This document shows, in pieces, positions 1-64,000 of a DNA stretch of 64,000 nt. This stretch comes from Catellatospora vulcania (GTDB taxonomy: Bacteria > Actinomycetota > Actinomycetes > Mycobacteriales > Micromonosporaceae), in assembly GCF_009720385.1 (NCBI RefSeq), contig NZ_WARX01000001.1, positions 620,001 to 684,000 of the forward strand. Direction: 5' to 3'. Positions within the stretch are counted from its first letter, which is position 1. Each line of letters begins with the position of its first letter. The position numbers and the translations under genes were made by a program. The notes under the pieces were generated by a model that saw only the letters and a list, made by a program, of their open reading frames with translations, made no database searches and was not told where the DNA came from.

Positions 1-692
1 CGATCCCGCAGCTGATCCTCGCGCTGATCCTGGCCAACGCGCTCAACAAGCGCCTGCGCGGCCGCACGCTGCTGCGGATGGGCGTGCTGATCCCGAACAT
101 CACCTCGGTGGCCGCGGTCTCCATCGTCTTCACCCAGCTCTACAACCGCGACTTCGGTCTCATCAACTGGGTCCTCGGCCTGTTCGGGGTCGATCCGATC
201 GAGTGGTCCGCGCACAGCTGGTCGTCGTGGGTCGCCATCTCCTCGATGGTGGACTGGCGCTGGACCGGCTACAACGCACTGATCTTCCTGGCCGCGATGC
301 AGTCCATTCCGCGCGACATCTACGAGTCGGCGTCGATCGACGGCGCGTCGGCCTGGCGGCAGTTCTGGACCATGACGGTGCCCATGCTGCGGCCCACCAT
401 CATCTTCGTGACCATCATCTCGACGATCGGCGGCCTGCAGCTCTACGGTGAGCCGCTGCTGTTCACCGGCGGTGGCAACCCGCTGCTCGGCGGCTCCGAC
501 CGCCAGTCGCAGACGGTGACCATGTTCCTGATGGAGCAGTTCTACATGAAGTTCGAGCTGGGGCGCGCCGCGACGGTCGCCTGGCTGCTCTTCATCCTGA
601 TCATGATATTCAGCGTCATCAACTTCCTGTTCACCCGGAGTCTCCGGTCGGCCGACGGGAAGGCCAAGCAGAGGAAGGCCGTGAAGCTATGA
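1..692 (+). CDS. sugar ABC transporter permease, MalF-like (5' end cut by window)
   Basis: Inner-membrane permease of a carbohydrate ABC importer. The reading frame is already open at the left edge (IPQLILALILANALNK), so the start lies outside the window and only about the last 230 residues are present. Several membrane segments are visible. The cytoplasmic EAA loop, which docks the ATPase, reads ESASIDGASAWRQFW followed by VPMLRPT. The gene ends by overlapping the next permease by 4 bp (ATGA), and a GH1 beta-glucosidase follows, so the likely cargo is a beta-glucoside such as cellobiose. No ATPase gene is seen; actinomycete sugar importers often share an MsiK-type ATPase encoded elsewhere. 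Family is certain, substrate is inferred. Confidence 0.93.
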   Translation, partial: IPQLILALILANALNKRLRGRTLLRMGVLIPNITSVAAVSIVFTQLYNRDFGLINWVLGLFGVDPIEWSAHSWSSWVAISSMVDWRWTGYNALIFLAAMQSIPRDIYESASIDGASAWRQFWTMTVPMLRPTIIFVTIISTIGGLQLYGEPLLFTGGGNPLLGGSDRQSQTVTMFLMEQFYMKFELGRAATVAWLLFILIMIFSVINFLFTRSLRSADGKAKQRKAVKL

Positions 693-1599
693 CCGCCACC
701 GCTGTCCGGACCGGCGGTGCGGCCGCCCCCACCCCTGACCGCCGCCGTCGCCGCAAGGGCGGCGGGGCCGCCGAGCGGCTCTGGCAGGCCAGCCCGCTCA
801 CCTACGTCACCCTGCTGGCCGCGGTGGCGCTGTCGATGTTCCCGCTGTACTACATGTTCGTCATCGCGACCCGCACCAACGACGCGATCGGGCAGACCCC
901 GCCCCCGGTGACCCCGGGCGGGCAGATCGGCGGCAACATCGACCGGCTGCTCGGCAACGACAGCGCGGCGTTCATGACAGGCCTGGTCAACTCCGCGATC
1001 GTCGCGACGGTCGTCACCGTGTTCGTGGTGTTCTTCTCGTCGCTGGCCGGCTTCGCCTTCGCCAAGCTGCGGTTCAAGGGCCGCAACGGCCTGATGCTGG
1101 CGATCCTGATCACGATGATGGTGCCGACGCAGCTGGGCATCGTGCCGCTCTACCAGATGATGTACGAGTGGGACCTGCACAACAAGCTGCCCTCGATCAT
1201 CCTGCCGTTCCTGGTCAGCGGCTTCGGCGTGTTCATGATGCGCCAGTACGCGAGCCAGGCCGTGCCGGACGAGCTCATCGAGGCCGCCCGCATGGACGGC
1301 TGCAGCGTCTTCCGCACCTACTGGAACGTCGTGCTGCCGGGACTGCGTCCCGCCATCGCGGTGCTGGGCCTGTTCACCTTCATGGAGCAGTGGAACTCGT
1401 TCCTCTGGCCGCAGATCGCGCTGGGCGACCCCGAGAACCCGACCGTTCAGCTGTCCCTGCAGCGCCTTTCGCAGGGCTACTACAACGATTACTCCCAGGT
1501 GTTCGCGGGTACGCTGCTCAGTGTCGTGCCGTTGCTCGTGATCTTCATTATCTTCGGTCGTCAGATCATCGGCGGCATCATGGAAGGTGCAGTAAAAGC

Positions 1600-1603
<4 letters not shown>
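689..1603 (+). CDS. sugar ABC transporter permease, MalG-like
   Basis: Second permease of the same importer, 304 residues, which is normal length for the family. A basic N-terminus (residues 1-30, RRRRRKGGG) precedes the first membrane helix near residue 40. The EAA loop reads [20 protein letters not shown]. The start ATG overlaps the TGA of the upstream permease, and the stop overlaps the GTG start of the GH1 gene, so all three are probably translationally coupled. The order permease-permease-glucosidase resembles the cebF-cebG-bglC order of Streptomyces cellobiose operons (known for that family). Cellobiose or another beta-glucoside is an inferred substrate. Confidence 0.93.
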
Positions 1604-3018
<1,415 letters not shown>

Positions 3019-3030
3019 CGGCACAGCAAC

Positions 3031-3057
3031 CCGGGGCCGGCCACCGGCCGGCCCCGG
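3031..3057. terminator. GC-rich hairpin between GH1 and LacI genes
   Basis: Perfect 12-bp arms (CCGGGGCCGGCC / GGCCGGCCCCGG) around a 3-nt loop, 13 bp after the glucosidase stop and 25 bp before the LacI start. There is no T-run, so it may be a weak terminator or an RNA-stabilising hairpin that lowers regulator expression relative to the operon. Confidence 0.6.
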
Positions 3058-3081
3058 ACCTGCCCAGAACGAGGAGCATCG

Positions 3082-4104
3082 ATGACGACGCAGCGCACCA
3101 GGTCTGCGGGGCGGCCCACACTGGATGAGGTGGCCGCGCTCGCCGGCGTGGGCCGGGGCACCGTGTCGCGTGTCGTCAACGGCTCGCCCCAGGTCAGCCC
3201 GGAGGCCCGCTCGGCCGTCCAGGAGGCGATCAAGGAGCTGGGCTACGTGCCCAACCGCGCCGCCCGAGCCCTGGTCACCCAGCGCACCGACTCAGTCGCG
3301 CTGGTCGTGTCGGAGTCGCAGGAGCGCGTCTTCACCGAGCCGTTCTTCGCCGGCATCGTGCGCGGCATCAGCTCCGCGCTGGCCGACACCTCCCTGCAGC
3401 TGTGGCTGGCCATGGCGCAGACCCAGGGCGAGCGCCAGCGCATCGAGAACCACCTCACCAGCCAGCACGTCGACGGCGTGCTGCTGGTCATGCTGCACGA
3501 GTCCGACCCGCTGCCGCAGCTGCTGCGCCAGCGCGGCCTGCCCACCGTGCTCGGCGGCCGCCCCGTCAACGTCGACCCGCAGATCTCGTACGTCGACATG
3601 GACAACGTCAACGGGGCCCGCGCCGCCGTCGAATACCTGCTGGCGTCGGGCCGCAAGCGGGTGGCCACCATCGCCGGCCCCCAGGACCTCGGCGTCGGCG
3701 TCGACCGCCTGGTCGGCTACCGCGCCGCCGTGCAGAACGCGGCGGTCGAGCCGCTCATCGAATTCGGCGACTTCAGCGAGTACAGCGGCGTCGACGCGAT
3801 GCGCCGCCTGCTGGCCCGCCGCCCCGACCTCGACGCCGTCTTCGTCGCCTCCGACCTGATGGCCGCCGGGGCGGTGCGCGCCCTGCGCGACAACGGCCGC
3901 CGCATCCCCGAGGACGTCGCCGTGATCGGGTTCGAGGACTCGCCCGTGGCCCGGCAGACCGACCCGCCGCTCACCACCGTCTACCAGCCGGTCGAGGACA
4001 TGGGCCGGCACATGGTCCGGCTGCTGCTCAGCCGCATCCGCGGCGAGGACCAGCCCACGCACGTCCTCCTGGACACCCACCTGGTCCACCGCAACTCGGC
4101 TTGA
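3082..4104 (+). CDS. LacI-family transcriptional regulator, CelR/CebR-like
   Basis: Sugar-responsive repressor of 340 residues. The N-terminal helix-turn-helix is at about residues 13-35 (TLDEVAALAGVGRGTVSRVV), followed by the hinge-helix segment VPNRAARALVTQRTDS and a periplasmic-binding-like effector domain (about 65-335). It sits 63 bp after the GH1 stop in the same direction. The sequence style resembles Thermobifida CelR, which is known to bind TGGGAGCGCTCCCA. It is strongly similar to the regulator at 60569-61579 (shared NGSP, RAARALVTQRTDS, IATIAGPQD-type and PEDVAV segments). It probably controls the upstream importer operon; no clear operator box is visible within the window on this side. 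Confidence 0.93.
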   Translation: MTTQRTRSAGRPTLDEVAALAGVGRGTVSRVVNGSPQVSPEARSAVQEAIKELGYVPNRAARALVTQRTDSVALVVSESQERVFTEPFFAGIVRGISSALADTSLQLWLAMAQTQGERQRIENHLTSQHVDGVLLVMLHESDPLPQLLRQRGLPTVLGGRPVNVDPQISYVDMDNVNGARAAVEYLLASGRKRVATIAGPQDLGVGVDRLVGYRAAVQNAAVEPLIEFGDFSEYSGVDAMRRLLARRPDLDAVFVASDLMAAGAVRALRDNGRRIPEDVAVIGFEDSPVARQTDPPLTTVYQPVEDMGRHMVRLLLSRIRGEDQPTHVLLDTHLVHRNSA

Positions 4105-4106
4105 TT

Positions 4107-4182
4107 GCTGGCGCCCGCCTCCGGCGGGCGCGGCGTTCGGCTGTGCTGCTGGCGCCCGCCTCCGGCGGGCGCGGCGTTCGGC
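4107..4182. repeat. tandem duplicate of a 35-bp palindromic unit
   Basis: Two near-exact copies (4107-4141 and 4148-4182) of a unit beginning GCTGGCGCCCGCC and ending GGCGTTCGGC, directly after the LacI stop. Each copy contains its own inverted repeat (CGCCCGCC / GGCGGGCG), so each can fold into a hairpin. They may act as a double terminator. Confidence 0.8.
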
Positions 4183-4188
4183 CTCTCA

Positions 4189-4253
4189 GCCGGCGTCACG
4201 CGGCAGTCGTCGGCTTCGCTTCGCTTACCTCCTTGGTGCCGCGTGACGCCGGC
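4189..4253. repeat. long inverted repeat, 17-bp perfect arms
   Basis: Left arm GCCGGCGTCACGCGGCA (4189-4205) pairs perfectly with 4237-4253 across a 31-nt loop containing GCTTCGCTTCGCTTACC. Outer bases (GCGTTCGGC / GCCGAACGC) can extend the stem. It lies immediately after the tandem hairpins in the same spacer. Confidence 0.75.
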
Positions 4254-4266
4254 GGCCGAACGCGTT

Positions 4267-4314
4267 GTGGGCGTGACCCTCGGTGGGCGTGACCCTTGGT
4301 GGGCGTGACCCTCG
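4267..4314. repeat. three tandem copies of a 16-bp unit
   Basis: GTGGGCGTGACCCTCG is repeated three times head to tail (4267, 4283, 4299) with a single C/T difference in the middle copy. The rest of the spacer to 4670 shows no gene. It holds a relatively AT-rich patch at 4412-4480 (AACATGATCGTTGTTTACC) that could carry the promoter of the ACT gene. Confidence 0.8.
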
Positions 4315-4670
4315 GTGGGGGAGAATTCATTCGTCGTCCGCTGGGTGGACACGCGTTGACGGGGGTCGGGGCGGGTGGAGAGGATATGGGTCCGCCCGAT
4401 GTCGGGCGGTGTGATGCATTCAACATGATCGTTGTTTACCGGGTGATGGTGTGGTGTTACCGCACCATTTGCCCGTGATCAGCGATCATGGGTGGGTCCC
4501 GGGTGGCGGCAATGGCGGCGTCGGACCGGTGAAGATGGCGCTGACCTGCGGGTATGCGGTGGAGTTTGTTTCCCGCGGATACGGCGCCGCAATGCGTACG
4601 AAACGGTAATAGGGCAAGCTCGGACAGAGTTCCGGCACCAGCCCGCGTGCCGTCGTGGAGAGGAGCCGCC

Positions 4671-5462
4671 ATGCTGCTGAGGGTCAGAGTCGCCCTGCCC
4701 GATCGTCCCGGCTCGCTGGGGCAGGTGGCCCGGACTCTGGGCGTCGCCGGCGCGGACATCGTTCAGGTGGTCGTGCTGGAGCGGCTCGGTGGCAGGGCTA
4801 TCGACGACTTCACCGTGGTGTGGCCCGGCGGGGCCGGCGTGGAGCGCCTGCGTGCCGGTCTCGGCGCGATGCCGGGTGTGCGGGTCGACGGGATCTGGCG
4901 GGCGATCGGCGCGCCGGTCGCCGGGGCGTTCGACGCCGAGCTGCTCACGCAGGTCGCGTCCAACCCGAACGAGGGCCTGGCCACCCTGGTGGACACGGTG
5001 CCGGCACTGCTGGCGGCGGACTGGGCGATGGCGCTGCGGGTGCCGGCCGACTGGGCGGCCCGCGGGTCCGTGGGCATCGACGTGCGCCACGGCGCCGACG
5101 ATATGGCCGTGCTGGGCGCGGTGCGCAAGCGTCCGGCGCCCCCGGTGGTGTACGCGAGCTGGCGCGCGCCGGAGCAGCTCCAGCTGCCCGAGGTCACGCC
5201 GCTGCGGGCCCGAGCGATCACCGGAGCCGACGGCACCCGGTATGCGCTCGCGCCGTTCGGCCGGGCGGGTCTGGTGCTCGTGGTGGCGCGGTCGGCCGAC
5301 GCGGAGCTGCCGGTGGCGGCGTTCCACGCGACCGAGGTCGACCGGGTGGCGCAGCTGGTCCGAGCCGCCGCGGCGATCGTCGGCGACCGGCTGGACGCGG
5401 TGAAGGCGCCCGCCCCACGGGAGGCGCAGCGCACCTCGGAGGAGCCCGCATCAGCCGTTTGA
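4671..5462 (+). CDS. ACT-domain protein (probable amino-acid sensor)
   Basis: Soluble protein of 263 residues. Residues 1-70 form an ACT domain (MLLRVRVALPDRPGSLGQVA with the turn-helix GVAGADIVQVVV), a fold that binds small ligands, usually amino acids. The middle and C-terminal part has alternating hydrophobic strands (YALAPFGRAGLVLVVARS) that recall a GAF-like fold. The tail is polar. The ATG at 4671 was chosen because GGAGAGGAG lies just upstream and the ACT strand begins at once; the frame is open further upstream without conserved features. It is a paralogue of the N-terminal half of the next gene. Ligand and partner are unknown. Confidence 0.8.
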   Translation: MLLRVRVALPDRPGSLGQVARTLGVAGADIVQVVVLERLGGRAIDDFTVVWPGGAGVERLRAGLGAMPGVRVDGIWRAIGAPVAGAFDAELLTQVASNPNEGLATLVDTVPALLAADWAMALRVPADWAARGSVGIDVRHGADDMAVLGAVRKRPAPPVVYASWRAPEQLQLPEVTPLRARAITGADGTRYALAPFGRAGLVLVVARSADAELPVAAFHATEVDRVAQLVRAAAAIVGDRLDAVKAPAPREAQRTSEEPASAV

Positions 5463-5614
5463 CCTGCTTAAACTCGTCCACCGTGTGACCTCGGGCATAG
5501 TGAGATCTTGACAAGGTCGCGTAACCGAGGCGAAACACGGCAAGCGCACGCTGAATCCTGTCGGTGGCGGCCCTCATCATGGAGGAACGTCGCCGGCAGG
5601 AAACGGAGCAGGTC

Positions 5615-6664
5615 ATGGCGTTGTGGCGAGTGAGGGCGACCGTTGACGATCGTCCTGGGTTCCTGGCGGTGCTGACGGCGAGCCTCGCCCTGCGATCGGT
5701 CAACATACTCGCGGTGCAGGTGCACACCACCGAGGCCGGCGCCGTCGACGACTTCCTGGTGGACGCGCCCGACGCGCTGTCGGAGGACGAGCTGGTCGCC
5801 GCCATCGAACGCGGCCGCGGCCGCGACGCCTGGGTCAGCCGCACCGACGCGTACGGGCTGATCGACCCGCCGACGCAGGCGCTCGGCCTGGCCGCGCGGC
5901 TCGCCGCCGACCCCGACGGTCTGCACGGCGCGCTGTCCGGCCTGCTCGGCGGCAGCCTGGTCCGGCGCGAGCAGGGCGGCGCGACGGTGACCGGTCACGC
6001 CGACACCACGATGCGGCTGGCCGACCCGTTCACCGACTCCGGCGTGCTGGTCGTGACCAGGCTGGCCCCGGCCTTCACCCCGGCCGAGTTCGCCCGTGCG
6101 CAGGCACTGGTCGAGGTCGCCCGTGCGGCGCTGACCAAGCGGCTGGCCAGCGCGGTCGCGCTGCTGCCCGACGGCACCGAGGTCGCCTTCCGCCCGGCCG
6201 GTTCGGCGGACGTGTCGGCCGTCGACGACATGCATGGGCGCTGCGGCGACCGGAGCCTGTTCATGCGCTACCTCGCCGGCACCCGTGGCCCGAGCCGTGG
6301 GCGCCTGGCCCGCCTGCTGACCCCGGCCCGCGGGTGCACGCTGGTCGCCGAGACGACGGTGCCGGGCACCGCGGGCAGCCGCGTCGTGGCCGTGGCCAAC
6401 CTGATCGGCGAGGGCGAGACCGCCGAGGTCGCGCTGCTGGTCGAGGACGGCTGGCAGCGGCGGGGCATCGGCACGGCGCTGCTGCGGCGGCTGCTGACGC
6501 TGGCGGGCCCGTCCGGCTTCCGGTCGGTCACGCTTCACACGCACTGCGACAACGACGCGATGCTGCGGACCATGAAGCGGCTGCCGCACCCGGCCCGGAC
6601 GGACCGCGACGGCACCCTCATCAGCGCCACCATCGCCGTGTCGGAGCTGCGCGCACCGGTGTGA
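5615..6664 (+). CDS. ACT-GNAT fusion acetyltransferase
   Basis: Protein of 349 residues from the ATG at 5615, which has a GGAGCAGG ribosome site and matches the start of the upstream paralogue; GTG 5564 and ATG 5579 are alternatives. Residues 1-70 form an ACT domain (MALWRVRATVDDRPGFLAVL). Residues 75-185 form a linking domain similar to the neighbour. Residues about 190-345 form a GCN5-type acetyltransferase with the acetyl-CoA loop VEDGWQRRGIGTALLRRLL. Actinobacterial ACT-GNAT enzymes are known as protein lysine acetyltransferases controlled by amino acids. Here that means activity may track an amino-acid pool; which amino acid and which target are unknown. Confidence 0.85.
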   Translation: MALWRVRATVDDRPGFLAVLTASLALRSVNILAVQVHTTEAGAVDDFLVDAPDALSEDELVAAIERGRGRDAWVSRTDAYGLIDPPTQALGLAARLAADPDGLHGALSGLLGGSLVRREQGGATVTGHADTTMRLADPFTDSGVLVVTRLAPAFTPAEFARAQALVEVARAALTKRLASAVALLPDGTEVAFRPAGSADVSAVDDMHGRCGDRSLFMRYLAGTRGPSRGRLARLLTPARGCTLVAETTVPGTAGSRVVAVANLIGEGETAEVALLVEDGWQRRGIGTALLRRLLTLAGPSGFRSVTLHTHCDNDAMLRTMKRLPHPARTDRDGTLISATIAVSELRAPV

Positions 6665-6724
6665 CCAGGGGAGTGACCCGGAACGACCGTTGGTAGGCGG
6701 TCGCACACATTGTGCGATGGCTAT

Positions 6725-6741
6725 GTTGACGGCCGGTCAAC
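6725..6741. promoter_or_regulatory. inverted repeat upstream of nos (candidate operator)
   Basis: GTTGAC-GGCCG-GTCAAC is a perfect 6-bp inverted repeat with a 5-nt spacer, ending 10 bp before the preferred ATG of the nitric oxide synthase gene. The left half also looks like a -35 element (TTGAC). It could be a repressor site. It does not match the Streptomyces NsrR box. Confidence 0.45.
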
Positions 6742-6751
6742 TATTTCACTC

Positions 6752-8209
6752 ATGACCGCCCCTCACACACCTCCCGCGGGATACCGTGACGCACCGTTGA
6801 CCGACTGGGACCCGGACCGTCCGGTCGACTTCGCCGAGGCCGAGGAGTTCCTGCGTGCCTGCTACGCCGAGCTGCCCAAGCTCGGCCCGGTCGAGCCCCG
6901 GCTGGCCGTGGTGCGCGAACAGATCGCCGCGCTGGGGACGTACACGCACACCCACGCCGAGCTGGTCCACGGCGCCCGGATGGCGTGGCGCAACGCCAGC
7001 CGGTGCATCGGCCGGGTGTACTGGCGCAGCCTGACGGTGCTCGACCGGCGGCAGCACCGTACGCCCGACAAGATCTTCGACGACGTCGTCAGCCACCTGC
7101 ACATGGCCACCGGCGAGGGGCCCAACCGGGGCAAGCTGCGGGCCGTCATCTCGATCTTCGGGCAGGCGGTGCCCGGCCGTCCCGTCACCCGCCTGTGGAA
7201 CGACCAGCTCATCCGGTATGCCGGCTACCGCAACGGCGACGGCATGACCGGCGACCCGCAGTACGAGCAGTTCACCTCGGCGGTCAGCCGGCTCGGCTGG
7301 ACCGGCAAGGGCAGCGCGTTCGACCTGCTGCCGCTGGTGCTGCAGACCGGCGACGGCGAGCCCCACCTGTACGACCTGCCCGAGTCGGCGGTGCTGGAGG
7401 TGCCGCTGGCCCACCCGGAGTACGGCTGGTTCGCCGAGCTGGGCCTGCGCTGGCACGCGGTGCCCGCGATCGCCAACATGCGGCTGTCGATCGGCGGGGT
7501 GGACTACCCCCTCGCGCCGTTCTCCGGCTGGTACATGGGCACCGAGATCGGCGCCCGCAACCTCGCCGACGCGCACCGGTACAACCAGATCCCGGTGGTC
7601 GCGGCCCGGATGGGCCTGGACACCAGCAGCGAGTCCACGCTATGGCGGGACCGGGCGCTGCTGGAGCTGAACCGGGCCGTGCTGTGGTCCTTCGAGCGCG
7701 CCGGGGTCCGCGTCACCGACCACCACAGCGAGTCGCGCCTGTTTCTGACCCACGTCGAGCGCGAGCGCCGGGCGGGCCGCGACACCCCGGCGGACTGGAC
7801 CTGGATCGTGCCGCCGATCTCGGGCGGGCTCACCCCGGTGTTCCACCGCTACTACACCGAGGCCGACCAGCGGCCGAACTTCTACCTCGACCGGTCCGCG
7901 CAGCAGCTGTCGCTGACCGCGACGGCGCAGGTGTCGGTGCCGGCCCAGCGCACCTCGCCGGAGCGGCGCACCCCCGCGGGCCCGGCGACCGCGGTCTGCC
8001 CGATCACCGGTCAGACCGGGCCCATGCCGGGCCTGGAGCCGGAGCCGCTGCCCGCTGACCAGGACTTCGGCCCGGACGTCGACCCGCATCCGGGGTACGC
8101 CGCCGATCCGGAGGCGACCGTGCCGATCCCGGCCGGGCCGGCGTCCGCGCCGATCACCGCCGAGCCGGTGCCGGTCCGCAAGCGCGGACTGCGCCGCCTG
8201 CTCGGCTGA
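6752..8209 (+). CDS. nos: bacterial nitric oxide synthase, oxygenase domain
   Basis: Heme enzyme that oxidises L-arginine to citrulline and nitric oxide. It has only the oxygenase domain, as in other bacterial NOS, so electrons must come from a separate reductase. The heme-ligating Cys is in WRNASRCIGR (about residue 85). The active-site stretches are APFSGWYMGTEIGARN and the pterin/dimer region WTWIVPPISGG. The ATG at 6752 is preferred over the TTG 42 bp upstream, although no strong ribosome site is visible. After about residue 385 there is an unusual Pro/Ala-rich tail of roughly 100 residues containing AVCPITGQTGPMPG and ending in basic KRGLRRLLG. No arginine or nitrogen gene flanks it. Confidence 0.95.
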   Translation: MTAPHTPPAGYRDAPLTDWDPDRPVDFAEAEEFLRACYAELPKLGPVEPRLAVVREQIAALGTYTHTHAELVHGARMAWRNASRCIGRVYWRSLTVLDRRQHRTPDKIFDDVVSHLHMATGEGPNRGKLRAVISIFGQAVPGRPVTRLWNDQLIRYAGYRNGDGMTGDPQYEQFTSAVSRLGWTGKGSAFDLLPLVLQTGDGEPHLYDLPESAVLEVPLAHPEYGWFAELGLRWHAVPAIANMRLSIGGVDYPLAPFSGWYMGTEIGARNLADAHRYNQIPVVAARMGLDTSSESTLWRDRALLELNRAVLWSFERAGVRVTDHHSESRLFLTHVERERRAGRDTPADWTWIVPPISGGLTPVFHRYYTEADQRPNFYLDRSAQQLSLTATAQVSVPAQRTSPERRTPAGPATAVCPITGQTGPMPGLEPEPLPADQDFGPDVDPHPGYAADPEATVPIPAGPASAPITAEPVPVRKRGLRRLLG

Positions 8210-8235
8210 GGAGCCCCGCACCCCAGTCGGATCTC

Positions 8236-8271
8236 GTGCACTTCGTGTGATTCCGGCGGCACGAAGTGCAC
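8236..8271. terminator. hairpin after nos
   Basis: GTGCACTTCGTG and CACGAAGTGCAC form a perfect 12-bp stem with a 12-nt loop, 27 bp downstream of the nos stop. No T-run follows. It is a likely transcript end before the deacetylase gene. Confidence 0.6.
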
Positions 8272-8377
8272 AGGATCCGCAGGGTGCCCAGATATCGATC
8301 TTGGTGGAGGCTGCGATCTCGGCGTGGATTGGACTATGGTCGGTGGACGCTGAACCCCCGTCCCCCCAGGAGTTCGC

Positions 8378-9319
8378 ATGCAACGACGCATCGCGGTTAC
8401 CGCTGTGCTCGTAATGATCGCGCTCGCGGCCTGCGCCTCCCCCTCGGAAACCGCGGCCGGTGGCCCCACCCCCACGCCGACACCCGCCCCCGCGGTGACG
8501 CCGACGGTGGCCCCGACGCCGAGCTTCGCTGCGCCGAGCAGCTCAGCGGCGCCGACGGTCACGCCGGTCCAGCCGACGCCCAGCCCGGCCAAGCCGAGGC
8601 CGCCGGCGACGTCGGCCAAGCCGATCAGCTGCACCGGCAAGATCGCGCAGACCAGGCCCGCCGCGAGTGGCACCGGGCCTGGCGGTTCGGTGGTGGCGAC
8701 CGGCACAGCCGCGGTCGCGCTGACCTTCGACGACGGACCTGACCCGATCAACACGCCCAAGATCCTCGACGCCCTGAAGCAGTGCGGCGTGAAGGCCACC
8801 TTCTGCGTCGTCGGGTTCCGGGCCAGGGACAACCCGGCGATGATCGCCCGGATCGCGGCCGAGGGTCACACCCTGTGCAACCACTCCTGGCAGCACCTGT
8901 TCGACCTGGCCAAGCGGGATGACGCGTACATCCGCAAGGACCTGGAGAACACCAACAAGATGATCCTGCGGGCCGCCCCCGGCGCGCGGGTCGCCTACTT
9001 CCGCGCCCCGGGCGGCAACTTCACCACCAAGCTGGTGAGGATCGCCGGCGAGCTGGGCATGAAGTCGATCTACTGGCACGTGGACCCGAGGGACTGGGAG
9101 AGCGCCAAGTACGGCAAGGGCACGGCGATGGTGAACCACGTCATCGCGGCGGTGGAGCGGGACGTGCGCCCCGGCTCGATCATCCTGTCGCACGACAACG
9201 GCAAACCCGACACCATCATGGCGTACCGCACGCTGCTGCCCTGGCTGAAGGCCCGCTACACCCTCATCGCCCTACCCGACGCCCCACCATCCCCAGCCCC
9301 GGCCACCCCACTGCCCTGA
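8378..9319 (+). CDS. polysaccharide deacetylase lipoprotein (NodB/CE4)
   Basis: Exported lipoprotein of 313 residues. A signal peptide ends at the lipobox IALAAC (Cys about residue 19). Residues 25-95 are a Pro/Thr/Ala-rich wall-spanning linker. The CE4 catalytic domain occupies about 105-305: motif 1 TFDDGPDP with the metal and catalytic Asp, motif 2 HTLCNHSWQH with the metal His pair, motif 3 YFRAPGGN. The family removes N- or O-acetyl groups from peptidoglycan, chitin or xylan, using a divalent metal. Substrate cannot be told from sequence. The gene stands alone and converges with bsaP across a family A palindrome. Confidence 0.93.
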   Translation: MQRRIAVTAVLVMIALAACASPSETAAGGPTPTPTPAPAVTPTVAPTPSFAAPSSSAAPTVTPVQPTPSPAKPRPPATSAKPISCTGKIAQTRPAASGTGPGGSVVATGTAAVALTFDDGPDPINTPKILDALKQCGVKATFCVVGFRARDNPAMIARIAAEGHTLCNHSWQHLFDLAKRDDAYIRKDLENTNKMILRAAPGARVAYFRAPGGNFTTKLVRIAGELGMKSIYWHVDPRDWESAKYGKGTAMVNHVIAAVERDVRPGSIILSHDNGKPDTIMAYRTLLPWLKARYTLIALPDAPPSPAPATPLP

Positions 9320-9356
9320 CCCGCCAACCGCCGGCGCCGGCCGCCGGCCAGCCTGG

Positions 9357-9419
9357 CGCAACTCTTAAAGAGCCGCGCCATCCGGAAGCCGCTCTGGCCG
9401 CGACTCTTTAAGAGTTGCG
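9357..9419. repeat. dispersed palindrome family A, copy 1
   Basis: Arms begin CGCAACTCTTAAAGAG and end CTCTTTAAGAGTTGCG. The inner stem is GCCGCGCC versus GGCCGCG, slightly imperfect. It lies between the converging deacetylase and bsaP genes and probably serves as a two-way terminator. See copies at 12621, 25728 and 44447. Confidence 0.85.
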
Positions 9420-9436
9420 GCCAGAGCGTCCGGTGT

Positions 9437-9637
9437 TCAGTGGTCGCTCAGGGTGCCGTGTTCCACGCAGCTTGCCGTCCAGCCTGCGGGTACGACCTGG
9501 ACCTTCATGCGGCGGCGGCAGTGTGCGCAGTAGCGCGGCGGCTCCAGCTCGCGGGCTGCGTGGCAGCCGTCATGGGATCCCGCTCCGGCGGGCTCGCCGC
9601 AGCGGTCGCAGTACGTCGTCTCCACGGCCGGCCTCAC
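9437..9637 (-). CDS. bsaP: biotin synthase auxiliary protein BsaP
   Basis: Small 66-residue protein with six cysteines arranged as CxxC (10, 13), Cys25, CxxC (37, 40) and Cys57, plus the conserved-looking core [14 protein letters not shown]. This matches the short Cys-rich protein found next to bioB in actinobacteria, named biotin synthase auxiliary protein, reported to support BioB turnover, presumably through an iron-sulfur cluster. The GTG start overlaps the bioB TGA by 4 bp (GTGA), so the two are coupled. It could be mistaken for noise because of its length, but the Cys pattern and coupling make it a real gene. Confidence 0.85.
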
Positions 9638-10641
9638 AGCGTCGCGGACAGCGCCTTGACCGGCATCTTGAGCTCGGCCAGCAGCTCAAGGTCCGAGGTC
9701 GCGGGACGCCCCAGGGTGGTCAGGTAGTTGCCGACGATCACCGCGTTGATGCCGCCGAGCAGGCCCTCGCGGGTGCCCAGGTCGCCCAGGGTCAGCTCGC
9801 GGCCGCCCGCGTACCGCAGGATGGTGCGCGGCAGCGCGAGCCGGAACGCGGCGATGGCCCGCAGCGCGTCCTTGGGGTCCATCAACGGCTGGTCGCCCAG
9901 CGGGGTGCCCGGCCGGGGGTTGAGGAAGTTCAGCGGCACCTCGTCCGGCTCCAGCTCGGCGAGCTGCGCCGCGAACTCGGCACGCTGCTCCAGGGTCTCG
10001 CCGAGGCCGATGATGCCGCCGCAGCAGACCTCCATGCCGGAGTCGCGCACCATCTTCAGGGTGCCCCAGCGCTCCTCCCACGAGTGCGTGGTGACCACGT
10101 TCGGGAAGTACGACCGGCAGGTCTCCAGGTTGTGGTTGTAGCGGTGCACGCCCATGTCCACCAGGTCGTCGACCTGCTCCTGGCTCAGCATGCCCAGGCT
10201 CGCCGCGACGTTGATGTCGACGGCCTCCTTGATCGCCTTCACGCCGTCGCGCATCTGCTGCATGAGCTTGGCGTCCGGGCCGCGCACCGCGGCGACGATG
10301 CAGAACTCGCTCGCGCCGGTGGCCGCGGTCTGCTGGGCGGCCTTCACCAGCGACGGGATGTCCAGCCACACGGAGCGCACGGGCGAGGAGAACAGCCCCG
10401 ACTGCGAGCAGAAGTGGCAGTCCTCGGGGCAGCCGCCGGTCTTCAGCGAGACGATGCCCTCGACCTCGACCTCGGGGCCGCACCAGCGCATGCGGACCTC
10501 GTGGGCCAACTGGAGCGCGGCGGGGATGTCCTCGTCGGGCAGCCGGAGCACTTCGAGGATGTCGGCCTCGTCGAGGCCTTGTCCCTCGGCGAGGACACGG
10601 GTGCGGGCGCGGTCGAGTACCGATACTGAGCTGGTCGACAT
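9634..10641 (-). CDS. bioB: biotin synthase
   Basis: Radical SAM enzyme that inserts sulfur into dethiobiotin, the last step of biotin synthesis; 335 residues, normal length. The SAM-cluster motif is CPEDCHFC (Cys71, 75, 78). The second [2Fe-2S] cluster region includes [10 protein letters not shown] and GMEVCCGG. The C-terminal Arg-containing strand ([18 protein letters not shown]) is also conserved. It is read away from bioF-bioD across a 60-bp promoter gap and coupled downstream to bsaP. The ATG at 10641 precedes a short variable N-terminus. Confidence 0.97.
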
Positions 10642-10671
10642 GGGCGTACCCTACAACGCGGCCTGTTCGGG

Positions 10672-10686
10672 TCGGCCAAAGGCCGA
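10672..10686. promoter_or_regulatory. palindrome in the bioB/bioF divergent promoter
   Basis: TCGGCC-AAA-GGCCGA is a perfect 15-bp palindrome, the only clear symmetric site in the 60-73 bp gap between the divergent bioB and bioF genes. Its position suits an operator controlling both directions. It does not resemble the mycobacterial or corynebacterial BioQ box (TGAAC-N3-GTTCA). Confidence 0.5.
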
Positions 10687-10714
10687 GTAACTCCAGACAT
10701 GGATGGGTTGGCAC

Positions 10715-11851
10715 ATGGGTGACTGGCTGACGACGCTACGGCGTAAGGCCGACCTGCGCGAACGCGCCGGGTTGCGCCGGGAACTGCGTCCGCGCGCCGG
10801 TGGCGACGCGCTCGTCGACCTCGCCGGCAACGACTACCTCGGGCTGTCCCGCCACCCGCGGGTGCGGGCCGCCGCGGCAGCCGCCCTGGACGAGTACGGC
10901 CTCGGCGCGACCGGCTCGCGCCTGGTGCGCGGCAGCACCGACGTGCACACCGCGCTGGAGACCGCGCTCGCCTCCTGGCTGGGCGCCGAGCAGGCGCTGG
11001 TCTACTCCAGCGGCTACCTGGCCAACCTGGGCGCGATCCGGGCCCTGTGCGGGCCGAACACGCTGCTGGTCTCCGATGCCCACAACCACGCCTCGCTGAT
11101 CGACGGGTGCCGGCTGGCCGGGGCGCAGACCGTGACGTACGCCCACGGTGACGTCGCCGACGCGGCCCGGCTGCTCGCGGCGCATCCCGGGCGGCCCGTG
11201 GTGGTGCTGACCGAGTCGGTGTTCTCCGTCGACGGCGACCTCGCCCCGCTGGCCGAGCTGCACGCGGCGGCCCGCGCGCACGGTGCGCTGCTGCTGGTCG
11301 ACGACGCGCACGGGCTCGGCGTGGTCGGCCCGTCCGGGTCCGGCGGAGTGGTCGCGGCCGGGATCGCCGGCGAGCCCGACGTGATCGTCACGGCGACCCT
11401 GTCCAAGTCGCTGGGCGGCGCGGGCGGGGTGGTAGCCGGGCCCGCCGCGCTGATCCGGCACCTGGTCGACACCGGCCGCACCTTCATCTTCGACACGGCG
11501 CTGCCGCCCGCGATCGCCGCCGGGGTGGCCGCAGCCCTCGACCTCGCCCGCGACGGCGAGCCGCTGCGTGCGGTGCTGCGCGAACGGGCCGCCGCGATCC
11601 GCGACACGTTCCGGGCAGCGGGCCTGACGGTCACCGACCCGGCGGGCGGCGTGGTGTCGGTGCAGGCCCCGTCGGCCGAGCTGGCCTGGGCCTGGGCCGG
11701 GGCCTGCCGCGACAAGGGCGTGGCGGTAGGGTGCTTCCGCCCACCGTCCACTCCGGACAGTCGTTCCCGGCTGCGGCTGACGGTCAACACAGGCGTGCCC
11801 GCGGATGACTTCGCGCGGGCTTTGGAGATCATCGTGGAGGTGCGGCCGTGA
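10715..11851 (+). CDS. bioF: 8-amino-7-oxononanoate synthase
   Basis: PLP enzyme condensing pimeloyl-ACP (or pimeloyl-CoA) with alanine, the first committed step of biotin ring assembly. About 378 residues from the ATG at 10715; an ATG four codons earlier (10703) is equally possible. Family signatures are NDYLGLSRHP, GSRLVRGST, the cofactor segments LLVDDAHGLG and TATLSKSLGG, with the PLP-binding Lys at about residue 231. The stop overlaps the GTG of bioD. Divergent from bioB. No bioA is present in the window. Confidence 0.96.
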   Translation: MGDWLTTLRRKADLRERAGLRRELRPRAGGDALVDLAGNDYLGLSRHPRVRAAAAAALDEYGLGATGSRLVRGSTDVHTALETALASWLGAEQALVYSSGYLANLGAIRALCGPNTLLVSDAHNHASLIDGCRLAGAQTVTYAHGDVADAARLLAAHPGRPVVVLTESVFSVDGDLAPLAELHAAARAHGALLLVDDAHGLGVVGPSGSGGVVAAGIAGEPDVIVTATLSKSLGGAGGVVAGPAALIRHLVDTGRTFIFDTALPPAIAAGVAAALDLARDGEPLRAVLRERAAAIRDTFRAAGLTVTDPAGGVVSVQAPSAELAWAWAGACRDKGVAVGCFRPPSTPDSRSRLRLTVNTGVPADDFARALEIIVEVRP

Positions 11852-12582
11852 CGGCGCTGACGGGAATCGTGCTGATCACGGGCACGGATACCGGTGTGGG
11901 CAAGACCATCACCACGGCGGCGATCGCCGCCGCGGCGACCGCTTCGGGGGTACGCACCGCGGTGGTCAAACCCGCCCAGACCGGCATCGACCCTGCCTAC
12001 GGCGAGGTGCCCGACATGGCGGTCGTGGCCCGGCTGGCCGGTCCCGCCACCACGGTCACCCTCGCCGAGTACCCGGACCCACTGGCGCCGACCGCCGCCG
12101 CCCGGGTCGCCGGCCTCCCGCCGCTGGACATGTTCGAGATCCTCGACCAGATCAAGTCCATCGCGGCCGAGCACGAGCTGACCCTGGTCGAAGGCGCGGG
12201 CGGGCTGCTGGTGCCGATGGGCCTGCACCCCGGCGGCGCGGTGTGGTCACTCGCCGACCTCGCGGTGGCGCTGTCCGCACCCGCGGTCGTGGTCGCCCGA
12301 GCCGGGCTGGGCACGCTCAACCACACCGCGCTGACGCTGGAGGCGATGGCCCGCCGCGGCATCCCCGCCCGGGTCGTGCTGGGCTCCTGGCCCAGCCGCC
12401 CCGAACTGGTGCACTACGCCAACCTCGCCGACCTGCCCGAGGACCTCGACGGCCTGCTGCCCGAGGGCGCGGGCGGCATCGAGCCCGGCGTCTTCCGCCG
12501 CAGCGCCCCCGGCTGGCTCACCCCCGCCCTCCACGGCGACAACGACGACCCCCGCACCCTCACCGACCTCGACGAAGACTGA
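11848..12582 (+). CDS. bioD: dethiobiotin synthetase
   Basis: ATP-dependent carboxylase that closes the ureido ring of dethiobiotin; 244 residues. The P-loop is GTDTGVGKT (residues 12-20), the substrate Lys is in VVKPAQTG, and the switch region is EGAGGLLVPMG. The GTG start overlaps the bioF stop (GTGA). The C-terminal 20 residues are acidic and variable. The gene converges with the P450 gene across palindrome A2. Confidence 0.96.
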   Translation: MTALTGIVLITGTDTGVGKTITTAAIAAAATASGVRTAVVKPAQTGIDPAYGEVPDMAVVARLAGPATTVTLAEYPDPLAPTAAARVAGLPPLDMFEILDQIKSIAAEHELTLVEGAGGLLVPMGLHPGGAVWSLADLAVALSAPAVVVARAGLGTLNHTALTLEAMARRGIPARVVLGSWPSRPELVHYANLADLPEDLDGLLPEGAGGIEPGVFRRSAPGWLTPALHGDNDDPRTLTDLDED

Positions 12583-12620
12583 CCCCACCACCGCCCCGCG
12601 CCCCGCGCCGCGCGCCCCGC

Positions 12621-12687
12621 GCCGCAACTCTTAAAGAGTCGCGGCCTCCGAGGTGTTCTGTGGCCGCGACTCTTTAAGAGTTGCGGC
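12621..12687. repeat. dispersed palindrome family A, copy 2
   Basis: Near-perfect arms running GCCGCAACTCTTAAAGAG inward and ending CTCTTTAAGAGTTGCGGC. The inner stem GTCGCGGCC pairs with GGCCGCGAC. It lies between converging bioD and P450. The P450 stop codon (TAA) is inside the right arm, so the element encodes the last residues of that protein. Confidence 0.9.
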
Positions 12688-13876
12688 AGGTGGGGCGGCA
12701 GGTGGGGCGGTGGATGGTGAAGGTGTCGGGCATGCGGAAGCTGAGGTTGTCGGGGCACCAGGGGGCGCGGAGGACCTCGGTGTCGCGGAGGAGGGGGGCG
12801 GTTTCGGCGACGACTACCGCGGCTTCCATGCGGGACAGTTGTGCGCCGACGCAGCGGTGCGCGCCCGCGCCGAAGGCCAGGTGGCGGCGGGAGCCGCGCT
12901 GGCCGGGTACGAAGTCGTGGGGGTGCTCGGCGACCGCGAGCCCGGCGCGGGCCAGCCACAGCACGATGCTCGCGCCCGCCCGCACCGGCAACCCGCCGAG
13001 TTCGGTGTCCCGGGTGGCGACCCGCCGCCAGGTGGGGATCGGCGGCACGAGCCGCAGGCCCTCCTCGACCACGTCGTCCACGCTGACGGTGCCCCGGGCC
13101 AGGCCGTCGAGCACGGCGGGCTCGCCGGACAGCCGGTGCAGCAGCAGCGTCAGGAACTGCGACGTGGTCTCCTGACCGGCCACCAGCAGGAAGAACAGCG
13201 CCCCGACCGGGGTGTCCCTGGGCAGGCCGGCAGCAGCGGTGTGCGCGCGCAGCTCGCCGACCATGCCACCGGCCGTGGCGGCGAAGTCGCGCAGCACCGT
13301 GTGGAACCGGCCGACGGTTTCGGCCAGGGCGAGTTGCCGGGGCGCGTCGAGCGGGGCCCAGAACAGCTCCAGCGCGGCCCGGGAGAACTCCTTGACCACG
13401 GCCGCGTCGGCGTCGGGCAGCTCGACGAGCTTGGCCAGCACCAGCAGGGGCAGGTCGGCGGCGAGGTCGGCGTACAGGTCGACGGGTTCACCGGCCCGTA
13501 GGCGGGTGGCCAGCGCGGTGACGCGGCGGCGGACGATGCCGGTCAGCCAGGGCCGGAGTGCCTCGACCCGGGTCGGGTGCAGGGCCTGCGCGGTGATCTC
13601 CCGGATCGCCGGGTGGGAGACGCCGCCGTTGTTGGCGAGCGTGGCGGGCAGCTTGAAGCCGTACGAGGTGAGCATGCGCAGCGCGCTGACCGGCATCGGG
13701 CTGATCGCGTCGAGGGCGTTGCCGGGGTGGAAGGTGTCCGGGTCGGCGAGCACCTGCCGGACGAGCCGGTGATCGCTGACGACGACGTGGGTGACGCCGA
13801 CGTGGTCGGTCACCTCGACGGTCGCTTCGGCCCGCCCGTCGATGTCGAAAGGCTGGTCCCAGGTACGGAACAGCAC
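12674..13876 (-). CDS. cytochrome P450
   Basis: Soluble bacterial P450 of 400 residues. The I-helix oxygen-binding motif is VAGQETTSQF, the K-helix is EEGLRLVPP, and the heme loop is FGAGAHRCVGAQ with the ligand Cys at about 342. Substrate is not predictable. The dehydrogenase gene lies just upstream in the same direction (33-bp gap), so the pair may be an operon that oxidises the same molecule. No ferredoxin is adjacent. The C-terminal residues CRNS and the TAA stop are encoded by palindrome A2, which suggests the original 3' end was replaced or extended. Confidence 0.93.
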   Translation of the reverse strand: MLFRTWDQPFDIDGRAEATVEVTDHVGVTHVVVSDHRLVRQVLADPDTFHPGNALDAISPMPVSALRMLTSYGFKLPATLANNGGVSHPAIREITAQALHPTRVEALRPWLTGIVRRRVTALATRLRAGEPVDLYADLAADLPLLVLAKLVELPDADAAVVKEFSRAALELFWAPLDAPRQLALAETVGRFHTVLRDFAATAGGMVGELRAHTAAAGLPRDTPVGALFFLLVAGQETTSQFLTLLLHRLSGEPAVLDGLARGTVSVDDVVEEGLRLVPPIPTWRRVATRDTELGGLPVRAGASIVLWLARAGLAVAEHPHDFVPGQRGSRRHLAFGAGAHRCVGAQLSRMEAAVVVAETAPLLRDTEVLRAPWCPDNLSFRMPDTFTIHRPTCRPTCRNS

Positions 13877-13909
13877 TCGGACACCGTACTAGGCGAAGTG
13901 AGCGACCGT

Positions 13910-14953
13910 TCAGGCAAGGGCTTGCGGGGTGATGACGGTGATGCCTGTCGGGGGCGTGTCGCCCATCGCGGTCAGCGCCGCGGGCGCCTCGTCGAGCCCG
14001 ATGGTCCGGGTGACCAGCGCGTCGGGGCGCAACCGCCCGGACACGACGAGGTCGAGCATCGGCCCGTAGTCGGCGGCGGCCATGCCGTGGCTGCCGAGGA
14101 TCTCCAGCTCCCAGCCGATGACCCGGCCCATCGGCAGCTCGGGCGCGCCGTGCGGGAGCAGCCCGACCTGCACGTGGCGGGCGCTGCGGCGCAGGCTCAG
14201 GATGGCTGAGGCGCAGGTCGCGGGGCTGCCCAGCGCGTCCAGGGTCAGGTGCGCGCCGCCGCCGGTCAGCTCGCGCACCGCCGCGACCGGATCGCTCTCG
14301 CGACTGTTCACGCAGGCCACGGCTCCGTGCTCGCGGGCGAGATCGAGCGCGCCGCCCGAGACGTCGACGGCGACGACCCGCGCGCCGTACGCGGCGGCGA
14401 TCATCACGGCGGACAGCCCGACGCCGCCGCAGCCGTAGACGGCGACCCACTCCCCGGCGGCGACGCGTCCCTGCGCCACGACCGCGCGGTACGCGGTCGC
14501 GAACCGGCAGCCCAGCGCGGCCGCGGCGGCGTACGACAGCTGTTCGGGCAGGCTGACCAGGTTGAGGTCGGCGTGGTCGATCGCGACGTACTCGGCGAAC
14601 GAGCCGCGGTGGGTGAACCCGGGCTGGGTCTGGTGCTCGCAGACCTGCGGCGCGCCGCGGCGGCACGGCTCGCAGCCGCCGCAGCCGCAGACGAACGGCA
14701 CGGTCACCCGGTCGCCGACCCGCCAGCCGGTGACGTCCCCGCCGACGGCGTGCACGGTGCCGGCCAGCTCGTGCCCCGGGACGTGCGGGAAGGTCGCGAT
14801 GTCGGGGTCGTGGCCCATCCAGCCGTGCCAGTCGCTGCGGCACAGCCCGGTCGCCTCGACCTTGATCACACAGCCGTGCGGCGGTGCGGCCGGCTCGGGC
14901 AGTTCGCGCACGTCAGGCTGCTGTCCGAAACCGTCGTAGGTGACCGCGCGCAC
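13910..14953 (-). CDS. zinc-dependent alcohol dehydrogenase (MDR family)
   Basis: Medium-chain dehydrogenase of 347 residues. The catalytic zinc ligands are in GLCRSDWH and VPGHELAG. The structural zinc lobe has four Cys in CGCGGCEPCRRGAPQVC. The Rossmann motif is AVYGCGGVGLSAV. The start is placed at the GTG at 14953 because GGGAGGGG lies just upstream; an in-frame GTG five codons earlier overlaps that ribosome site. It would interconvert an alcohol and an aldehyde or ketone with NAD(P). Located directly upstream of the P450. Confidence 0.9.
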   Translation of the reverse strand: MRAVTYDGFGQQPDVRELPEPAAPPHGCVIKVEATGLCRSDWHGWMGHDPDIATFPHVPGHELAGTVHAVGGDVTGWRVGDRVTVPFVCGCGGCEPCRRGAPQVCEHQTQPGFTHRGSFAEYVAIDHADLNLVSLPEQLSYAAAAALGCRFATAYRAVVAQGRVAAGEWVAVYGCGGVGLSAVMIAAAYGARVVAVDVSGGALDLAREHGAVACVNSRESDPVAAVRELTGGGAHLTLDALGSPATCASAILSLRRSARHVQVGLLPHGAPELPMGRVIGWELEILGSHGMAAADYGPMLDLVVSGRLRPDALVTRTIGLDEAPAALTAMGDTPPTGITVITPQALA

Positions 14954-15092
14954 CTGTTCCCCTCCCACCGGGCCGCAGCCGGTGCTCCGGCCACGATGCT
15001 CAGCACATTACGTCGCGATCCGAGGCGCGAGGTAGGCCCGGGACGCACGTGACCAAGGCGTGCGTCCCGTTCAGGCGCGTGTGGAGCCGTCT

Positions 15093-16613
15093 CTACTCGG
15101 CTGCCGGATGAGGCTCCGGCCGGCGGTACGCGACCCCGAGCGCGTCGAAGCGTGCCAGCATCACGTCCAGCCGTTGCCGGAAGTCGCCCAGCTCGGTACG
15201 GGTGCCCCAGCCCGCCTCGGCCACCGCCGACATCCGCGGCAGCAGGTTGTACCCGGCCCGGCCGACCGTGGGCAGGTACTCGCCCCACAGGTTGCCCTGC
15301 ACGCCGAGGACCCGGTTGTCGCGGGCCGGCGGCTCGTCGGGTTCGGGCTGGTAGGCGTACACCTTGTCCAGCGGCAGCAGCCCGCCGATGCTCAGCGGCT
15401 CGCCGGGCGCGTCGGACTCGCAGTAGTCGAGGTAGACGTGCTCACACGGGGAGGCGACGACGTCGTGCCCGGCCTGGAGTGCCGCGGTGACATGGTCCTG
15501 GTTGCGCCACGCCATGATCACGGCTTCGGCGGGCGCGCCCCGGCCGACCAGCTCGTCCCAGACCACCACGCGGCGGCCGTGCCCGCGCAGGTGGGCGGCC
15601 AGCTCGGAGATCCACCAGCCGAGCAGGTGCTCCGGGTCGGTCAGGCCGAGTTCCTTCATGCGCGCCTGCGCGCCCGGGTTGGCCGACCACTCCGCGGGCG
15701 GCACCTCGTCGCCGCCGAGGTGGATCAGCGTCGACGGGAACACGTCGACCAGCTCGTCCAGCACGTCCTTCATGAACCGCACGGTGTCGTCGTCGCAGTT
15801 GAGCACCGTGTCGTAGATGCCCCAGCGGGTGCCCGTGGCCAGCTGCGTGCCCGGGTTGTTGCCCAGCTCCGGGTAGGCGGCGATGGCGGCCGTGGTGTGC
15901 CCCGGCAGGTCGATCTCGGGCACCACGGTCACCCCGCGCCGGGCCGCGTACGCGACCAGCTCGCGCAGCTCGTCCTGGGTGTAGTAGCCGCCGTGCGGGG
16001 TGCGGTCGGCCTGCTTGATGTTCTCGTGGCCGATCGGCGACTCCTGCCGCCACGCGCCTACCTCGGTCAGCCGCGGGTGGCGCTTCACCTCGAACCGCCA
16101 GCCCTGGTCCTCGGTCAGGTGCAGGTGCAGCGTGTTCATGCGGTGCAGCGCGAGCAGGTCGATCACAGTACGCAGCCAGGACACCGGCTGGTACCACCGG
16201 CCGACGTCGACCATCACGCCGCGCCACGGGTACCGGGGCCGGTCCTCGATCTGCGCGTACGGCAGGGTCCACGCGGTCCCGGTGACGGGCGCGGCCGCGT
16301 ACGCCTGCGGGGGCAGCAGCTGCCGCAGTGACTGCACCGCCCAGCGCAGCCCGGTCAGGGTGCCCGCGACGGCGCGCACGCCCGTGTCGTCGACGGTGAG
16401 CCGGTAGCCCTCGTCGCCGAGCCCGGTCGTGCCGTCGAGGACGAAGACCAGCTCGGCGGCGCCGTCGCCGTCGGCCAGGGGCAGGCCGGTGGCGGGGCCG
16501 AGCAGTTCGCGGAGCAGTTCGGCGATCTCGGCCGGGGCGTGGACCGTGGTCTGCGGGCCGAGCGTCCGCTGTCCCGGGGCCGGTGCGTACGAGAGGGGTT
16601 GCGGGATCAGCAC
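15093..16613 (-). CDS. GH20 beta-N-acetylhexosaminidase
   Basis: Removes terminal GlcNAc or GalNAc from oligosaccharides; 506 residues. An N-terminal alpha/beta GH20b domain (about 1-115) precedes the TIM barrel starting at YPWRGVMVDVGRWY. The catalytic Asp-Glu pair is in LIHLGGDEVPPAEW. No signal peptide is seen, so it acts inside the cell or is released without one. The GTG at 16613 is chosen because GGAGG lies 8 bp upstream, although the frame is open 45 bp further. A LacI-type box lies 26 bp upstream. It is divergent from the PL8 lyase, which suggests shared use of an amino-sugar polymer. Confidence 0.93.
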   Translation of the reverse strand: MLIPQPLSYAPAPGQRTLGPQTTVHAPAEIAELLRELLGPATGLPLADGDGAAELVFVLDGTTGLGDEGYRLTVDDTGVRAVAGTLTGLRWAVQSLRQLLPPQAYAAAPVTGTAWTLPYAQIEDRPRYPWRGVMVDVGRWYQPVSWLRTVIDLLALHRMNTLHLHLTEDQGWRFEVKRHPRLTEVGAWRQESPIGHENIKQADRTPHGGYYTQDELRELVAYAARRGVTVVPEIDLPGHTTAAIAAYPELGNNPGTQLATGTRWGIYDTVLNCDDDTVRFMKDVLDELVDVFPSTLIHLGGDEVPPAEWSANPGAQARMKELGLTDPEHLLGWWISELAAHLRGHGRRVVVWDELVGRGAPAEAVIMAWRNQDHVTAALQAGHDVVASPCEHVYLDYCESDAPGEPLSIGGLLPLDKVYAYQPEPDEPPARDNRVLGVQGNLWGEYLPTVGRAGYNLLPRMSAVAEAGWGTRTELGDFRQRLDVMLARFDALGVAYRRPEPHPAAE

Positions 16614-16638
16614 GGCGGCTCCTCCAGGTGGCAACGCA

Positions 16639-16650
16639 GAAAACGATTTC
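16639..16650. promoter_or_regulatory. LacI-type operator upstream of GH20
   Basis: GAAAACGATTTC, arms GAAA/TTTC around ACGA, 26 bp before the GH20 start on the minus strand. It resembles actinomycete LacI/CcpA-like boxes seen elsewhere in this window. Confidence 0.5.
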
Positions 16651-16758
16651 AGGAACAACCCTGCGACCGTAGTACAGCTTCTTAACAGTAGTCAAGATCA
16701 ACAACGGACGTGTCGCCGGTGTCAGGCAATGGTCAGCGGGCGGTGGGCTCCGCAATGG

Positions 16759-16772
16759 GGAGAACGTTTTCC
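16759..16772. promoter_or_regulatory. LacI-type operator in the GH20/PL8 divergent region
   Basis: GGAGAACGTTTTCC has 6 of 7 symmetric pairs around a central CG. It lies between GH20 (minus) and PL8 (plus), 105 bp before the PL8 start, and may control one or both. A further half-site (GGAAACGGTTAC) is near 16828. Confidence 0.5.
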
Positions 16773-16876
16773 GATTTCTCTTGTGTGGTGCAGAGCACAT
16801 GCCCTATGTTCTGCGTCATTGGTGGGGGAAACGGTTACGTAAGTCCGCTGTAGCACTGACGTAAAGAGGATGGACC

Positions 16877-19759
16877 ATGCACCTGTCCCGCCGTCACCTC
16901 CTGCAGGCAGGCAGCGCCTCCGCGCTGGGCGCGCTGACCCTGCCCCTGCTCCCGGCCGGCCCGGCGTACGCCGCCGACGAGTTCGACACGCTCCGGCTGC
17001 GCTACCGCAGCAGCATCACCGGCACCGGCTACAACCCCGCGGTGGAGCCCTACGCCTCCCGCCTGGCCGCCATCGGCGAGGTCGCGGCGCAACGCCGGGC
17101 CACGATGACCCCCGGTGGCACCGCGCTGTGGCCGGACCTGCCGCTCGACGTCTCGTCGTCGATCACCGGCAGCTACTCGCGGCTGCGCGGCATGGCGCTG
17201 GCCTGGGCTCAGCCCGGCACCGGCCTCACCGGGAACGCGACCCTGCTCGGTGAGGTCATCACCGGCCTCGACTACCTGCACACCAAGATTTTCAAGCCCT
17301 CGACCAGCTGGTTCGGCAACTGGTGGGACTGGAACATCGGCGCCCCGCAGACGCTGCTCGACATCATGGCGCTGGTCTACGACCACCTGACCGCCACCCA
17401 GGTGACCAACTGGCTGGCCGCTGTCGACACCTTCACCCCGTCGGTGTCCCCGCTGCTCAACGGTGGGGCGAGCACCGGTGCGAACCGCTCCGACGTGTGC
17501 ATCGTGGTGGTGCGGCGCGGCATCGTCGGCAAGAACGCCGCGAAGATCATCGCCGGGCGGGACGGCCTGTCCCCGATCTTCACCTACGTGCGCACCGGCG
17601 ACGGCTACTACGAGGACGGCTCCTTCATCCAGCACGGTGTGGTGCCCTACCAGGGGACCTACGGAGCCGTGCTGCTGTCCGGGCTGGCCGGCCTGTTCGG
17701 GCTGCTGGCCGGTTCGACCTGGGCGGTCAGCGACCCCAACCGGCAGATCGCGTTCGATGCGATGACCCGGTCCTGGGCCCCGTTCGTCTACAACGGGCTG
17801 ATCATGGACTGCGTCAGCGGCCGGGGCGTCAGCCGCGGCCTGTCCCTGGGGGACCCGCTCGGCATCCAGGGCGACGACCACGTGCGCGGCCACGGCATCG
17901 TCGCCAGTTTCGTGCGGATGGCCGACGCCGCGTCACCGGCCGAGGCGGCGCTGTGGCGGGGCATGGTCAAGGGCTGGATCCAGCGCGAGTACTGGGGCAA
18001 CCTCGCCGACGACCAGAACCTGAGCGTGCCCACCCTGGCCGCGTGCCTGACGATCCGCGACAGCGCGTCGGTCACCGCCGTCGCCGAGCCGGTCGACCAC
18101 CGCCTGCTCGCCGCCCAGGACCAGGCCGTGCACCGCCGTCCGGGCTGGGCCGCGTCCATCGCCATGTGCTCCAAGCGCACCACCTACTACGAGACCGGCA
18201 ACGGCGAGCACCTCAAGGGCTGGCACACCAACAACGGCATGTTGTCGTACTGGGGTGCGACCTGGGGCAACGGGCAGTACTCCGACGCCTTCTGGCCGAC
18301 CGTCGACCCCTACCGACTACCCGGCACCACGGTGTCGAAGAAGGCCCTCGCCGACGGGGCGGGCGGCACGTGGGGCGCACCCGATCCCGGCACGAGCTGG
18401 GTCGGCGGCGCTACCGACGGGACCTTCGCCGCACTCGGCCAGGACACCCGCGGCCTGGAGTCCACGCTGCAGGCCAAGAAGTCCTGGTTCTGCCTCGACG
18501 ACGGCATCGTCTGCCTCGGCGCGGGCATCACCAGCACCGACGGCGTCGCCGTCGAGACCATCGTCGACAACCGCAACCTGGGCGGCGGCACCGGCAACCA
18601 GCCGCTGACCGTCAACGGCGCCGCACAGCTCGCGTCCCTCGGCTCGGCCACCTTCACCGGCGTCAACTGGGCCCACAACTCCTTCGCCGGGATCGTGTTC
18701 CCCGGCGGCGCGACCGTCAAAGCGCTGCGCGAAGCCCGCTCCGGCAGCTGGTCGCAGATCAACACCGGCGGCACCACCGAGGTCCTGACCCGCAGATACC
18801 TCACCCTGTACATCGACCACGGTGTCAACCCGACCACCGGCTCGTACAGCTACCACCTGCTGCCCGGCGCGGACACCACCACGACGGCCGCCCGCGCCGC
18901 CTCGCCCACGGTGACCGTGCTCGCCAACACGGCATCTGTGCAGGCGATCACCGACACCGCCACGGGCGTTACGGCCGCGAACTTCTTCGCCGCGGGCACC
19001 GCGGGCCCGATCACGGTCAGCGCACCCTGCTCGGTGCTCATGCGCGAATCCGGCGGCCAGCTCAAAATCACCGTCGCCGACCCGACCCGGGCCGCCACCA
19101 CGATCACCGTCACGATCGCCCGCAGCGGCTACAGCACCGCCACCGGCGACGGCCGCATCACCGTCACCGGCCTCAACCCGATCAAGCTGGTCGCCGAGGT
19201 CGGCGGCGCGCTCGGCAGCTCCCGGACCATCACCTTCGGCACCGGCAGCACCGTCACCGGCGGCCAGCACCTGACCCTGGCCCCCACCGCCGACGCGCAC
19301 ACCCGCGACGGCAGCTACGCCACCACCAACTACAACGGCACCACCCTCGAAGTGAAGAACGACGGCGTCGGCTACGCCCGCAAGGCGTACCTCAAGTTCG
19401 ACCTCACCACGCTGGCCGCCGCCCCGAAACGGGCGGTGCTCTGGGTCAGCGGCAACACCGCCGACTCCGTCGGCACCCACACCACCATCAGCGCGTACGC
19501 CGTCACCGCCGACACCTGGACCGAAACCGGCCTCACCTGGAACACCGCACCCGCACTCGGCGCAGCACTGTCCACCGCGCCGCTGTGCCAGGTCGCCGAC
19601 TGGATCCCGCTCGACGTCACCTCGTTCGTCCAGGTCGAATACGCGGGGGACAAGTCCGCGACCATCGGGCTGTGGCAGTCCGCGGTCGGCCGGGCGACGG
19701 TGCTGAACAGTCGCAGCAACGCGACCCGGCCCGCGTTCCTGCAGGTCGTCACCGGCTGA
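16877..19759 (+). CDS. secreted polysaccharide lyase family 8 with C-terminal DNRLRE-type module
   Basis: Extracellular lyase of 960 residues. A Tat-type signal (SRRHLLQAG) ends near residue 32 (AYA). The alpha/alpha-toroid domain has the aromatic patch GNWWDWNIG (148-155). The catalytic set is Asn203 (NRSDV), His253 and Tyr262, and the spacings of 50 and 9 residues equal those of characterised hyaluronate lyases. Beta-sandwich domains follow to about 795. Residues about 800-960 form a DNRLRE/CBM-like module (TADAHTRDGSYATTNYNG). PL8 enzymes cut hyaluronan, chondroitin or xanthan by beta-elimination; which one is not decided here. LacI and an ABC importer lie downstream. Confidence 0.92.
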   Translation: MHLSRRHLLQAGSASALGALTLPLLPAGPAYAADEFDTLRLRYRSSITGTGYNPAVEPYASRLAAIGEVAAQRRATMTPGGTALWPDLPLDVSSSITGSYSRLRGMALAWAQPGTGLTGNATLLGEVITGLDYLHTKIFKPSTSWFGNWWDWNIGAPQTLLDIMALVYDHLTATQVTNWLAAVDTFTPSVSPLLNGGASTGANRSDVCIVVVRRGIVGKNAAKIIAGRDGLSPIFTYVRTGDGYYEDGSFIQHGVVPYQGTYGAVLLSGLAGLFGLLAGSTWAVSDPNRQIAFDAMTRSWAPFVYNGLIMDCVSGRGVSRGLSLGDPLGIQGDDHVRGHGIVASFVRMADAASPAEAALWRGMVKGWIQREYWGNLADDQNLSVPTLAACLTIRDSASVTAVAEPVDHRLLAAQDQAVHRRPGWAASIAMCSKRTTYYETGNGEHLKGWHTNNGMLSYWGATWGNGQYSDAFWPTVDPYRLPGTTVSKKALADGAGGTWGAPDPGTSWVGGATDGTFAALGQDTRGLESTLQAKKSWFCLDDGIVCLGAGITSTDGVAVETIVDNRNLGGGTGNQPLTVNGAAQLASLGSATFTGVNWAHNSFAGIVFPGGATVKALREARSGSWSQINTGGTTEVLTRRYLTLYIDHGVNPTTGSYSYHLLPGADTTTTAARAASPTVTVLANTASVQAITDTATGVTAANFFAAGTAGPITVSAPCSVLMRESGGQLKITVADPTRAATTITVTIARSGYSTATGDGRITVTGLNPIKLVAEVGGALGSSRTITFGTGSTVTGGQHLTLAPTADAHTRDGSYATTNYNGTTLEVKNDGVGYARKAYLKFDLTTLAAAPKRAVLWVSGNTADSVGTHTTISAYAVTADTWTETGLTWNTAPALGAALSTAPLCQVADWIPLDVTSFVQVEYAGDKSATIGLWQSAVGRATVLNSRSNATRPAFLQVVTG

Positions 19760-19826
19760 AGGAATCCTCCGCGCTGAATGATCTTCGTGGCGACCGGCGT
19801 GGACAGAAGCGATGAGGACGAGTAGG

Positions 19827-19850
19827 GTAAACGCTTTCTAAGATCGTTTC
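19827..19850. promoter_or_regulatory. LacI-type operator upstream of the LacI gene (autoregulation)
   Basis: GTAAACGCTTTCT followed by AAGATCGTTTC, 31 bp before the ATG of the regulator. GTAAACG and CTAARATCGTT are also found in the ABC operon / dehydrogenase promoter (24536-24670), which suggests a common binding protein. Confidence 0.6.
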
Positions 19851-19880
19851 CCCTGCTTTCCTCATCCTTCTGGGGTTCCT

Positions 19881-20915
19881 ATGAACAAGCGGCCCACCAT
19901 TCGCGACGTCGCGGCGATGGCCGGGGTGTCGGTGGCGACCGTGTCGCGGGTGCTCTCGGGGGACTACCCCGTCGCCAACGCCACCCGCACCAAGGTCCAG
20001 CGCGCCGTGCGGGAGCTGGACTACGTCGTCAACGCCCACGCGCGGGCGCTGTCCGGCTCCACCTCCAACGTCGTGGCCCTGGTCATGTACGACGTGGTCA
20101 CCCCGTTCTTCGCGTTCATCGCCTCGGGGGTGGAGTACCAGGCCACCGAGTCCGACCGGCTGTGCCTGGTCTGCACCACGCACGGCGACCCGGACCGCGA
20201 GCTGGAGATCGTCAAGCTGATGCGTGAGCAGCACGCCGACGCGGTCATCCTGGTCGGCGGCGTGAACATGACCGACGACTACCGCGAACGCATGTACCGC
20301 TACGCCAAAGGCCTGGAGGACGCGGGCAGCCGCCTGGTGCTGTGCGGCCGCCCCTCACTCGGCCCCGACTTCCCGGCCATCACCGTCGAGTACGACAACG
20401 CCGGCGGCGCCTTCTCGGCCACCAGCCACCTGCTCTCCTCCGGCCACCGCCGGATCGCGATGCTCGGCGGCCCGATCGGCAACACCACCTTCGACGCCCG
20501 CCTCGACGGCTACCGCCGCGCCCTGGAGGCGTTCCGGGTGACCGTCGACCCGGCGCTGATCACCCACGGCGACATGAGCCAGGACGCCGGTTTCCGCCAG
20601 GTCCAGCGCCTGCTGGCCGAGGGCGTCGAGTTCACCGCCATCTTCGCCGCCAACGACTTCGTCGCCGCCGGGGCGATGCGCGCGCTGCGCGCCGCGGGCA
20701 AGTCCGTCCCCGACGACGTCTCCGTCATCGGCTACGACGACACCCCCTTCGCCCCCGAACTCACCCCGGCCTTGACCAGCGTCCACCTCCCGCACGAGGA
20801 ACTAGGCCGCACCGCCGTCAAACTGGCCCTCCAGCGCGGCGAAGGCTCCACCCGCCAGCACGTCATGCTCGGCACCCACATCGCCATGCGCGACTCCGTC
20901 CGCCCCCTCATCTGA
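19881..20915 (+). CDS. LacI-family transcriptional regulator
   Basis: Repressor of 344 residues. The helix-turn-helix is at about 5-27 (TIRDVAAMAGVSVATVSRVL), followed by the hinge segment VVNAHARALSGSTSN and the effector domain to the end. It is distinct from the two CelR-like regulators in this window (different hinge and effector pocket). It follows the PL8 lyase in the same direction and faces the ABC importer operon. Shared GTAAACG boxes at its own promoter and at 24536-24663 suggest it controls the importer and the 2-hydroxyacid dehydrogenase. The ligand is probably an oligosaccharide released by PL8 or GH20 (inference). Confidence 0.93.
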   Translation: MNKRPTIRDVAAMAGVSVATVSRVLSGDYPVANATRTKVQRAVRELDYVVNAHARALSGSTSNVVALVMYDVVTPFFAFIASGVEYQATESDRLCLVCTTHGDPDRELEIVKLMREQHADAVILVGGVNMTDDYRERMYRYAKGLEDAGSRLVLCGRPSLGPDFPAITVEYDNAGGAFSATSHLLSSGHRRIAMLGGPIGNTTFDARLDGYRRALEAFRVTVDPALITHGDMSQDAGFRQVQRLLAEGVEFTAIFAANDFVAAGAMRALRAAGKSVPDDVSVIGYDDTPFAPELTPALTSVHLPHEELGRTAVKLALQRGEGSTRQHVMLGTHIAMRDSVRPLI

Positions 20916-20922
20916 CCGAGCC

Positions 20923-20976
20923 GATGGGAAGGGCACCTTCTTAACGCTATGCGTTGTAGAAGGTGCCCTTCCCATC
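20923..20976. repeat. dispersed palindrome family B, copy 1
   Basis: Stem GATGGGAAGGGCACCTTC... with right arm ...GAAGGTGCCCTTCCCATC, extended by TTAACGC / GCGTTGT and loop TAT. It lies between the converging LacI and permease genes. The longest-armed member of family B. Confidence 0.9.
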
Positions 20977-21075
20977 GTTTCGAAGCCGTGAGCAGGCGGG
21001 CGGCGAGCCGTTCCGGACGGCCGCGCCCCGGGGCCACTCGCCGGGCGGCACACGGGTGCGGGCCGGTTTCGGATG

Positions 21076-21142
21076 CATGATCGCCGTTTCGTGTCAGAAC
21101 CTGCGGTCGGACCTGAGGTTCTGACACGAAACGGCGATCATG
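21076..21142. repeat. dispersed palindrome family C, copy 1 (27-bp perfect arms)
   Basis: Arms CATGATCGCCGTTTCGTG... and ...CACGAAACGGCGATCATG pair over 27 bp without a mismatch around a 13-nt loop. Located 58 bp after the permease stop (minus strand). A related element is at 33858-33932. Confidence 0.9.
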
Positions 21143-21199
21143 GCGGCCAACGGCCAGCGGCCAACGGCCAGCGGTCGGCCCGGTGGCCGGTGGGGGAGG

Positions 21200-22129
21200 T
21201 TACTTCACCGCGCCGGCGGTCAGGCCGGCCTTCCAGTACCGCTGGAGGCTGAAGAAGGCGACGATCAGCGGCAGGATCGCCACCAGCGAGCCGGTCATCA
21301 GCAGCGGGTAGAACAGGTCCTGGTCGGCGTTGATCTGCTGGCGCCACATGAACAGGCCCAGGCCCACCGGGTACAGGTGGTGGTCGGACAGCATCAGCAG
21401 CGGCATGAAGAACGCGTTCCAGCCGGCGGTGAAACCGAACAGGAACAGCGTCGCGAAGGCCGGGCGCAGCAGCGGGAACGCGATCTGCCAGAAGGTGCGC
21501 AGCTCGCCCGCACCGTCGACCCGGGTGGCCTCCAGCAGCTCGTCAGGCACGTACGCCTGGCTGAACACCCGGCCCAGGTACACCCCGAACGGGCTGGCCA
21601 GACCGGGCAGGAACACACCCCAGAAGCTGTTCGTCAGGCCCAGGTCCGAGGCCATCAGGTACAGCGGCACCGTGGTGACCGCGGCGGGCACCAGCACACC
21701 CAGCAGCACCAACCCGAACCAGCGCTCCTTGCCGGGGAAGCGGAACTTGTCGAACGCGTATCCGGCCATGATCGAGATCATCGAGCTGGCCAGCGCGCCG
21801 ACCCCGGCGTAGAGGAAGCTGTTGAGCAGCCAGCGCAGGAACAGCCCGTCGCCGAAGGTGAACAGCTCGACCAGGTTCTCCCACAGCCGTACGCGGGCGA
21901 ACTCGAACCCGCCGGTGGAGTAGAGGTCCGCGTAGCCCTTCGTCGCGGCGATGACCAGCCAGGTCAGCGGCAGGACGGTCCACAGCATGGCGGCCAGCAG
22001 CACGCCGTTGACGACGCCCTTGGACAGCAGCGGCGGGGCCGACCGGGTGCTCCGCCGCTCGGCGGGCCCGGCCGCCCGGCCGGACGTGACCGCAGCGTCG
22101 GGCCGGGTCAGGGTCTGCGAGGGGCTCAC
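21200..22129 (-). CDS. sugar ABC transporter permease, MalG-like
   Basis: Inner-membrane permease of 309 residues, starting at GTG 22129, which overlaps the upstream permease stop (GTGA). The N-terminal 30 residues are cytoplasmic and variable, then the first helix at VVNGVLLAAMLWTVLPL. The EAA loop is EATRVDGAGELRTFWQIAFP. The frame is open much further upstream through the neighbouring permease, which is not meaningful. Third gene of an importer operon (binding protein, permease, permease) without its own ATPase, as usual for MsiK-dependent systems. Confidence 0.93.
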   Translation of the reverse strand: MSPSQTLTRPDAAVTSGRAAGPAERRSTRSAPPLLSKGVVNGVLLAAMLWTVLPLTWLVIAATKGYADLYSTGGFEFARVRLWENLVELFTFGDGLFLRWLLNSFLYAGVGALASSMISIMAGYAFDKFRFPGKERWFGLVLLGVLVPAAVTTVPLYLMASDLGLTNSFWGVFLPGLASPFGVYLGRVFSQAYVPDELLEATRVDGAGELRTFWQIAFPLLRPAFATLFLFGFTAGWNAFFMPLLMLSDHHLYPVGLGLFMWRQQINADQDLFYPLLMTGSLVAILPLIVAFFSLQRYWKAGLTAGAVK

Positions 22130-23031
22130 AGCTTCGCGCCCTTCTTCGAGAATCGGGTGACCAGGAACGACGCCACGGCCAGCACCACGGTCAGGATCAG
22201 CGAGGCCGCGGCCGCGCCGCCCATGTCGTACGCCTTGGTGAGCTGGTAGATGTACAGGCTCGGGGTCCACGCCTGGTCGATCGTGGTGGCGGCGTCGCGC
22301 ACGATGAACGGCTCGGTGAACAGCTGCATCGCGCCGATGACGGTGAACAGCACGGCCAGCACCACCGCGCCGCGGATCATCGGGGCCTTGACCGACCACG
22401 CGATGCGGATCTGCCCGGCGCCGTCGACAGTGGAAGCCTCGATGACCTCACGCGGCACGGCCTGCAGCGCGGCGAAGAAGATGATCACGTTGTAGCCGGT
22501 GTGCATCCAGGTGGTCAGGTTCGCCACCGCGCCGATCGCCCCGGCGTCCGAGCCGAGATTGAACGGGACGCCGACCTGCTCCAGCGCGTCGATGATCGGG
22601 GACAGGCCGGGGGTGTAGAGGTACGTCCAGATCATCGCGGCGATCAGGCCGGGCACGATGTTGGGCAGGTAGAGCGCGAGCTGGAAGAAGCGCTTGGCGC
22701 GGGCGTACGCCGAATCCAGCAGCAGGGCCAGCAGCAGCGCGATGCCGATCATGATCGGGATGTAGACCAGGCAGTAGAGGCCGACCGTGACGAAGCTGCC
22801 GAGGAAGCGGGGGTCGGTCAGCGCCTTGGTGAAGTTGTCGAGGCCGACGAAGACCTGCTCGGGCTCCCCGCCGAGGCCGAGGCCCGACGTCTGCTCGCGG
22901 TGCAGGCTCAGCCAGCCGCCGTACCCGATGGGTGCGAGGGTGAAGGCGAAGAACAGCAGGAAGAACGGGGCGGTGAAGAGCGCGGCGACGCCGTACTGGC
23001 GGCGGGCCAGGCCGGAGCGGGTGGGGGGCAT
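22126..23031 (-). CDS. sugar ABC transporter permease, MalF-like
   Basis: Permease of 301 residues with six predicted helices (first at ALFTAPFFLLFFAFTLAPIG). The EAA loop is EASTVDGAGQIRIAWSVKAP. Coupled to the next permease by GTGA overlap and separated from the binding-protein gene by 76 bp that hold a GC-rich hairpin. Substrate is inferred to be a sugar released by the PL8/GH20 enzymes. Confidence 0.93.
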   Translation of the reverse strand: MPPTRSGLARRQYGVAALFTAPFFLLFFAFTLAPIGYGGWLSLHREQTSGLGLGGEPEQVFVGLDNFTKALTDPRFLGSFVTVGLYCLVYIPIMIGIALLLALLLDSAYARAKRFFQLALYLPNIVPGLIAAMIWTYLYTPGLSPIIDALEQVGVPFNLGSDAGAIGAVANLTTWMHTGYNVIIFFAALQAVPREVIEASTVDGAGQIRIAWSVKAPMIRGAVVLAVLFTVIGAMQLFTEPFIVRDAATTIDQAWTPSLYIYQLTKAYDMGGAAAASLILTVVLAVASFLVTRFSKKGAKL

Positions 23032-23059
23032 GAGCGCACCTCCTTTCAGCAGCGAGAGC

Positions 23060-23099
23060 GGGGCGGGCGCCGCTGCCCGATGACAGCGCCGCCCGCCCC
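23060..23099. terminator. hairpin between binding-protein and permease genes
   Basis: Arms GGGGCGGGCGCCGCTG and CAGCGCCGCCCGCCCC with one mismatch and an 8-nt loop, just after the binding-protein stop. Such hairpins in importer operons usually let the binding protein be made in excess over the permeases. Confidence 0.6.
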
Positions 23100-23107
23100 T
23101 GCGGTCG

Positions 23108-24412
23108 TCAGGACGCGTTGATGCCGCGGCCCTTCAGGTCCTCGATCGTCTTGGTCTGCACCGGGGCGTACACGGCCGGGAGCTGCTGCTTGCCCGTCTG
23201 CACGAGCTTGAACTGCTCGCCGATGCCGTCGAACACGCCGCGCATGCCCGGACCCCACACCCAGCCGGTCTTGATGGTCGGCAGGGCCGCCTTGGCCACG
23301 GCGTAGATGTCCTGGCCGCCGAAGAACTTGGTGTCGAAGTTCTTGGCCGCCACGTCGGCCAGCTCCGGGATGGCGGGCAGCGTCGAGCTGGCGCCGCTGG
23401 CCAGGCGGGCCTGGATACCCTCCGGGGTGGTGGTCATCCAGGTGATGAACTTCAGCGCGGCTTCCTTCTTCTTGCTGGTCTTGCTCACGCCGAAGGAGGA
23501 ACCGCCGACCATCGCCGAGGCCGGGTTCGCGTCCCACGAGGGCAGCGGGGCCGAGGCCCACTTGCCGGACTGGTCGGGCAGGCCCGCCTTGAGGCCGCCC
23601 GCGGCCCACGCGCCGCCGAGCTGGGTCCAGACCTGGCCGGCGGCCTTGCGCTTCTGCACTTCCTCAGCCGGGACGTTGGTGACCAGGTCCTTGGTGATCA
23701 GGCCCTGCCAGTAGCCGGCGACCTTCTGCGACTCGGGGGAGTCCAGGGTGACCTTCCAGGAGTCGCCCTGGATGCCGAACCACTTCGCGCCGGCCTGCCA
23801 GTTCAGCGACACGAAGTTCGCCGAGTCGGTCTGGTTCCAGTCGGTGATGCGCGACTTCGCGTCGGCCTTCTTCACCGCCTCGGCCGCGGCCTGGAACTCG
23901 TCCCAGGTCTTCGGCACGGCGATCTTGTGCTGCTCGAAGAGGTCCTTGCGGTAGAACATGACCATCGCGCCCGCGTCCAGCGGCACGGTCCAGGTCTTGC
24001 CCCCCAGCGTCACCAGCTCCTGGATCGGGGCCGGGTACTTCGACTTCACCAGGTCGGTGATGTCGCCTGAGATGTCCTGCAGGTTCCCCTGCGCCAGCAT
24101 GTCCGGGAGCATCGCGTACTCGACCGTGGCCACGTCCGGCGCGTTGCCCGCCTTGACCGCGTTGGTGAGCTTTCCGTAACCCTCGGCGCCGCCCGGGATC
24201 TGCTCGAACTTGACCTGCACGTCGGTGTGGGTCTTGTTGAACGCGTCCGTGACCTCCTGCGAGGCGCGCAGCCAGGACCAGAAGGTGATCTCGGTGACGG
24301 TGGGCTTGTCGGCGGGGGTGTCGGCGCCCTTGCTGCAGCCGGTCGCGACCAGAGCCATGGCAACCATGGCTCCGGCGAGCGTCGCGGCTGCCTTCATCGA
24401 TCGGGTCTTCAT
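23108..24412 (-). CDS. sugar ABC transporter substrate-binding lipoprotein
   Basis: Extracellular solute-binding protein (SBP_bac_1 type) of 434 residues. The signal peptide ends at the lipobox ALVATGC (Cys about 26), so it is lipid-anchored. The mature protein shows the family start ITFWSWLRASQEVTDAFNKT and C-lobe motifs such as GGSSFGVSKTSKKKEAALKF. First gene of the three-gene importer operon. Its promoter region carries several GTAAACG boxes shared with the LacI gene at 19881. Family clear, ligand unknown. Confidence 0.94.
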   Translation of the reverse strand: MKTRSMKAAATLAGAMVAMALVATGCSKGADTPADKPTVTEITFWSWLRASQEVTDAFNKTHTDVQVKFEQIPGGAEGYGKLTNAVKAGNAPDVATVEYAMLPDMLAQGNLQDISGDITDLVKSKYPAPIQELVTLGGKTWTVPLDAGAMVMFYRKDLFEQHKIAVPKTWDEFQAAAEAVKKADAKSRITDWNQTDSANFVSLNWQAGAKWFGIQGDSWKVTLDSPESQKVAGYWQGLITKDLVTNVPAEEVQKRKAAGQVWTQLGGAWAAGGLKAGLPDQSGKWASAPLPSWDANPASAMVGGSSFGVSKTSKKKEAALKFITWMTTTPEGIQARLASGASSTLPAIPELADVAAKNFDTKFFGGQDIYAVAKAALPTIKTGWVWGPGMRGVFDGIGEQFKLVQTGKQQLPAVYAPVQTKTIEDLKGRGINAS

Positions 24413-24535
24413 GACCGCTCCTTTGCGGGGGGAATGGATCGTAGCGGAGGTTTTCGCAGTTCAGAGCCCCGGCCCTGGGGCCCGAGTGTGATGCCGGGGC
24501 AGTGGTTCAGATCACCGTCCCTGGCGGAGACCGAA

Positions 24536-24663
24536 AGTAAACCGTTTTCTACGACGCCGTCAAGTCACCGTTTCCATCTCGTTGTAGAACACGCGGATAC
24601 CCAGTGTTGACCTCGTAAACGGATGCGGCTACGGTCCTGAATCCGTACAGCAACCGTTTACTA
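24536..24663. promoter_or_regulatory. cluster of LacI-type boxes between importer operon and dehydrogenase
   Basis: Three related sites: AGTAAACCGTTTTCT (24536-24550), CGTAAACGGATGC (24614-24626) and CAACCGTTTACTA (24651-24663, inverse of TAGTAAACGGTTG), the last followed by AAGATCGTT. They sit in the 271-bp divergent promoter between the binding-protein gene and the 2-hydroxyacid dehydrogenase and match the box before the LacI gene at 19881. Confidence 0.6.
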
Positions 24664-24683
24664 AAGATCGTTGGGGAGAAGCC

Positions 24684-25688
24684 GTGAGCCAGCCGGACCG
24701 CCCTGCCGGGCTCATCGTGATGTCGCCGCCGGCGGCAGGCGCGGTGTTCCCCGGTGATCTGCTGACCCGGCTCGACGGCTCGCTGCGGCTGCTCACGCCC
24801 GATCCGGTCGGCGACTTCGCGCTCGCCGCCGGGGTGCTGTCCGAGGTGGAGATCCTGCTGACCGGCTGGGGCTGCCCCCCGCTCGACGCCCACGTGCTCG
24901 ACGCGATGCCGCGCCTGCGCGCGGTCGTGCACGCCGCGGGCTCGGTGAAGCTGCACGTCGGCCCCGAGGTCTTCGCCCGCGGCATCGCGGTCTCCTCGGC
25001 CGCCGACGCCAACGCCGAGCCGGTCGTGGACTTCACCCTCGCCGTGCTGCTGCTGGCGGGCAAGCGCGCCTTCGCCTTCGCCCGCCGGTACGCCGAGGGC
25101 CGCCAGCCGACGTTCGCCGTCAACGAGCGCGCGGGCAACGACGGCCGCGTCGTCGGGGTGGTCGGCGCGTCCCGCATCGGCCGCCGCGTCATCGTGCGGC
25201 TGCGCGCGGCCGGATTCCGGGTCCTGGTCAGCGACCCGTACCTGGACCCGCTGGACGCCGCCGCGCTGGGCGCGGAGCCGGTCGGGCTCGACGAGCTGTG
25301 CCGGCGCAGCGACGTGCTGACCCTGCACGCGCCGGAGCTGCCCGAGACCGTGCACATGATCGACGAGCGGCGGCTGGCCATGCTGCCCGACGGGGCCATC
25401 GTCATCAACACGGCGCGCGGGGCGCTCATCGACACCGAGGCGCTCACCCGCGCCTGCGCCGAGGGCCGCATCGACGCCCTGCTCGACGTCACCAGCCCCG
25501 AGCCGCTGCCCGCCGGGCACCCGCTGTTCGCCCTGCCCAACGTCTGGATCACCCCGCACCTCGCCGGGGTCCAGGGCACCGAGGCCCGCCGCCTGGGCGC
25601 GTACGCGGTGACAGAGGTCGAACACCTCCTCGCCGGCCGCCCCCTGTCCGGCGAAATCCACGCCGACCAACTCGCCGTCCTCGCCTGA
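24684..25688 (+). CDS. D-isomer-specific 2-hydroxyacid dehydrogenase
   Basis: NAD(P)-dependent oxidoreductase of 334 residues. The catalytic domain spans about 1-105 and 295-334. The Rossmann domain starts at VVGVVGASRIGRRV, where the usual GxGxxG is GASRIG. The active-site Arg is in INTARGALID, the Glu in DVTSPEPLP (family consensus DVxxPEPL) and the His in ITPHLAG. It is divergent from the sugar importer and shares its LacI-type boxes, so it probably acts on a hydroxy/keto acid from sugar or uronate breakdown. It could also be a phosphoglycerate-type enzyme, but the context argues against that. Confidence 0.9.
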   Translation: MSQPDRPAGLIVMSPPAAGAVFPGDLLTRLDGSLRLLTPDPVGDFALAAGVLSEVEILLTGWGCPPLDAHVLDAMPRLRAVVHAAGSVKLHVGPEVFARGIAVSSAADANAEPVVDFTLAVLLLAGKRAFAFARRYAEGRQPTFAVNERAGNDGRVVGVVGASRIGRRVIVRLRAAGFRVLVSDPYLDPLDAAALGAEPVGLDELCRRSDVLTLHAPELPETVHMIDERRLAMLPDGAIVINTARGALIDTEALTRACAEGRIDALLDVTSPEPLPAGHPLFALPNVWITPHLAGVQGTEARRLGAYAVTEVEHLLAGRPLSGEIHADQLAVLA

Positions 25689-25727
25689 CCCGCCCTCCGC
25701 CCGCGCCCGCGCCCGCCCACCACCTTG

Positions 25728-25790
25728 CGCAACTCTTAAAGACTTGCGGCCTCAGGAGTGATCCGAGGGCGCAAGTCTTTAAGAGTTGCG
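25728..25790. repeat. dispersed palindrome family A, copy 3
   Basis: Outer arms CGCAACTCTTAAAGA / TCTTTAAGAGTTGCG. The inner stem is CTTGCG / CGCAAG, differing from copy 2 on both sides so pairing is kept. Located between the converging dehydrogenase and S9 peptidase genes. Confidence 0.9.
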
Positions 25791-25805
25791 GCGGGGGCGG
25801 GTGGG

Positions 25806-27869
25806 TCAGGGGGTGGCGGGGCGGAGGTGGGACAGGAGGAAGGCGATGATCTCGGCTTCGTAGTGGGCGTGGGCGTAGCGGCCGGCGGGGCCGGTGTGGG
25901 CGCCGGAGCCGAGTTCGGTGCGCAGGTAGAGGGGGCCGTCGGCGGGGCCGGCGGTGGCGCGCAGGCGGGCCACCCACTTGGCGGGCTCGTGGACCATCAC
26001 CCGTGGGTCGTGCAGCGCGCCGGTGGCCAGCAGCGCCGGGCGCGGGCCCTGCGGCAGGTGGTTGTACGGGGAGTACGCCCACATCCAGTCGAACTCGTCG
26101 GGCTTTCGCGGGTCGCCCCACTCGTCCCACTCGTTGACGGTCAGCGGGATGTCCGGGTCCAGCATCGTCGTGATCACGTCCACGAACGGCACCTCCGCGA
26201 CGACCGCGGCCCAGCGCCCGGGGCGTTGCGTGTAGACCGCGCCCTGCAGCAGGCCACCGGCCGACAGACCCCGGGTGGCCAGCCGGGACCCGTCGGCGAT
26301 GCCGTCGGCCAGCCAGTCGGCCACGGCCAGGTGGTCGGTGAAGGTGTTGGCCTTCGCCGCGAGGTGGCCGTCGTGCCACCACCGGCGGCCGTTCTCGCCG
26401 CCGCCGCGCGGGTGGGTCAGCGCGTACACCACGCCGCGGTCCAGCAGGCTGGGCAGCACCGGGTCGAACTCCGGGTCCAGCACGGACTCGTAGGCGCCGT
26501 AGCCGTAGAGCAGGGCGGGGGCGGTGCCGTCGAGCGGGGTGTCCGCGCGCCAGGCCAGCGTCACCGGCACGGCGGTGCCGTCCGGGGCGGTGGCGTGCCG
26601 CCGCGCGGTCCGGTACGCCGCGGCGTCGTAGCCTGGCAGCTCGCGGTGTTTGCGCAGCTCACGTTCGCCGGTGCACAGGTCGACGGAGTGCCAGGACGGC
26701 GGTTCGACCAGGGATTCGACGACGACCGTGACGGTGGTGTCGCCGTACTCCACCGGGGTGGCCAGCCGGACGTGTCCGGCATCGATCTCCGCGTCGATCT
26801 CGACCACGGCCCCGGTCGCCCGGTCCACGGCACGCAGCAGCGGGAAGCCGTCGCGGCGCAGCTCGACCAGCCAGTGCCGGCGCAGCGCGTGGCAGGCGGT
26901 GACCCGCTCGCCCGCACGGGGCGCGAGCAGTTCGGTCCAGTGCTCCGGGCCGGGGGTCTGCACCGGCGCGGACATCACCCGGAACTCGGGCGCGCCGTCG
27001 TCGGTGACGATGACCAGCCGCCCGTCGGCGTGGTCGACGCGGTAGTCGACGCCCTTGCGCCGCGGCGCGACGAGCCGCGGCGCGGCCTCCGGGGCGTCGG
27101 CGGGGATGAGCCGCCACTCGGCGGTGTCCCGGCTGCGCGCCTCGATCATGATCCACCGCAGGTCCCGGGTGGCCTGCACGGTGAGCTCGAACCGGGCGTC
27201 GTCCTCCTGCAAGACCAGCACGTCCGCCTCGGGCGGGGTGCCGAGGACGTGCCGCCAGACCTGGTGGGGGCGGAACAGCTCGTCGTGCACGGTGTAGAAG
27301 AACGTGCCCGAGTCCGCGCTCCACGCGCCGGTGTAGTACGTACGCGGCAGCTCCTCCGAAAGGTCAGTCAACGTCGCCAACTGGAGGAACTTCAATCGAT
27401 AGACCTCGTCGCCGGTGGTATCCACTGAGTACGCCAGGAGCGTGTTGTCGGGGCTCAGCTCCCGCAACCCGATCTCGGCGAACCCGTCGGGACCCGCCAG
27501 CCGGGCCCCGTCGAGCAGCACCCGGTCGGAGTCGCCGTCATGACCAGCTTGTAAGAACTGCTCGTACTCACTTCCCGCAACGGTTCGGGTGTAGTAGAAA
27601 CGTGAACCATGTCTCCAACTGACTGAGCTATCAGTCGGAAGGAGGCGTCGCTCCACCTCGTGAAAGACCTCGGTCTGGAGGCCCTCCAGCCGGTTCGCGG
27701 CGGCATCGTAGTACTCGCGCTCAGCGCGCAGGTAGGCGAGAAACCGCGGGTCGGAGTGGTCGCGCATCCACCCGTAATCGTCGGTCCACCGGCGTCCGTG
27801 CAGCTCGCGCTCGCAGGGCTCGCTCGGGGCGACCGGCGGGACGTCGATGTTGTCGAGATCGTGCGGCAT
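25806..27869 (-). CDS. S9A serine peptidase, oligopeptidase B-like
   Basis: Cytoplasmic peptidase of 687 residues that cleaves short peptides, typically after basic residues. A beta-propeller spans about 70-400. The N-terminal family region is PTDSSVSWRHGSRFYYTRTV. The alpha/beta-hydrolase domain has the nucleophile Ser in GLSAGGLLQG and the catalytic His in GSGAHTGPAGR near the C-terminus. It is divergent from an oligopeptide importer with only 48 bp between starts, which fits a role in digesting imported peptides. Codon use at about 27340-27650 contains unusual AT-ending codons. A palindrome matching one before the CocE gene lies within codons about 78-83. Confidence 0.9.
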   Translation of the reverse strand: MPHDLDNIDVPPVAPSEPCERELHGRRWTDDYGWMRDHSDPRFLAYLRAEREYYDAAANRLEGLQTEVFHEVERRLLPTDSSVSWRHGSRFYYTRTVAGSEYEQFLQAGHDGDSDRVLLDGARLAGPDGFAEIGLRELSPDNTLLAYSVDTTGDEVYRLKFLQLATLTDLSEELPRTYYTGAWSADSGTFFYTVHDELFRPHQVWRHVLGTPPEADVLVLQEDDARFELTVQATRDLRWIMIEARSRDTAEWRLIPADAPEAAPRLVAPRRKGVDYRVDHADGRLVIVTDDGAPEFRVMSAPVQTPGPEHWTELLAPRAGERVTACHALRRHWLVELRRDGFPLLRAVDRATGAVVEIDAEIDAGHVRLATPVEYGDTTVTVVVESLVEPPSWHSVDLCTGERELRKHRELPGYDAAAYRTARRHATAPDGTAVPVTLAWRADTPLDGTAPALLYGYGAYESVLDPEFDPVLPSLLDRGVVYALTHPRGGGENGRRWWHDGHLAAKANTFTDHLAVADWLADGIADGSRLATRGLSAGGLLQGAVYTQRPGRWAAVVAEVPFVDVITTMLDPDIPLTVNEWDEWGDPRKPDEFDWMWAYSPYNHLPQGPRPALLATGALHDPRVMVHEPAKWVARLRATAGPADGPLYLRTELGSGAHTGPAGRYAHAHYEAEIIAFLLSHLRPATP
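27621..27636. promoter_or_regulatory. palindrome within the 5' part of the S9 peptidase gene
   Basis: GACTGA-GCTA-TCAGTC, nearly identical to the site at 47932-47949 (TGACTGAGTCATCAGTCA). It is inside coding sequence (PTDSSVSW), about 280 bp from the divergent binding-protein start, so it may be coincidental. Confidence 0.3.
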
Positions 27870-27917
27870 GAACGGGCACCCTACCCGCCACGCCCCCGGG
27901 CACCAAGGAGAGAACCG

Positions 27918-29798
27918 ATGAGCAGCACCCCTCCTGCTCCAACGTCCTGGTTGACCAATCAGTCAGTGCGCCGGTTGCGCACCGGGGTGGCGCTGGCGGC
28001 CGCGGCCGCGCTGGCCGCACTCGGCGCCCTTGCCTCGCCTGCCGCCGCCGACGGGACGCCCACCCCGGGCTCCTCCGCGGAACGCAGCAAGACCAGCTTC
28101 GTCATCGGCGTGAAGCAGGACATCGACTCGCTCAACCCGTACGTGGGTGTCGTCGCCAGCGCGTTCGAGACCTACCAGCTGATGTACGACTACCTCACCA
28201 CCTCCAGCGCCGGCGACTTCTCCCCGCAGGCGTGGCTGGCCGAGAAGTGGGAGACCTCGGCGGACGGCAAGACCTGGACGTTCCACATCCGCAAGGGCGT
28301 GAAGTGGTCCGACGGCGTCGACCTGACCGCCAAGGACGTGGTCTACACGTTCCAGCGGGCCAAGGACGACGAGACGGCCAACGGCCAGTACAGCAGCTAC
28401 GTCGACGGCATCACGAAGATCAGCGCCACCGACGACCACACCGTCGTGATGGTGACCGAGAACCCCAGCCCGATCATGCTGCGGCTCGCCGTGCCGATCC
28501 TCCCGGAGCACATCTGGTCGAAGATCAGCGACAAGGACGCCGCCACGTTCGCCAACGACAAGAACGTGGTCGGCTCCGGCCCGTTCGAGCTGGCGGAGGC
28601 GAAGAAGGGGCAGTTCTACCGGTTCACGGCCAACAAGCAGCACTTCGCCGGCGCACCGAAGATCGATGAGCTGATCTTCACGGTGTTCGCCGACGACTCG
28701 GCGCTGTCCCAGGCGCTGAAGCAGGGCGAGATCGACATGGCCCAGGACCTGCCCGCGGCCATCGCCGACACGCTGGTGAACACCCCTGGCATCACCGTCA
28801 ACGACGCCAAGTACTACGGCTTCAACGAGATCGGCTACAACCTCGGCGCCGAGACCACCGACGGCAAGGCGATCGGCGACGGCCACCCGGCGCTCAAGGA
28901 CAAGCAGGTCCGGCTCGCCATCGACCACGCCATCGACCGCAAGACGCTGGTGTCGAAGGTGCTCAGCGGCCACGGCACCACCGCCACCGGGGTCATCCCG
29001 CCGATCTACGCCGACATGCACTGGAACCCGGGCTCGGCCGAGCGCGCGTTCGACCTGGCCAAGGCGAACTCGATCCTGGACGCGGCGGGCTACGCCAAGG
29101 GGGCCGACGGCATCCGGGCCAAGGACGGCAAGGCGCTGAAGTTCCGCCTGTTCGGCCGGGACAGCTCCGAGTACTCCAAGCAGAGCACCGAGTACGTGCG
29201 CTCCTGGCTCAAGGAGATCGGCATCGACGCGGTCGTGTCGATCATGAGTGAGGACAACCTGACCGCGGTGCTCGGCAAGGGCGAGTTCGACCTGTTCGAG
29301 TGGGGCTGGGTCGTCGAGCCCGACCCCGACTTCCAGCTCTCCGTGATGACCTGCGACCAGCGGTCGTACGAAGAGGACGGCGAGATCGCCGCGGGCTGGT
29401 CGGACAGCTTCTACTGCAACGAGGCGTTCGACAAGCTGTACGCCCAGCAGCAGGCGATGATCGACGCCAAGGCCCGCGCCGAGGTCGTCAAGCAGGCGCA
29501 GCAGATCCTGTACGACGACGTCGCCTACTCGCTGACCTACTACTACAACCAGACCGAGGCGTACCGGTCGGACCGGTTCACCGGCTTCGTGCCGCAGCCG
29601 TCCAACGGCGGCATCCTCGCCTTCCAGTACGGCACGCACAGCTACCGCAACATCGCTCCGGTCGCCGAGAAGGCGGCCGACGAAGGCTCCGGCTCGGGCG
29701 TCGTGCTCTACGTCGTCGGCGGCGTGGTGCTGCTGGTGGTCGTGGCCGGAGTGGTGCTGGTGCTGGTCCGGCGCAAGAGCGCGGACGACCGGGAATGA
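27918..29798 (+). CDS. oligopeptide ABC transporter substrate-binding protein with C-terminal membrane anchor
   Basis: Extracellular binding protein of the SBP_bac_5 family, 626 residues. The ATG at 27918 has AAGGAGAG upstream; longer in-frame extensions are not needed. A signal segment at about 20-50 (VALAAAAALAALGALASPAAA) has no lipobox Cys. The ligand-binding domain spans about 60-580 (IDSLNPYVGV, DGKTWTFHIRKGVKWSDG). The end carries a membrane helix VVLYVVGGVVLLVVVAGVVL followed by RRK, so the protein is held by a C-terminal anchor and not by lipid. First gene of the importer operon. Confidence 0.93.
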   Translation: MSSTPPAPTSWLTNQSVRRLRTGVALAAAAALAALGALASPAAADGTPTPGSSAERSKTSFVIGVKQDIDSLNPYVGVVASAFETYQLMYDYLTTSSAGDFSPQAWLAEKWETSADGKTWTFHIRKGVKWSDGVDLTAKDVVYTFQRAKDDETANGQYSSYVDGITKISATDDHTVVMVTENPSPIMLRLAVPILPEHIWSKISDKDAATFANDKNVVGSGPFELAEAKKGQFYRFTANKQHFAGAPKIDELIFTVFADDSALSQALKQGEIDMAQDLPAAIADTLVNTPGITVNDAKYYGFNEIGYNLGAETTDGKAIGDGHPALKDKQVRLAIDHAIDRKTLVSKVLSGHGTTATGVIPPIYADMHWNPGSAERAFDLAKANSILDAAGYAKGADGIRAKDGKALKFRLFGRDSSEYSKQSTEYVRSWLKEIGIDAVVSIMSEDNLTAVLGKGEFDLFEWGWVVEPDPDFQLSVMTCDQRSYEEDGEIAAGWSDSFYCNEAFDKLYAQQQAMIDAKARAEVVKQAQQILYDDVAYSLTYYYNQTEAYRSDRFTGFVPQPSNGGILAFQYGTHSYRNIAPVAEKAADEGSGSGVVLYVVGGVVLLVVVAGVVLVLVRRKSADDRE

Positions 29799-30808
29799 CC
29801 GGCCCGTCCAGCGGGGCCGGCGCGGTGACGCGCCGGCCCTCCCGGCTCCCCTCCCCGCTGTTCGTGCTGCGCAAGTGCGGCGCGGCGCTGCTGATGCTGG
29901 CCTTCGTCGTGGTGGTCAACTTCTTCCTGTTCCGGGTGCTGCCGGGCGACCCGGCCAAGGTGTTCGCCCCGCGCGGGCGCAACGCCGACCCGGAGGCGCT
30001 GCGCGAACTCCGCGAACGGCTCGGCCTCAACGACCACTGGACGGTCGCCTTCGGCAAGTACGTCAAGAGCGTGCTCAGCGGCGACCTCGGCGTCTCGTTC
30101 AGCCAGCACGCCAAGGTCACTGACGTGATCATGGACCGGCTCTGGCCGACCGTGCTGCTGTCCGGCACGGCGCTGGTCATCGCCGCGGTGCTCGGGGTGT
30201 GGCTGGGCGCGCGGGCCGGCTGGCGGCGGGGCAGCCGCTTCGACAAGCTCAGCTCGAACGCCGCGGTCACCTTCTACTCGATGCCCGAGTGGCTGCTCGG
30301 CCTGGTGCTGCTGGTCTTCCTCAACCGGTACGGCATCTTCCCGACCCGGGGCATGAACGACCCCCGCTCGACCCTGCCCGCCTGGCTGGACGTGCTCTGG
30401 CACATGGTGCTGCCGGTGACCGTGCTCGCCGTCGTCTACGTCGCCGAGTACTCGCTGATCATGCGGTCGTCGATTCTGGACGAGCGGCGGGCCGACTACC
30501 TCACCACCGCGCGGGCCAAGGGGCTGCGCGACGACCTGGTCATGCGCCGCCACGCGATGCCCAACGCGCTGCTGCCGTCGATGACGCTGTTCTTCCTGAG
30601 TATGGGCTTCGTGGTGGCGGGCGCGATCACGGTGGAGACGGTGTTCTCCTGGCCGGGCCTGGGCCGGCTCACCTACGACGCGCTGCGCGGTCCGGACATC
30701 CCGCTGCTGCAGGGCCTGTTCCTGGTCTTCTCGGCAGGAGTGATCATCATGAACCTCGTCGCCGACCTGCTGATGCCGGTGCTCGACCCCCGGGTGCGTG
30801 CCGCATGA
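29795..30808 (+). CDS. oligopeptide ABC transporter permease, DppB-like
   Basis: Permease of 337 residues. The first helix follows the basic N-terminus (LMLAFVVVVNFFLFRVLPGDP). The family stretch ARAKGLRDDLVMRRHAMPNA is the ATPase-docking loop. The ATG overlaps the binding-protein stop (ATGA). The reading frame is open far into the preceding gene, which is not coding here. Confidence 0.94.
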   Translation: MTGPSSGAGAVTRRPSRLPSPLFVLRKCGAALLMLAFVVVVNFFLFRVLPGDPAKVFAPRGRNADPEALRELRERLGLNDHWTVAFGKYVKSVLSGDLGVSFSQHAKVTDVIMDRLWPTVLLSGTALVIAAVLGVWLGARAGWRRGSRFDKLSSNAAVTFYSMPEWLLGLVLLVFLNRYGIFPTRGMNDPRSTLPAWLDVLWHMVLPVTVLAVVYVAEYSLIMRSSILDERRADYLTTARAKGLRDDLVMRRHAMPNALLPSMTLFFLSMGFVVAGAITVETVFSWPGLGRLTYDALRGPDIPLLQGLFLVFSAGVIIMNLVADLLMPVLDPRVRAA

Positions 30809-31695
30809 GCGCGCTCGCGGCGGCCGCCCCGCGCCGGCGGGCGAGCGCGTGGCGGGCCTTCCTGCGCGACCGGGAGGGTATGTCCGGCCTGATCGTGCTG
30901 ACCCTGTTCGGCCTGGTGGCGATCTTCGCGTCGCTGCTGGCCGACCCCGCCGGGCTGGAGGTCACCAAGGCCGACGGCCCGCTCGCGGCCGCGCCGTCGT
31001 GGGAGTACCCGCTCGGCACCGACCACGCGGGCCGCTCGGTGCTGACCATGGTCATCCACGGCAGCCAGGTGACCCTGCTGGTCGGCCTGGCCGCCACGGT
31101 CATCTCGATGCTGCTGGGCACCCTGATCGGCATCACGTCCGGGCACTTCAGCGGCCTGTTCGGCGGCGCGCTGAACAGATTCACCGAGTGGTTCCTGGTC
31201 ATCCCGTACCTGCCGCTGGCCATCGTGCTGGCGACGGTGTTCCCCGCGGACGTGCCCAAACTGATCGCGGTGATCATCGTGATCGGCGTGACGTCGTGGT
31301 CGGGCACGGCGCGGCTGGTCCGGGCGCAGACGATGGCCATCGAGGCCCGCCCCTACCTGGAACGGGCCAAGGCGCTCGGCGGCGGGCACTGGCACCAGAT
31401 GACCCGGCACGTGCTGCCCAACGTCATGCCGCTGGTGCTGGCCAACACCACGCTGACCGTGTCCATCGCCATCATCGCCGAGACCACGCTGTCGTTCCTC
31501 GGCCTGGGCGACCCGCTGCGGGTCTCCTGGGGACGGGTGCTCGACGAGGCGTACGCCCTCGGCGCGATCGATCGCGGCGCCTGGTGGTGGGTGCTCGGCC
31601 CCGGCGTCGCCGTGGTGCTGGTGGTCCGCGCCTTCAACATGTGCGGCCGGGCGCTGGAACGCATCCTCGACCCGCGGCTGGAGGGCAGGTCATGA
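30805..31695 (+). CDS. oligopeptide ABC transporter permease, DppC-like
   Basis: Permease of 296 residues. The N-terminal OppC_N-type helix is LIVLTLFGLVAIFASLLAD, followed by the GTDHAGRSVLTMVIHG motif typical of DppC. The docking loop is ERAKALGGGHWHQMTRHVLPN. Coupled to the upstream permease by ATGA and to the ATPase gene by ATGA. Confidence 0.94.
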   Translation: MSALAAAAPRRRASAWRAFLRDREGMSGLIVLTLFGLVAIFASLLADPAGLEVTKADGPLAAAPSWEYPLGTDHAGRSVLTMVIHGSQVTLLVGLAATVISMLLGTLIGITSGHFSGLFGGALNRFTEWFLVIPYLPLAIVLATVFPADVPKLIAVIIVIGVTSWSGTARLVRAQTMAIEARPYLERAKALGGGHWHQMTRHVLPNVMPLVLANTTLTVSIAIIAETTLSFLGLGDPLRVSWGRVLDEAYALGAIDRGAWWWVLGPGVAVVLVVRAFNMCGRALERILDPRLEGRS

Positions 31696-32747
31696 ACGGC
31701 GAGCAGCGAGACCCGCAAGCGGGAACGGTCGACGGCCCCGGTGCGGCACGGGTTCCGCGCCCGCGGACCGCGGGCGGCACCGGCCTGCTGCAGATCAGAG
31801 ACCTGCGGGTGTCCTACCGGGACCGGGGCGTGCCGCTTCCTGCCGTGCGCGGGGTGGACCTCACGCTCGCGGCGGGGGAGACGCTCGGGCTGGCCGGGGA
31901 GTCCGGCTGCGGCAAGTCGACGCTGGCGGGCGCGCTGCTGCGGCTGCTGCCCGGCAACGCCGAGGTGTCCGGCGAGATCCTGCTCAACGGCAGCGACGTG
32001 CTGAAGATGAGCTGGGGACGGCTGCGTGCGGTGCGCTGGAACGAGGCGTCGATCGTGTTCCAGGGGGCGATGCACGCGCTCAACCCGGTGCGCAGCATCG
32101 GCCGCCAGATCGCCGAGGCGATCGTGCTGCACGCCCCGAAGTCGTCCGCGGCCACCGCCCGCAAGCAGGTCGGCGAGCTGCTGGAGCAGGTGGGCGTGCC
32201 GGCGTGGCGGGCCGAGTCCTACCCGCACGAGCTGTCCGGCGGGCAGAAGCAGCGCGTCATGATCGCGATGGCGCTGGCCTGCTCACCACAGCTGATCATC
32301 GCGGACGAGCCGACCACCGCGCTCGACGTGATGGTGCAGGCCCAGGTGCTGACGCTGCTCAAGCAACTGGTCCAGGAGCGGGGCGTCGGCCTGATCCTGA
32401 TCAGCCACGACCTGTCGGTCCTCGCGTCGACCTGTGACCGCGTCGCCGTGATGTACGCGGGCCGGATCGTCGAGCAGGGGCCGGGGCACCGGCTGTTCGC
32501 CGACGCCGCCCACCCGTACGCCCAGGCGCTGGCCGCGGCGTTCCCGGTGATCGGCGACATGGCGTCCCGCCGCGCCCCGCGCGGCCTGCCCGGCGACCCG
32601 CCGGACCCGCGCGAGCTGGGCGGCGGCTGCGCCTTCGCGCCCCGCTGCCCGGTCGCCGTGGCGGAGTGCGTCGAGTACGACATCCGGCTGCGCACGGTCG
32701 ACACCGAGCGCAGCGCCGCCTGTGTGCACGTGGGGGTCCCGGCATGA
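31692..32747 (+). CDS. oligopeptide ABC transporter ATP-binding protein, DppD-like
   Basis: ATPase of 351 residues. Walker A GESGCGKST, signature LSGGQKQRV, Walker B LIIADEPTTALD, switch His in LISHDLS. The C-terminal oligopeptide-type extension has the Cys cluster GGCAFAPRCPVAVAEC, which in this family can bind an iron-sulfur cluster. A 30-residue Pro/Arg/Gly-rich N-terminus precedes the domain. The stop overlaps the ATG of a 12-codon mini-ORF and not the ATG of the next ATPase. Confidence 0.94.
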   Translation: MNGEQRDPQAGTVDGPGAARVPRPRTAGGTGLLQIRDLRVSYRDRGVPLPAVRGVDLTLAAGETLGLAGESGCGKSTLAGALLRLLPGNAEVSGEILLNGSDVLKMSWGRLRAVRWNEASIVFQGAMHALNPVRSIGRQIAEAIVLHAPKSSAATARKQVGELLEQVGVPAWRAESYPHELSGGQKQRVMIAMALACSPQLIIADEPTTALDVMVQAQVLTLLKQLVQERGVGLILISHDLSVLASTCDRVAVMYAGRIVEQGPGHRLFADAAHPYAQALAAAFPVIGDMASRRAPRGLPGDPPDPRELGGGCAFAPRCPVAVAECVEYDIRLRTVDTERSAACVHVGVPA

Positions 32748-32782
32748 GCGAGCTTGGCGAGCGAAGCGAGGAGCAGGCATGA
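32744..32782 (+). other. micro-element: 12-codon mini-ORF bridging two coupled genes
   Basis: Reads MSELGERSEEQA then stop. Its ATG overlaps the DppD-like stop (ATGA at 32744) and its TGA overlaps the DppF-like start (ATGA at 32779). It contains GAGGAGC, a ribosome site for the next gene. GGCATGAG occurs at both ends, as if a 35-bp unit had been inserted into an original ATGA overlap. The inner repeats GCGAGCTTGGCGAGCG and GAAGCGAG give it a stem-forming, repetitive character. Whether the peptide is made is unknown. Confidence 0.6.
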
Positions 32783-33822
32783 GTGTCTCGCTGCATCCGG
32801 TGCTGGAGGCGCGGAACCTGCACGTCGGGTTCGGCGGGCGCGGCAAGGGCGTGCCGCCGGTGCGTGCGGTCGACGGGGTCGAGCTGTCCGTCGACCGGGG
32901 GCAGATCGTCGCGCTGGCCGGGGAGTCGGGCAGCGGCAAGACGACGCTGGCCCGCACCCTGCTGGGCCTGCAGCGGCCGAACGAGGGCCAGGTGCTGCAC
33001 CACGGCAGGCCGCTGGACTACAGCAGCCGCGGTCTCAAGGCGCTGCGGCGCAAGGTCCAGCTGGTGCTGCAGGACCCGACCGGCGCGCTCAACCCGCGCC
33101 GCACCGTGTACGAGGCCGTGGCCGAAGGGCTGCGTATCCACAAAGTGCCCGGCAACGAGCGGGAGCTGGTCGCCAAGGCGCTGTCGCAGGCCGGGCTGCG
33201 GCCGGCCGAGCGCTTCTTCCAGCGGTATCCGCACGAGCTGTCCGGCGGCCAGCGCCAGCGCGTCGTCATCGCGGGTGCGCTGGTGCTGGAACCCGAGCTG
33301 ATCATCGCCGACGAGCCGGTGGCCTCCCTGGACGCCTCGGTGCGCGGCGAGATCCTCGCGCTGCTGCTGTCGCTGCGCGACGAGCTTGGCCTGTCCGTGC
33401 TGGTCGTCACGCACGACCTCGGGCTGGCCTGGAACATCGCCGACCGGCTCGCGGTGATGTACCTCGGCCGCATCGTCGAGGTCGGCCGGACCGAGCAGGT
33501 GCTCGCCGCTCCGAAGCACCCGTACACCGCGGCGCTGGTGTCGGTGCTGCCGGAGGCCACCGGCCGTACCCCCGTGATCCTGTCCGGCGAGTCGCCGGAC
33601 CCGTCGCGGATCCCGGCCGGCTGCCGCTTCCACCCGCGCTGCCCGGCGCTGGCCAGTGGTCTCGCGCAGCGGGCCGGCATCGCCGACCGGTGCGTCGGCG
33701 AGACGCTGCCGGTGCTGCCGCTGCACGGCCCGCACGCCGCCGCCTGCCTGCTGTCAGGCCACATCGGCGACGGCATCGCCGGTGCGGCCGGCGGCTCGCC
33801 GACCGGTCTGCTGTCGGCCTGA
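32779..33822 (+). CDS. oligopeptide ABC transporter ATP-binding protein, DppF-like
   Basis: Second ATPase of the heterodimer, 347 residues from the ATG at 32779 (GAGGAGC upstream). Walker A GESGSGKTT, signature LSGGQRQRV, Walker B LIIADEPVASLD, switch His in VVTHDLG. The C-terminal motif has Cys residues in AGCRFHPRCPAL. It ends the five-gene operon; hairpin C2 follows 35 bp after the stop. Unlike the other three junctions in the operon it is not directly overlapped with the gene before it. Confidence 0.94.
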   Translation: MSVSLHPVLEARNLHVGFGGRGKGVPPVRAVDGVELSVDRGQIVALAGESGSGKTTLARTLLGLQRPNEGQVLHHGRPLDYSSRGLKALRRKVQLVLQDPTGALNPRRTVYEAVAEGLRIHKVPGNERELVAKALSQAGLRPAERFFQRYPHELSGGQRQRVVIAGALVLEPELIIADEPVASLDASVRGEILALLLSLRDELGLSVLVVTHDLGLAWNIADRLAVMYLGRIVEVGRTEQVLAAPKHPYTAALVSVLPEATGRTPVILSGESPDPSRIPAGCRFHPRCPALASGLAQRAGIADRCVGETLPVLPLHGPHAAACLLSGHIGDGIAGAAGGSPTGLLSA

Positions 33823-33857
33823 CCAGCGGTCCCGCTGGGCTACCGCATGGTGCGGGA

Positions 33858-33932
33858 CGGTGATGATCGCTGTTTCGTGTCGAAAAGTGTGGTGGCACCT
33901 CACTTCTGTGCACGAAACAGCGATCATCACCG
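33858..33932. repeat. dispersed palindrome family C, copy 2
   Basis: 22-bp arms CGGTGATGATCGCTGTTTCG... and ...CGAAACAGCGATCATCACCG around a 31-nt centre that itself has weak symmetry (AAGTG / CACTT). It shares GATCGCYGTTTCGTG with copy 1 at 21076. Located at the end of the peptide importer operon; a probable terminator. Confidence 0.85.
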
Positions 33933-34032
33933 TCGGCGTACGGGAGGCGAGGCTGCCGCCGGATAACCGGGAGACGCTGCCGGGGTGGTGCCATAGGGTC
34001 GGGTTTCGGCGCGGTGCGGTCGGGGGGCGCAG

Positions 34033-34521
34033 ATGGGCGGTCATCAGGTTCGGGCGGCGGTGGTAGCTGAGTTGCCGCTGCTGGTGGCGGTGGAGCTGGC
34101 CGCAGACCGGGTGTTCGACGGCACCGGCATGGGTCCGCTGCCGCCGCCGGGCAGTGTCGAGGAGCTGGCCGCCGCGGAGTGCGTGCTCGTCGTCGGGGAT
34201 CCGCCGGTGGGGTTCGCCCGGCTGGGCCGCGTCGACGGGCAGGCGCATCTGGAGCAGCTGTCGGTCCATCCCGATCACGGCGGCCGGGGTGTCGGCACCG
34301 CGCTGCTGGCAGCAGCCTGCGACTGGGCGGCGCGGTCGGGCTACCGGGCCGTCACACTGACCACGTTCGCCGACATCGCCTGGAACGGCCCGTTCTATGC
34401 GGGTCGGGGCTTCACTCCGGTCACCGATCTCAGCCCCGGCCTGCGCGCGATCCGCCACCACGAGGCGGCGATCGGCTTGGACGATCTCGGCCCCCGGATC
34501 GTCATGCGCAGGATGCTGTGA
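34033..34521 (+). CDS. GNAT-family N-acetyltransferase
   Basis: Single-domain acetyltransferase of 162 residues. The acetyl-CoA motif A is LEQLSVHPDHGGRGVGTALLAAA (about 72-95), followed by the C-terminal FYAGRGFTPV. The N-terminal third is variable, so the acceptor cannot be named. The stop overlaps the GTG of the following HAD remnant. Confidence 0.88.
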   Translation: MGGHQVRAAVVAELPLLVAVELAADRVFDGTGMGPLPPPGSVEELAAAECVLVVGDPPVGFARLGRVDGQAHLEQLSVHPDHGGRGVGTALLAAACDWAARSGYRAVTLTTFADIAWNGPFYAGRGFTPVTDLSPGLRAIRHHEAAIGLDDLGPRIVMRRML

Positions 34522-34749
34522 AGCCCCTGGCGCTCATCGACGTCGACGGCGTGCTCAACCCGCACGGCACGGCTGCCTGCCCGCCCGGCTACACCGAGTA
34601 CGAGCTGTTCCCCGGCGAGCTGGTGCGGGTGTGCCGTGCGCACGGCCCGCTGCTGCTGCGGCTGGCCGCGACGCACACCCTGGTCTGGGCCGCGTACTGG
34701 GAGCACGAAGCGAACCGGCGGCCACCTCGCCCAGGCGCTGGAGCCGTGA
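34518..34749 (+). pseudogene. truncated HAD-type hydrolase with probable internal deletion
   Basis: The GTG overlaps the GNAT stop and opens MKPLALIDVDGVLNPHG, the motif I of a small HAD family whose full length is about 160 residues, continuing YELFPGELVRVCRAHG and LVWAAYWEHEANR. After about residue 65 similarity ends in a Pro/Arg-rich shadow-like stretch that stays open to 34856. In the +1 frame the next bases read GHLAQALEP and stop at 34749, which looks like a preserved C-terminal end. An internal deletion of some 80-90 codons with frame change explains both parts. Motifs II and III are missing, so it should be inactive. Confidence 0.6.
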
Positions 34750-34782
34750 ACCCGCCGACGGGGCGGCGGGCCCGCAAAGCGC

Positions 34783-35187
34783 TCAGGCGGTCAGCGCGAT
34801 CAGGAGGGCGATGCCGCCCACCGCGGCGATCGGCACACCCGCCACCCAGCCGATGACCAGTCCGACACCGTTTGACCCGTCGCGGCGTACGGTACGGGCG
34901 ATGCCCAGCGCGACGACCACGGCGGCGAGCAGCAATTGCGCGGCGATGCCGCTGACGACGTACACCGTGCCCGGTTCGTCGGCCAGGGTTGCCGGGAGCA
35001 GCGGCAGCGCGACGGCCAGGCCATGCCCGGCCAGCGCGGTCCCGATGCCGGAGCGCACCCGCCGTACCCGTCGCGGGCGGCGGTCTTCGGCGGGCGGTGC
35101 GGTGGGGTGGTTCCGGCTTTCGAACTCGGCGACGGCGGCGAGCGGTCGGGTCGGCAGCAGGGGCGCCCGGTAGGGGTTGGCGGTCAC
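34783..35187 (-). CDS. small membrane protein of unknown function
   Basis: 134 residues from the GTG at 35187 (TANPYRAPLLPTRP). The first 50 residues are polar and Pro/Arg-rich. Two to three membrane helices follow (GHGLAVALPLLPATLA, GIAAQLLLAAVVVALGIA, GLVIGWVAGVPIAAVGGIALLIAL). No family recognised. The frame is open to 35280 upstream without a better start. Its 3' end overlaps the end of the decayed HAD frame. Confidence 0.6.
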   Translation of the reverse strand: MTANPYRAPLLPTRPLAAVAEFESRNHPTAPPAEDRRPRRVRRVRSGIGTALAGHGLAVALPLLPATLADEPGTVYVVSGIAAQLLLAAVVVALGIARTVRRDGSNGVGLVIGWVAGVPIAAVGGIALLIALTA

Positions 35188-35324
35188 CTGTCCATTGCAC
35201 CAACCCGGCGGCCGGATCGCGCCTGGCTGCACGATGTCTTCACAGCATCCGCACGTACCCGCGGCGCGGCGGGCGCGCATCCGTGGTGCATCCGTCTGGC
35301 CTGTGGAAAAGCGTGACCGGCGTT

Positions 35325-35373
35325 AAGAAGGGCACCTTCTACAACGCGGAGCGTTGAGAAGGTGCCCTTCCTT
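35325..35373. repeat. dispersed palindrome family B, copy 2
   Basis: AAGAAGGGCACCTTCTACAACGC, loop GGA, then GCGTTGAGAAGGTGCCCTTC. Located just after the asd stop (minus strand). Confidence 0.9.
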
Positions 35374-35378
35374 TGACC

Positions 35379-36410
<1,032 letters not shown>

Positions 36411-36493
36411 TTACTCAATCGGTTGATCTACCAGGGCCGCCGTCCCGTCATCCGGGCTGTGCCAACCCGTGACGAGCGGCACGTCAGGCGCGA

Positions 36494-36533
36494 TTCGCGC
36501 CCGGCCGCGGGTGTGGTCGCGGCCGGGCGCGAA
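36494..36533. terminator. hairpin after the DMT permease gene
   Basis: TTCGCGCCCGGCCGCG and CGCGGCCGGGCGCGAA, perfect 16-bp arms with an 8-nt loop, ending 1 bp before the permease stop on the minus strand. It probably terminates the glucosidase-phosphodiesterase-permease transcript before asd. Confidence 0.7.
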
Positions 36534-36534
36534 G

Positions 36535-37398
36535 TCAGCCGCGGCCCATGGTGACGCCGACCGCGCCGCCGACGACGCCGAGGGCTGCGGTCAGGCGGCG
36601 CCACATGTCGCGCTCGCCGAGGAACCGCGCGCCGAGGAACACCACCAGCAGCACGCTCACCTCGCGCAGCGGCGCGACCACGGTCACCGGGGCCATCGTC
36701 ATCGCGGTCAGCGCCAGCATGTACGCCCCCGGCGAGCAGATCGCGGTGCCGAACACCTCGCGGCGGTGCTCGCGCCACACCTGCTTCGCCCTGGCCCGGT
36801 GCCGGAACAGCCACGGAGCCAGCATCAGCGCCCGGCCGGTGTCACCGGCCCAGTTGACCAGGATCGGGGACAGGGCGGCGACCGCGACCGCGTTGCGGTC
36901 CCACAGGGTGTACGCGGCGATGAACACGCCCGTCGCGAGCGCGTAAAGGATGGGGGCCTTGCGTTTGAGCGCGTCGGGGGAGGGCTTGCCGATCAGGGCG
37001 ACGCTGACCGACAGGGCCAGCGTGCCGGCCCAGCCGAGCAGGCCGGGGTCCTCGCCGAAGAACGGCACCGCCACGATGCAGATCAGCACCGGGCCGAGCC
37101 CCCGGGCGACGGGGTAGACGACCGACAGGTCGCCGACCGCGTAGCCGCGCTGGAGCAGCAGGTAGTAGCCGGTGTGCAGCAGCGCCGCCCCGCCGAGCAG
37201 CACCAGGCTGCCCCAGCCGAGCGCCTCCCAGCCGGTGACCAGCGCCCAGACGCCGAACGGCGCCCAGATCAGCGCGGCGACCACGGACCAGACTGCGACG
37301 AAGGCGGTGCCCGCCGCAGCGGCCCGTTTGGACAGCAGGTTCCAGGTCGCGTGGCAGACCACCGACGCGGCGACCAGAGCGAACGCGGTGAGTGACAT
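36535..37398 (-). CDS. EamA/DMT-family membrane transporter
   Basis: 287 residues with about ten membrane helices in two EamA-like halves (start ALVAASVVCHATWNLLSKRA; second half ILYALATGVFIAAYTLWDRN). The Lys/Arg-rich loop is in the middle. The family exports or imports small metabolites; substrate unknown. The ATG follows the phosphodiesterase stop by 1 bp (TGACATG), so the two are coupled. Confidence 0.88.
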   Translation of the reverse strand: MSLTAFALVAASVVCHATWNLLSKRAAAAGTAFVAVWSVVAALIWAPFGVWALVTGWEALGWGSLVLLGGAALLHTGYYLLLQRGYAVGDLSVVYPVARGLGPVLICIVAVPFFGEDPGLLGWAGTLALSVSVALIGKPSPDALKRKAPILYALATGVFIAAYTLWDRNAVAVAALSPILVNWAGDTGRALMLAPWLFRHRARAKQVWREHRREVFGTAICSPGAYMLALTAMTMAPVTVVAPLREVSVLLVVFLGARFLGERDMWRRLTAALGVVGGAVGVTMGRG

Positions 37399-37399
37399 G

Positions 37400-38392
37400 T
37401 CAGGCCGCCGCAGCGGACTCGAAGTCGTCCGCCGCCTCGGCGGACGGCGCGGTCGGCTCGGCTAGACCGTGGTCGGCGGACGGCGCGGTCGGCTCGGCTC
37501 GATCGTGCTCGGCGGACGGCGCGGTTTCGGCGGCCGGTCCCTGGCCCGCGGTCGGTCGGGTGGTCGCGCGCTCGGGGACCAGTGAGGTTCCGGCGAGGTG
37601 GCTCTCCCCGATCAGCGGTTGGCCGAGCACGGCCAGCACGGTCGGGGCGACCGAGACGTGGCTGACGTCGGCGGGCGGGTTCGTGCCGACGCCCGCCCCG
37701 CACGCGGCCAGCCAGGCCGTGCGCTCCCAGCGGCTGCGGCCGCCGTGGCCGCCCTCGTCGCGGTGCCCGTGGTCCGTGACGACGAGGACCGTCCAGCTCT
37801 CCTGGGCGTACCGGGGGCGGGCGCGGACGGCGTCGAGAACCTGGCCGAGTCGGCGGTCGGCGCGCTCGATCGCGGCCGTGTACTCCGCTCCCGTGCCCAG
37901 CTCGTGCGCCACCTCGTCGGGCTCGCCCAGGTAGACGAAGGAGGCGTGGAACGCCCCCTGGCCCAGGGCGTGCACGGCGGCGTCGGCGACGTGCTGGTCG
38001 GCGACGTCGTGGCCGAGCGTGTGCCCGTCGGCGAAGGTGAGCAGGCTGGGCGAGGTGAACATCGGGCCGCCGTACGCGGTGGTGACCAGCGGGGCCCAGC
38101 TCGCCCCCACGAACGTGGTGAAGCCGCGGCGCTTGGCAGTGGTGAACACGTCGGGGAACGCGTCCAGGCGGTGGCCGGAGAACACGTTGCCGTAGATGCC
38201 GTGCGTCCGCGGCCACAGCCCGGTCGCCACCGACGCCCACGTCGGCCCGGACAGCGTCGGCGCGTCGGTGCTCAGCTCGAACTCGGCCAGCCACCCTTCG
38301 CGCTCGATCGCGTCCAGGTGCGGTGTGCGCGCCGCGCGGACGGTGTCCAGCCGGACCCCGTCGATGCCGACGACGAGGATGTGTGCGCTCAT
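37400..38392 (-). CDS. alkaline phosphatase-superfamily phosphodiesterase
   Basis: Metal-dependent phosphoesterase or nucleotide pyrophosphatase-type enzyme of 330 residues. Metal motif VVGIDGVRLDTV, nucleophile Thr in APTLSGPTWASVATG, metal ligands in DEVAHELG and VVTDHGHRDEGGHGG. No signal peptide is seen. The last 45 residues are a low-complexity tail of 12-residue repeats (AEPTAPSAE/D) encoded by 36-bp tandem repeats at 37437-37527. It lies between the GH13 gene and the DMT permease; the substrate is unknown. Confidence 0.85.
   Translation of the reverse strand: MSAHILVVGIDGVRLDTVRAARTPHLDAIEREGWLAEFELSTDAPTLSGPTWASVATGLWPRTHGIYGNVFSGHRLDAFPDVFTTAKRRGFTTFVGASWAPLVTTAYGGPMFTSPSLLTFADGHTLGHDVADQHVADAAVHALGQGAFHASFVYLGEPDEVAHELGTGAEYTAAIERADRRLGQVLDAVRARPRYAQESWTVLVVTDHGHRDEGGHGGRSRWERTAWLAACGAGVGTNPPADVSHVSVAPTVLAVLGQPLIGESHLAGTSLVPERATTRPTAGQGPAAETAPSAEHDRAEPTAPSADHGLAEPTAPSAEAADDFESAAAA
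37437..37527. repeat. 36-bp tandem repeat encoding the phosphodiesterase tail
   Basis: Units start at 37437 and 37473, with a partial unit at 37509, each beginning TCGGCGGACGGCGCGGT. The period is a multiple of three, so copy number can change without a frameshift. Confidence 0.85.
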
Positions 38393-38489
38393 GCGGTGAC
38401 TCCAGGGTGTTCGGGGCATGGTCGTGGCACCTGCCCGCCGCGGGTGGGCGGGCAGGTGGGTCAGGGCCGTCAGGGCCGTCTGGGCAGGA

Positions 38490-40109
38490 TCAGGCGACGC
38501 GCAGCCAGACGGCGCTGTCCGGGGCGACCTTCAGGTCCTCCAGCGGGTCGCTGGTGAGCAGCAGGTACTCGTACGGCGGCAGGTCGGCGGGGGCGCCGCT
38601 CAGGTTGACCAGGCAGGCGAAGCCGTCGCCGCGCTGGAAGTGCAGCACGCCGTCGGGGGCGGGCAGCCACTGCATCGGGCCGTCGCCGAGGTCCGGCTCG
38701 GTGCGGCGCAGGTGCAGGGCGCGGCGGTACAGCTCCAGCATCGAGCGCCGGTCCCCGGTCTGTGCCGCGGCCGACAGCCTGGCCCAGCTCGCGGGCTGTG
38801 GCAGCCATGGATCGGCGGCCGCGCCGTCCGGGCTGAAGCCGTACGGCTTGGCGTCGCCCGACCAGGGCAGCGGCACCCGGCAGCCGTCGCGGCCGCGGTC
38901 GGTGTGCCCGGAGCGCAGCCAGCGCGGGTCCTGCAGCAGCTCGGCCGGGATGTCCTCGACCTCGGGCAGCCCCAGCTCCTCGCCCTGGTAGACGTAGGCC
39001 GACCCGGGCAGGGCCAGGGTGAGCAGCGCGGCGGCGCGGGCGCGCCGGGTGCCGAGCACGAGGTCGCTGGGCTCGACGTGCTTGGCGTCCTCGAATGAGT
39101 GGGCGGTGTGCGCCCGCCCGTAGCGGGTGGCGTGGCGGACCACGTCGTGGTTGGACAGCACCCAGGTCGCGGGCGCGCCGACCATGGCGTGGGTGGCCAG
39201 CGTCGTGTCGATGACGTCACGGAACGCCGCCGCGTCCCAGGGGCAGGACAGGAACGGGAAGTTGAAGCCGGTGTGCAGCTCGTCCGGGCGCAGGTAGCGG
39301 GTGAACCGGTCGGGGTCGTCGTCCCACAGCTCGCCGACGAACACCCCGCGCTGCGGGTACGAGTCGGCGATCTTGCGCCATTCGCGGTAGATCTCGTGCA
39401 CGCCCTCCTGGTCGCGCCAGGGGCGGATCACGTCCGGGCGCAGCGTCGCCAGGTCCGGCAGCGCCGGGTCCTTGACCAGGTGGTCGGCGACGTCGATGCG
39501 GAACCCGTCGACCCCGCGGTCCAGCCAGAACCGCAGCGTGGCCTGGAAGTCCTCGGGCACGGCCGGGTTGTCCCAGTTCCAGTCGGGCTGCTCGGGGGCG
39601 AACATGTGCAGGTACCACTCGCCGTCGGGGACCCGGGTCCAGGCCGGGCCGCCGAAGTGCGAGCCCCAGTCGGTGGGCGGCAGCTCGCCGTTTTCGCCGC
39701 GGCCGGGGCGGAACCAGAACAGCTCCCGCTCCGGTGAGCCGGGGCCGGCCGCGAGCGCGGCCTGAAACGCCGGGTGCCGGTCGGAGCAGTGGTTGGGCAC
39801 CACGTCGACGATCACCCGCAGGTGGTGCTGGTGCGCCTCGGTGATGAACAGCTCGGCCTCGGCGAGGGTGCCGAAGACCGGATCGATGTCGCGGTAGTCG
39901 GCCACGTCGTAGCCGGCGTCGGCCATCGGGGAGACGTACCAGGGGCTCAGCCAGACCGCGTCGACGCCCAGGTCGCGCAGGTAGGGCAGGCGCTCGCGCA
40001 GGCCGGCGAGGTCGCCGACGCCGTCGCCGTTCCCGTCGGCGAAGCTGCGCGGGTAGACCTGGTAGATGACGGCGTCGCGCCACCAGGGGTGTTCGTGCCG
40101 TGGGGACAT
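38490..40109 (-). CDS. GH13 alpha-glucosidase
   Basis: Cytoplasmic family 13 enzyme of 539 residues from the ATG at 40109 (GGAGGCGG upstream). Barrel motifs: VDVVPNHCSD, nucleophile Asp in DGFRIDVADHLV, acid/base Glu in VFVGELWDDD, and LSNHDVVRH. The N-terminal WWRDAVIYQVYPRSFADGNGDG is typical of oligo-1,6-glucosidase and alpha-glucosidase members. It would split maltose- or isomaltose-type sugars. A near-perfect LacI box lies 46-65 bp upstream, so it is probably under sugar repression. No local importer is present. Confidence 0.94.
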   Translation of the reverse strand: MSPRHEHPWWRDAVIYQVYPRSFADGNGDGVGDLAGLRERLPYLRDLGVDAVWLSPWYVSPMADAGYDVADYRDIDPVFGTLAEAELFITEAHQHHLRVIVDVVPNHCSDRHPAFQAALAAGPGSPERELFWFRPGRGENGELPPTDWGSHFGGPAWTRVPDGEWYLHMFAPEQPDWNWDNPAVPEDFQATLRFWLDRGVDGFRIDVADHLVKDPALPDLATLRPDVIRPWRDQEGVHEIYREWRKIADSYPQRGVFVGELWDDDPDRFTRYLRPDELHTGFNFPFLSCPWDAAAFRDVIDTTLATHAMVGAPATWVLSNHDVVRHATRYGRAHTAHSFEDAKHVEPSDLVLGTRRARAAALLTLALPGSAYVYQGEELGLPEVEDIPAELLQDPRWLRSGHTDRGRDGCRVPLPWSGDAKPYGFSPDGAAADPWLPQPASWARLSAAAQTGDRRSMLELYRRALHLRRTEPDLGDGPMQWLPAPDGVLHFQRGDGFACLVNLSGAPADLPPYEYLLLTSDPLEDLKVAPDSAVWLRVA

Positions 40110-40154
40110 GTCCGCCTCCGTGGGCGAGTGGGGTTCGTGGCCCGATAGTAACAA

Positions 40155-40174
40155 GATGGAAAACGCTTTCCATC
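40155..40174. promoter_or_regulatory. LacI-type operator upstream of GH13
   Basis: GATGGAAAACGCTTTCCATC is symmetric over 20 bp except for one pair beside the central CG. It lies 46 bp before the start codon of the GH13 gene (minus strand). Confidence 0.7.
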
Positions 40175-40229
40175 GCGGTCGCTCACCCTACCGGGGCGCT
40201 TCACTCACGGTCAACGGCCCGGACACGGT

Positions 40230-40299
40230 CGATGATCCGTTTTTGTGGACGCTGGGTGTCGCCAGAGCAGCGTCCAGCGTCCACAAAAACGGATCATCG
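40230..40299. repeat. long hairpin with 26-bp perfect arms (element D)
   Basis: CGATGATCCGTTTTTGTGG... pairs with ...CCACAAAAACGGATCATCG, with the stem continuing into ACGCTGG / CCAGCGT around an 18-nt loop. It lies between the GH13 promoter and the end of the P1 peptidase gene (which comes from the right). Built like family C (GATC near the outer end, GTTT inside) but different in sequence. Confidence 0.85.
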
Positions 40300-40362
40300 C
40301 CTCCGGTGGGACGGCGCGCGGCTGTCGTCGCAACCGTCGGCCTTGCCAGGCCGGCTCGATCA

Positions 40363-40427
40363 CCCGACCTGCCTGGCAGATGTGCGTATCCTGGTCGCGC
40401 TTTCGCACATGTGCCTGGCAAATCGGG
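40363..40427. repeat. imperfect palindrome related to element at 52821 (family F)
   Basis: CCCGACCTGCCTGGCAGATG... and ...CATGTGCCTGGCAAATCGGG pair with a few mismatches. The right arm shares CGCACANGTGCCYGGCAA with 52871-52887. Located 50 bp after the P1 peptidase stop (minus strand). Confidence 0.65.
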
Positions 40428-40476
40428 TGGCCTTGGCAGGGCCGGGCCGGGCCGGGTCCGGTCGGGCCCAGGTCGC

Positions 40477-41580
40477 TTACGAGTGGAGGGCGAGCAGGGC
40501 GGCGACGCGGTCGACCGGGAGGCCTTCGGATGAGTTGCCGCTACGGCCGACCACGGTCGGGGCGTTGAGCAGGCTGTTGAGCACGCTCTCCTCGGCTGCC
40601 TCGACCACTGCGGCGAAGAACGGGTCCAGCTGGCGGCCCTGCAGCGCGGTGACCGGCGAGACGGTGCCGCGCGGGGCGCGCAGGCCGGTGGCCAGGGCCA
40701 GGAAGATCTCGCCGCTGGCGTGGTGCGCGGTCGAGCCGGTGCGGGCCAGCCCCAGCCCGGCGCGGCGGGCCAGCCGCCGGCAGCCCGCGGGATCGATCGG
40801 CGCGTCGGTGATCACGATGACGATGCAGGAGCCCGCCGGTGGCGCGGTCGGCGCGGGCGCGGGCGGCAGCAGCTGTCCCACCGGGACCCCGGCCACCGTC
40901 AACCGGCCGCGCTCGCCGAAGTTCGTCATGACCAGCACGCCCAGGGTGTGGCCCGAGGGCAGCACGCGCGACGCGGTGCCGATGCCGCCCTTGAAACCCA
41001 GGCAGCTCATGCCGGTCCCGGAGCCGACCGCCCCCTCGGCGGGCGGCGTGACAGGGCGTCCCGCCGCACGGTCGGCGGCGGCCGTGGCGGCGCTGCTGCG
41101 CGCGGCGTCCAGCGCGGCGGCGACGTCGTCGCGGGTCACCTGCATGCGGCGGGACTCGGACAGGAAGCTGTCGTCGCACTCGGCCACCACCGGGATGACC
41201 ACGTCGTCGTCGCCGATGCCGGGCTCGGACTCCATCAGCAGCTCGCAGGCGGCGTCGTACACCCGGCCCAGCTGCATCGTCGAGGTCAGGAAGATCGGCG
41301 TCTCGGCCAGGCCCCACTCCTGCGCGGACATGAAGCCCGTGCACTCGCCGGCCCCGTTGAGGATCGCGCCGCCCGCGGGGATCGGCTCGCGGAACGCGTT
41401 GCCGCCCGGGTCGATGACGGTCACCCCGGTGCGGGCGACCCCGCGTCCGGCCGGCGGCGGGTCCTCGTCGCGCCATACGGTGGCATGGCCGACGCCCACG
41501 CCGGGCACGTCGAGGATGGAGCGGCTGGGTCCGCTGGGCAGCTCACCGATGGTGATGCCGAGTTCGGTCACGCGAGGCAT
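40477..41580 (-). CDS. P1-family aminopeptidase (DmpA/BapA type)
   Basis: Self-cleaving N-terminal nucleophile hydrolase, 367 residues. Family motifs: GVGHATVW, GGAILNGAGECTG, GSGTGMSCLGFKGGIGTASR and VLVMTNFGERGRL. The predicted cleavage site is Gly250-Ser251 in PPAGSCIVIVITDAP, making Ser251 the nucleophile of the small subunit, as in DmpA. Known members release N-terminal D- or beta-amino acids or hydrolyse peptide amides. No signal peptide. Divergent from the HDAC-family gene across a 73-bp gap with a palindrome. Confidence 0.92.
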   Translation of the reverse strand: MPRVTELGITIGELPSGPSRSILDVPGVGVGHATVWRDEDPPPAGRGVARTGVTVIDPGGNAFREPIPAGGAILNGAGECTGFMSAQEWGLAETPIFLTSTMQLGRVYDAACELLMESEPGIGDDDVVIPVVAECDDSFLSESRRMQVTRDDVAAALDAARSSAATAAADRAAGRPVTPPAEGAVGSGTGMSCLGFKGGIGTASRVLPSGHTLGVLVMTNFGERGRLTVAGVPVGQLLPPAPAPTAPPAGSCIVIVITDAPIDPAGCRRLARRAGLGLARTGSTAHHASGEIFLALATGLRAPRGTVSPVTALQGRQLDPFFAAVVEAAEESVLNSLLNAPTVVGRSGNSSEGLPVDRVAALLALHS

Positions 41581-41592
41581 GGGCGCAGCCTA

Positions 41593-41610
41593 ACTGAGTC
41601 TCGACTCAGT
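41593..41610. promoter_or_regulatory. palindrome between P1 peptidase and HDAC genes
   Basis: ACTGAGT-CTCG-ACTCAGT, perfect 7-bp arms, 12 bp upstream of the peptidase ATG and 43 bp before the deacylase ATG. Likely an operator for one or both divergent genes. Confidence 0.5.
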
Positions 41611-41653
41611 AACGATCCCCGTCGGCGGCCGTCTGTGCTGGCATCATGCCGGG

Positions 41654-42718
41654 ATGGCGAAGCTGGACCTGCCCGTGGTGTGGAGCGACGACGTGCTGCG
41701 GCACGTGCCGGAGGCCGAGATCTGGATCGGCGTGCGCACGCCCGGCACGGAGCTGCCCGAGCGGGCCACCGTGCTGCGCTCGGCGCTGGTGCGCGCCGGA
41801 GCCCGGCTGGTCGAGGCACGTCCGCTGGGCGACGAGCTGCTCGCGCAGGCGCACACCCCCGAACTGCTGGCGCACCTCGAAGGCGTGTACGGCCAGTGGG
41901 TCGACGGCGGCTACCTGGAGTACCAGGACCGGGTGGTGCCGTACGTCTTCCCGACTCCGGCGATGCTGGAAGGGCTGCCGGTGCGGCGGCCGACGGCGAC
42001 GCACGCGCGGGCCGGGCAGTTCTGCTACGACACGATGACGCTGGTCGGGCCGGGCACCTGGCCCGCGGCGCGGGCTGCCGCGCACGCGGCCGCGACCGCG
42101 GCGGACCTGGTCGCCGCGGGGGAGCGGGCGGCGTACGCCATCTGCCGCCCGCCCGGCCACCACGCGACCCGCAGCGGGTTCGGGGGCTCGTGCTACCTCA
42201 ACAACGCCGCCGTCGCGGTGCTCGCGCTGCAGCGGGCCGGCGTGGCCCGGGTCGCCGTGGTCGATGTGGACGCCCACCACGGCAACGGCACCCAGTCGAT
42301 CTTCTATGACCGTGCCGACGTGCTCTACGCCTCGGTGCACGTGGACCCGGGCGAGGGCTGGTTCCCGCACTACGCGGGCTTCGCCGACGAGACCGGCACC
42401 GGTGCGGGCGAGGGCGCGAACCGCAACGTGCCGCTGGCGCCGGGCACCGGCGACGAGGGCTGGCTCGCCGGGGTGCGCCGGCTGGTCGAGTTCATCGGCG
42501 ACCGGGCCGACGCGGTGGTGCTCTCCCTCGGCGTCGACGCCGCCAGGGACGACCCGGAGAGCCCGCTCCAGGTCACCGAGGACGGCTACGGCCGCACCGG
42601 CGAGCTGGTCCGCGAGCTGGGCCTGCCCGTCGTCGCCGTGCACGAGGGCGGCTACCACCTGCCCACCCTCGGCCCGCTCACGGTGGCCGCCCTGGCGGGC
42701 ATCACCGGAACCCGCTAA
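41654..42718 (+). CDS. histone deacetylase-family deacylase (acetylpolyamine amidohydrolase-like)
   Basis: Zinc hydrolase of 354 residues. Catalytic region RPPGHHATRSGFGG, zinc site VVDVDAHHGNGTQ with the Asp/His ligands, second Asp in LSLGVDAARDDPESPL, and the transition-state Tyr in HEGGYHLPT. Bacterial members remove acetyl groups from polyamines or other small amides; acting on acetyl-lysine proteins is also possible. Divergent from the P1 aminopeptidase and followed by a PmoA-family gene. Confidence 0.9.
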   Translation: MAKLDLPVVWSDDVLRHVPEAEIWIGVRTPGTELPERATVLRSALVRAGARLVEARPLGDELLAQAHTPELLAHLEGVYGQWVDGGYLEYQDRVVPYVFPTPAMLEGLPVRRPTATHARAGQFCYDTMTLVGPGTWPAARAAAHAAATAADLVAAGERAAYAICRPPGHHATRSGFGGSCYLNNAAVAVLALQRAGVARVAVVDVDAHHGNGTQSIFYDRADVLYASVHVDPGEGWFPHYAGFADETGTGAGEGANRNVPLAPGTGDEGWLAGVRRLVEFIGDRADAVVLSLGVDAARDDPESPLQVTEDGYGRTGELVRELGLPVVAVHEGGYHLPTLGPLTVAALAGITGTR

Positions 42719-42727
42719 TCTCACCTG

Positions 42728-42743
42728 CGGTAAGCGCTTTCCG
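42728..42743. promoter_or_regulatory. LacI-type operator upstream of the PmoA-family gene
   Basis: CGGTAAGCGCTTTCCG, symmetric in 7 of 8 pairs, 25 bp before the GTG start. It closely resembles the GH13 and GH1 boxes in this window. Confidence 0.65.
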
Positions 42744-42767
42744 TGCTGGGAGAGGTGGCGGGTCCGG

Positions 42768-43553
42768 GTGGAGTTCACGGTGTCGGGTCGGGTGGTCGCG
42801 GAGTACCACTCGGGCCAGGGGATCGAGGCGACGCTGGGGCCGCGGCCGCACCTGCATCCGATCCGGACGCTCGCCGGGACGGTGGTCACCGACACGCTGC
42901 CCGCCGACCACCGGTGGCACCTGGGGCTGTCGCTGGCCATGCAGGACGTCAACCGCAACAACCTCTGGGGCGGGCGTACGTACGTGCGGGACCAGGGGTA
43001 CACCTGGCTCGACGACCACGGGTCGATCACCGGTGAAGGCTTCGACGAGGTGCGGCCGGACGGGTTCGCCCAGCGGCTGGCCTGGCGCGGAGCGGACGGC
43101 AAGGCGCTGCTGTCGGAACGGCGGACCATGGCCGCTGCCGTGCTCGACGAGCGGTCGTGGGTGCTGGAGCTCGGTTGGGCGCTGACCGCGGAGGAGACCG
43201 TGACGCTGGGCAGCCCGGCGACGAACGGGCGGCCGGGCGGAGCGGGGTACGGCGGGTGCTTCTGGCGGGTCGCGCCGGGGGCGAACCTGGCGCTGACCGC
43301 GGGGGAGCTGACCGGCGAGGAGCAGGTCAACGGGAGCGCGGAGCCGGAGCTGGTGTGGCGGGGCGAGTCCGGCGGGGCGGCGTACACCCTGCGGTTCTCG
43401 GGGCTGGGCGACGGCGACCGGTGGTTCGTGCGGACCAGCGAGGGTGCGACGGGGTATCCGGGGGTCTGCGCCGCGTGGGCCTATACGCAGACCCGGACCA
43501 TCGAGGCGGGCCAGACCCGCACCGGCGGGCTCCGCGTAGTAATCAGCGACTGA
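42768..43553 (+). CDS. PmoA/DUF6807-family protein
   Basis: Soluble protein of 261 residues from the GTG at 42768 (GGGAGAGG upstream). Conserved region RPHLHPIRTLAGTVVTDTLPADHRWH, then LSLAMQDVNRNNLWGGRTYVRDQGY and a beta-rich C-terminus. The family is named after a methane oxygenase-linked gene but in actinomycetes it appears among sugar-related genes controlled by LacI proteins; its reaction is unknown. The LacI-type box just upstream supports a sugar-linked role here. The frame is open back into the deacylase gene, without meaning. Confidence 0.8.
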   Translation: MEFTVSGRVVAEYHSGQGIEATLGPRPHLHPIRTLAGTVVTDTLPADHRWHLGLSLAMQDVNRNNLWGGRTYVRDQGYTWLDDHGSITGEGFDEVRPDGFAQRLAWRGADGKALLSERRTMAAAVLDERSWVLELGWALTAEETVTLGSPATNGRPGGAGYGGCFWRVAPGANLALTAGELTGEEQVNGSAEPELVWRGESGGAAYTLRFSGLGDGDRWFVRTSEGATGYPGVCAAWAYTQTRTIEAGQTRTGGLRVVISD

Positions 43554-43558
43554 CCCGA

Positions 43559-43720
43559 ACCCGACACCCGACACCCGACACCCGACACCACTCGCGCTCA
43601 CCGCGACGCCGGTCTGCAGTTTCGGGGAAACTGCGCCTATGAGCGCGCCTTTTCGTGCACTTTCCCCGAAACTGCCGCAGCGCGGCAGGGCGCGGCAGGG
43701 CGCGGCAGGGCGCGGCAGGG
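43559..43720. repeat. spacer with two micro-tandem repeats and a long hairpin (element E)
   Basis: Four units of ACCCGAC at 43559-43588, then an inverted repeat GCAGTTTCGGGGAAA / TTTCCCCGAAACTGC with arms at 43616-43630 and 43661-43675, then four exact copies of CGCGGCAGGG at 43681-43720. The whole block lies between the converging PmoA-family and TetR genes. Confidence 0.8.
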
Positions 43721-43758
43721 CGTGGCCTGCGGGGCGGGGTGAGGTTGGTGAGGGCAGG

Positions 43759-44361
43759 TCAGGCTAGGGCGGAGGGGTCCAGGCCGACTTCGCGAGCGGC
43801 GACCATGCGCATCCATTCGAAGGCCTGTTTGCGGGAGATGGCCTTCTCGTGGACGGTGAGCTGGACGGCGAGGCCGTCGATGATGGCGTTGATGCGCCAC
43901 GCCGCGCCGGCCGGGTCGTCGCAGGTGAACGAGCCGTCGGCGACCCCGTTGGCGATGACCTCGGTGAGGCCCTCCTTCCAGCGCAGGTCCATGCGGCGCG
44001 ACACCTTCTCCAGCTCCGGCGTGCGCAGCGCCTCCGACCAGCCGTCGATCCACATCATCCAGGACTTGGACCGGCCGGTCGGCGCGAGCAGCTTCACCAG
44101 CTTCTTCAGCTTCTCCACGGACGACGCGTTGGAGTCGATCACCGCGTGCAGCCGGGCCATGTCCTGCTCGGCGGCGTACGCGAAAGCCTGCGCGAGCAGC
44201 GCGTCCTTGCTGGTGAAGTGGTAGAAGACCAGGGCCTGGCTGACCCCGGCGGCCTTGGCGACATCGGCGGTGCGGGTGTTGGCGAAGCCACGCTCGACGA
44301 TCACGTCCACTGCGGTGCGCAGCAGCGAGTCCAGGCGCACTTCAGCAGTTCGTCGAGCCAC
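43759..44361 (-). CDS. TetR-family transcriptional regulator
   Basis: Repressor of 200 residues. The N-terminal helix-turn-helix is TRTADVAKAAGVSQALVFYHF (about 29-49). The C-terminal ligand domain ends GLDPSALA and resembles BetI-type members (WMMWIDGWSEALR). It lies downstream of the MFS exporter gene in the same direction, separated by palindrome A4, and may control it or the CocE gene, whose promoter carries an unassigned palindrome. Confidence 0.9.
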   Translation of the reverse strand: MARRTAEVRLDSLLRTAVDVIVERGFANTRTADVAKAAGVSQALVFYHFTSKDALLAQAFAYAAEQDMARLHAVIDSNASSVEKLKKLVKLLAPTGRSKSWMMWIDGWSEALRTPELEKVSRRMDLRWKEGLTEVIANGVADGSFTCDDPAGAAWRINAIIDGLAVQLTVHEKAISRKQAFEWMRMVAAREVGLDPSALA

Positions 44362-44446
44362 CGCTGAACCCTAACGCACGCCCGTCCATGCCTCACCATC
44401 CACCAACTCGCCGACCAGCCCCCCGCCCGGCCGCCCGCGACGGCGT

Positions 44447-44509
44447 CGCAACTCTTGAAGACCTGCGGCTTTCGAGGCGGGACGAGGCCGCAGGTCTTTA
44501 AGAGTTGCG
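44447..44509. repeat. dispersed palindrome family A, copy 4
   Basis: CGCAACTCTTGAAGACCTGC with right arm GCAGGTCTTTAAGAGTTGCG. The inner stem CCTGCGGC / GCCGCAGG again changes on both sides compared with other copies. One A/G change at the core gives a G-T pair. Located between the MFS 3' end and the TetR start, both on the minus strand. Confidence 0.9.
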
Positions 44510-44539
44510 CCGGGGGAGGGCGGCGGCGGGCGGGGCGGG

Positions 44540-45859
44540 TCAGTGGGCGGGGGCTGGGGCCGGGAGGGCGGCGGGGTCGGGGTTGGCGTCGGCGTCGGCG
44601 GCGATGCGGCGGCTGGCGGCCACGGCCAGCAGGGCGCCGGTGGCGACCATCGCGGTGGCGATCAGGATGACGACACTGAGGCTGGTGCCCTGGTTGATGA
44701 TCAGGCCGGAGATCGAGGAGCCGGCGGCGAAGCCGACGTAGATGCCGGTGCCGACCCAGGTGAAGGCCTCGGTGCTGCGCCCGGCCGGGGCGATCCGGGT
44801 GACCAGCGCGCACTCGACCGCGGTGGTCGGGGAGATGACCATGCCGCCCAGGAACAGGATCAGCGCCAGGCTGGGCAGGCCGAAGGCCAGCAGCATCGCG
44901 CCGAAACCGACCGTGTTCAGGCACAGCAGCAGCGCGAACAGCTTCGGCTGGCTGAGCTTCGGGTTCATGCCGGAGAACCAGACGCCGCCGACGATGGAGC
45001 CCGCGCTCCAGGCGGCCACCACCGCGCCCGCGGCCTGCGGCGCGCCCAGGTCGGCGGCGTACTTCGGGATCGCCACCTCCATCACGCCGTACGCGGCGGC
45101 CTCCAGCGCGCCGACGACCAGCACGACGACCATGCTCAGCCGCATCAGCCGGTTGGCCCGCAGCGCCCGCTTCAGGGCGGCCGCGCTCGTCGTGACGCCG
45201 TCCGAGACGGTTGCCGCGCGGGCCAGCGCGGCGGTGCGCACCTCGCGATAGCGGGAGGTCAAACCAGGCGCGGCGGCCAGGCCGAGTGAACCGGCGGTGG
45301 CCAGCAGCGCGGTGACGATCACCGCGACGTACGGGTTGGTGGCCGCGGTGACCAGCGCGATCAGCACCGGGCCGAGCACGTAGGTGAGCTCGACGGTGAT
45401 GGCGTCGAAGGCGTACGCCGTCTGCACGTGTGCCGGGGCCAGGCCGGGCAGCACGACCCGGGTGACCGCGCCGACGGGCGGGTTCGCGGCTCCGGCCAGC
45501 GCGGCCAGGCCGATGATCAGCGCCACCGGCTGGCGCGTCCACAGCGCGGCGACCATGCCGGACAGCAGCAGCGCGTAGACCACGCCGGTGACGCGCAGCA
45601 CCGCGACGGCGTGCCCGCGGTCGCACAGCCGCCCCAGCCAGGGCGAGGTGAACGCGGTGATCGCCGAGTGCGCGCCGGTGGCGATGCCGGCCACGGCGTA
45701 CGAGCCGGTGCCGTGCTGGACGGCGAGGATGAACACGAGGGTCGCCATGCCGTAGGGCAGGCGGCCGATCAGGGACGGCAGCGCCACCCGGGCGACACCC
45801 GGGCTGGCGATGAGGGCACGGTAACGGCGGGCAGCGGTGACGACCGCGAGGCCGGACAT
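44540..45859 (-). CDS. MFS transporter
   Basis: 439 residues, twelve predicted helices. The first region is LIGRLPYGMATLVFILAVQH. The loop 2-3 motif is WLGRLCDRGHAVAV, and YALLLSGMVAALW follows. The C-terminal tail is Ala/Pro-rich. The start is the ATG at 45859 with GGGAGA upstream; the frame is open for 1.7 kb more through the CocE gene but that is antisense noise. Likely an efflux pump of the drug-transporter type; substrate unknown. Confidence 0.9.
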   Translation of the reverse strand: MSGLAVVTAARRYRALIASPGVARVALPSLIGRLPYGMATLVFILAVQHGTGSYAVAGIATGAHSAITAFTSPWLGRLCDRGHAVAVLRVTGVVYALLLSGMVAALWTRQPVALIIGLAALAGAANPPVGAVTRVVLPGLAPAHVQTAYAFDAITVELTYVLGPVLIALVTAATNPYVAVIVTALLATAGSLGLAAAPGLTSRYREVRTAALARAATVSDGVTTSAAALKRALRANRLMRLSMVVVLVVGALEAAAYGVMEVAIPKYAADLGAPQAAGAVVAAWSAGSIVGGVWFSGMNPKLSQPKLFALLLCLNTVGFGAMLLAFGLPSLALILFLGGMVISPTTAVECALVTRIAPAGRSTEAFTWVGTGIYVGFAAGSSISGLIINQGTSLSVVILIATAMVATGALLAVAASRRIAADADANPDPAALPAPAPAH

Positions 45860-45915
45860 GGAAAGGTCTCCCGAGGAGGAAGTAAAGGAACGTCGACGTC
45901 GGCGCGGTGCGGACG

Positions 45916-47892
45916 TCAAGCGAAGCGGCGGGCCGCCTGGTGGTTCCAGCAGCGCTTGCTCACGACGGCGTCGCCGTCGTACGCCCGCAGCGTGATCGCG
46001 ACCGTCAGCCGGTCGGCGTCGGCGGTCAGCTCGACCGCGCATTCGGTGCTCACGCTGGTCTCGCCCCAGGTGAGCGTGAACCGGGCGGTCGACGTCGACG
46101 TCTGCCGCCAGGTGCGCCGGTCGACGGTGACCGACCCGGTGTACCGGTCGGTGCAGGCGCCGTCGGTGATGTCCCAGGTGGAACCGTGCTCTACGGTCGC
46201 CGTGGTGACGCGGTCGACCACGTCGTCGCTGATGCGCCAGCCCGCCGGGTCGCCCTCGACCGCGCGCTGCCCCTGGTCGTAGCGGGGGGCGGGATCGGTG
46301 GCGTGCGGCGGGGGCAGCGAGATCGCGCTGGCGTCGCCGTCGACGGTGAGCGTCACCGGCCGCGGTGGCGCGATGGTGTTGGGCCAGTCCACCCCGGCGA
46401 CGGACAGCCGTAGCCGCCGTCCGGGCAGCACGCTGTAGGCGCAGGTCTCCAGCTCGACCTCGGCGTCGACGAACTCGCCGGGCACGAGCGGCACCGGATC
46501 GGTGTGCCCGTCGCGGTGGGTCAGGTTGAGGAAGCCGCGCGTGATGAGCGTCGAGGCGCCGTCGTCGGCGACGTCGCACAGCTTCACCGACACGCTCGCC
46601 ACGGTCTGGTCCGCGGCGATCCGCAGGTCCACGCGGCCAGGGCCGATGAGCGTCAACGGCGCGTCGTCGACGGGGAAGTCCCAGGTCAGTGAAGCAGCGT
46701 CGTCGAAGCGCTGGTCGGTGGGCTGGCCCCAGGGCAGCCGCCCGGCACAGCTGTTCCACGCGGCGGTGCCGGTGTCGGGGCGCACCGCGAGCACCCGGGT
46801 GCCGCCGCCGATCGCCCAGGACCGCGGGCAGCGCCAGGTCGTGTTCGGCCAGTCCGGCATGCTGCGCCAGGACCCGGCGACCCGCGCCGCGTCCGGCTCC
46901 GGGGTGCCGCCGGATTCGCGCAGGAAGAAGGTGTACGGCGGCTCCGCGTCCACGCCGTTGTCGACGCCACGCAGCCAGCGGTCGAACCAGCGCGCCAGCT
47001 CGGCGGCGAGGTCGACGTGCGGGCCGGGCAGCGCGGACTCGGCGGACATGTGGCTCCACGGCCCGGCCAGCAGCCGCGCGGGGGTGCCCGCGTCGCGCAG
47101 GAACGCCACGGTGCGGAAGCTGGTGTTGCGGTAGCCGTCGGCCCAGCCCGCGATGATCATCGTGGGCACGCTGATGCGCTCGTAGCCGAGGTGGTAGCGG
47201 CCCTCCGGGTCCGGCAGCGACGGGTCGCGCAGCGAGCCGTGCCGCCAGTACGGGCCGTCGGCGGGCTCGTCGAGCCAGCGCAGCAGCCACGGCTCGGTGC
47301 GGTCGAGCCGGTCGCGCCAGCGCTCGCGCCAGTCCGGCCCCGCGATCGACGGCACCGGCGGCAGCGCGTTCATCGCGATCATGTACGTCGGATAGTCGAC
47401 GACGTCGAGCAGCCGCAGTGAGCCGCCCATGTAGTGCACGTCGTCGGTGTACCGGTCGTCGGTCGCGTAGATCGGCGCGATCGCCTTCAGTGCCGGGGGG
47501 CGGCGCATGGCGACCTGGATCGCGTTGAACCCGGAGTAGGACGTGCCGTACATGCCGACGCGGCCGTCGCACCAGGACTGGTCCGCCAGCCAGGCGATGA
47601 CGGCGACCAGGTCGTCCTGCTCGCGTGACGGGTACTCGTCGACGGCGACGCCCTCGCTGGAGCCGGTGCCGCGCAGGTCGACGCGGCAGACGGCGTACGA
47701 GAACTCGTCGCGCAGGCGCTCGTACTCCTCGGTGTACGAGGAGGTGATGTCGTCCTTGCGGTAGGGCAGCGCCTCCAGCAGGCAGGGCTGCGGGGTGTCC
47801 CCGGCGGGCAGGTGCACGGTGGCGGACAGCCGGACGCCGTCGTCCATGGTGATCCAGACCTGCTCGCTGCGCCCAACGGCCCGCGTGGCCAT
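45916..47892 (-). CDS. CocE/NonD-type alpha/beta hydrolase (X-Pro dipeptidyl-peptidase S15 family)
   Basis: Cytoplasmic hydrolase of 658 residues from the ATG at 47892 (GGGAGGGG upstream). N-terminal alpha/beta-hydrolase domain with nucleophile Ser in GMYGTSYSGFN and the oxyanion/substrate region LLEALPYRKDD; a helical cap follows. The C-terminal jelly-roll domain (about 380-560) is typical of cocaine-esterase-like acyl hydrolases. An additional C-terminal 100 residues end in RCWNHQAARRFA. It could act on X-Pro peptides or on amide/ester antibiotics. Upstream of the MFS gene in the same direction (56-bp gap), so export and hydrolysis may be linked. Confidence 0.88.
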   Translation of the reverse strand: MATRAVGRSEQVWITMDDGVRLSATVHLPAGDTPQPCLLEALPYRKDDITSSYTEEYERLRDEFSYAVCRVDLRGTGSSEGVAVDEYPSREQDDLVAVIAWLADQSWCDGRVGMYGTSYSGFNAIQVAMRRPPALKAIAPIYATDDRYTDDVHYMGGSLRLLDVVDYPTYMIAMNALPPVPSIAGPDWRERWRDRLDRTEPWLLRWLDEPADGPYWRHGSLRDPSLPDPEGRYHLGYERISVPTMIIAGWADGYRNTSFRTVAFLRDAGTPARLLAGPWSHMSAESALPGPHVDLAAELARWFDRWLRGVDNGVDAEPPYTFFLRESGGTPEPDAARVAGSWRSMPDWPNTTWRCPRSWAIGGGTRVLAVRPDTGTAAWNSCAGRLPWGQPTDQRFDDAASLTWDFPVDDAPLTLIGPGRVDLRIAADQTVASVSVKLCDVADDGASTLITRGFLNLTHRDGHTDPVPLVPGEFVDAEVELETCAYSVLPGRRLRLSVAGVDWPNTIAPPRPVTLTVDGDASAISLPPPHATDPAPRYDQGQRAVEGDPAGWRISDDVVDRVTTATVEHGSTWDITDGACTDRYTGSVTVDRRTWRQTSTSTARFTLTWGETSVSTECAVELTADADRLTVAITLRAYDGDAVVSKRCWNHQAARRFA

Positions 47893-47931
47893 GGTGACAC
47901 CCCTCCCGGTTTCCCCAGCAAGGCTACTGGC

Positions 47932-47949
47932 TGACTGAGTCATCAGTCA
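47932..47949. promoter_or_regulatory. palindromic operator upstream of the CocE-type gene
   Basis: TGACTGA-GTCA-TCAGTCA, perfect 7-bp arms, 40 bp before the start codon. The geometry fits a TetR-type repressor. A near copy lies inside the S9 peptidase gene at 27621. Confidence 0.6.
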
Positions 47950-47995
47950 ACAAAGCCCGCATGAACCGCAGGGGTCTCCCAGGTCACAGGAGATC

Positions 47996-48607
47996 TCAGT
48001 TCTGGTCAGGAGTGTGCAGCAGTGCCTTGATGCCGGCCAGGAACGTGTCCGGATCGGGCTGTCCCAGCAGCACCCGCTGCAGCGCGTACCCGGGCACCAT
48101 GCTGAACAGCACCGCGCCGACGGCCTCGGGGTCGGCGTCGGCCGGCAGCCGGCCGGCGGCCTGCTGGGCGCGGGCGATCTCGTCGAAGTGGGCGCGGACC
48201 CGGCCGTAGATGCCGCGGACGAACTCGGCCAGCTGCGGATTGCGCAGCGACTCCGCCCAGACCTGTAGGGCCATCGGGAACGCCCCGTCCGGGCCGAACT
48301 GGGGGTCGACGGTGTGCAGCAGGCGGCGCATGACCTCGTCGATCGGCGGCGGCGGGTCCAGGTCGCGGACCTCGTCGAGCAGGGTGCTGACCCGGCCGAT
48401 CACCTCCTCGGCGATGGCCGTGACGAGTTCCTCCTTGCTCTTGAAGTAGCGGTAGAACGCACCGACCGACAACCCGGCTTCGGAGATCACGTCCTGCATC
48501 GAGGTGGCGTGGAAGCCGTTGCGGGCGAAGCAGGTGCGCGCGGCGTCGAGGATCTGCTGGCGGCGGGCGGCGAGGTGGGCTTCGGAGACGCGTGGCATGG
48601 GTCTCAT
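47996..48607 (-). CDS. TetR-family transcriptional regulator
   Basis: 203 residues. The helix-turn-helix is SMQDVISEAGLSVGAFYRYF (about 36-55) in an AcrR-like N-terminus (QQILDAARTCFARNGFHATS). The C-terminal domain is TetR_C-like. Divergent from a membrane protein gene; two 14-bp inverted repeats lie in the 90-bp gap, one next to its own start codon, so it probably represses itself and the neighbour. ATG 48607 and ATG 48598 are both possible starts. Confidence 0.92.
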   Translation of the reverse strand: MRPMPRVSEAHLAARRQQILDAARTCFARNGFHATSMQDVISEAGLSVGAFYRYFKSKEELVTAIAEEVIGRVSTLLDEVRDLDPPPPIDEVMRRLLHTVDPQFGPDGAFPMALQVWAESLRNPQLAEFVRGIYGRVRAHFDEIARAQQAAGRLPADADPEAVGAVLFSMVPGYALQRVLLGQPDPDTFLAGIKALLHTPDQN

Positions 48608-48612
48608 CGTAA

Positions 48613-48626
48613 AACGAACGATCGTT
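48613..48626. promoter_or_regulatory. TetR operator O1
   Basis: AACGAACGATCGTT, containing the perfect 12-bp palindrome GAACGATCGTTC shifted by 3 bp. It is 6 bp from the TetR start codon. Confidence 0.7.
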
Positions 48627-48668
48627 CTTGACAGCCGGCGGTCGGTGGGCGCATCGTCTCGCTAAGAG

Positions 48669-48682
48669 AACGAACATTCGTT
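48669..48682. promoter_or_regulatory. TetR operator O2
   Basis: AACGAACATTCGTT, 12 of 14 bases identical to O1 and symmetric in 6 of 7 pairs. It is 16 bp before the membrane protein ATG and overlaps its promoter region. Confidence 0.7.
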
Positions 48683-48697
48683 TTAAGGAGACTTCCC

Positions 48698-49717
48698 ATG
48701 CGCCGCACCCCGCCCCCGGCGGCCCTGGCGGTGGGCATCGCCGCCGCGGTGATGACCCTGCAGGCACTGCTGCTGCCCCTGTTCGCCGGTCCCGCCGCCA
48801 ACGTGGCACCGCGTGACCTGCCCGTGGTCGTCGCCGGCCCGGACCCGGCAGTCGAGGCCTTCACCTCCAAGATCGAGTCGATGAGCCCTGGTGCGTTCGA
48901 GGTCACCGCGGTCGCCGACGCCGCCGCGGCCGATGCCGCCGTGCTCGACCGCGAGGCGTACGCCGCCTTCGTGCTCAGCCCCACCGGCATCTCCCTGCAC
49001 ACCGCCTCGGCCGCGGCGCCCGCGGTCGCGAACCTGTTCAACGCCGCCGCGGCCCAGCTGGGCGCGGGCAGCGGCATACCGGTGACGGTCACCGACCTGG
49101 CCCCGCTGAGCCCCGACGACCCGCACGGCGGCGGCTTCGCGGCGGGCTTCTTCCCCCTGGTGATCACGTCCATGCTGGCTGCGATCGCGCTCTACTTCGC
49201 GGTGACGGGCTTCGCGGCCCGGGTGATCGGGCTGCTCGCCTTCGCCGCGCTGTCCGGCGCGGCCGGTGCCACCGTGCTGCAGAGCTGGCTCGGCGTGGTC
49301 GGCGGCGACTGGTGGCCGGTGGCGGGTGTCATCGCGCTGATCACCCTGGCCGTCAGCGCCACCGTGCACGGCCTGGCGAGCGTCGCCGGCCCACGCGGCA
49401 TCGGCCTGGGCGCGGTGCTCGTCCTGCTGGTCGGCAACGCGCTGGGCGCGGTCGGCGCGGCCCCCGAGCTGCTGCCGCAGCCGTGGGGCGAGGTCGGCCA
49501 GTGGCTGCCGATCGGCGCCGGGGCGACGCTGCTGCGCTCGGTCGCCTGGTTCGGCGGCGCCGGTGGCGGCGCGGCCGCCTGGGTGCTGGCCTCGTGGGCC
49601 CTGATCGGCCTCGCCCTGATCGGCGTTGCCTGGCTCGGGCGCAAGGAGCAGGCTGGATCGGAGGAGGCGGAGGCGCACGAGGCAGCCCGCCAGCTCGGCG
49701 CTACGGTGGCAGCCTGA
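48698..49717 (+). CDS. membrane protein of unknown function under TetR control
   Basis: 339 residues. One N-terminal helix (AAVMTLQALLLPLFAG), then an outside domain of about 120 residues (Asp/Ala-rich, VVVAGPDPAVEAFTSKIE), then about six helices starting at FFPLVITSMLAAIALYFAV. This layout resembles half of an ABC-2/YhgE-type permease, although no ATPase is present. The C-terminus is charged. Its expression is likely controlled by the divergent TetR through two operators. The role may be export or stress resistance (inference). Confidence 0.75.
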   Translation: MRRTPPPAALAVGIAAAVMTLQALLLPLFAGPAANVAPRDLPVVVAGPDPAVEAFTSKIESMSPGAFEVTAVADAAAADAAVLDREAYAAFVLSPTGISLHTASAAAPAVANLFNAAAAQLGAGSGIPVTVTDLAPLSPDDPHGGGFAAGFFPLVITSMLAAIALYFAVTGFAARVIGLLAFAALSGAAGATVLQSWLGVVGGDWWPVAGVIALITLAVSATVHGLASVAGPRGIGLGAVLVLLVGNALGAVGAAPELLPQPWGEVGQWLPIGAGATLLRSVAWFGGAGGGAAAWVLASWALIGLALIGVAWLGRKEQAGSEEAEAHEAARQLGATVAA

Positions 49718-49870
49718 GCTGACGTACGCCGGGCGCGCCCGCCTGCGCGCCCGGCGTATCCCCGCACAGCGCGGTGCGGGAAACGAGACGATCGTGTTCC
49801 GGAACAGGAATGCGCTCCCCGCGCGCGTTGTTGGCTCCGGTGGAACGACCATCTGCAGGAGGCGAACGAC

Positions 49871-50782
49871 GTGCTCGACCCACAGAAGCTCTACCAGCTG
49901 AGCGACGAACTGCCCGAGCTGGGCCGTCCGGTCCTGCTGCACGCGCTCTCGGGGTTCGTCGACGCCGGTGCGGCCGGCAAGCTGGCCCGCGAGCACCTGC
50001 TCGACTCGCTGGAGTCGACCGTGGTGGCCGAGTTCGACCTCGACCAGCTCTACGACTACCGCTCCCGCCGGCCGCTGATGCACTTCTCGGCCGACCACTG
50101 GGAGGCGTACGACCAGCCCAAGCTGGAACTGCACGCCCTGCGCGACCACGACGACACCCCGTTCCTGCTGATGACCGGCCCCGAGCCGGACTTCCAGTGG
50201 GAGCGGTTCGTCGCCGCGACGACCGGCCTGATCGACCAGCTCCAGGTGCGGCTGACCATCGGCATCCACGCCATCCCGATGTCGGTGCCGCACACCCGCC
50301 CCGCCGGCATCACCGCCCACGGCACGAAGCCCGAGCTGGTGGTGGGGCACGAGCCGTGGATCGCCGACGTGCAGGTCCCGGCGAGCATCACCAACCTGCT
50401 GGAGTTCCGGCTGGGCGAGTCCGGCCGCGACGCCATGGGCTTCGCCGCGCACGTGCCGCACTACCTGGCCGACAGCGAGTACCCGCAGGCCGCGGAGCTG
50501 CTGCTGACGTCGGTGTCGCGGGCCACCGGCCTGCTGCTGCCGACCGAGGACCTGCGCGAGGCCGGGGACCGGGTGCGTGCCGAGATCGAGCGCCAGCTGA
50601 CCGACAACCACCAGGCCGCGGCCGTGGTCAAGGCGCTGGAGGAGCAGTACGACGCGTTCATGCGGGGTCGTGGCAGCAACCTGCTGACCGAGCCCGCGCC
50701 GCTGCCCACCGCCGACGAGCTGGGCGCGGAGCTGGAGCGTTTCCTCGCCGAGCACAGCAAGGGCGACAAGAGCGAGGGCTGA
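49871..50782 (+). CDS. PAC2-family protein (proteasome assembly chaperone-like)
   Basis: Soluble 303-residue protein. PAC2 signature: LPELGRPVLLHALSGFVDAGAAG at the start, FDLDQLYDYRSRRP, and the ligand-like region LMTGPEPDFQWERF. The C-terminus (about 250-303) is helical and Glu-rich. Common in actinobacteria that carry a proteasome, but its work there is not settled. The GTG start has AGGAGG upstream. A strong terminator follows. Confidence 0.88.
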   Translation: MLDPQKLYQLSDELPELGRPVLLHALSGFVDAGAAGKLAREHLLDSLESTVVAEFDLDQLYDYRSRRPLMHFSADHWEAYDQPKLELHALRDHDDTPFLLMTGPEPDFQWERFVAATTGLIDQLQVRLTIGIHAIPMSVPHTRPAGITAHGTKPELVVGHEPWIADVQVPASITNLLEFRLGESGRDAMGFAAHVPHYLADSEYPQAAELLLTSVSRATGLLLPTEDLREAGDRVRAEIERQLTDNHQAAAVVKALEEQYDAFMRGRGSNLLTEPAPLPTADELGAELERFLAEHSKGDKSEG

Positions 50783-50784
50783 CG

Positions 50785-50832
50785 ACACGGAAAAGGGGCG
50801 GCACGCCACGGCGTGCCGCCCCTTTTCCGTGT
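50785..50832. terminator. strong hairpin terminator after PAC2 gene
   Basis: ACACGGAAAAGGGGCGGCAC... and ...GTGCCGCCCCTTTTCCGTGT form a perfect stem of more than 20 bp around a short loop, 3 bp after the stop. The internal TTTT gives a U-tract in the 3' arm. The following 312 bases to 51144 hold no gene; a promoter for the CoA ligase must lie there but no clear elements are seen. Confidence 0.85.
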
Positions 50833-51144
50833 GCTGGGTCAGGTGGGCAGGGCGATCATGGTGGTGACCGCGACGACGCCGAGCGCACAGTCCTGTCGTG
50901 ATAGGTCGCGTGTACGTTCCCCCGCATGTTTGCGACATGAGTCGACCGCGTCCCGGTGCGCGACGAATGCGCAGCTCACGGCCTCGTGCTAGTGGTATCG
51001 CAGGGCGGTCCGGCGATCATCGCGACGTGCGGCGACCGCGCGGGCCGGATCGTCGCCGGACGTTGCCGGGGTATTGCCGAACGGTGAACGTGCACGCATG
51101 ATGACGGAACTTCGACGTGCACCGCGTACGAGAGTGAGGCGACG

Positions 51145-52695
51145 ATGCCCTTTTCCAGCCCCCTGGCCGACGTCGAGATCCCCGAGGTCTCCGTCCCCCA
51201 GCTCGTCATCGGGACGGCGGCGGCGCGCGGCGACCATCCCGCGCTGATCGACGGCCGGACCGGGCAGACGCTGACCTACGCGCAGCTCGCGCACATGGTG
51301 GACCGGCTCGCCGCCGGGCTGGCCGCCGCCGGTCTGCGGCCCGGTGACGTGCTGGCCCTGTTCAGCCCGAACACGCTGCTCTACCCGGTGGTGTTCCACG
51401 CCGCGCTGGCCGCGGGGGCCACGGTCACCACTGTCAACGCGCTGGCCACCCCGAAGGACCTGACCACGCAGCTCAGCGACTCCGGCGCGAAACTGCTCGT
51501 CACCGTGTCGCCGTTCCTGGACCGGGCCACGGCCGCCGCCGCGCAGGTGCAGGAGATTTTCGTCTGCGACACGGCCGAGGGATACCGCTCGGTGCAGGAG
51601 CTGATGGCCACGACCGAGCCCGCGCCCGCGGTCGTGCTCGACCCGGCCACGGCGCTGGCCGTGCTGCCGTACTCCAGCGGCACCACCGGGGTGGCCAAGG
51701 GCGTCATGCTCACCCACCGCAACCTGGTCGCCAACATCGCGCAGACCCAGCAGGTGGTGAAGTACGACCCCGCCGACAAGGTGCTGGCCGTGCTGCCGTT
51801 CTTCCACATCTACGGCCTGACCGTGCTCATGAACATGGCGCTGTCGGAGGGCGCGACGCTGGTCGTGCTGCCCCGCTTCGACCTGGTCGAGTTCCTGACC
51901 GCGATGCAGGACCAGAAGGTCAGCCGGGCGTTCGTCGCGCCGCCGATCGTGCTGGCGCTGGCCAAGCACCCGCTGGTCGACCAGTACGACCTGTCCGCGC
52001 TGCAGGTGGTCTTCTCCGGCGCGGCCCCGCTCGACGGCGACCTCGCGCAGGCCTGCGCGGCCCGGCTGGGCTGCCTGGTGCAGCAGGGCTACGGCATGAC
52101 CGAGCTGTCGCCGGTTTCGCACGCGCAGGTGCACGGCGACACCCGTGTCAAGCCCGGCACGGTCGGCCCGCTGATCCCGAACACGCTGGCCCGCGTCGTG
52201 GACGTGGCGACCGGAGACGACCTCGGCGTCGGCGAGCCCGGCGAGCTCTGGATCAAGGGCCCGCAGGTGATGCAGGGCTACCTTGGCCGCCGCGCGGACA
52301 CCGACGCCACCGTCGACGCCGACGGCTGGCTGCACACCGGCGACGTCGGCCTCGTCGACGCGGACGGCGACTGGTTCATCGTCGACCGGGTCAAGGAGCT
52401 GATCAAGTACAAGGGCTACCAGGTGCCGCCCGCCGAGCTGGAGGCGGTGCTGCTGGGCCACCCGCAGATCGCCGACGCGGCCGTGGTCGCCGGGCACGAC
52501 GCCGACGGCGAGGAGATCCCGCACGCCTTCGTCGCCGCGGCCCCCGGCGCCGAGCTGAGCGCCCAGGACGTCAAGGACTACGTCGCCGAACGCGTCGCCC
52601 CGTACAAGCGCGTCCGCGCCGTCACCTTCGTCGACGCCATCCCCAAGAGCGCCTCCGGCAAGATCCTCCGCAAGGACCTCCGCGCCCAGCTGTGA
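51145..52695 (+). CDS. AMP-dependent CoA ligase, 4-coumarate:CoA ligase-like
   Basis: Adenylate-forming enzyme of 516 residues. Core motifs: YSSGTTGVAKGVMLTH (P-loop), YGMTELSP, TGDVGLVDADGDWFIVDR, and YKGYQVPPAELE. The catalytic Lys is in PKSASGKILRKDLR at the C-terminus. It activates an aryl or acyl acid to its CoA thioester through an acyl-AMP. Bacterial 4CL-like members use cinnamates or medium/long-chain acids; no flavonoid or polyketide gene is adjacent, so substrate is open. Followed by palindrome B3. Confidence 0.93.
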   Translation: MPFSSPLADVEIPEVSVPQLVIGTAAARGDHPALIDGRTGQTLTYAQLAHMVDRLAAGLAAAGLRPGDVLALFSPNTLLYPVVFHAALAAGATVTTVNALATPKDLTTQLSDSGAKLLVTVSPFLDRATAAAAQVQEIFVCDTAEGYRSVQELMATTEPAPAVVLDPATALAVLPYSSGTTGVAKGVMLTHRNLVANIAQTQQVVKYDPADKVLAVLPFFHIYGLTVLMNMALSEGATLVVLPRFDLVEFLTAMQDQKVSRAFVAPPIVLALAKHPLVDQYDLSALQVVFSGAAPLDGDLAQACAARLGCLVQQGYGMTELSPVSHAQVHGDTRVKPGTVGPLIPNTLARVVDVATGDDLGVGEPGELWIKGPQVMQGYLGRRADTDATVDADGWLHTGDVGLVDADGDWFIVDRVKELIKYKGYQVPPAELEAVLLGHPQIADAAVVAGHDADGEEIPHAFVAAAPGAELSAQDVKDYVAERVAPYKRVRAVTFVDAIPKSASGKILRKDLRAQL

Positions 52696-52706
52696 GTCGA
52701 GCGAAG

Positions 52707-52750
52707 GAAGGGCGCCCTCTTGACGCTCCGCGTCATGGAAGGCGCCCTTC
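52707..52750. repeat. dispersed palindrome family B, copy 3
   Basis: GAAGGGCGCCCTCTTGACGC, loop TCC, then GCGTCATGGAAGGCGCCCTTC. It differs from the consensus GGGCACC on both arms (GGGCGCC / GGCGCCC), so pairing is kept. Located 12 bp after the CoA ligase stop. Confidence 0.9.
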
Positions 52751-52820
52751 CCAACGCAGGATGCAGGGTGAGCAGGGCCGGTGGTCCGCGGTGGCGGCGG
52801 TCGGCGTGGTCCGGCCAGCC

Positions 52821-52898
52821 ATGATCGTTCGACTTGCCGAGCAGGTGGTCTTGTCGGCGCTCAAGATTCGCACAGGTGCCCGGCAAGTCCGATGATCA
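52821..52898. repeat. imperfect palindrome, family F
   Basis: ATGATCGTTCGACTTGCCG on the left and CGGCAAGTCCGATGATCAAG on the right, with a long middle carrying CGCACAGGTGCC. It shares CGCACANGTGCCYGGCAA with the element at 40363. The rest of the 271-bp spacer before the AEC gene shows no gene. Confidence 0.6.
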
Positions 52899-52966
52899 AG
52901 GGAGCATCCGGGCGTGAGGGCCACCCGGCCGCGCGGGTGCGCCGGGTGGAGGGCTAGCGTGACCAG

Positions 52967-53953
52967 GTGTTCGCCGCGTTCGCTCCGATCTGGATGATCA
53001 CCGCCCTGGGCTGGGGCACCATGCGGTTCGGGGTGCTGACCCGGGCCACCCAGCAGGCGCTGGCGAACTTCACCTTCGTCATCGCGATCCCGTGCGTGCT
53101 GTTCACCTCGCTGGTCAAGGTGCCGCTCGGGGAGCTGCCGCTGCGCCCGCTCGCCGCGATCGCGGCCAGCACGCTGCTCATCGGGCTGTCGGTGTACTTC
53201 GTCGCCCGCCGGCTGATGCCCGGCCCCGACGGCGACCGGGTCATCGCGGCGATGGCGTCGGCCTACCTCAACGCCGGCAACCTGGGCGTCCCGGTGGCGG
53301 TGTACGTGCTCGACGACGTTTCGCTGATCATGGCGGTGCTGGTCTTCCAGACCATGCTGCTCACCCCGCTGATCGTCGGCCGCCTGGACGCCTCGGCGCA
53401 TCGGGCCGACGTGGACCGGCTGGCCGCCGAGGCGGTCGACGGGGCCGAGGGCCCGTCGGGTGGTGGCGGGTCGTCGTCGCGGTGGCGGCGGCTGGCGATG
53501 CTGCCGCTGCGTACCCCCGTGATCCTGGGGTCGATGGCCGGGGTGACCGCGAGCGCGGCCGGGTGGCTGCCGCCGGAGTGGCTGCTGCGGCCCCTGGAGT
53601 TGCTGGGCGGCGCGGCGGTGCCGGCGGCGCTGTTCGCGCTGGGCATGTCGCTGCACCAGACCGAGGCGTCGTCGTGGCGGCTGCCCGGTCGGGAGGTGAC
53701 CGTGGCGGTCCTGCTCAAGGTGGTCGCTCAGCCGGTCGCCGCGTATCTGATCGGGCGTTGGCTGCTGGGCCTCGACGGCGCGGCACTGCTGGCGGTCACG
53801 CTGGTCGCGGGCCTGCCGACGGCGCAGAACACCTTCGTGTACGCCTCGGAGTTCCGCGCCTCGACCGCGCTGAGCCGCGACGCGATCCTGTTCTCCAGCC
53901 TGCTGTCGATGGGCACCCTCACACTGATCCTCTGGCTGCTCGGCCCGGTCTGA
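52967..53953 (+). CDS. AEC-family permease (auxin efflux carrier type)
   Basis: 328-residue membrane protein with about ten helices in two inverted halves (start FAAFAPIWMITALGWGTMRFG; second half beginning PLRTPVILGSMAGVTASAAG). A polar cytoplasmic loop of some 35 residues (SAHRADVDRL ... GGGGSSSRWRR) splits them. The conserved NAGNLGVPVA helix is present. Members move small organic anions. Starts at GTG 52967. Confidence 0.88.
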   Translation: MFAAFAPIWMITALGWGTMRFGVLTRATQQALANFTFVIAIPCVLFTSLVKVPLGELPLRPLAAIAASTLLIGLSVYFVARRLMPGPDGDRVIAAMASAYLNAGNLGVPVAVYVLDDVSLIMAVLVFQTMLLTPLIVGRLDASAHRADVDRLAAEAVDGAEGPSGGGGSSSRWRRLAMLPLRTPVILGSMAGVTASAAGWLPPEWLLRPLELLGGAAVPAALFALGMSLHQTEASSWRLPGREVTVAVLLKVVAQPVAAYLIGRWLLGLDGAALLAVTLVAGLPTAQNTFVYASEFRASTALSRDAILFSSLLSMGTLTLILWLLGPV

Positions 53954-53979
53954 CCAGTCCTCCCTGCTCACGCCCGGTA

Positions 53980-54036
53980 CAGCGTTGACAAGGTGCCCTT
54001 GGGCTACCTATGGCGATGTCAAGGTGCCCTTCCTTT
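53980..54036. repeat. degenerate family B element with arms in direct orientation (copy 4)
   Basis: GCGTTGACAAGGTGCCCTT is followed 15 bp later by GATGTCAAGGTGCCCTTCC. Both halves are right arms of family B, so this copy cannot fold as the others do. Located just after the AEC permease stop. Confidence 0.75.
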
Positions 54037-54199
54037 CCACGTCGGGGCGGGTGATGATGGGGGCGGGAGTCGGGCGTTGCCGTGCGAAGGGCAGAACCAT
54101 TCGGTTCGTACGGGTAGCGCAGGGCCGTGCCGTCTGTCGTAGCCGGGTCCGGGCAGCTCACTGCACCTAGACCATGCACAGACGTCCCTAGGAGACGCG

Positions 54200-55657
54200 T
54201 TGACCCCCGATCTCACGTCATCGCCGCGCTACCGTCGCCGCCGTGACCGCCGCCTGGTCGCGCTCGGCGCGGCCGCCGCCATGACCGCCGCCACCGCGCT
54301 GGCCGGCGTCCTGCTGGCCACCACCGAGGCCTCCGCCGGCACGCTGTCCGGCACGTTCTACCGCGACCCCACCTCCAATGTGAACCGGTGGCTGGCCGCG
54401 AACCCGAACGACTCCCGCGCGGGCCTGATCGGCCAGCGCATCGGCAGCCAGCCGCAGGCGGTCTGGTTCGCCAACTACAACCAGAGCACCATCCAGTCGC
54501 AGGTGAGCTCGTACGTCACCGCCGCGAACAACGCCAACCAGGTCCCGGTGCTGGTGCCGTACATGCTGCCCAACCGCGACTGCGGCGGGGCGAGCGCGGG
54601 CGGCGCACCGACCATCGCCGCTTACCGGACCTGGCTCGACAGCTTCGCCGCGGGCCTCGGCACGCGCACCGCCGTGGTCATCCTGGAGCCGGACTCGCTC
54701 GCCTTGCAGACCTGCCTGTCGGCGACCGAGAAGTCCGAGCGCAACTCCGCGCTCAGCTACGCGGTGACCAAGTTCAAGCAGGTCAACCCGAGCGTGAAGG
54801 TGTACCTCGACGCGGGGCACTCGGCCTGGAACAGCCCTGCGGACACGGCATCGCGGTTGCAGGCGGCGGGCGTGGCCAACGCGGCGGGCTTCTACTCCAA
54901 CGCGTCCAACTACCGCTGGACCGCCGACGAGGTCAACTTCGGCCGCAACGTGCTCAACGCGCTCGGCAACGGCAACTTGCACCAGGTCGTCGACACGTCG
55001 CGCAACGGCAAGGGCCCACTGGGCAGCGAGTGGTGCGACCCGGCAGGCCGGGGCACGGGCCAGGCGCCGACCACGAACACGGGTGAGGCGACCGTGGACG
55101 CGTACATCTGGATCAAGCTGCCGGGTGAGGCGGACGGCTGTGCCGCGGGCGCGGGGCAGTTCGTGCCGGACCTGGCCTACTCGCTGGCGCAGAACGGCAT
55201 CGTGACCAGCCCTCCGCCGAGCCCGTCCACGGTCCCGTCGCCGTCGGTGTCCCCGTCGCGTCCGCCGTCGCCGTCCGCCTCGCCGTCGCCCTCGGCCTCG
55301 CCGTCCACTCCGCCTTCGCCGTCCCCGTCGGCGAGCCAGGGCACGGGTTCCTGCTCGGTGAGCTACCGGGTGGACAGTCAGTGGAACAACGGCTTCGTCG
55401 CCTCGGTGGTCATCACCAACCGCGGCCCGGCGATCAGTTCATGGACGCTGACCTGGACCTACGCTGGCAACCAGGCGGTCACCAACGCCTGGAACGCCAC
55501 GGTGACGGCCAGCGGGGCGAACGTCACGGCCCGCAACGCCACGCACAACGGCAGCATCGCCACGAACGGCACCGCGAGCTTCGGCTTCCAGGCCTCGTAC
55601 AGCGGGACCAACACCAACCCGACCGCGTTCAAGCTGAACAACGTCACCTGTAGCTGA
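54200..55657 (+). CDS. secreted GH6 cellulase with CBM2
   Basis: Extracellular endo- or exo-glucanase of 485 residues. TTG start at 54200; basic N-terminus RYRRRRDRRLVALG, a Tat- or Sec-type signal ending about residue 45 (ASA). The GH6 domain (about 50-335) has the catalytic Asp residues in LPNRDCGG and ILEPDSLA, plus WIKLPGEADG. A Pro/Ser linker follows (about 336-380), then a C-terminal family 2 cellulose-binding module (SCSVSYRVDSQWNNGF, SSWTLTWTY). Releases cello-oligosaccharides that the two GH1 enzymes in this window could finish. Closed by a hairpin. Confidence 0.95.
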   Translation: MTPDLTSSPRYRRRRDRRLVALGAAAAMTAATALAGVLLATTEASAGTLSGTFYRDPTSNVNRWLAANPNDSRAGLIGQRIGSQPQAVWFANYNQSTIQSQVSSYVTAANNANQVPVLVPYMLPNRDCGGASAGGAPTIAAYRTWLDSFAAGLGTRTAVVILEPDSLALQTCLSATEKSERNSALSYAVTKFKQVNPSVKVYLDAGHSAWNSPADTASRLQAAGVANAAGFYSNASNYRWTADEVNFGRNVLNALGNGNLHQVVDTSRNGKGPLGSEWCDPAGRGTGQAPTTNTGEATVDAYIWIKLPGEADGCAAGAGQFVPDLAYSLAQNGIVTSPPPSPSTVPSPSVSPSRPPSPSASPSPSASPSTPPSPSPSASQGTGSCSVSYRVDSQWNNGFVASVVITNRGPAISSWTLTWTYAGNQAVTNAWNATVTASGANVTARNATHNGSIATNGTASFGFQASYSGTNTNPTAFKLNNVTCS

Positions 55658-55662
55658 GCAGG

Positions 55663-55699
55663 GACGAAGGGCCGGCGCACGACGCGCCGGCCCTTCGTC
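55663..55699. terminator. hairpin terminator after GH6 gene
   Basis: GACGAAGGGCCGGCGC and GCGCCGGCCCTTCGTC, perfect 16-bp arms with a 5-nt loop, 5 bp after the stop codon. Confidence 0.8.
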
Positions 55700-55804
55700 G
55701 TGGCGTCGGGCCATTGCCTGCGCACCGTACGCCGCCGGGCTTATGGTCGATAAAGGGCCTTTCGGGTGTACGTCTGTGCGCCCGCCCGCTGAGAGGCGAC
55801 CGCG

Positions 55805-56167
55805 ATGACGGGGATGGAACTCAAGAACTTCGACCGGCCCGACGAGTCCCGGCAGTTCGAGGGCCTGGGCCGGATGGATCTGGTGCAGGTCGCCGGCAGG
55901 ACGGTCGGCCGGGGGCGGTTCGAGCCGGGCTGGCGCTGGTCGGTGAACGTCGGGCCGATCGCCGGCACCGCCACCTGTCAGACCTCGCATCTCGGCTACT
56001 GCGAATCCGGCACCATGCGCATCACCATGGAGGACGGGACCAGCCAGGACTTCACGGCGGGCGACATGGTGGCCATCAAGCCCGGCCATGAGGCCGAGGT
56101 CATCGGCGACGAGGCCGTGGTCTTCCTCGACTTCGGCGAGATCGCCGAGTACGCGAAGCGGCGTTGA
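55805..56167 (+). CDS. cupin-domain protein
   Basis: Small 120-residue protein forming one cupin barrel: motif 1 region RWSVNVGPIAGTATCQTSHLGYCESG and motif 2 AGDMVAIKPGHEAEVIGDE. The usual two-His metal motif is incomplete (one His in QTSHLG, one in PGHEAE), so metal binding is uncertain. Members often act as ligand sensors or small isomerases. No family-specific role is evident. Confidence 0.8.
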   Translation: MTGMELKNFDRPDESRQFEGLGRMDLVQVAGRTVGRGRFEPGWRWSVNVGPIAGTATCQTSHLGYCESGTMRITMEDGTSQDFTAGDMVAIKPGHEAEVIGDEAVVFLDFGEIAEYAKRR

Positions 56168-56263
56168 CGAGGGAACAACCGGCACCGGGCGGGTGTTCGC
56201 CGGAACGGACACGAATACGATTCGGGTCCTACGGTGGATGATCCGGTGACAGTGGAGGCAGGC

Positions 56264-56731
56264 ATGGCGAAGGCACGTGGTCCGCAGGTGGGCGAGGTGG
56301 CGCCCGACTTCGAGCTGCCCTCGCAGGGCGGCGAGACGGTGCGGCTCAGCGACTACCGGGGCAAGCAGAAGGTGGTCCTGTACTTCTACCCCAAGGACAA
56401 CACGTCCGGCTGCACCGCCGAGGCCTGCTCCTTCCGGGACAGCTACGAGGTCTTCACCGAGGCCGGCGCGCAGGTCATCGGCGTCAGCTCGGACTCCGTC
56501 GAGTCGCACGACGGCTTCGCCCAGCGCTACCGGCTGCCGTTCGTGCTGCTGGCCGACGAAGGCGGCGAGGTGCGCAAGGCGTACGACGTGCCGTCCACGT
56601 TCGGGATCCTGCCGGGGCGGGTCACCTACGTGATCGACCGGGAGGGCGTGGTGCGCCACGTGTTCTCGTCGCAGGCCAACATCGGCAAGCACGTCTCCAG
56701 CGCCCTCGAAGTAGTCCAGACCCTGGCTTGA
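56264..56731 (+). CDS. bcp: thioredoxin-dependent peroxiredoxin, Bcp/PrxQ type
   Basis: Reduces hydrogen and organic peroxides; 155 residues from the ATG at 56264 (GGAGG upstream; an in-frame extension to 56234 lacks support). The peroxidatic Cys50 and resolving Cys55 lie in DNTSGCTAEACSFRD, the 5-residue spacing of atypical 2-Cys PrxQ proteins. The family start GEVAPDFELPSQGG is present. Ends with palindrome B5. Confidence 0.95.
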   Translation: MAKARGPQVGEVAPDFELPSQGGETVRLSDYRGKQKVVLYFYPKDNTSGCTAEACSFRDSYEVFTEAGAQVIGVSSDSVESHDGFAQRYRLPFVLLADEGGEVRKAYDVPSTFGILPGRVTYVIDREGVVRHVFSSQANIGKHVSSALEVVQTLA

Positions 56732-56738
56732 GAGCAAG

Positions 56739-56782
56739 GAAGGGCACCTTCTTAACGCTCCGCGTTATAGAAGGTGCCCTTC
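56739..56782. repeat. dispersed palindrome family B, copy 5
   Basis: GAAGGGCACCTTCTTAACGC, loop TCC, then GCGTTATAGAAGGTGCCCTTC. This is the closest copy to the family consensus. Located 7 bp after the bcp stop. Confidence 0.92.
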
Positions 56783-56925
56783 TTAACGCCCGACGTGGTT
56801 GAGCGGGCCGTCTTGGCCCGGCCGGGCAGCCTCGCCTAGGCTCGTGCCTGGACTTCGAAGGCGAAGGGCGGCCCGCGGCCGACGACCCCTTCGCCCGCGG
56901 GCCGCCCGGCGAGGCAGGAAACGAC

Positions 56926-58692
56926 ATGGCGCTGGCCCAGCACCCCCTTGACCACCGCTACCACGGCGAGCATCCGGTACGCACCGTCGCCTACCTGCTG
57001 CGCGAGGACCGCTGGCGGCTGCTGCTCGGGGTGCTCGCGTTCGCCGTCAAGCACAGCCCGACCTGGCTGCTGCCCCTGGTCACCGCGAACGTGATCGACG
57101 TCGTGGTGCGGCACAAGCCCGTCGAGCAGCTGTGGTGGAACGCGGGCCTGATGGTCGCCTGCCTGAGCCTCAACTACCCGTTCCACGTGCTGTTCGTACG
57201 CAACCACAGCGGCTCCGTCCGCCGTATGGGCACCCGCCTGCGCTCGGCCCTGTGCCGCCGCATGCAGGAGCTGTCCATCGGCTACCACTCCCGCTCGTCG
57301 GCCGCGGTGCTCCAGTCGAAGGTGATCCGCGACGTCGAGGCGATCGAGCAGATGGTGCAGCAGGCCGGTGACGTCGGCGTCGGCGCGCTGATGATGCTGC
57401 TCGGCGGGGCCGTCGTGATCGCGCTGCGGGTGCCGCTGTTCCTCCCCGTCTTCCTGGTGCTGGTGCCGTGCGCGGCGTTCCTGGTGATGAAGCTGCGCAA
57501 CCGCATGCGCACCGACAACGAGTCGTTCCGCCGCGAGGTCGAGCGGCTGTCGTCGCGGGTCGCCGAGATGACCACGCTGATCCCGATCACCCGCGCGCAC
57601 GGCCTGGAGCGCGACGCGCTGCGCCGGGTCGACGGCTCGCTGGACCGCGTACTGCGCGCGGGTCTGCGCCTGGACCTGCTCAACGGCCGCTTCGGCGCGC
57701 TGGCCTGGACCCAGATGCAGGTGCTGAGCGTGGCCTGCCTGGCCGGATCGGCGCTGGTCGCGTACTACGGCTGGGTGCCGATCACCGAGGGCGACGTGGT
57801 GATGCTCAGCGCGTACTTCACCACGCTGACCGGCTCGGTGATGACCCTGATGAGCCTCGGGCCGATCTTCGTCAAGGGGCTGGAGTCGGTGCGCTCGGCC
57901 GGTGAGCTGCTGCAGGCCCCCGACCTGGAGGTCAACGCGGGCAAGCAGCAGGTCGACGACGTACGCGGCGCGGTGCGCTTCGAGGGCATCGGGTTCGCGT
58001 ACGACGGGGCTGCGGGCGCCGCGGTGCGCGACTTCGATCTCGACGTCGCCGCGGGCGAGCGCATCGCACTGGTCGGCCCGTCGGGCGCGGGAAAGTCCAC
58101 CATCCTGAACCTGGTCATCGGCTTCCTGCGGCCGACCTCGGGCCGCATCCTGCTCGACGGCCGCGACATGGAGACCCTGGACCTGCGCACCTACCGGCGG
58201 TTCGTGTCGGTGGTGCCGCAGGAGCCGATCCTGTTCGAGGGCAGCATCTTCGACAACGTCACGTACGGCATGGCCGACGTGCCGCTGGAGCGGGTGCGCC
58301 GGGCACTGGCCGACGCGAACGCGCTGGACTTCGTCGACCAGCTCACCGACGGCCTGGACACGGTGGTGGGGGAGCGCGGCGCACGGCTGTCCGGCGGCCA
58401 GCGCCAGCGCCTGGCGATCGCGCGGGCGCTGATCCGCGACCCGCGGGTGCTGATCCTGGACGAGGCGACCTCCGCCCTGGACACCCACTCCGAAGCGCTG
58501 ATCCAGCAGGCCATGGAGCGCCTGGTCGCGGGGCGGACCGTCTTCGTCGTCGCGCACCGCCTGTCGACGATCCGCAACGCCGATCGCATCATCGTGATGC
58601 GCGACGGCCGCATCGAGGAGGTCGGCCGGCACGACGAGTTGCTGGACCGCCGGGGCGCGTACGCCCGCCTCCAGTCCGCCCAGCTCGCCTGA
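56926..58692 (+). CDS. ABC exporter, fused membrane and ATPase domains
   Basis: Half-transporter of 588 residues that works as a dimer. Six helices in about 30-310 (first LLGVLAFAVKHSPTWLLPLV). The nucleotide-binding domain spans about 345-580: Walker A GPSGAGKST, Q-loop in VVPQEPILFEG, signature LSGGQRQRLA, Walker B VLILDEATSALD, switch His in VVAHRLST. Type IV exporter family for lipids, drugs or peptides; cargo is not predictable. Ends converging with a small membrane protein gene. Confidence 0.93.
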   Translation: MALAQHPLDHRYHGEHPVRTVAYLLREDRWRLLLGVLAFAVKHSPTWLLPLVTANVIDVVVRHKPVEQLWWNAGLMVACLSLNYPFHVLFVRNHSGSVRRMGTRLRSALCRRMQELSIGYHSRSSAAVLQSKVIRDVEAIEQMVQQAGDVGVGALMMLLGGAVVIALRVPLFLPVFLVLVPCAAFLVMKLRNRMRTDNESFRREVERLSSRVAEMTTLIPITRAHGLERDALRRVDGSLDRVLRAGLRLDLLNGRFGALAWTQMQVLSVACLAGSALVAYYGWVPITEGDVVMLSAYFTTLTGSVMTLMSLGPIFVKGLESVRSAGELLQAPDLEVNAGKQQVDDVRGAVRFEGIGFAYDGAAGAAVRDFDLDVAAGERIALVGPSGAGKSTILNLVIGFLRPTSGRILLDGRDMETLDLRTYRRFVSVVPQEPILFEGSIFDNVTYGMADVPLERVRRALADANALDFVDQLTDGLDTVVGERGARLSGGQRQRLAIARALIRDPRVLILDEATSALDTHSEALIQQAMERLVAGRTVFVVAHRLSTIRNADRIIVMRDGRIEEVGRHDELLDRRGAYARLQSAQLA

Positions 58693-58734
58693 ACCCGTCG
58701 CGCCGCACAGCCGCAGCTCAGCAGCTGTCAGAGG

Positions 58735-59181
58735 TTAAGAAGGCGCCCCTCCATTACGCATAGCGTGAAGAAGGTGCCCTTCCTTTGGGGCGAGGAGGAA
58801 GAGAGCCAGCGGCACGCCGAGGCCTGCGACCAGGGTGAACAGGCTTCCGCTCAGGTCGAGCCCGGTGAGGGTGCCGTGGTGGAAGGTGTGGAAACCCAGG
58901 TGCAGGGCGTTGAAGACGACGGAGCCGGCCAGCGCCAGGCGGGCCGTCGCGCGGCGGTAGCGCACCGCGGGGATCGCCAGCAGGACGGCCAGGGTCAGGA
59001 AGGTCGCGCCGAGATCCGCGGTGAGGTGCTCGTTGTACGGCGGATACGCGGCCGTCCAGTGGTGCCCGAAGCCGGGGAACGTGGCGAAGAAATGGCGGGG
59101 CGCGGCGTACGCCCACAGCCCCCACCACAGGTGCACCACCGCCATGCCGGCCAGTCCGAGCCGGACGATCAGCTGTCGCAT
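58735..59181 (-). CDS. small membrane protein; C-terminus encoded by palindrome B6
   Basis: 148 residues from the ATG at 59181 with four predicted helices (LGLAGMAVVHLWWGLWAYAA, DLGATFLTLAVLLAIPAV, LALAGSVVFNALHLGF, LSGSLFTLVAGLGVPLALFLL). No function known; it has several His residues between helices (FGHHW, HTFHHG). The last 17 residues (from PKEGHLLHAM) and the stop are encoded by palindrome B6, so the native end was probably replaced or extended. It follows the FAD oxidoreductase gene in the same direction by 14 bp. Confidence 0.7.
   Translation of the reverse strand: MRQLIVRLGLAGMAVVHLWWGLWAYAAPRHFFATFPGFGHHWTAAYPPYNEHLTADLGATFLTLAVLLAIPAVRYRRATARLALAGSVVFNALHLGFHTFHHGTLTGLDLSGSLFTLVAGLGVPLALFLLAPKEGHLLHAMRNGGAPS
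58737..58786. repeat. dispersed palindrome family B, copy 6
   Basis: AAGAAGGCGCCCCTCCATTACGC, loop ATA, then GCGTGAAGAAGGTGCCCTTCCTTT. The left arm has diverged (CCCTCCATT versus CACCTTCTTA), leaving an imperfect stem. The membrane protein stop codon lies just inside or beside its left end. Between converging genes. Confidence 0.85.
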
Positions 59182-59195
59182 GGCGGCAGTGTGCC

Positions 59196-60545
59196 CTAGA
59201 CCTCCAGCTGCTGCACGGCCGCCTCGATGGCGCGGTGGAACGTCGGGTACGCGTAGATCATGTGCTGCAGCATGTGCACCGGGACCTGCGCGTGCACCGC
59301 GACGACCAGCGCGCTGAGCACCTCGCCGCCGGTCGGCCCGGCCGAGGTCGCGCCGACCAGCACGTCCCGGTCCCGGTCGGCGACGAGCTTGATGAACCCG
59401 TCGTTGCCCGCCTTGTGGATCCAGCCACGGGTCGCCTCGGGCAGCTTCGTGTACGCCGTCTGCACGTGGATGCCCTGGTGGCGAGCCGCCTCCTCGGTCA
59501 GGCCCACCGACCCGATCTCGGGGTCGGTGAAGGTGACCCGGGGGTGCGCCCGGTAGTCGGCGGGCGGCCCCTCCTGGCCGAGGATGTCGCGGATCGCGAT
59601 GGCCGCCTGGTACATCGCCATGTGCGTGAAAGCCCCGTGGCCCGTGCAGTCGCCGACGGCCCACAACCCGTCGGCGGCCCGCATGTGCCCGTCCACGGTG
59701 ATCGCCTTCGCGGCCGGGTCCAGGCCGACCGTGTCGAGACCGAGCTTGTGCAGGTCCGCCGTGCGCCCCGTGGCGACGAGCAGCTTCTCCGAGGTGAACT
59801 CCCGGCCGTCGGCCAGGTGCACGGTCCTGCCCTCGACCCGGACCGCCCGGCATCCGGTGTGCACGGCGACGCCCTCGCGCTGGAGCACCTCGGTGATCAG
59901 CTCCGACGACTCGGGCTCCTCGAAGGACATCAGCCGGTCCATGGCCTCGATGACGGTGACCCGCACCCCGAAGCGCTGGAACATCTGCGCCAGCTCCAGG
60001 CCGATCGCACCGCCGCCGAGCACGGTCAGCGACGCGGGCAGCTCCTCGACCTCGATCGCCTCCTTGTTGGTCCAGAAGTCGGTCTCGGCCAGGCCCGGGA
60101 TCGGCGGGACCGCGGCCTTGGTCCCGGTGCCGACGACCACACCCTTGCGCGCGGTGTACGTCTGCCCGTCGACCTCGACCGTCTTCGGGCCCGCCAGCTT
60201 GCCGGTGCCGCGCACGAACCGGCCGCCACGCTTGACGAACCGGTCGACGGCGACCTTGTCGTCCCAGAAGTCGGTGGCCTCCTCGCGGATGCGCTTGGCG
60301 ACCGGGGCCCAGTCGGGGAATACCTCCGAGGAGCCCGCCATGCCGTTGATCCGGCGGCCCTCGGCCAGCAGGTCGGCAGCCCGGATCATCATCTTGCTCG
60401 GGATGCACCCCCAGTACGGGCACTCGCCGCCGACCAGCCGGTTCTCGATGCCGACCACGCTCAGCCCGGCGTCGGCCAGCCTGCCGCCGACCTCCTCGCC
60501 GCCGACGCCCATGCCGAGGACGATGACGTCCACTTCTTCAGCCAT
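59196..60545 (-). CDS. FAD-dependent pyridine nucleotide-disulfide oxidoreductase
   Basis: Flavoprotein of 449 residues related to mercuric reductase and lipoamide dehydrogenase. FAD motif VIVLGMGVGGEEVGG, redox disulfide GGECPYWGCIPSK (Cys42, Cys47), NAD(P) motif TVLGGGAIGLELAQ, second FAD motif WAVGDCTGHGAFTHMA. The C-terminal dimer domain reads YAYPTFHRAIEAAV; the usual catalytic HPTxxE His is replaced (YPTFHRAIE), so disulfide chemistry may differ. Substrate unknown. The frame is open far upstream into the LacI gene, without meaning. ATG at 60545. Confidence 0.92.
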   Translation of the reverse strand: MAEEVDVIVLGMGVGGEEVGGRLADAGLSVVGIENRLVGGECPYWGCIPSKMMIRAADLLAEGRRINGMAGSSEVFPDWAPVAKRIREEATDFWDDKVAVDRFVKRGGRFVRGTGKLAGPKTVEVDGQTYTARKGVVVGTGTKAAVPPIPGLAETDFWTNKEAIEVEELPASLTVLGGGAIGLELAQMFQRFGVRVTVIEAMDRLMSFEEPESSELITEVLQREGVAVHTGCRAVRVEGRTVHLADGREFTSEKLLVATGRTADLHKLGLDTVGLDPAAKAITVDGHMRAADGLWAVGDCTGHGAFTHMAMYQAAIAIRDILGQEGPPADYRAHPRVTFTDPEIGSVGLTEEAARHQGIHVQTAYTKLPEATRGWIHKAGNDGFIKLVADRDRDVLVGATSAGPTGGEVLSALVVAVHAQVPVHMLQHMIYAYPTFHRAIEAAVQQLEV

Positions 60546-60568
60546 GAGTCCTGTATATCCGAATCCGG

Positions 60569-61579
60569 TCAGGCTGACGCGCGTACCACGAGTTCCGTCG
60601 GCAGGACCACGGCCGGCGGGACCTCGTCGCCCGCGATGACCCGCAGCAGCTGGCGGGCCAGCTCCCGGCCCAGCTCCAGGATCGGCTGCCGCACGGTGGT
60701 CAGCGGCGGGTCGGTGTACCGGGAGATGTCGAAGTCGTCGAAACCGACCACGGCGACGTCCTCGGGGATGCGTCGGCCCAGCTCCCGCAGCGTGGTGATG
60801 GCCCCGTGCGCCATCAGGTCCGAGGCGACGAAGACCGCGTCCAGCTGCGGGTCGTCCTCCAGCAGCTGGCGCATCGCGGTCGCGCCGGACTCGCGGGTGA
60901 AGTCGCCGACCGCCACGATCGAGCGCCGGTCCGACCCGTGCAGCTCGGCGCGGTATCCGGCGAGCCGGTCGATGCCGGCGACCATGTCCTGGGGCCCGGC
61001 GATGGTGGCGATGCGGGAGTGGCCGGTCTCCAGCAGGTGCCGCACCGCGGCGCGCACCCCGCCCACGTGGTCGACGTCGACGTAGGGGACCGCGGAACGG
61101 CCCAGCGGGCGGCCGGTGACCACGACCGGGACGCCGAGCCGGGCGAGCTGGCCGGGCAGCGGGTCGACGCCGTGCGTCGAGGCGAACAGCACGCCGTCCA
61201 CGTGGCGGGCGGTGGTGTAGCGCTCGACGCGCTCGTACCCGGCGACGGTGTTGGTCATCATCAGCACGAGCTGCTTGTCTGCGGCGTCGAGCTCCTGGCT
61301 GACGCCGTGGATGATGCTCGGGAAGAACGGGTCGTCCGAGAAGACGCGGCTGGCGCTCTCCGGCAGGACCAGCGCGATCGAGTCGGTGCGCTGGGTGACC
61401 AGGCTGCGGGCGGCCGCGTTGGGGATGTAGCCCAGCTCCTCGACGGCCCGGCGCACCGCGCTCCGGATCGGCTCGGCGACCTTGGGTGAGCCGTTGACGA
61501 CCCGGGACACGGTCGCCCGGGACACCCCGGCCAGGCGTGCCACGGCCTCCAGCGTGGGCCGCTCGTGTGCCTGGCTCAT
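60569..61579 (-). CDS. LacI-family transcriptional regulator, CelR-like
   Basis: 336 residues from the ATG at 61579 (GAGGAGC upstream). Helix-turn-helix TLEAVARLAGVSRATVSRVV (about 10-30), hinge IPNAAARSLVTQRTDS, effector domain to the end. Close paralogue of the regulator at 3082-4104 and similar in style to Thermobifida CelR. Divergent from a GH1 beta-glucosidase; three boxes around GAGAGCGCTCTC lie between them, close to the known CelR/CebR site TGGGAGCGCTCCCA. Probably represses both genes until cellobiose is present. Confidence 0.94.
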   Translation of the reverse strand: MSQAHERPTLEAVARLAGVSRATVSRVVNGSPKVAEPIRSAVRRAVEELGYIPNAAARSLVTQRTDSIALVLPESASRVFSDDPFFPSIIHGVSQELDAADKQLVLMMTNTVAGYERVERYTTARHVDGVLFASTHGVDPLPGQLARLGVPVVVTGRPLGRSAVPYVDVDHVGGVRAAVRHLLETGHSRIATIAGPQDMVAGIDRLAGYRAELHGSDRRSIVAVGDFTRESGATAMRQLLEDDPQLDAVFVASDLMAHGAITTLRELGRRIPEDVAVVGFDDFDISRYTDPPLTTVRQPILELGRELARQLLRVIAGDEVPPAVVLPTELVVRASA

Positions 61580-61682
61580 GCGTGCTCCTCGCTGCCCCAT
61601 CGGCAGTGCCGCCGACCTGTGCCGGACCACATCCCGGCGAACGTGACCTTACCCCTTGCGCGTTACGGCACGAAGCCGCATG

Positions 61683-61713
61683 TGAGAGCGCTTTCATGGT
61701 GAGAGCGTTTGCA
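61683..61713. promoter_or_regulatory. two CelR-type boxes
   Basis: TGAGAGCGCTTTCA (61683-61696) and TGAGAGCGTTTGCA (61700-61713) in tandem, 104 bp from the LacI start and 192 bp from the GH1 start. A -35-like TTGAC follows at 61743. Confidence 0.7.
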
Positions 61714-61778
61714 ATGGTCGGAAACGGTACGGTAGTAGACCCTTGACAGCACCGTGGCTCGACACCATTCTCTGCTTT

Positions 61779-61790
61779 GAGAGCGCTCTC
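61779..61790. promoter_or_regulatory. CelR-type box, perfect palindrome
   Basis: GAGAGCGCTCTC, perfect over 12 bp, 115 bp upstream of the GH1 ATG and just downstream of a possible -35 (TTGACA at 61743). Position fits repression of the GH1 promoter. Confidence 0.75.
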
Positions 61791-61904
61791 CCGACCCGGC
61801 CGCGAATCGCCCTGATGAGCGGCCGGGTTCCTGCTGGGGAGCCGTCAAGGGATGAGTGTCGAGCGGAACAGCGGGTTCGGCAACCATCGCGACGAGGAGA
61901 ACCG

Positions 61905-63296
61905 ATGAGCATCGAACAGGCCGAGGCGGCGGCGGAGACGCTGCGGTTCCCGGAGGGGTTCCGGTGGGGCGCGGCCACGGCGGCGTACCAGATCGAGGGG
62001 GCCGCGGCGGAGGACGGGCGCGGGCCGTCCATCTGGGACACGTTCGCCCGCCGGGACGGCCGGGTGTTCGCCGGGCACACCGGGGACGTCGCGTGCGACC
62101 ACTACCGGCGCTACCGGGACGACGTCGCGCTGATGGCCGAGCTGGGCGTCGGCACGTACCGGTTCTCGGTGGCGTGGCCGCGGGTCAAACCCGACGGGAC
62201 CGGGCCGGTCAACGTACGCGGGCTGGACTTCTACGACCGGCTGGTGGACGAGCTGCTGGCGCACGGCATCGAGCCGATGGTGACGCTCTACCACTGGGAC
62301 CTGCCGCACGCGCTGCAGTCCCACGGGCGGGGCGGCTGGGGGGACCGGGACACGGCGGCGTACTTCGCCGAGTACGCCGCGGTGACCGCGTCCCGGCTCG
62401 TGGATCGCGTCGGCACCTGGACCACGCTGAACGAGCCGTGGGTGTCGGCGTTCCTCGGCTACGCCAGCGGGGACCACGCACCCGGGCACACCGACAATCG
62501 CACCGCCTTCCGGGCCGCGCACCACCTGCTGCTCGGGCACGGGCTGGCGGCGCAGGCGCTGCGCGCGGCGGGCGTACGCGAGCTGTCGCTCACCGTCAAC
62601 CTCGCCCGGGTCAACCCCGAGGACCCCGGCGACCCGCACGACGTGGCGGCGGCGTGGCGCGTCGACGGCGTACTCAACCGGATCTTCCTGGATCCGGTGC
62701 TGCGCGGCCGCTACCCGCTGGACATGCTGGGGCTGTTCGAGCGGTTCGGGGCGGCGGACGCGATCGCCGACGGGGACCTGGCGGTCATCGCCACGCCGAT
62801 CGACCTGCTGGGCATCAACTATTACCAGCCCGCCCTGGTACGCGCGCAGGTCGGCGCGGCGGCGCACCCGATGTACCCCGGCAGCGAGGGGGTCGCGTTC
62901 CTGCCGCAGCCCGGCCCGGTCACCGACATGGGCTGGACGGTCGACCCGACCGGCCTGTCCGACCTGCTGCTGCGGCTGTCCCGGGAGTATCCGGGCACGC
63001 CGCTGATGGTGACCGAGAACGGCGCGGCGTACGCCGACACGCTGACCGGGGACCGGGTGGCCGACCCGGACCGGATCGCCTACTTCGACGGCCACCTGCG
63101 CGCCGTGCACGCGGCCCTGTCCGGCGGCGCCGACGTGCGCGGTTACCTGGCCTGGTCGCTGCTGGACAACTTCGAGTGGGCCTTCGGCTACGACAAGCGC
63201 TTCGGCCTCGTCTACGTCGACTACGAGACCCAGCGCCGCTACCCCAAGGACTCCGCGCTCTGGTACCGCGACGTCATGCGCACCGGCAAGCTCTGA
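61905..63296 (+). CDS. GH1 beta-glucosidase
   Basis: Cytoplasmic family 1 enzyme of 463 residues from the ATG at 61905 (GAGGAGA upstream); a longer frame to 61743 overlaps the operator boxes and is not used. Start region [20 protein letters not shown], acid/base Glu in TLNEPW (about 177), nucleophile Glu in VTENGAAY (about 371), C-terminal [18 protein letters not shown]. Paralogue of the enzyme at 1600-3018 but without importer genes. Controlled by the divergent CelR-like repressor. Confidence 0.95.
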
Positions 63297-63329
63297 CCCA
63301 CGGCGGCGGTCTCGCGGTGTGCCCTGCGG

Positions 63330-64000
63330 TCAGTAGACGGAGACGTTGTACTTGCCGAGGGCCTCGACCACGGGCTGGAAGTACGTGATGCCGCCGGACT
63401 GGCAGTTACCCGAGCCGCCGGAGGTGAGGCCGAGCGCGGTGTTGCCGGAGTAGAGCGGGCCGCCGCTGTCACCGCCCTCGGCGCAGATGTTCGTGCGGAT
63501 CATGCCCTTGACGGTGCCCTCGGCGTAGTGGACGGTCGCGTTCAGGCCGGTCACCGTGCCGGAACGGGTGCCCGTGGTGCTGCCGCGGCGCGTCGCCGAC
63601 TGGCCGACCACCGGGTTCGCGGCGGAGGTGAAGCCGCCGGTCTTGGCGATCGACGTGTTGGTGTACCGGACGATGCCGTAGTCGTTGCCGGGGAAGCTGG
63701 TGCCGGTCCGGTCGCCGAGCTTGGTGGTGTGGTTGGCGTTGGAGAACCACTCGGTGGCCAGGTCGGTGCAGTGCCCGGCGGTCAGGAAGTAGTACGTGCT
63801 GCCGTTGCGCACGTTGAACCCGAGCGAGCAGCGGTACTGGCTGCCGTAGACGGCGTCGCCGGCCGCGATGGTCGGGGTGAGCCGCCCCGCCACAGACTGG
63901 ATGCGGGCCGCGCCGCCGGAATGGGCCACCGCCTGCGCGAGGCCGCTGTACCGGGCGCCGGTGACGGTGCTGTCGACGTCGACGACGATCTGATTGCCGA
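63330..64000 (-). CDS. streptogrisin/alpha-lytic-type serine protease (5' end cut by window)
   Basis: Secreted chymotrypsin-fold protease (S1E-like). The mature domain begins near [19 protein letters not shown]. Catalytic triad: His in [10 protein letters not shown], Asp in [11 protein letters not shown], Ser in [14 protein letters not shown]; two disulfides are indicated by the Cys pattern. The frame continues to the right edge with [14 protein letters not shown] and [13 protein letters not shown], the end of the usual propeptide, so an apparent internal start at 63929 is not the true one. The signal peptide and most of the pro-region lie outside the window. Confidence 0.94.

Follow-up and report, generated by a model that had tools for sequence, protein, structure and literature searches.

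Why should a reading frame of only 12 codons stand between two genes of an operon whose three earlier junctions, at 29795, 30805 and 31692, are ATGA overlaps? The question arises at the dppD–dppF junction of Catellatospora vulcania, in a 64-kb stretch of DNA that we analysed as a whole (the window; coordinates without a contig name refer to it, and features lie on the plus strand unless stated). Pfam matches to SBP_bac_5, to BPD_transp_1 (two) and to ABC_tran with oligo_HPY (two) identify the genes as a Dpp/Opp-type importer operon. The DppD-like ABC ATPase gene (31692–32747; ORF and Pfam) ends with a TGA inside a left ATGA (32744–32747), which opens the mini-ORF MSELGERSEEQA (32744–32782, stop codon included; 35 bp between both ATGs). 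The TGA of the mini-ORF in turn overlaps the ATG of the DppF-like ABC ATPase gene (32779–33822; ORF and Pfam) in a second ATGA at 32779–32782, and GGCATGAG is present at both junctions (32741–32748 and 32776–32783). Within the mini-ORF lies a Shine-Dalgarno-like GAGGAG (32768–32773; GAGGAGC, 32768–32774), whose GGAG is 5 nt ahead of the dppF ATG. The initial annotation had described a 12-codon mini-ORF, ATGA-coupled on both sides and with GGCATGAG at both ends, and the sequence and ORF check found this description exact. Just 3′ of dppF, at 33856–33934, lies an inverted repeat of 39 nt (1-nt gap, 87% complementarity), which could be a terminator or a palindromic repeat of its own.

Copies of a related sequence occur throughout the genome. 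The 18-mer GAGCGAGCTTGGCGAGCG, which the initial annotation had proposed as a search string, was too narrow, with a single exact match in the 8.83-Mb genome of C. vulcania (G000). The looser GAGCGAGCNNNGCGAGCG, with at most one mismatch, gave 58 matches in this genome vs 29 for a reversed control. Most of the 33 inspected loci of this string were the left end of a longer unit, e.g. ATGAGCGAGCGCAGCGAGCGAATCATG...GCCGCCGACGAGCGCAGCGAGGAGAAGGCATGA, which encodes MSERSERIM...AADERSEEKA followed by a stop and has DTGA at each end; the loci of the genome yielded 26 distinct mini-ORFs of this type. An element profile (a sequence-only model built on 24 full copies) found 117 matches at E ≤ 1 in the same genome, 84 of them at E < 1e-3, including the window copy, which was matched at 32751–32782 (E = 5.2e-6 in the search of the window and 7.4e-4 in the genome search). 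The matches to GAGCGAGCNNNGCGAGCG, compared with their control, and those to the profile rule out a unique micro-duplication. Another match in the window, at 27808 on the minus strand, was rejected as a chance hit lying inside the coding part of ORF 25806–27869.

Context was counted on the 84 matches at E < 1e-3 out of the 117. Of these 84, 80 had a right DTGA, 69 were followed by an ORF of 60 codons or more, 57 were preceded by an ORF of such length that ends at the left DTGA, and 47 had both ORFs, although the last two counts lean high because the left DTGA was taken as the best among several candidates. As background, 1209 other DTGA sites in the 3-kb loci of this genome had a downstream ORF in 56% of cases, an upstream ORF in 22% and both in 11%. 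No in-frame left DTGA was present in 16 of the 84 matches, including two among the 30 strongest. Reading frame was preserved in the near-full matches: in 57 of 63 the length is divisible by three, in five length classes that span 69–81 nt (start to stop), and the mini-ORF is intact in 55 of 63. The full element in C. vulcania is commonly 68–74 bp and usually forms a DTGA–mini-ORF–DTGA relay between co-oriented genes, with a mini-ORF mostly of 23–25 codons coupled by 4-nt overlaps on both sides; copies were also found in tandem. The 35-bp sequence at dppD–dppF, which had been taken for the mobile unit, is instead a short form of a family whose common unit carries two hairpins.

The initial annotation knew of no named feature type of this design. 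In the accessible text of a review (PMC12548453), MIRUs of mycobacteria are described in these same terms, citing Supply et al (1997): interspersed, apparently mobile, placed at start codons, and with an internal ORF coupled at −4 nt; the kind of element is therefore already named. The accessible part of PMC2734929 gives MIRUs a size of 40–100 bp and 41 locations in M. tuberculosis. Like MIRUs, the Catellatospora family is a short interspersed repeat at many loci (the 84 matches, the window copy itself being 35 bp), inserts at start codons and shows the same −4 nt coupling of an internal ORF (apart from the 16 matches without an in-frame left DTGA), occurs in tandem copies of variable number and is apparently mobile, as judged from this variation and from orthologous sites that lack it. 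The host is Catellatospora and not a mycobacterium, and we therefore call the family MIRU-type rather than MIRU, and the element a MIRU-type element outside mycobacteria. A literature search covering titles, abstract openings and few subscription papers returned no report of MIRU-like elements outside mycobacteria.

For a direct comparison we used what we take to be the MIRU motif as a probe in g51, a genus of another family of the order that is probably Mycobacterium. The motif was found in 70 of 148 g51 genomes, the reversed control being absent from the genomes listed, and neighbouring copies were often 46–55 bp apart. In 29 of 36 motif copies a DTGA followed 15–45 nt downstream; 16 of the 36 had an in-frame mini-ORF, such as MSRAGDDAERSDEEERRA followed by a stop, and in seven there was, in addition, an ORF of 60 codons or more upstream. 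The element profile matched the motif in 25 of 25 scanned g51 loci (of 30), although weakly (10.5–17.4 bits, E from 4e-4 to 0.05), and three other matches scored 10.0–10.4 bits. Both kinds of repeat have the core GAGCGNAGCGA(T)GAG in common. They differ in spacing, about 46–55 bp in g51 vs a 68–74 bp unit with two hairpins in Catellatospora, and in the mini-peptide, MSRAGDDAERSDEEERRA vs MSERSERI...AADERSEEKA.

Across the Micromonosporaceae, element matches at E ≤ 0.01 were obtained in 84 of 101 genomes and 40 of 44 genera. At E ≤ 1e-4, the order yielded 78 of 249 genomes; 43 of these belong to nine families other than the Micromonosporaceae, many of them with just one weak match. Only 3 of 198 genomes in a phylum sample, searched with filters that lose weak matches, were positive (C. 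vulcania itself, one genome of the same order and one weak match outside the order). The DTGA–mini-ORF–DTGA arrangement was present at the match in 28 of 34 loci, 30 of them from five other families and four from Micromonosporaceae, and missing at L339, L342, L345, L348, L354 and L359. We consider it probable that the mini-ORF element at dppD–dppF belongs, as a shortened copy, to a MIRU-type repeat family that spans the Micromonosporaceae and families related to them; this best explanation includes the hairpin-gated relay described below.

Two other known systems resemble the element in part. REP/BIME sequences are dispersed imperfect hairpins in pairs that go with RAYT (Y1 HUH) transposases. 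The Catellatospora element has such dispersed, imperfect, paired hairpins, but it sits in stop/start overlaps, carries an ORF and resides in a genome that gave no Y1_Tnp match; the associated Y1 transposase that marks REP/RAYT or IS200/IS605 systems was not found there, and a Y1/RAYT transposase was rejected as the driver in this genome. One or more Y1_Tnp matches were present in 6 of 11 genus genomes, and the nine loci in total contained one weak element match (E = 0.04). The upstream ORFs of bicistronic designs, which according to the accessible text of PMC12548453 are thought only to bring the ribosome to the next start, are likewise short ORFs delivering a ribosome to a coupled gene. In contrast to these, the Catellatospora element is a dispersed intra-operon family with two-sided coupling and, in full copies, a hairpin over the downstream start.

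The initial annotation had also suggested testing orthologous dppD–dppF junctions with and without the element. Both forms were found and the insertion-coupling idea survives this test. The closest named dppF orthologs are those of Catellatospora coxensis (93%) and C. paridis (81%). The gene was recovered at E ≤ 1e-90 in 10 of 11 Catellatospora genomes, and the stop/start relay at dppD–dppF was unbroken in all ten. Six have a direct ATGA (G103, G104, G105, G016, G101 and G087) and four a single mini-ORF, of 12 codons in C. vulcania and of 21 codons, in two other sequence types, in G102, G051 and G071. In G051 and G071 (L176 and L177) the mini-ORF is of another type, MNARVLTSA.DDGAERSEA.A, and may be a diverged copy or a separate insertion. 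Inspection by eye of the listed Streptomyces dppD–dppF junctions revealed no full element.

Turnover was equally evident at other loci. We compared 30 element sites of C. vulcania, picked for having a mini-ORF, and the window site with G103 and G102. In G103, 30 of the 31 sites were comparable, and at 12 of these 30 exactly a 4-nt DTGA replaced the C. vulcania copy. Nine of the 12 had no other copy alongside; the other three had a neighbouring copy (C15:129247 and C9:124945) or a decayed element-like stretch (C25:42510), and therefore represent fewer tandem copies and not empty junctions. The remaining G103 sites mostly had one to three copies. In G102, 27 sites were comparable and four had exactly 4 nt. 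With 0–3 mini-ORFs per site (the G103 site L284 being counted as zero despite holding an element), the relay was intact in 28 of 30 sites in G103 and 22 of 27 in G102; the seven failures comprised three upstream-frame read-throughs, three non-DTGA upstream stops and one out-of-frame mini-ORF. C9:10989 and C10:139179 were occupied only in C. vulcania, whereas C3:29026 and C9:103547 were occupied in C. vulcania and G102 and absent from G103. Gains and losses of the element thus both occur. In agreement with the initial annotation, the copies across the genome and the orthologous junctions with and without them place the feature in a family of duplicated and apparently mobile cassettes that restore ATGA at each end. 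Two G103 sites, L291 (G103:C2:468116–469201) and L286 (G103:C31:81192–82272), contain three mini-ORFs where the flank-to-flank stretch of C. vulcania has one, and form a natural copy-number series.

Entry by target duplication, as the initial annotation had envisaged, is weakly indicated. Among 74 non-tandem copies, flank identity exceeded shuffles at u-1/r-5 and u-2/r-6 (reached by 1 and 0 of 500) but not at u-3, where 190 of 500 shuffles reached the observed value (25 did at u-4 and 6 at u-5). At C9:10989 the flank of the empty site does not match the right end. A clean target-site duplication was set aside, the signal being confined to few flank bases.

Full copies, unlike the window copy, appear able to form a start-codon hairpin. 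We collected 184 distinct DTGA-to-DTGA copies and used the 161 with a standard left block. When positions were ranked by mutual information, two start-codon pairs came near the top: the left D with position 23 (A–T in 116 and G–C in 27 of 161) and the right D with r-34 (T–A in 116 and C–G in 21 of 161). The Watson–Crick pairs on the right have a common sum of −38 and therefore belong to one hairpin. Across the 161 full copies, the internal arm of this hairpin shows covariation with the downstream start codon and the bases 5′ of it. The summed excess of the hairpin over shuffles was 1.07, no slid version exceeded 0.38, and all 300 shuffles were surpassed by nine of the single right-arm pairs. 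These nine, selected on the pooled set ahead of the subset test, summed to 192 pairs in the 28 copies of C. vulcania, 275 in the 39 of G087 and 393 in the mixed rest of 67, against maxima of 170, 269 and 356 in 500 shuffles, which overstate significance because the copies are related by descent. The G103 (14) and G102 (13) copies stood outside the single-subset tests, and some single pairs were uninformative within a subset (e.g. r-30:r-8 in C. vulcania and five of nine in G087). Stem mismatches were largely G opposite A, and the hairpin tip is GCGNAGC. The left hairpin is less strongly supported, with a summed excess of 0.15 vs 0.10 for one slid version, and its conservation is not countable because many columns were fixed by the copy-collecting pattern, leaving only l1:l23 and l6:l18 free. 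The first base of the mini-ORF (l1) pairs with l23 (A–T or G–C) in C. vulcania, G087 and other copies, and the bases just outside are unpaired.

Folding with RNA parameters recovered exactly the covarying structure from an idealised consensus (−16.2 kcal/mol, z = −3.7). The 161 copies averaged −17.35 kcal/mol, with a mean z of −3.2 from 40 shuffles per copy. When the 3′ arms were swapped, the mean was −13.7 kcal/mol, a cost of 3.6 kcal/mol (best of 20 rounds, −14.1), and the start codon was fully paired in 118 of 161 copies vs about 90 after swapping. With DNA energy parameters the hairpins were not favoured and the covarying structure was not recovered. What is informative for the hairpin is the right-hand 39-mer together with covariation; folding of whole copies as RNA was discarded as evidence, since one long-stem copy had z = −4.6 but another was no better than shuffles. 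The former (L016, G000:C6:158442–158516) has an altered right half that folds, start codon included, into an RNA stem of 18 bp and a loop of 3 nt, as if the stem had been corrected along a template. Folding of the window copy was unremarkable. In the literature covered (again titles, abstract openings and few subscription papers), no MIRU hairpin over a start codon was reported, and the start-codon hairpin is the part of the element that we have not seen described.

We infer that full copies act by hairpin-gated termination–reinitiation, a model that predicts translation of the mini-ORF and an effect on the next gene. A ribosome finishing the first gene at the left TGA would re-initiate on the mini-ORF and, while translating it, melt the right hairpin; the internal GGAG would hold it near the downstream start, where it would terminate in the right DTGA and then re-initiate on the second gene. 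As the next start would depend on the relay, insertion of the element into an operon would leave the genes coupled and at the same time make independent initiation harder. We give about an even chance to the view that the covarying hairpin acts as an RNA gate and enforces strict coupling. The strongest alternative, to which we give somewhat less than an even chance, is a neutral mobile passenger, in which the DTGA ends and the mini-ORF merely make insertion harmless, with no regulation, and the hairpins serve IS200/REP-like movement as single-stranded DNA. Presence/absence and changes between zero and three copies among close relatives would fit such a passenger, as would the position of both hairpins next to the DTGA ends. 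Short DNAs of sequence GCGAAGC with GNA loops are extraordinarily stable, according to the accessible text of PMC4686876, and the review text available as PMC12548453 holds that the coupling of MIRUs probably reduces the impact that their insertion has. Against it stand the recovery of the covarying structure by RNA and not DNA parameters, and the outcome for Y1_Tnp, with no match in C. vulcania and four more of the 11 genus genomes and only the one weak element match at the nine Y1 loci of the other six. A gated relay and a harmless passenger with DNA hairpins may also both be true.

An improbable further reading gives the internal anti-start arm the role of a guide, by which a single-stranded, target-matched element picks a gene junction by base pairing and then gates the start with which it is paired. 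The arm would then be complementary to the downstream DTGA and the bases around it because the target was chosen by pairing at insertion. The pairing may even extend to the first base after ATGA: d1:r-38, which involves that base, pairs in 43 of 74 copies, a value reached by 12 of 2000 shuffles, although r-43, outside the hairpin, also exceeded shuffles.

Returning to the MIRU-type copy at dppD–dppF, its composition suggests how the short form arose. Its first 22 nt (32744–32765) fit the left-hairpin block, of pattern (A/G)TGAGCGAGC-NNN-GCGAGCGAA, with one mismatch to the full copy G000:C1:272593, and its right block GAGCGAAGCGAGGAGCAGGCATGAG (32759–32783), the last 25 nt, is identical in the full copy G000:C10:187301. 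The two blocks overlap in GAGCGAA (32759–32765). Full copies have this 7-mer in their left blocks and, in some cases, in the right block too, and loss of the middle through a deletion there would therefore yield the 35-bp copy in frame. The window copy thus probably derives from an internal in-frame deletion with GAGCGAA as the proposed joint; it also contains GCGAAGC (32761–32767), the core of a GNA mini-hairpin. It keeps the relay and the Shine-Dalgarno, whereas the hairpin has apparently been lost. That this strain acquired a 35-bp element by independent insertion, and not by deletion within an older full element at the junction, is unlikely: the junction is empty in G103, the nearest relative by dppF, and the mini-ORFs of G102, G051 and G071 at the same place differ in sequence, as such an insertion would have it, but no second 36-nt mini-ORF exists among the 84 matches of the genome, and the sequence reads as left and right blocks joined at their common GAGCGAA. 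Least of all, a local event unrelated to other loci, namely a short GGCATGAG duplication plus filler at dppD–dppF, for which the single exact GAGCGAGCTTGGCGAGCG and the bare ATGA of G103 might be invoked, is extremely improbable, as the ends of the window copy match those of many full copies, the right block being identical to that at C10:187301, and the genome census of copies contradicts it.

MIRUs are used in the strain typing of tuberculosis, and their function is described in the accessible part of PMC2734929 as not well understood. The family described here provides a widespread relative in soil actinomycetes, whose junctions with zero, one, two or three copies are natural experiments on whether the relays alter the dose of the downstream gene. 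The covarying start-codon hairpin offers a concrete and testable structure for how they might alter that dose. It may also be a clue to how elements that lack an obvious transposase end up in stop/start overlaps.
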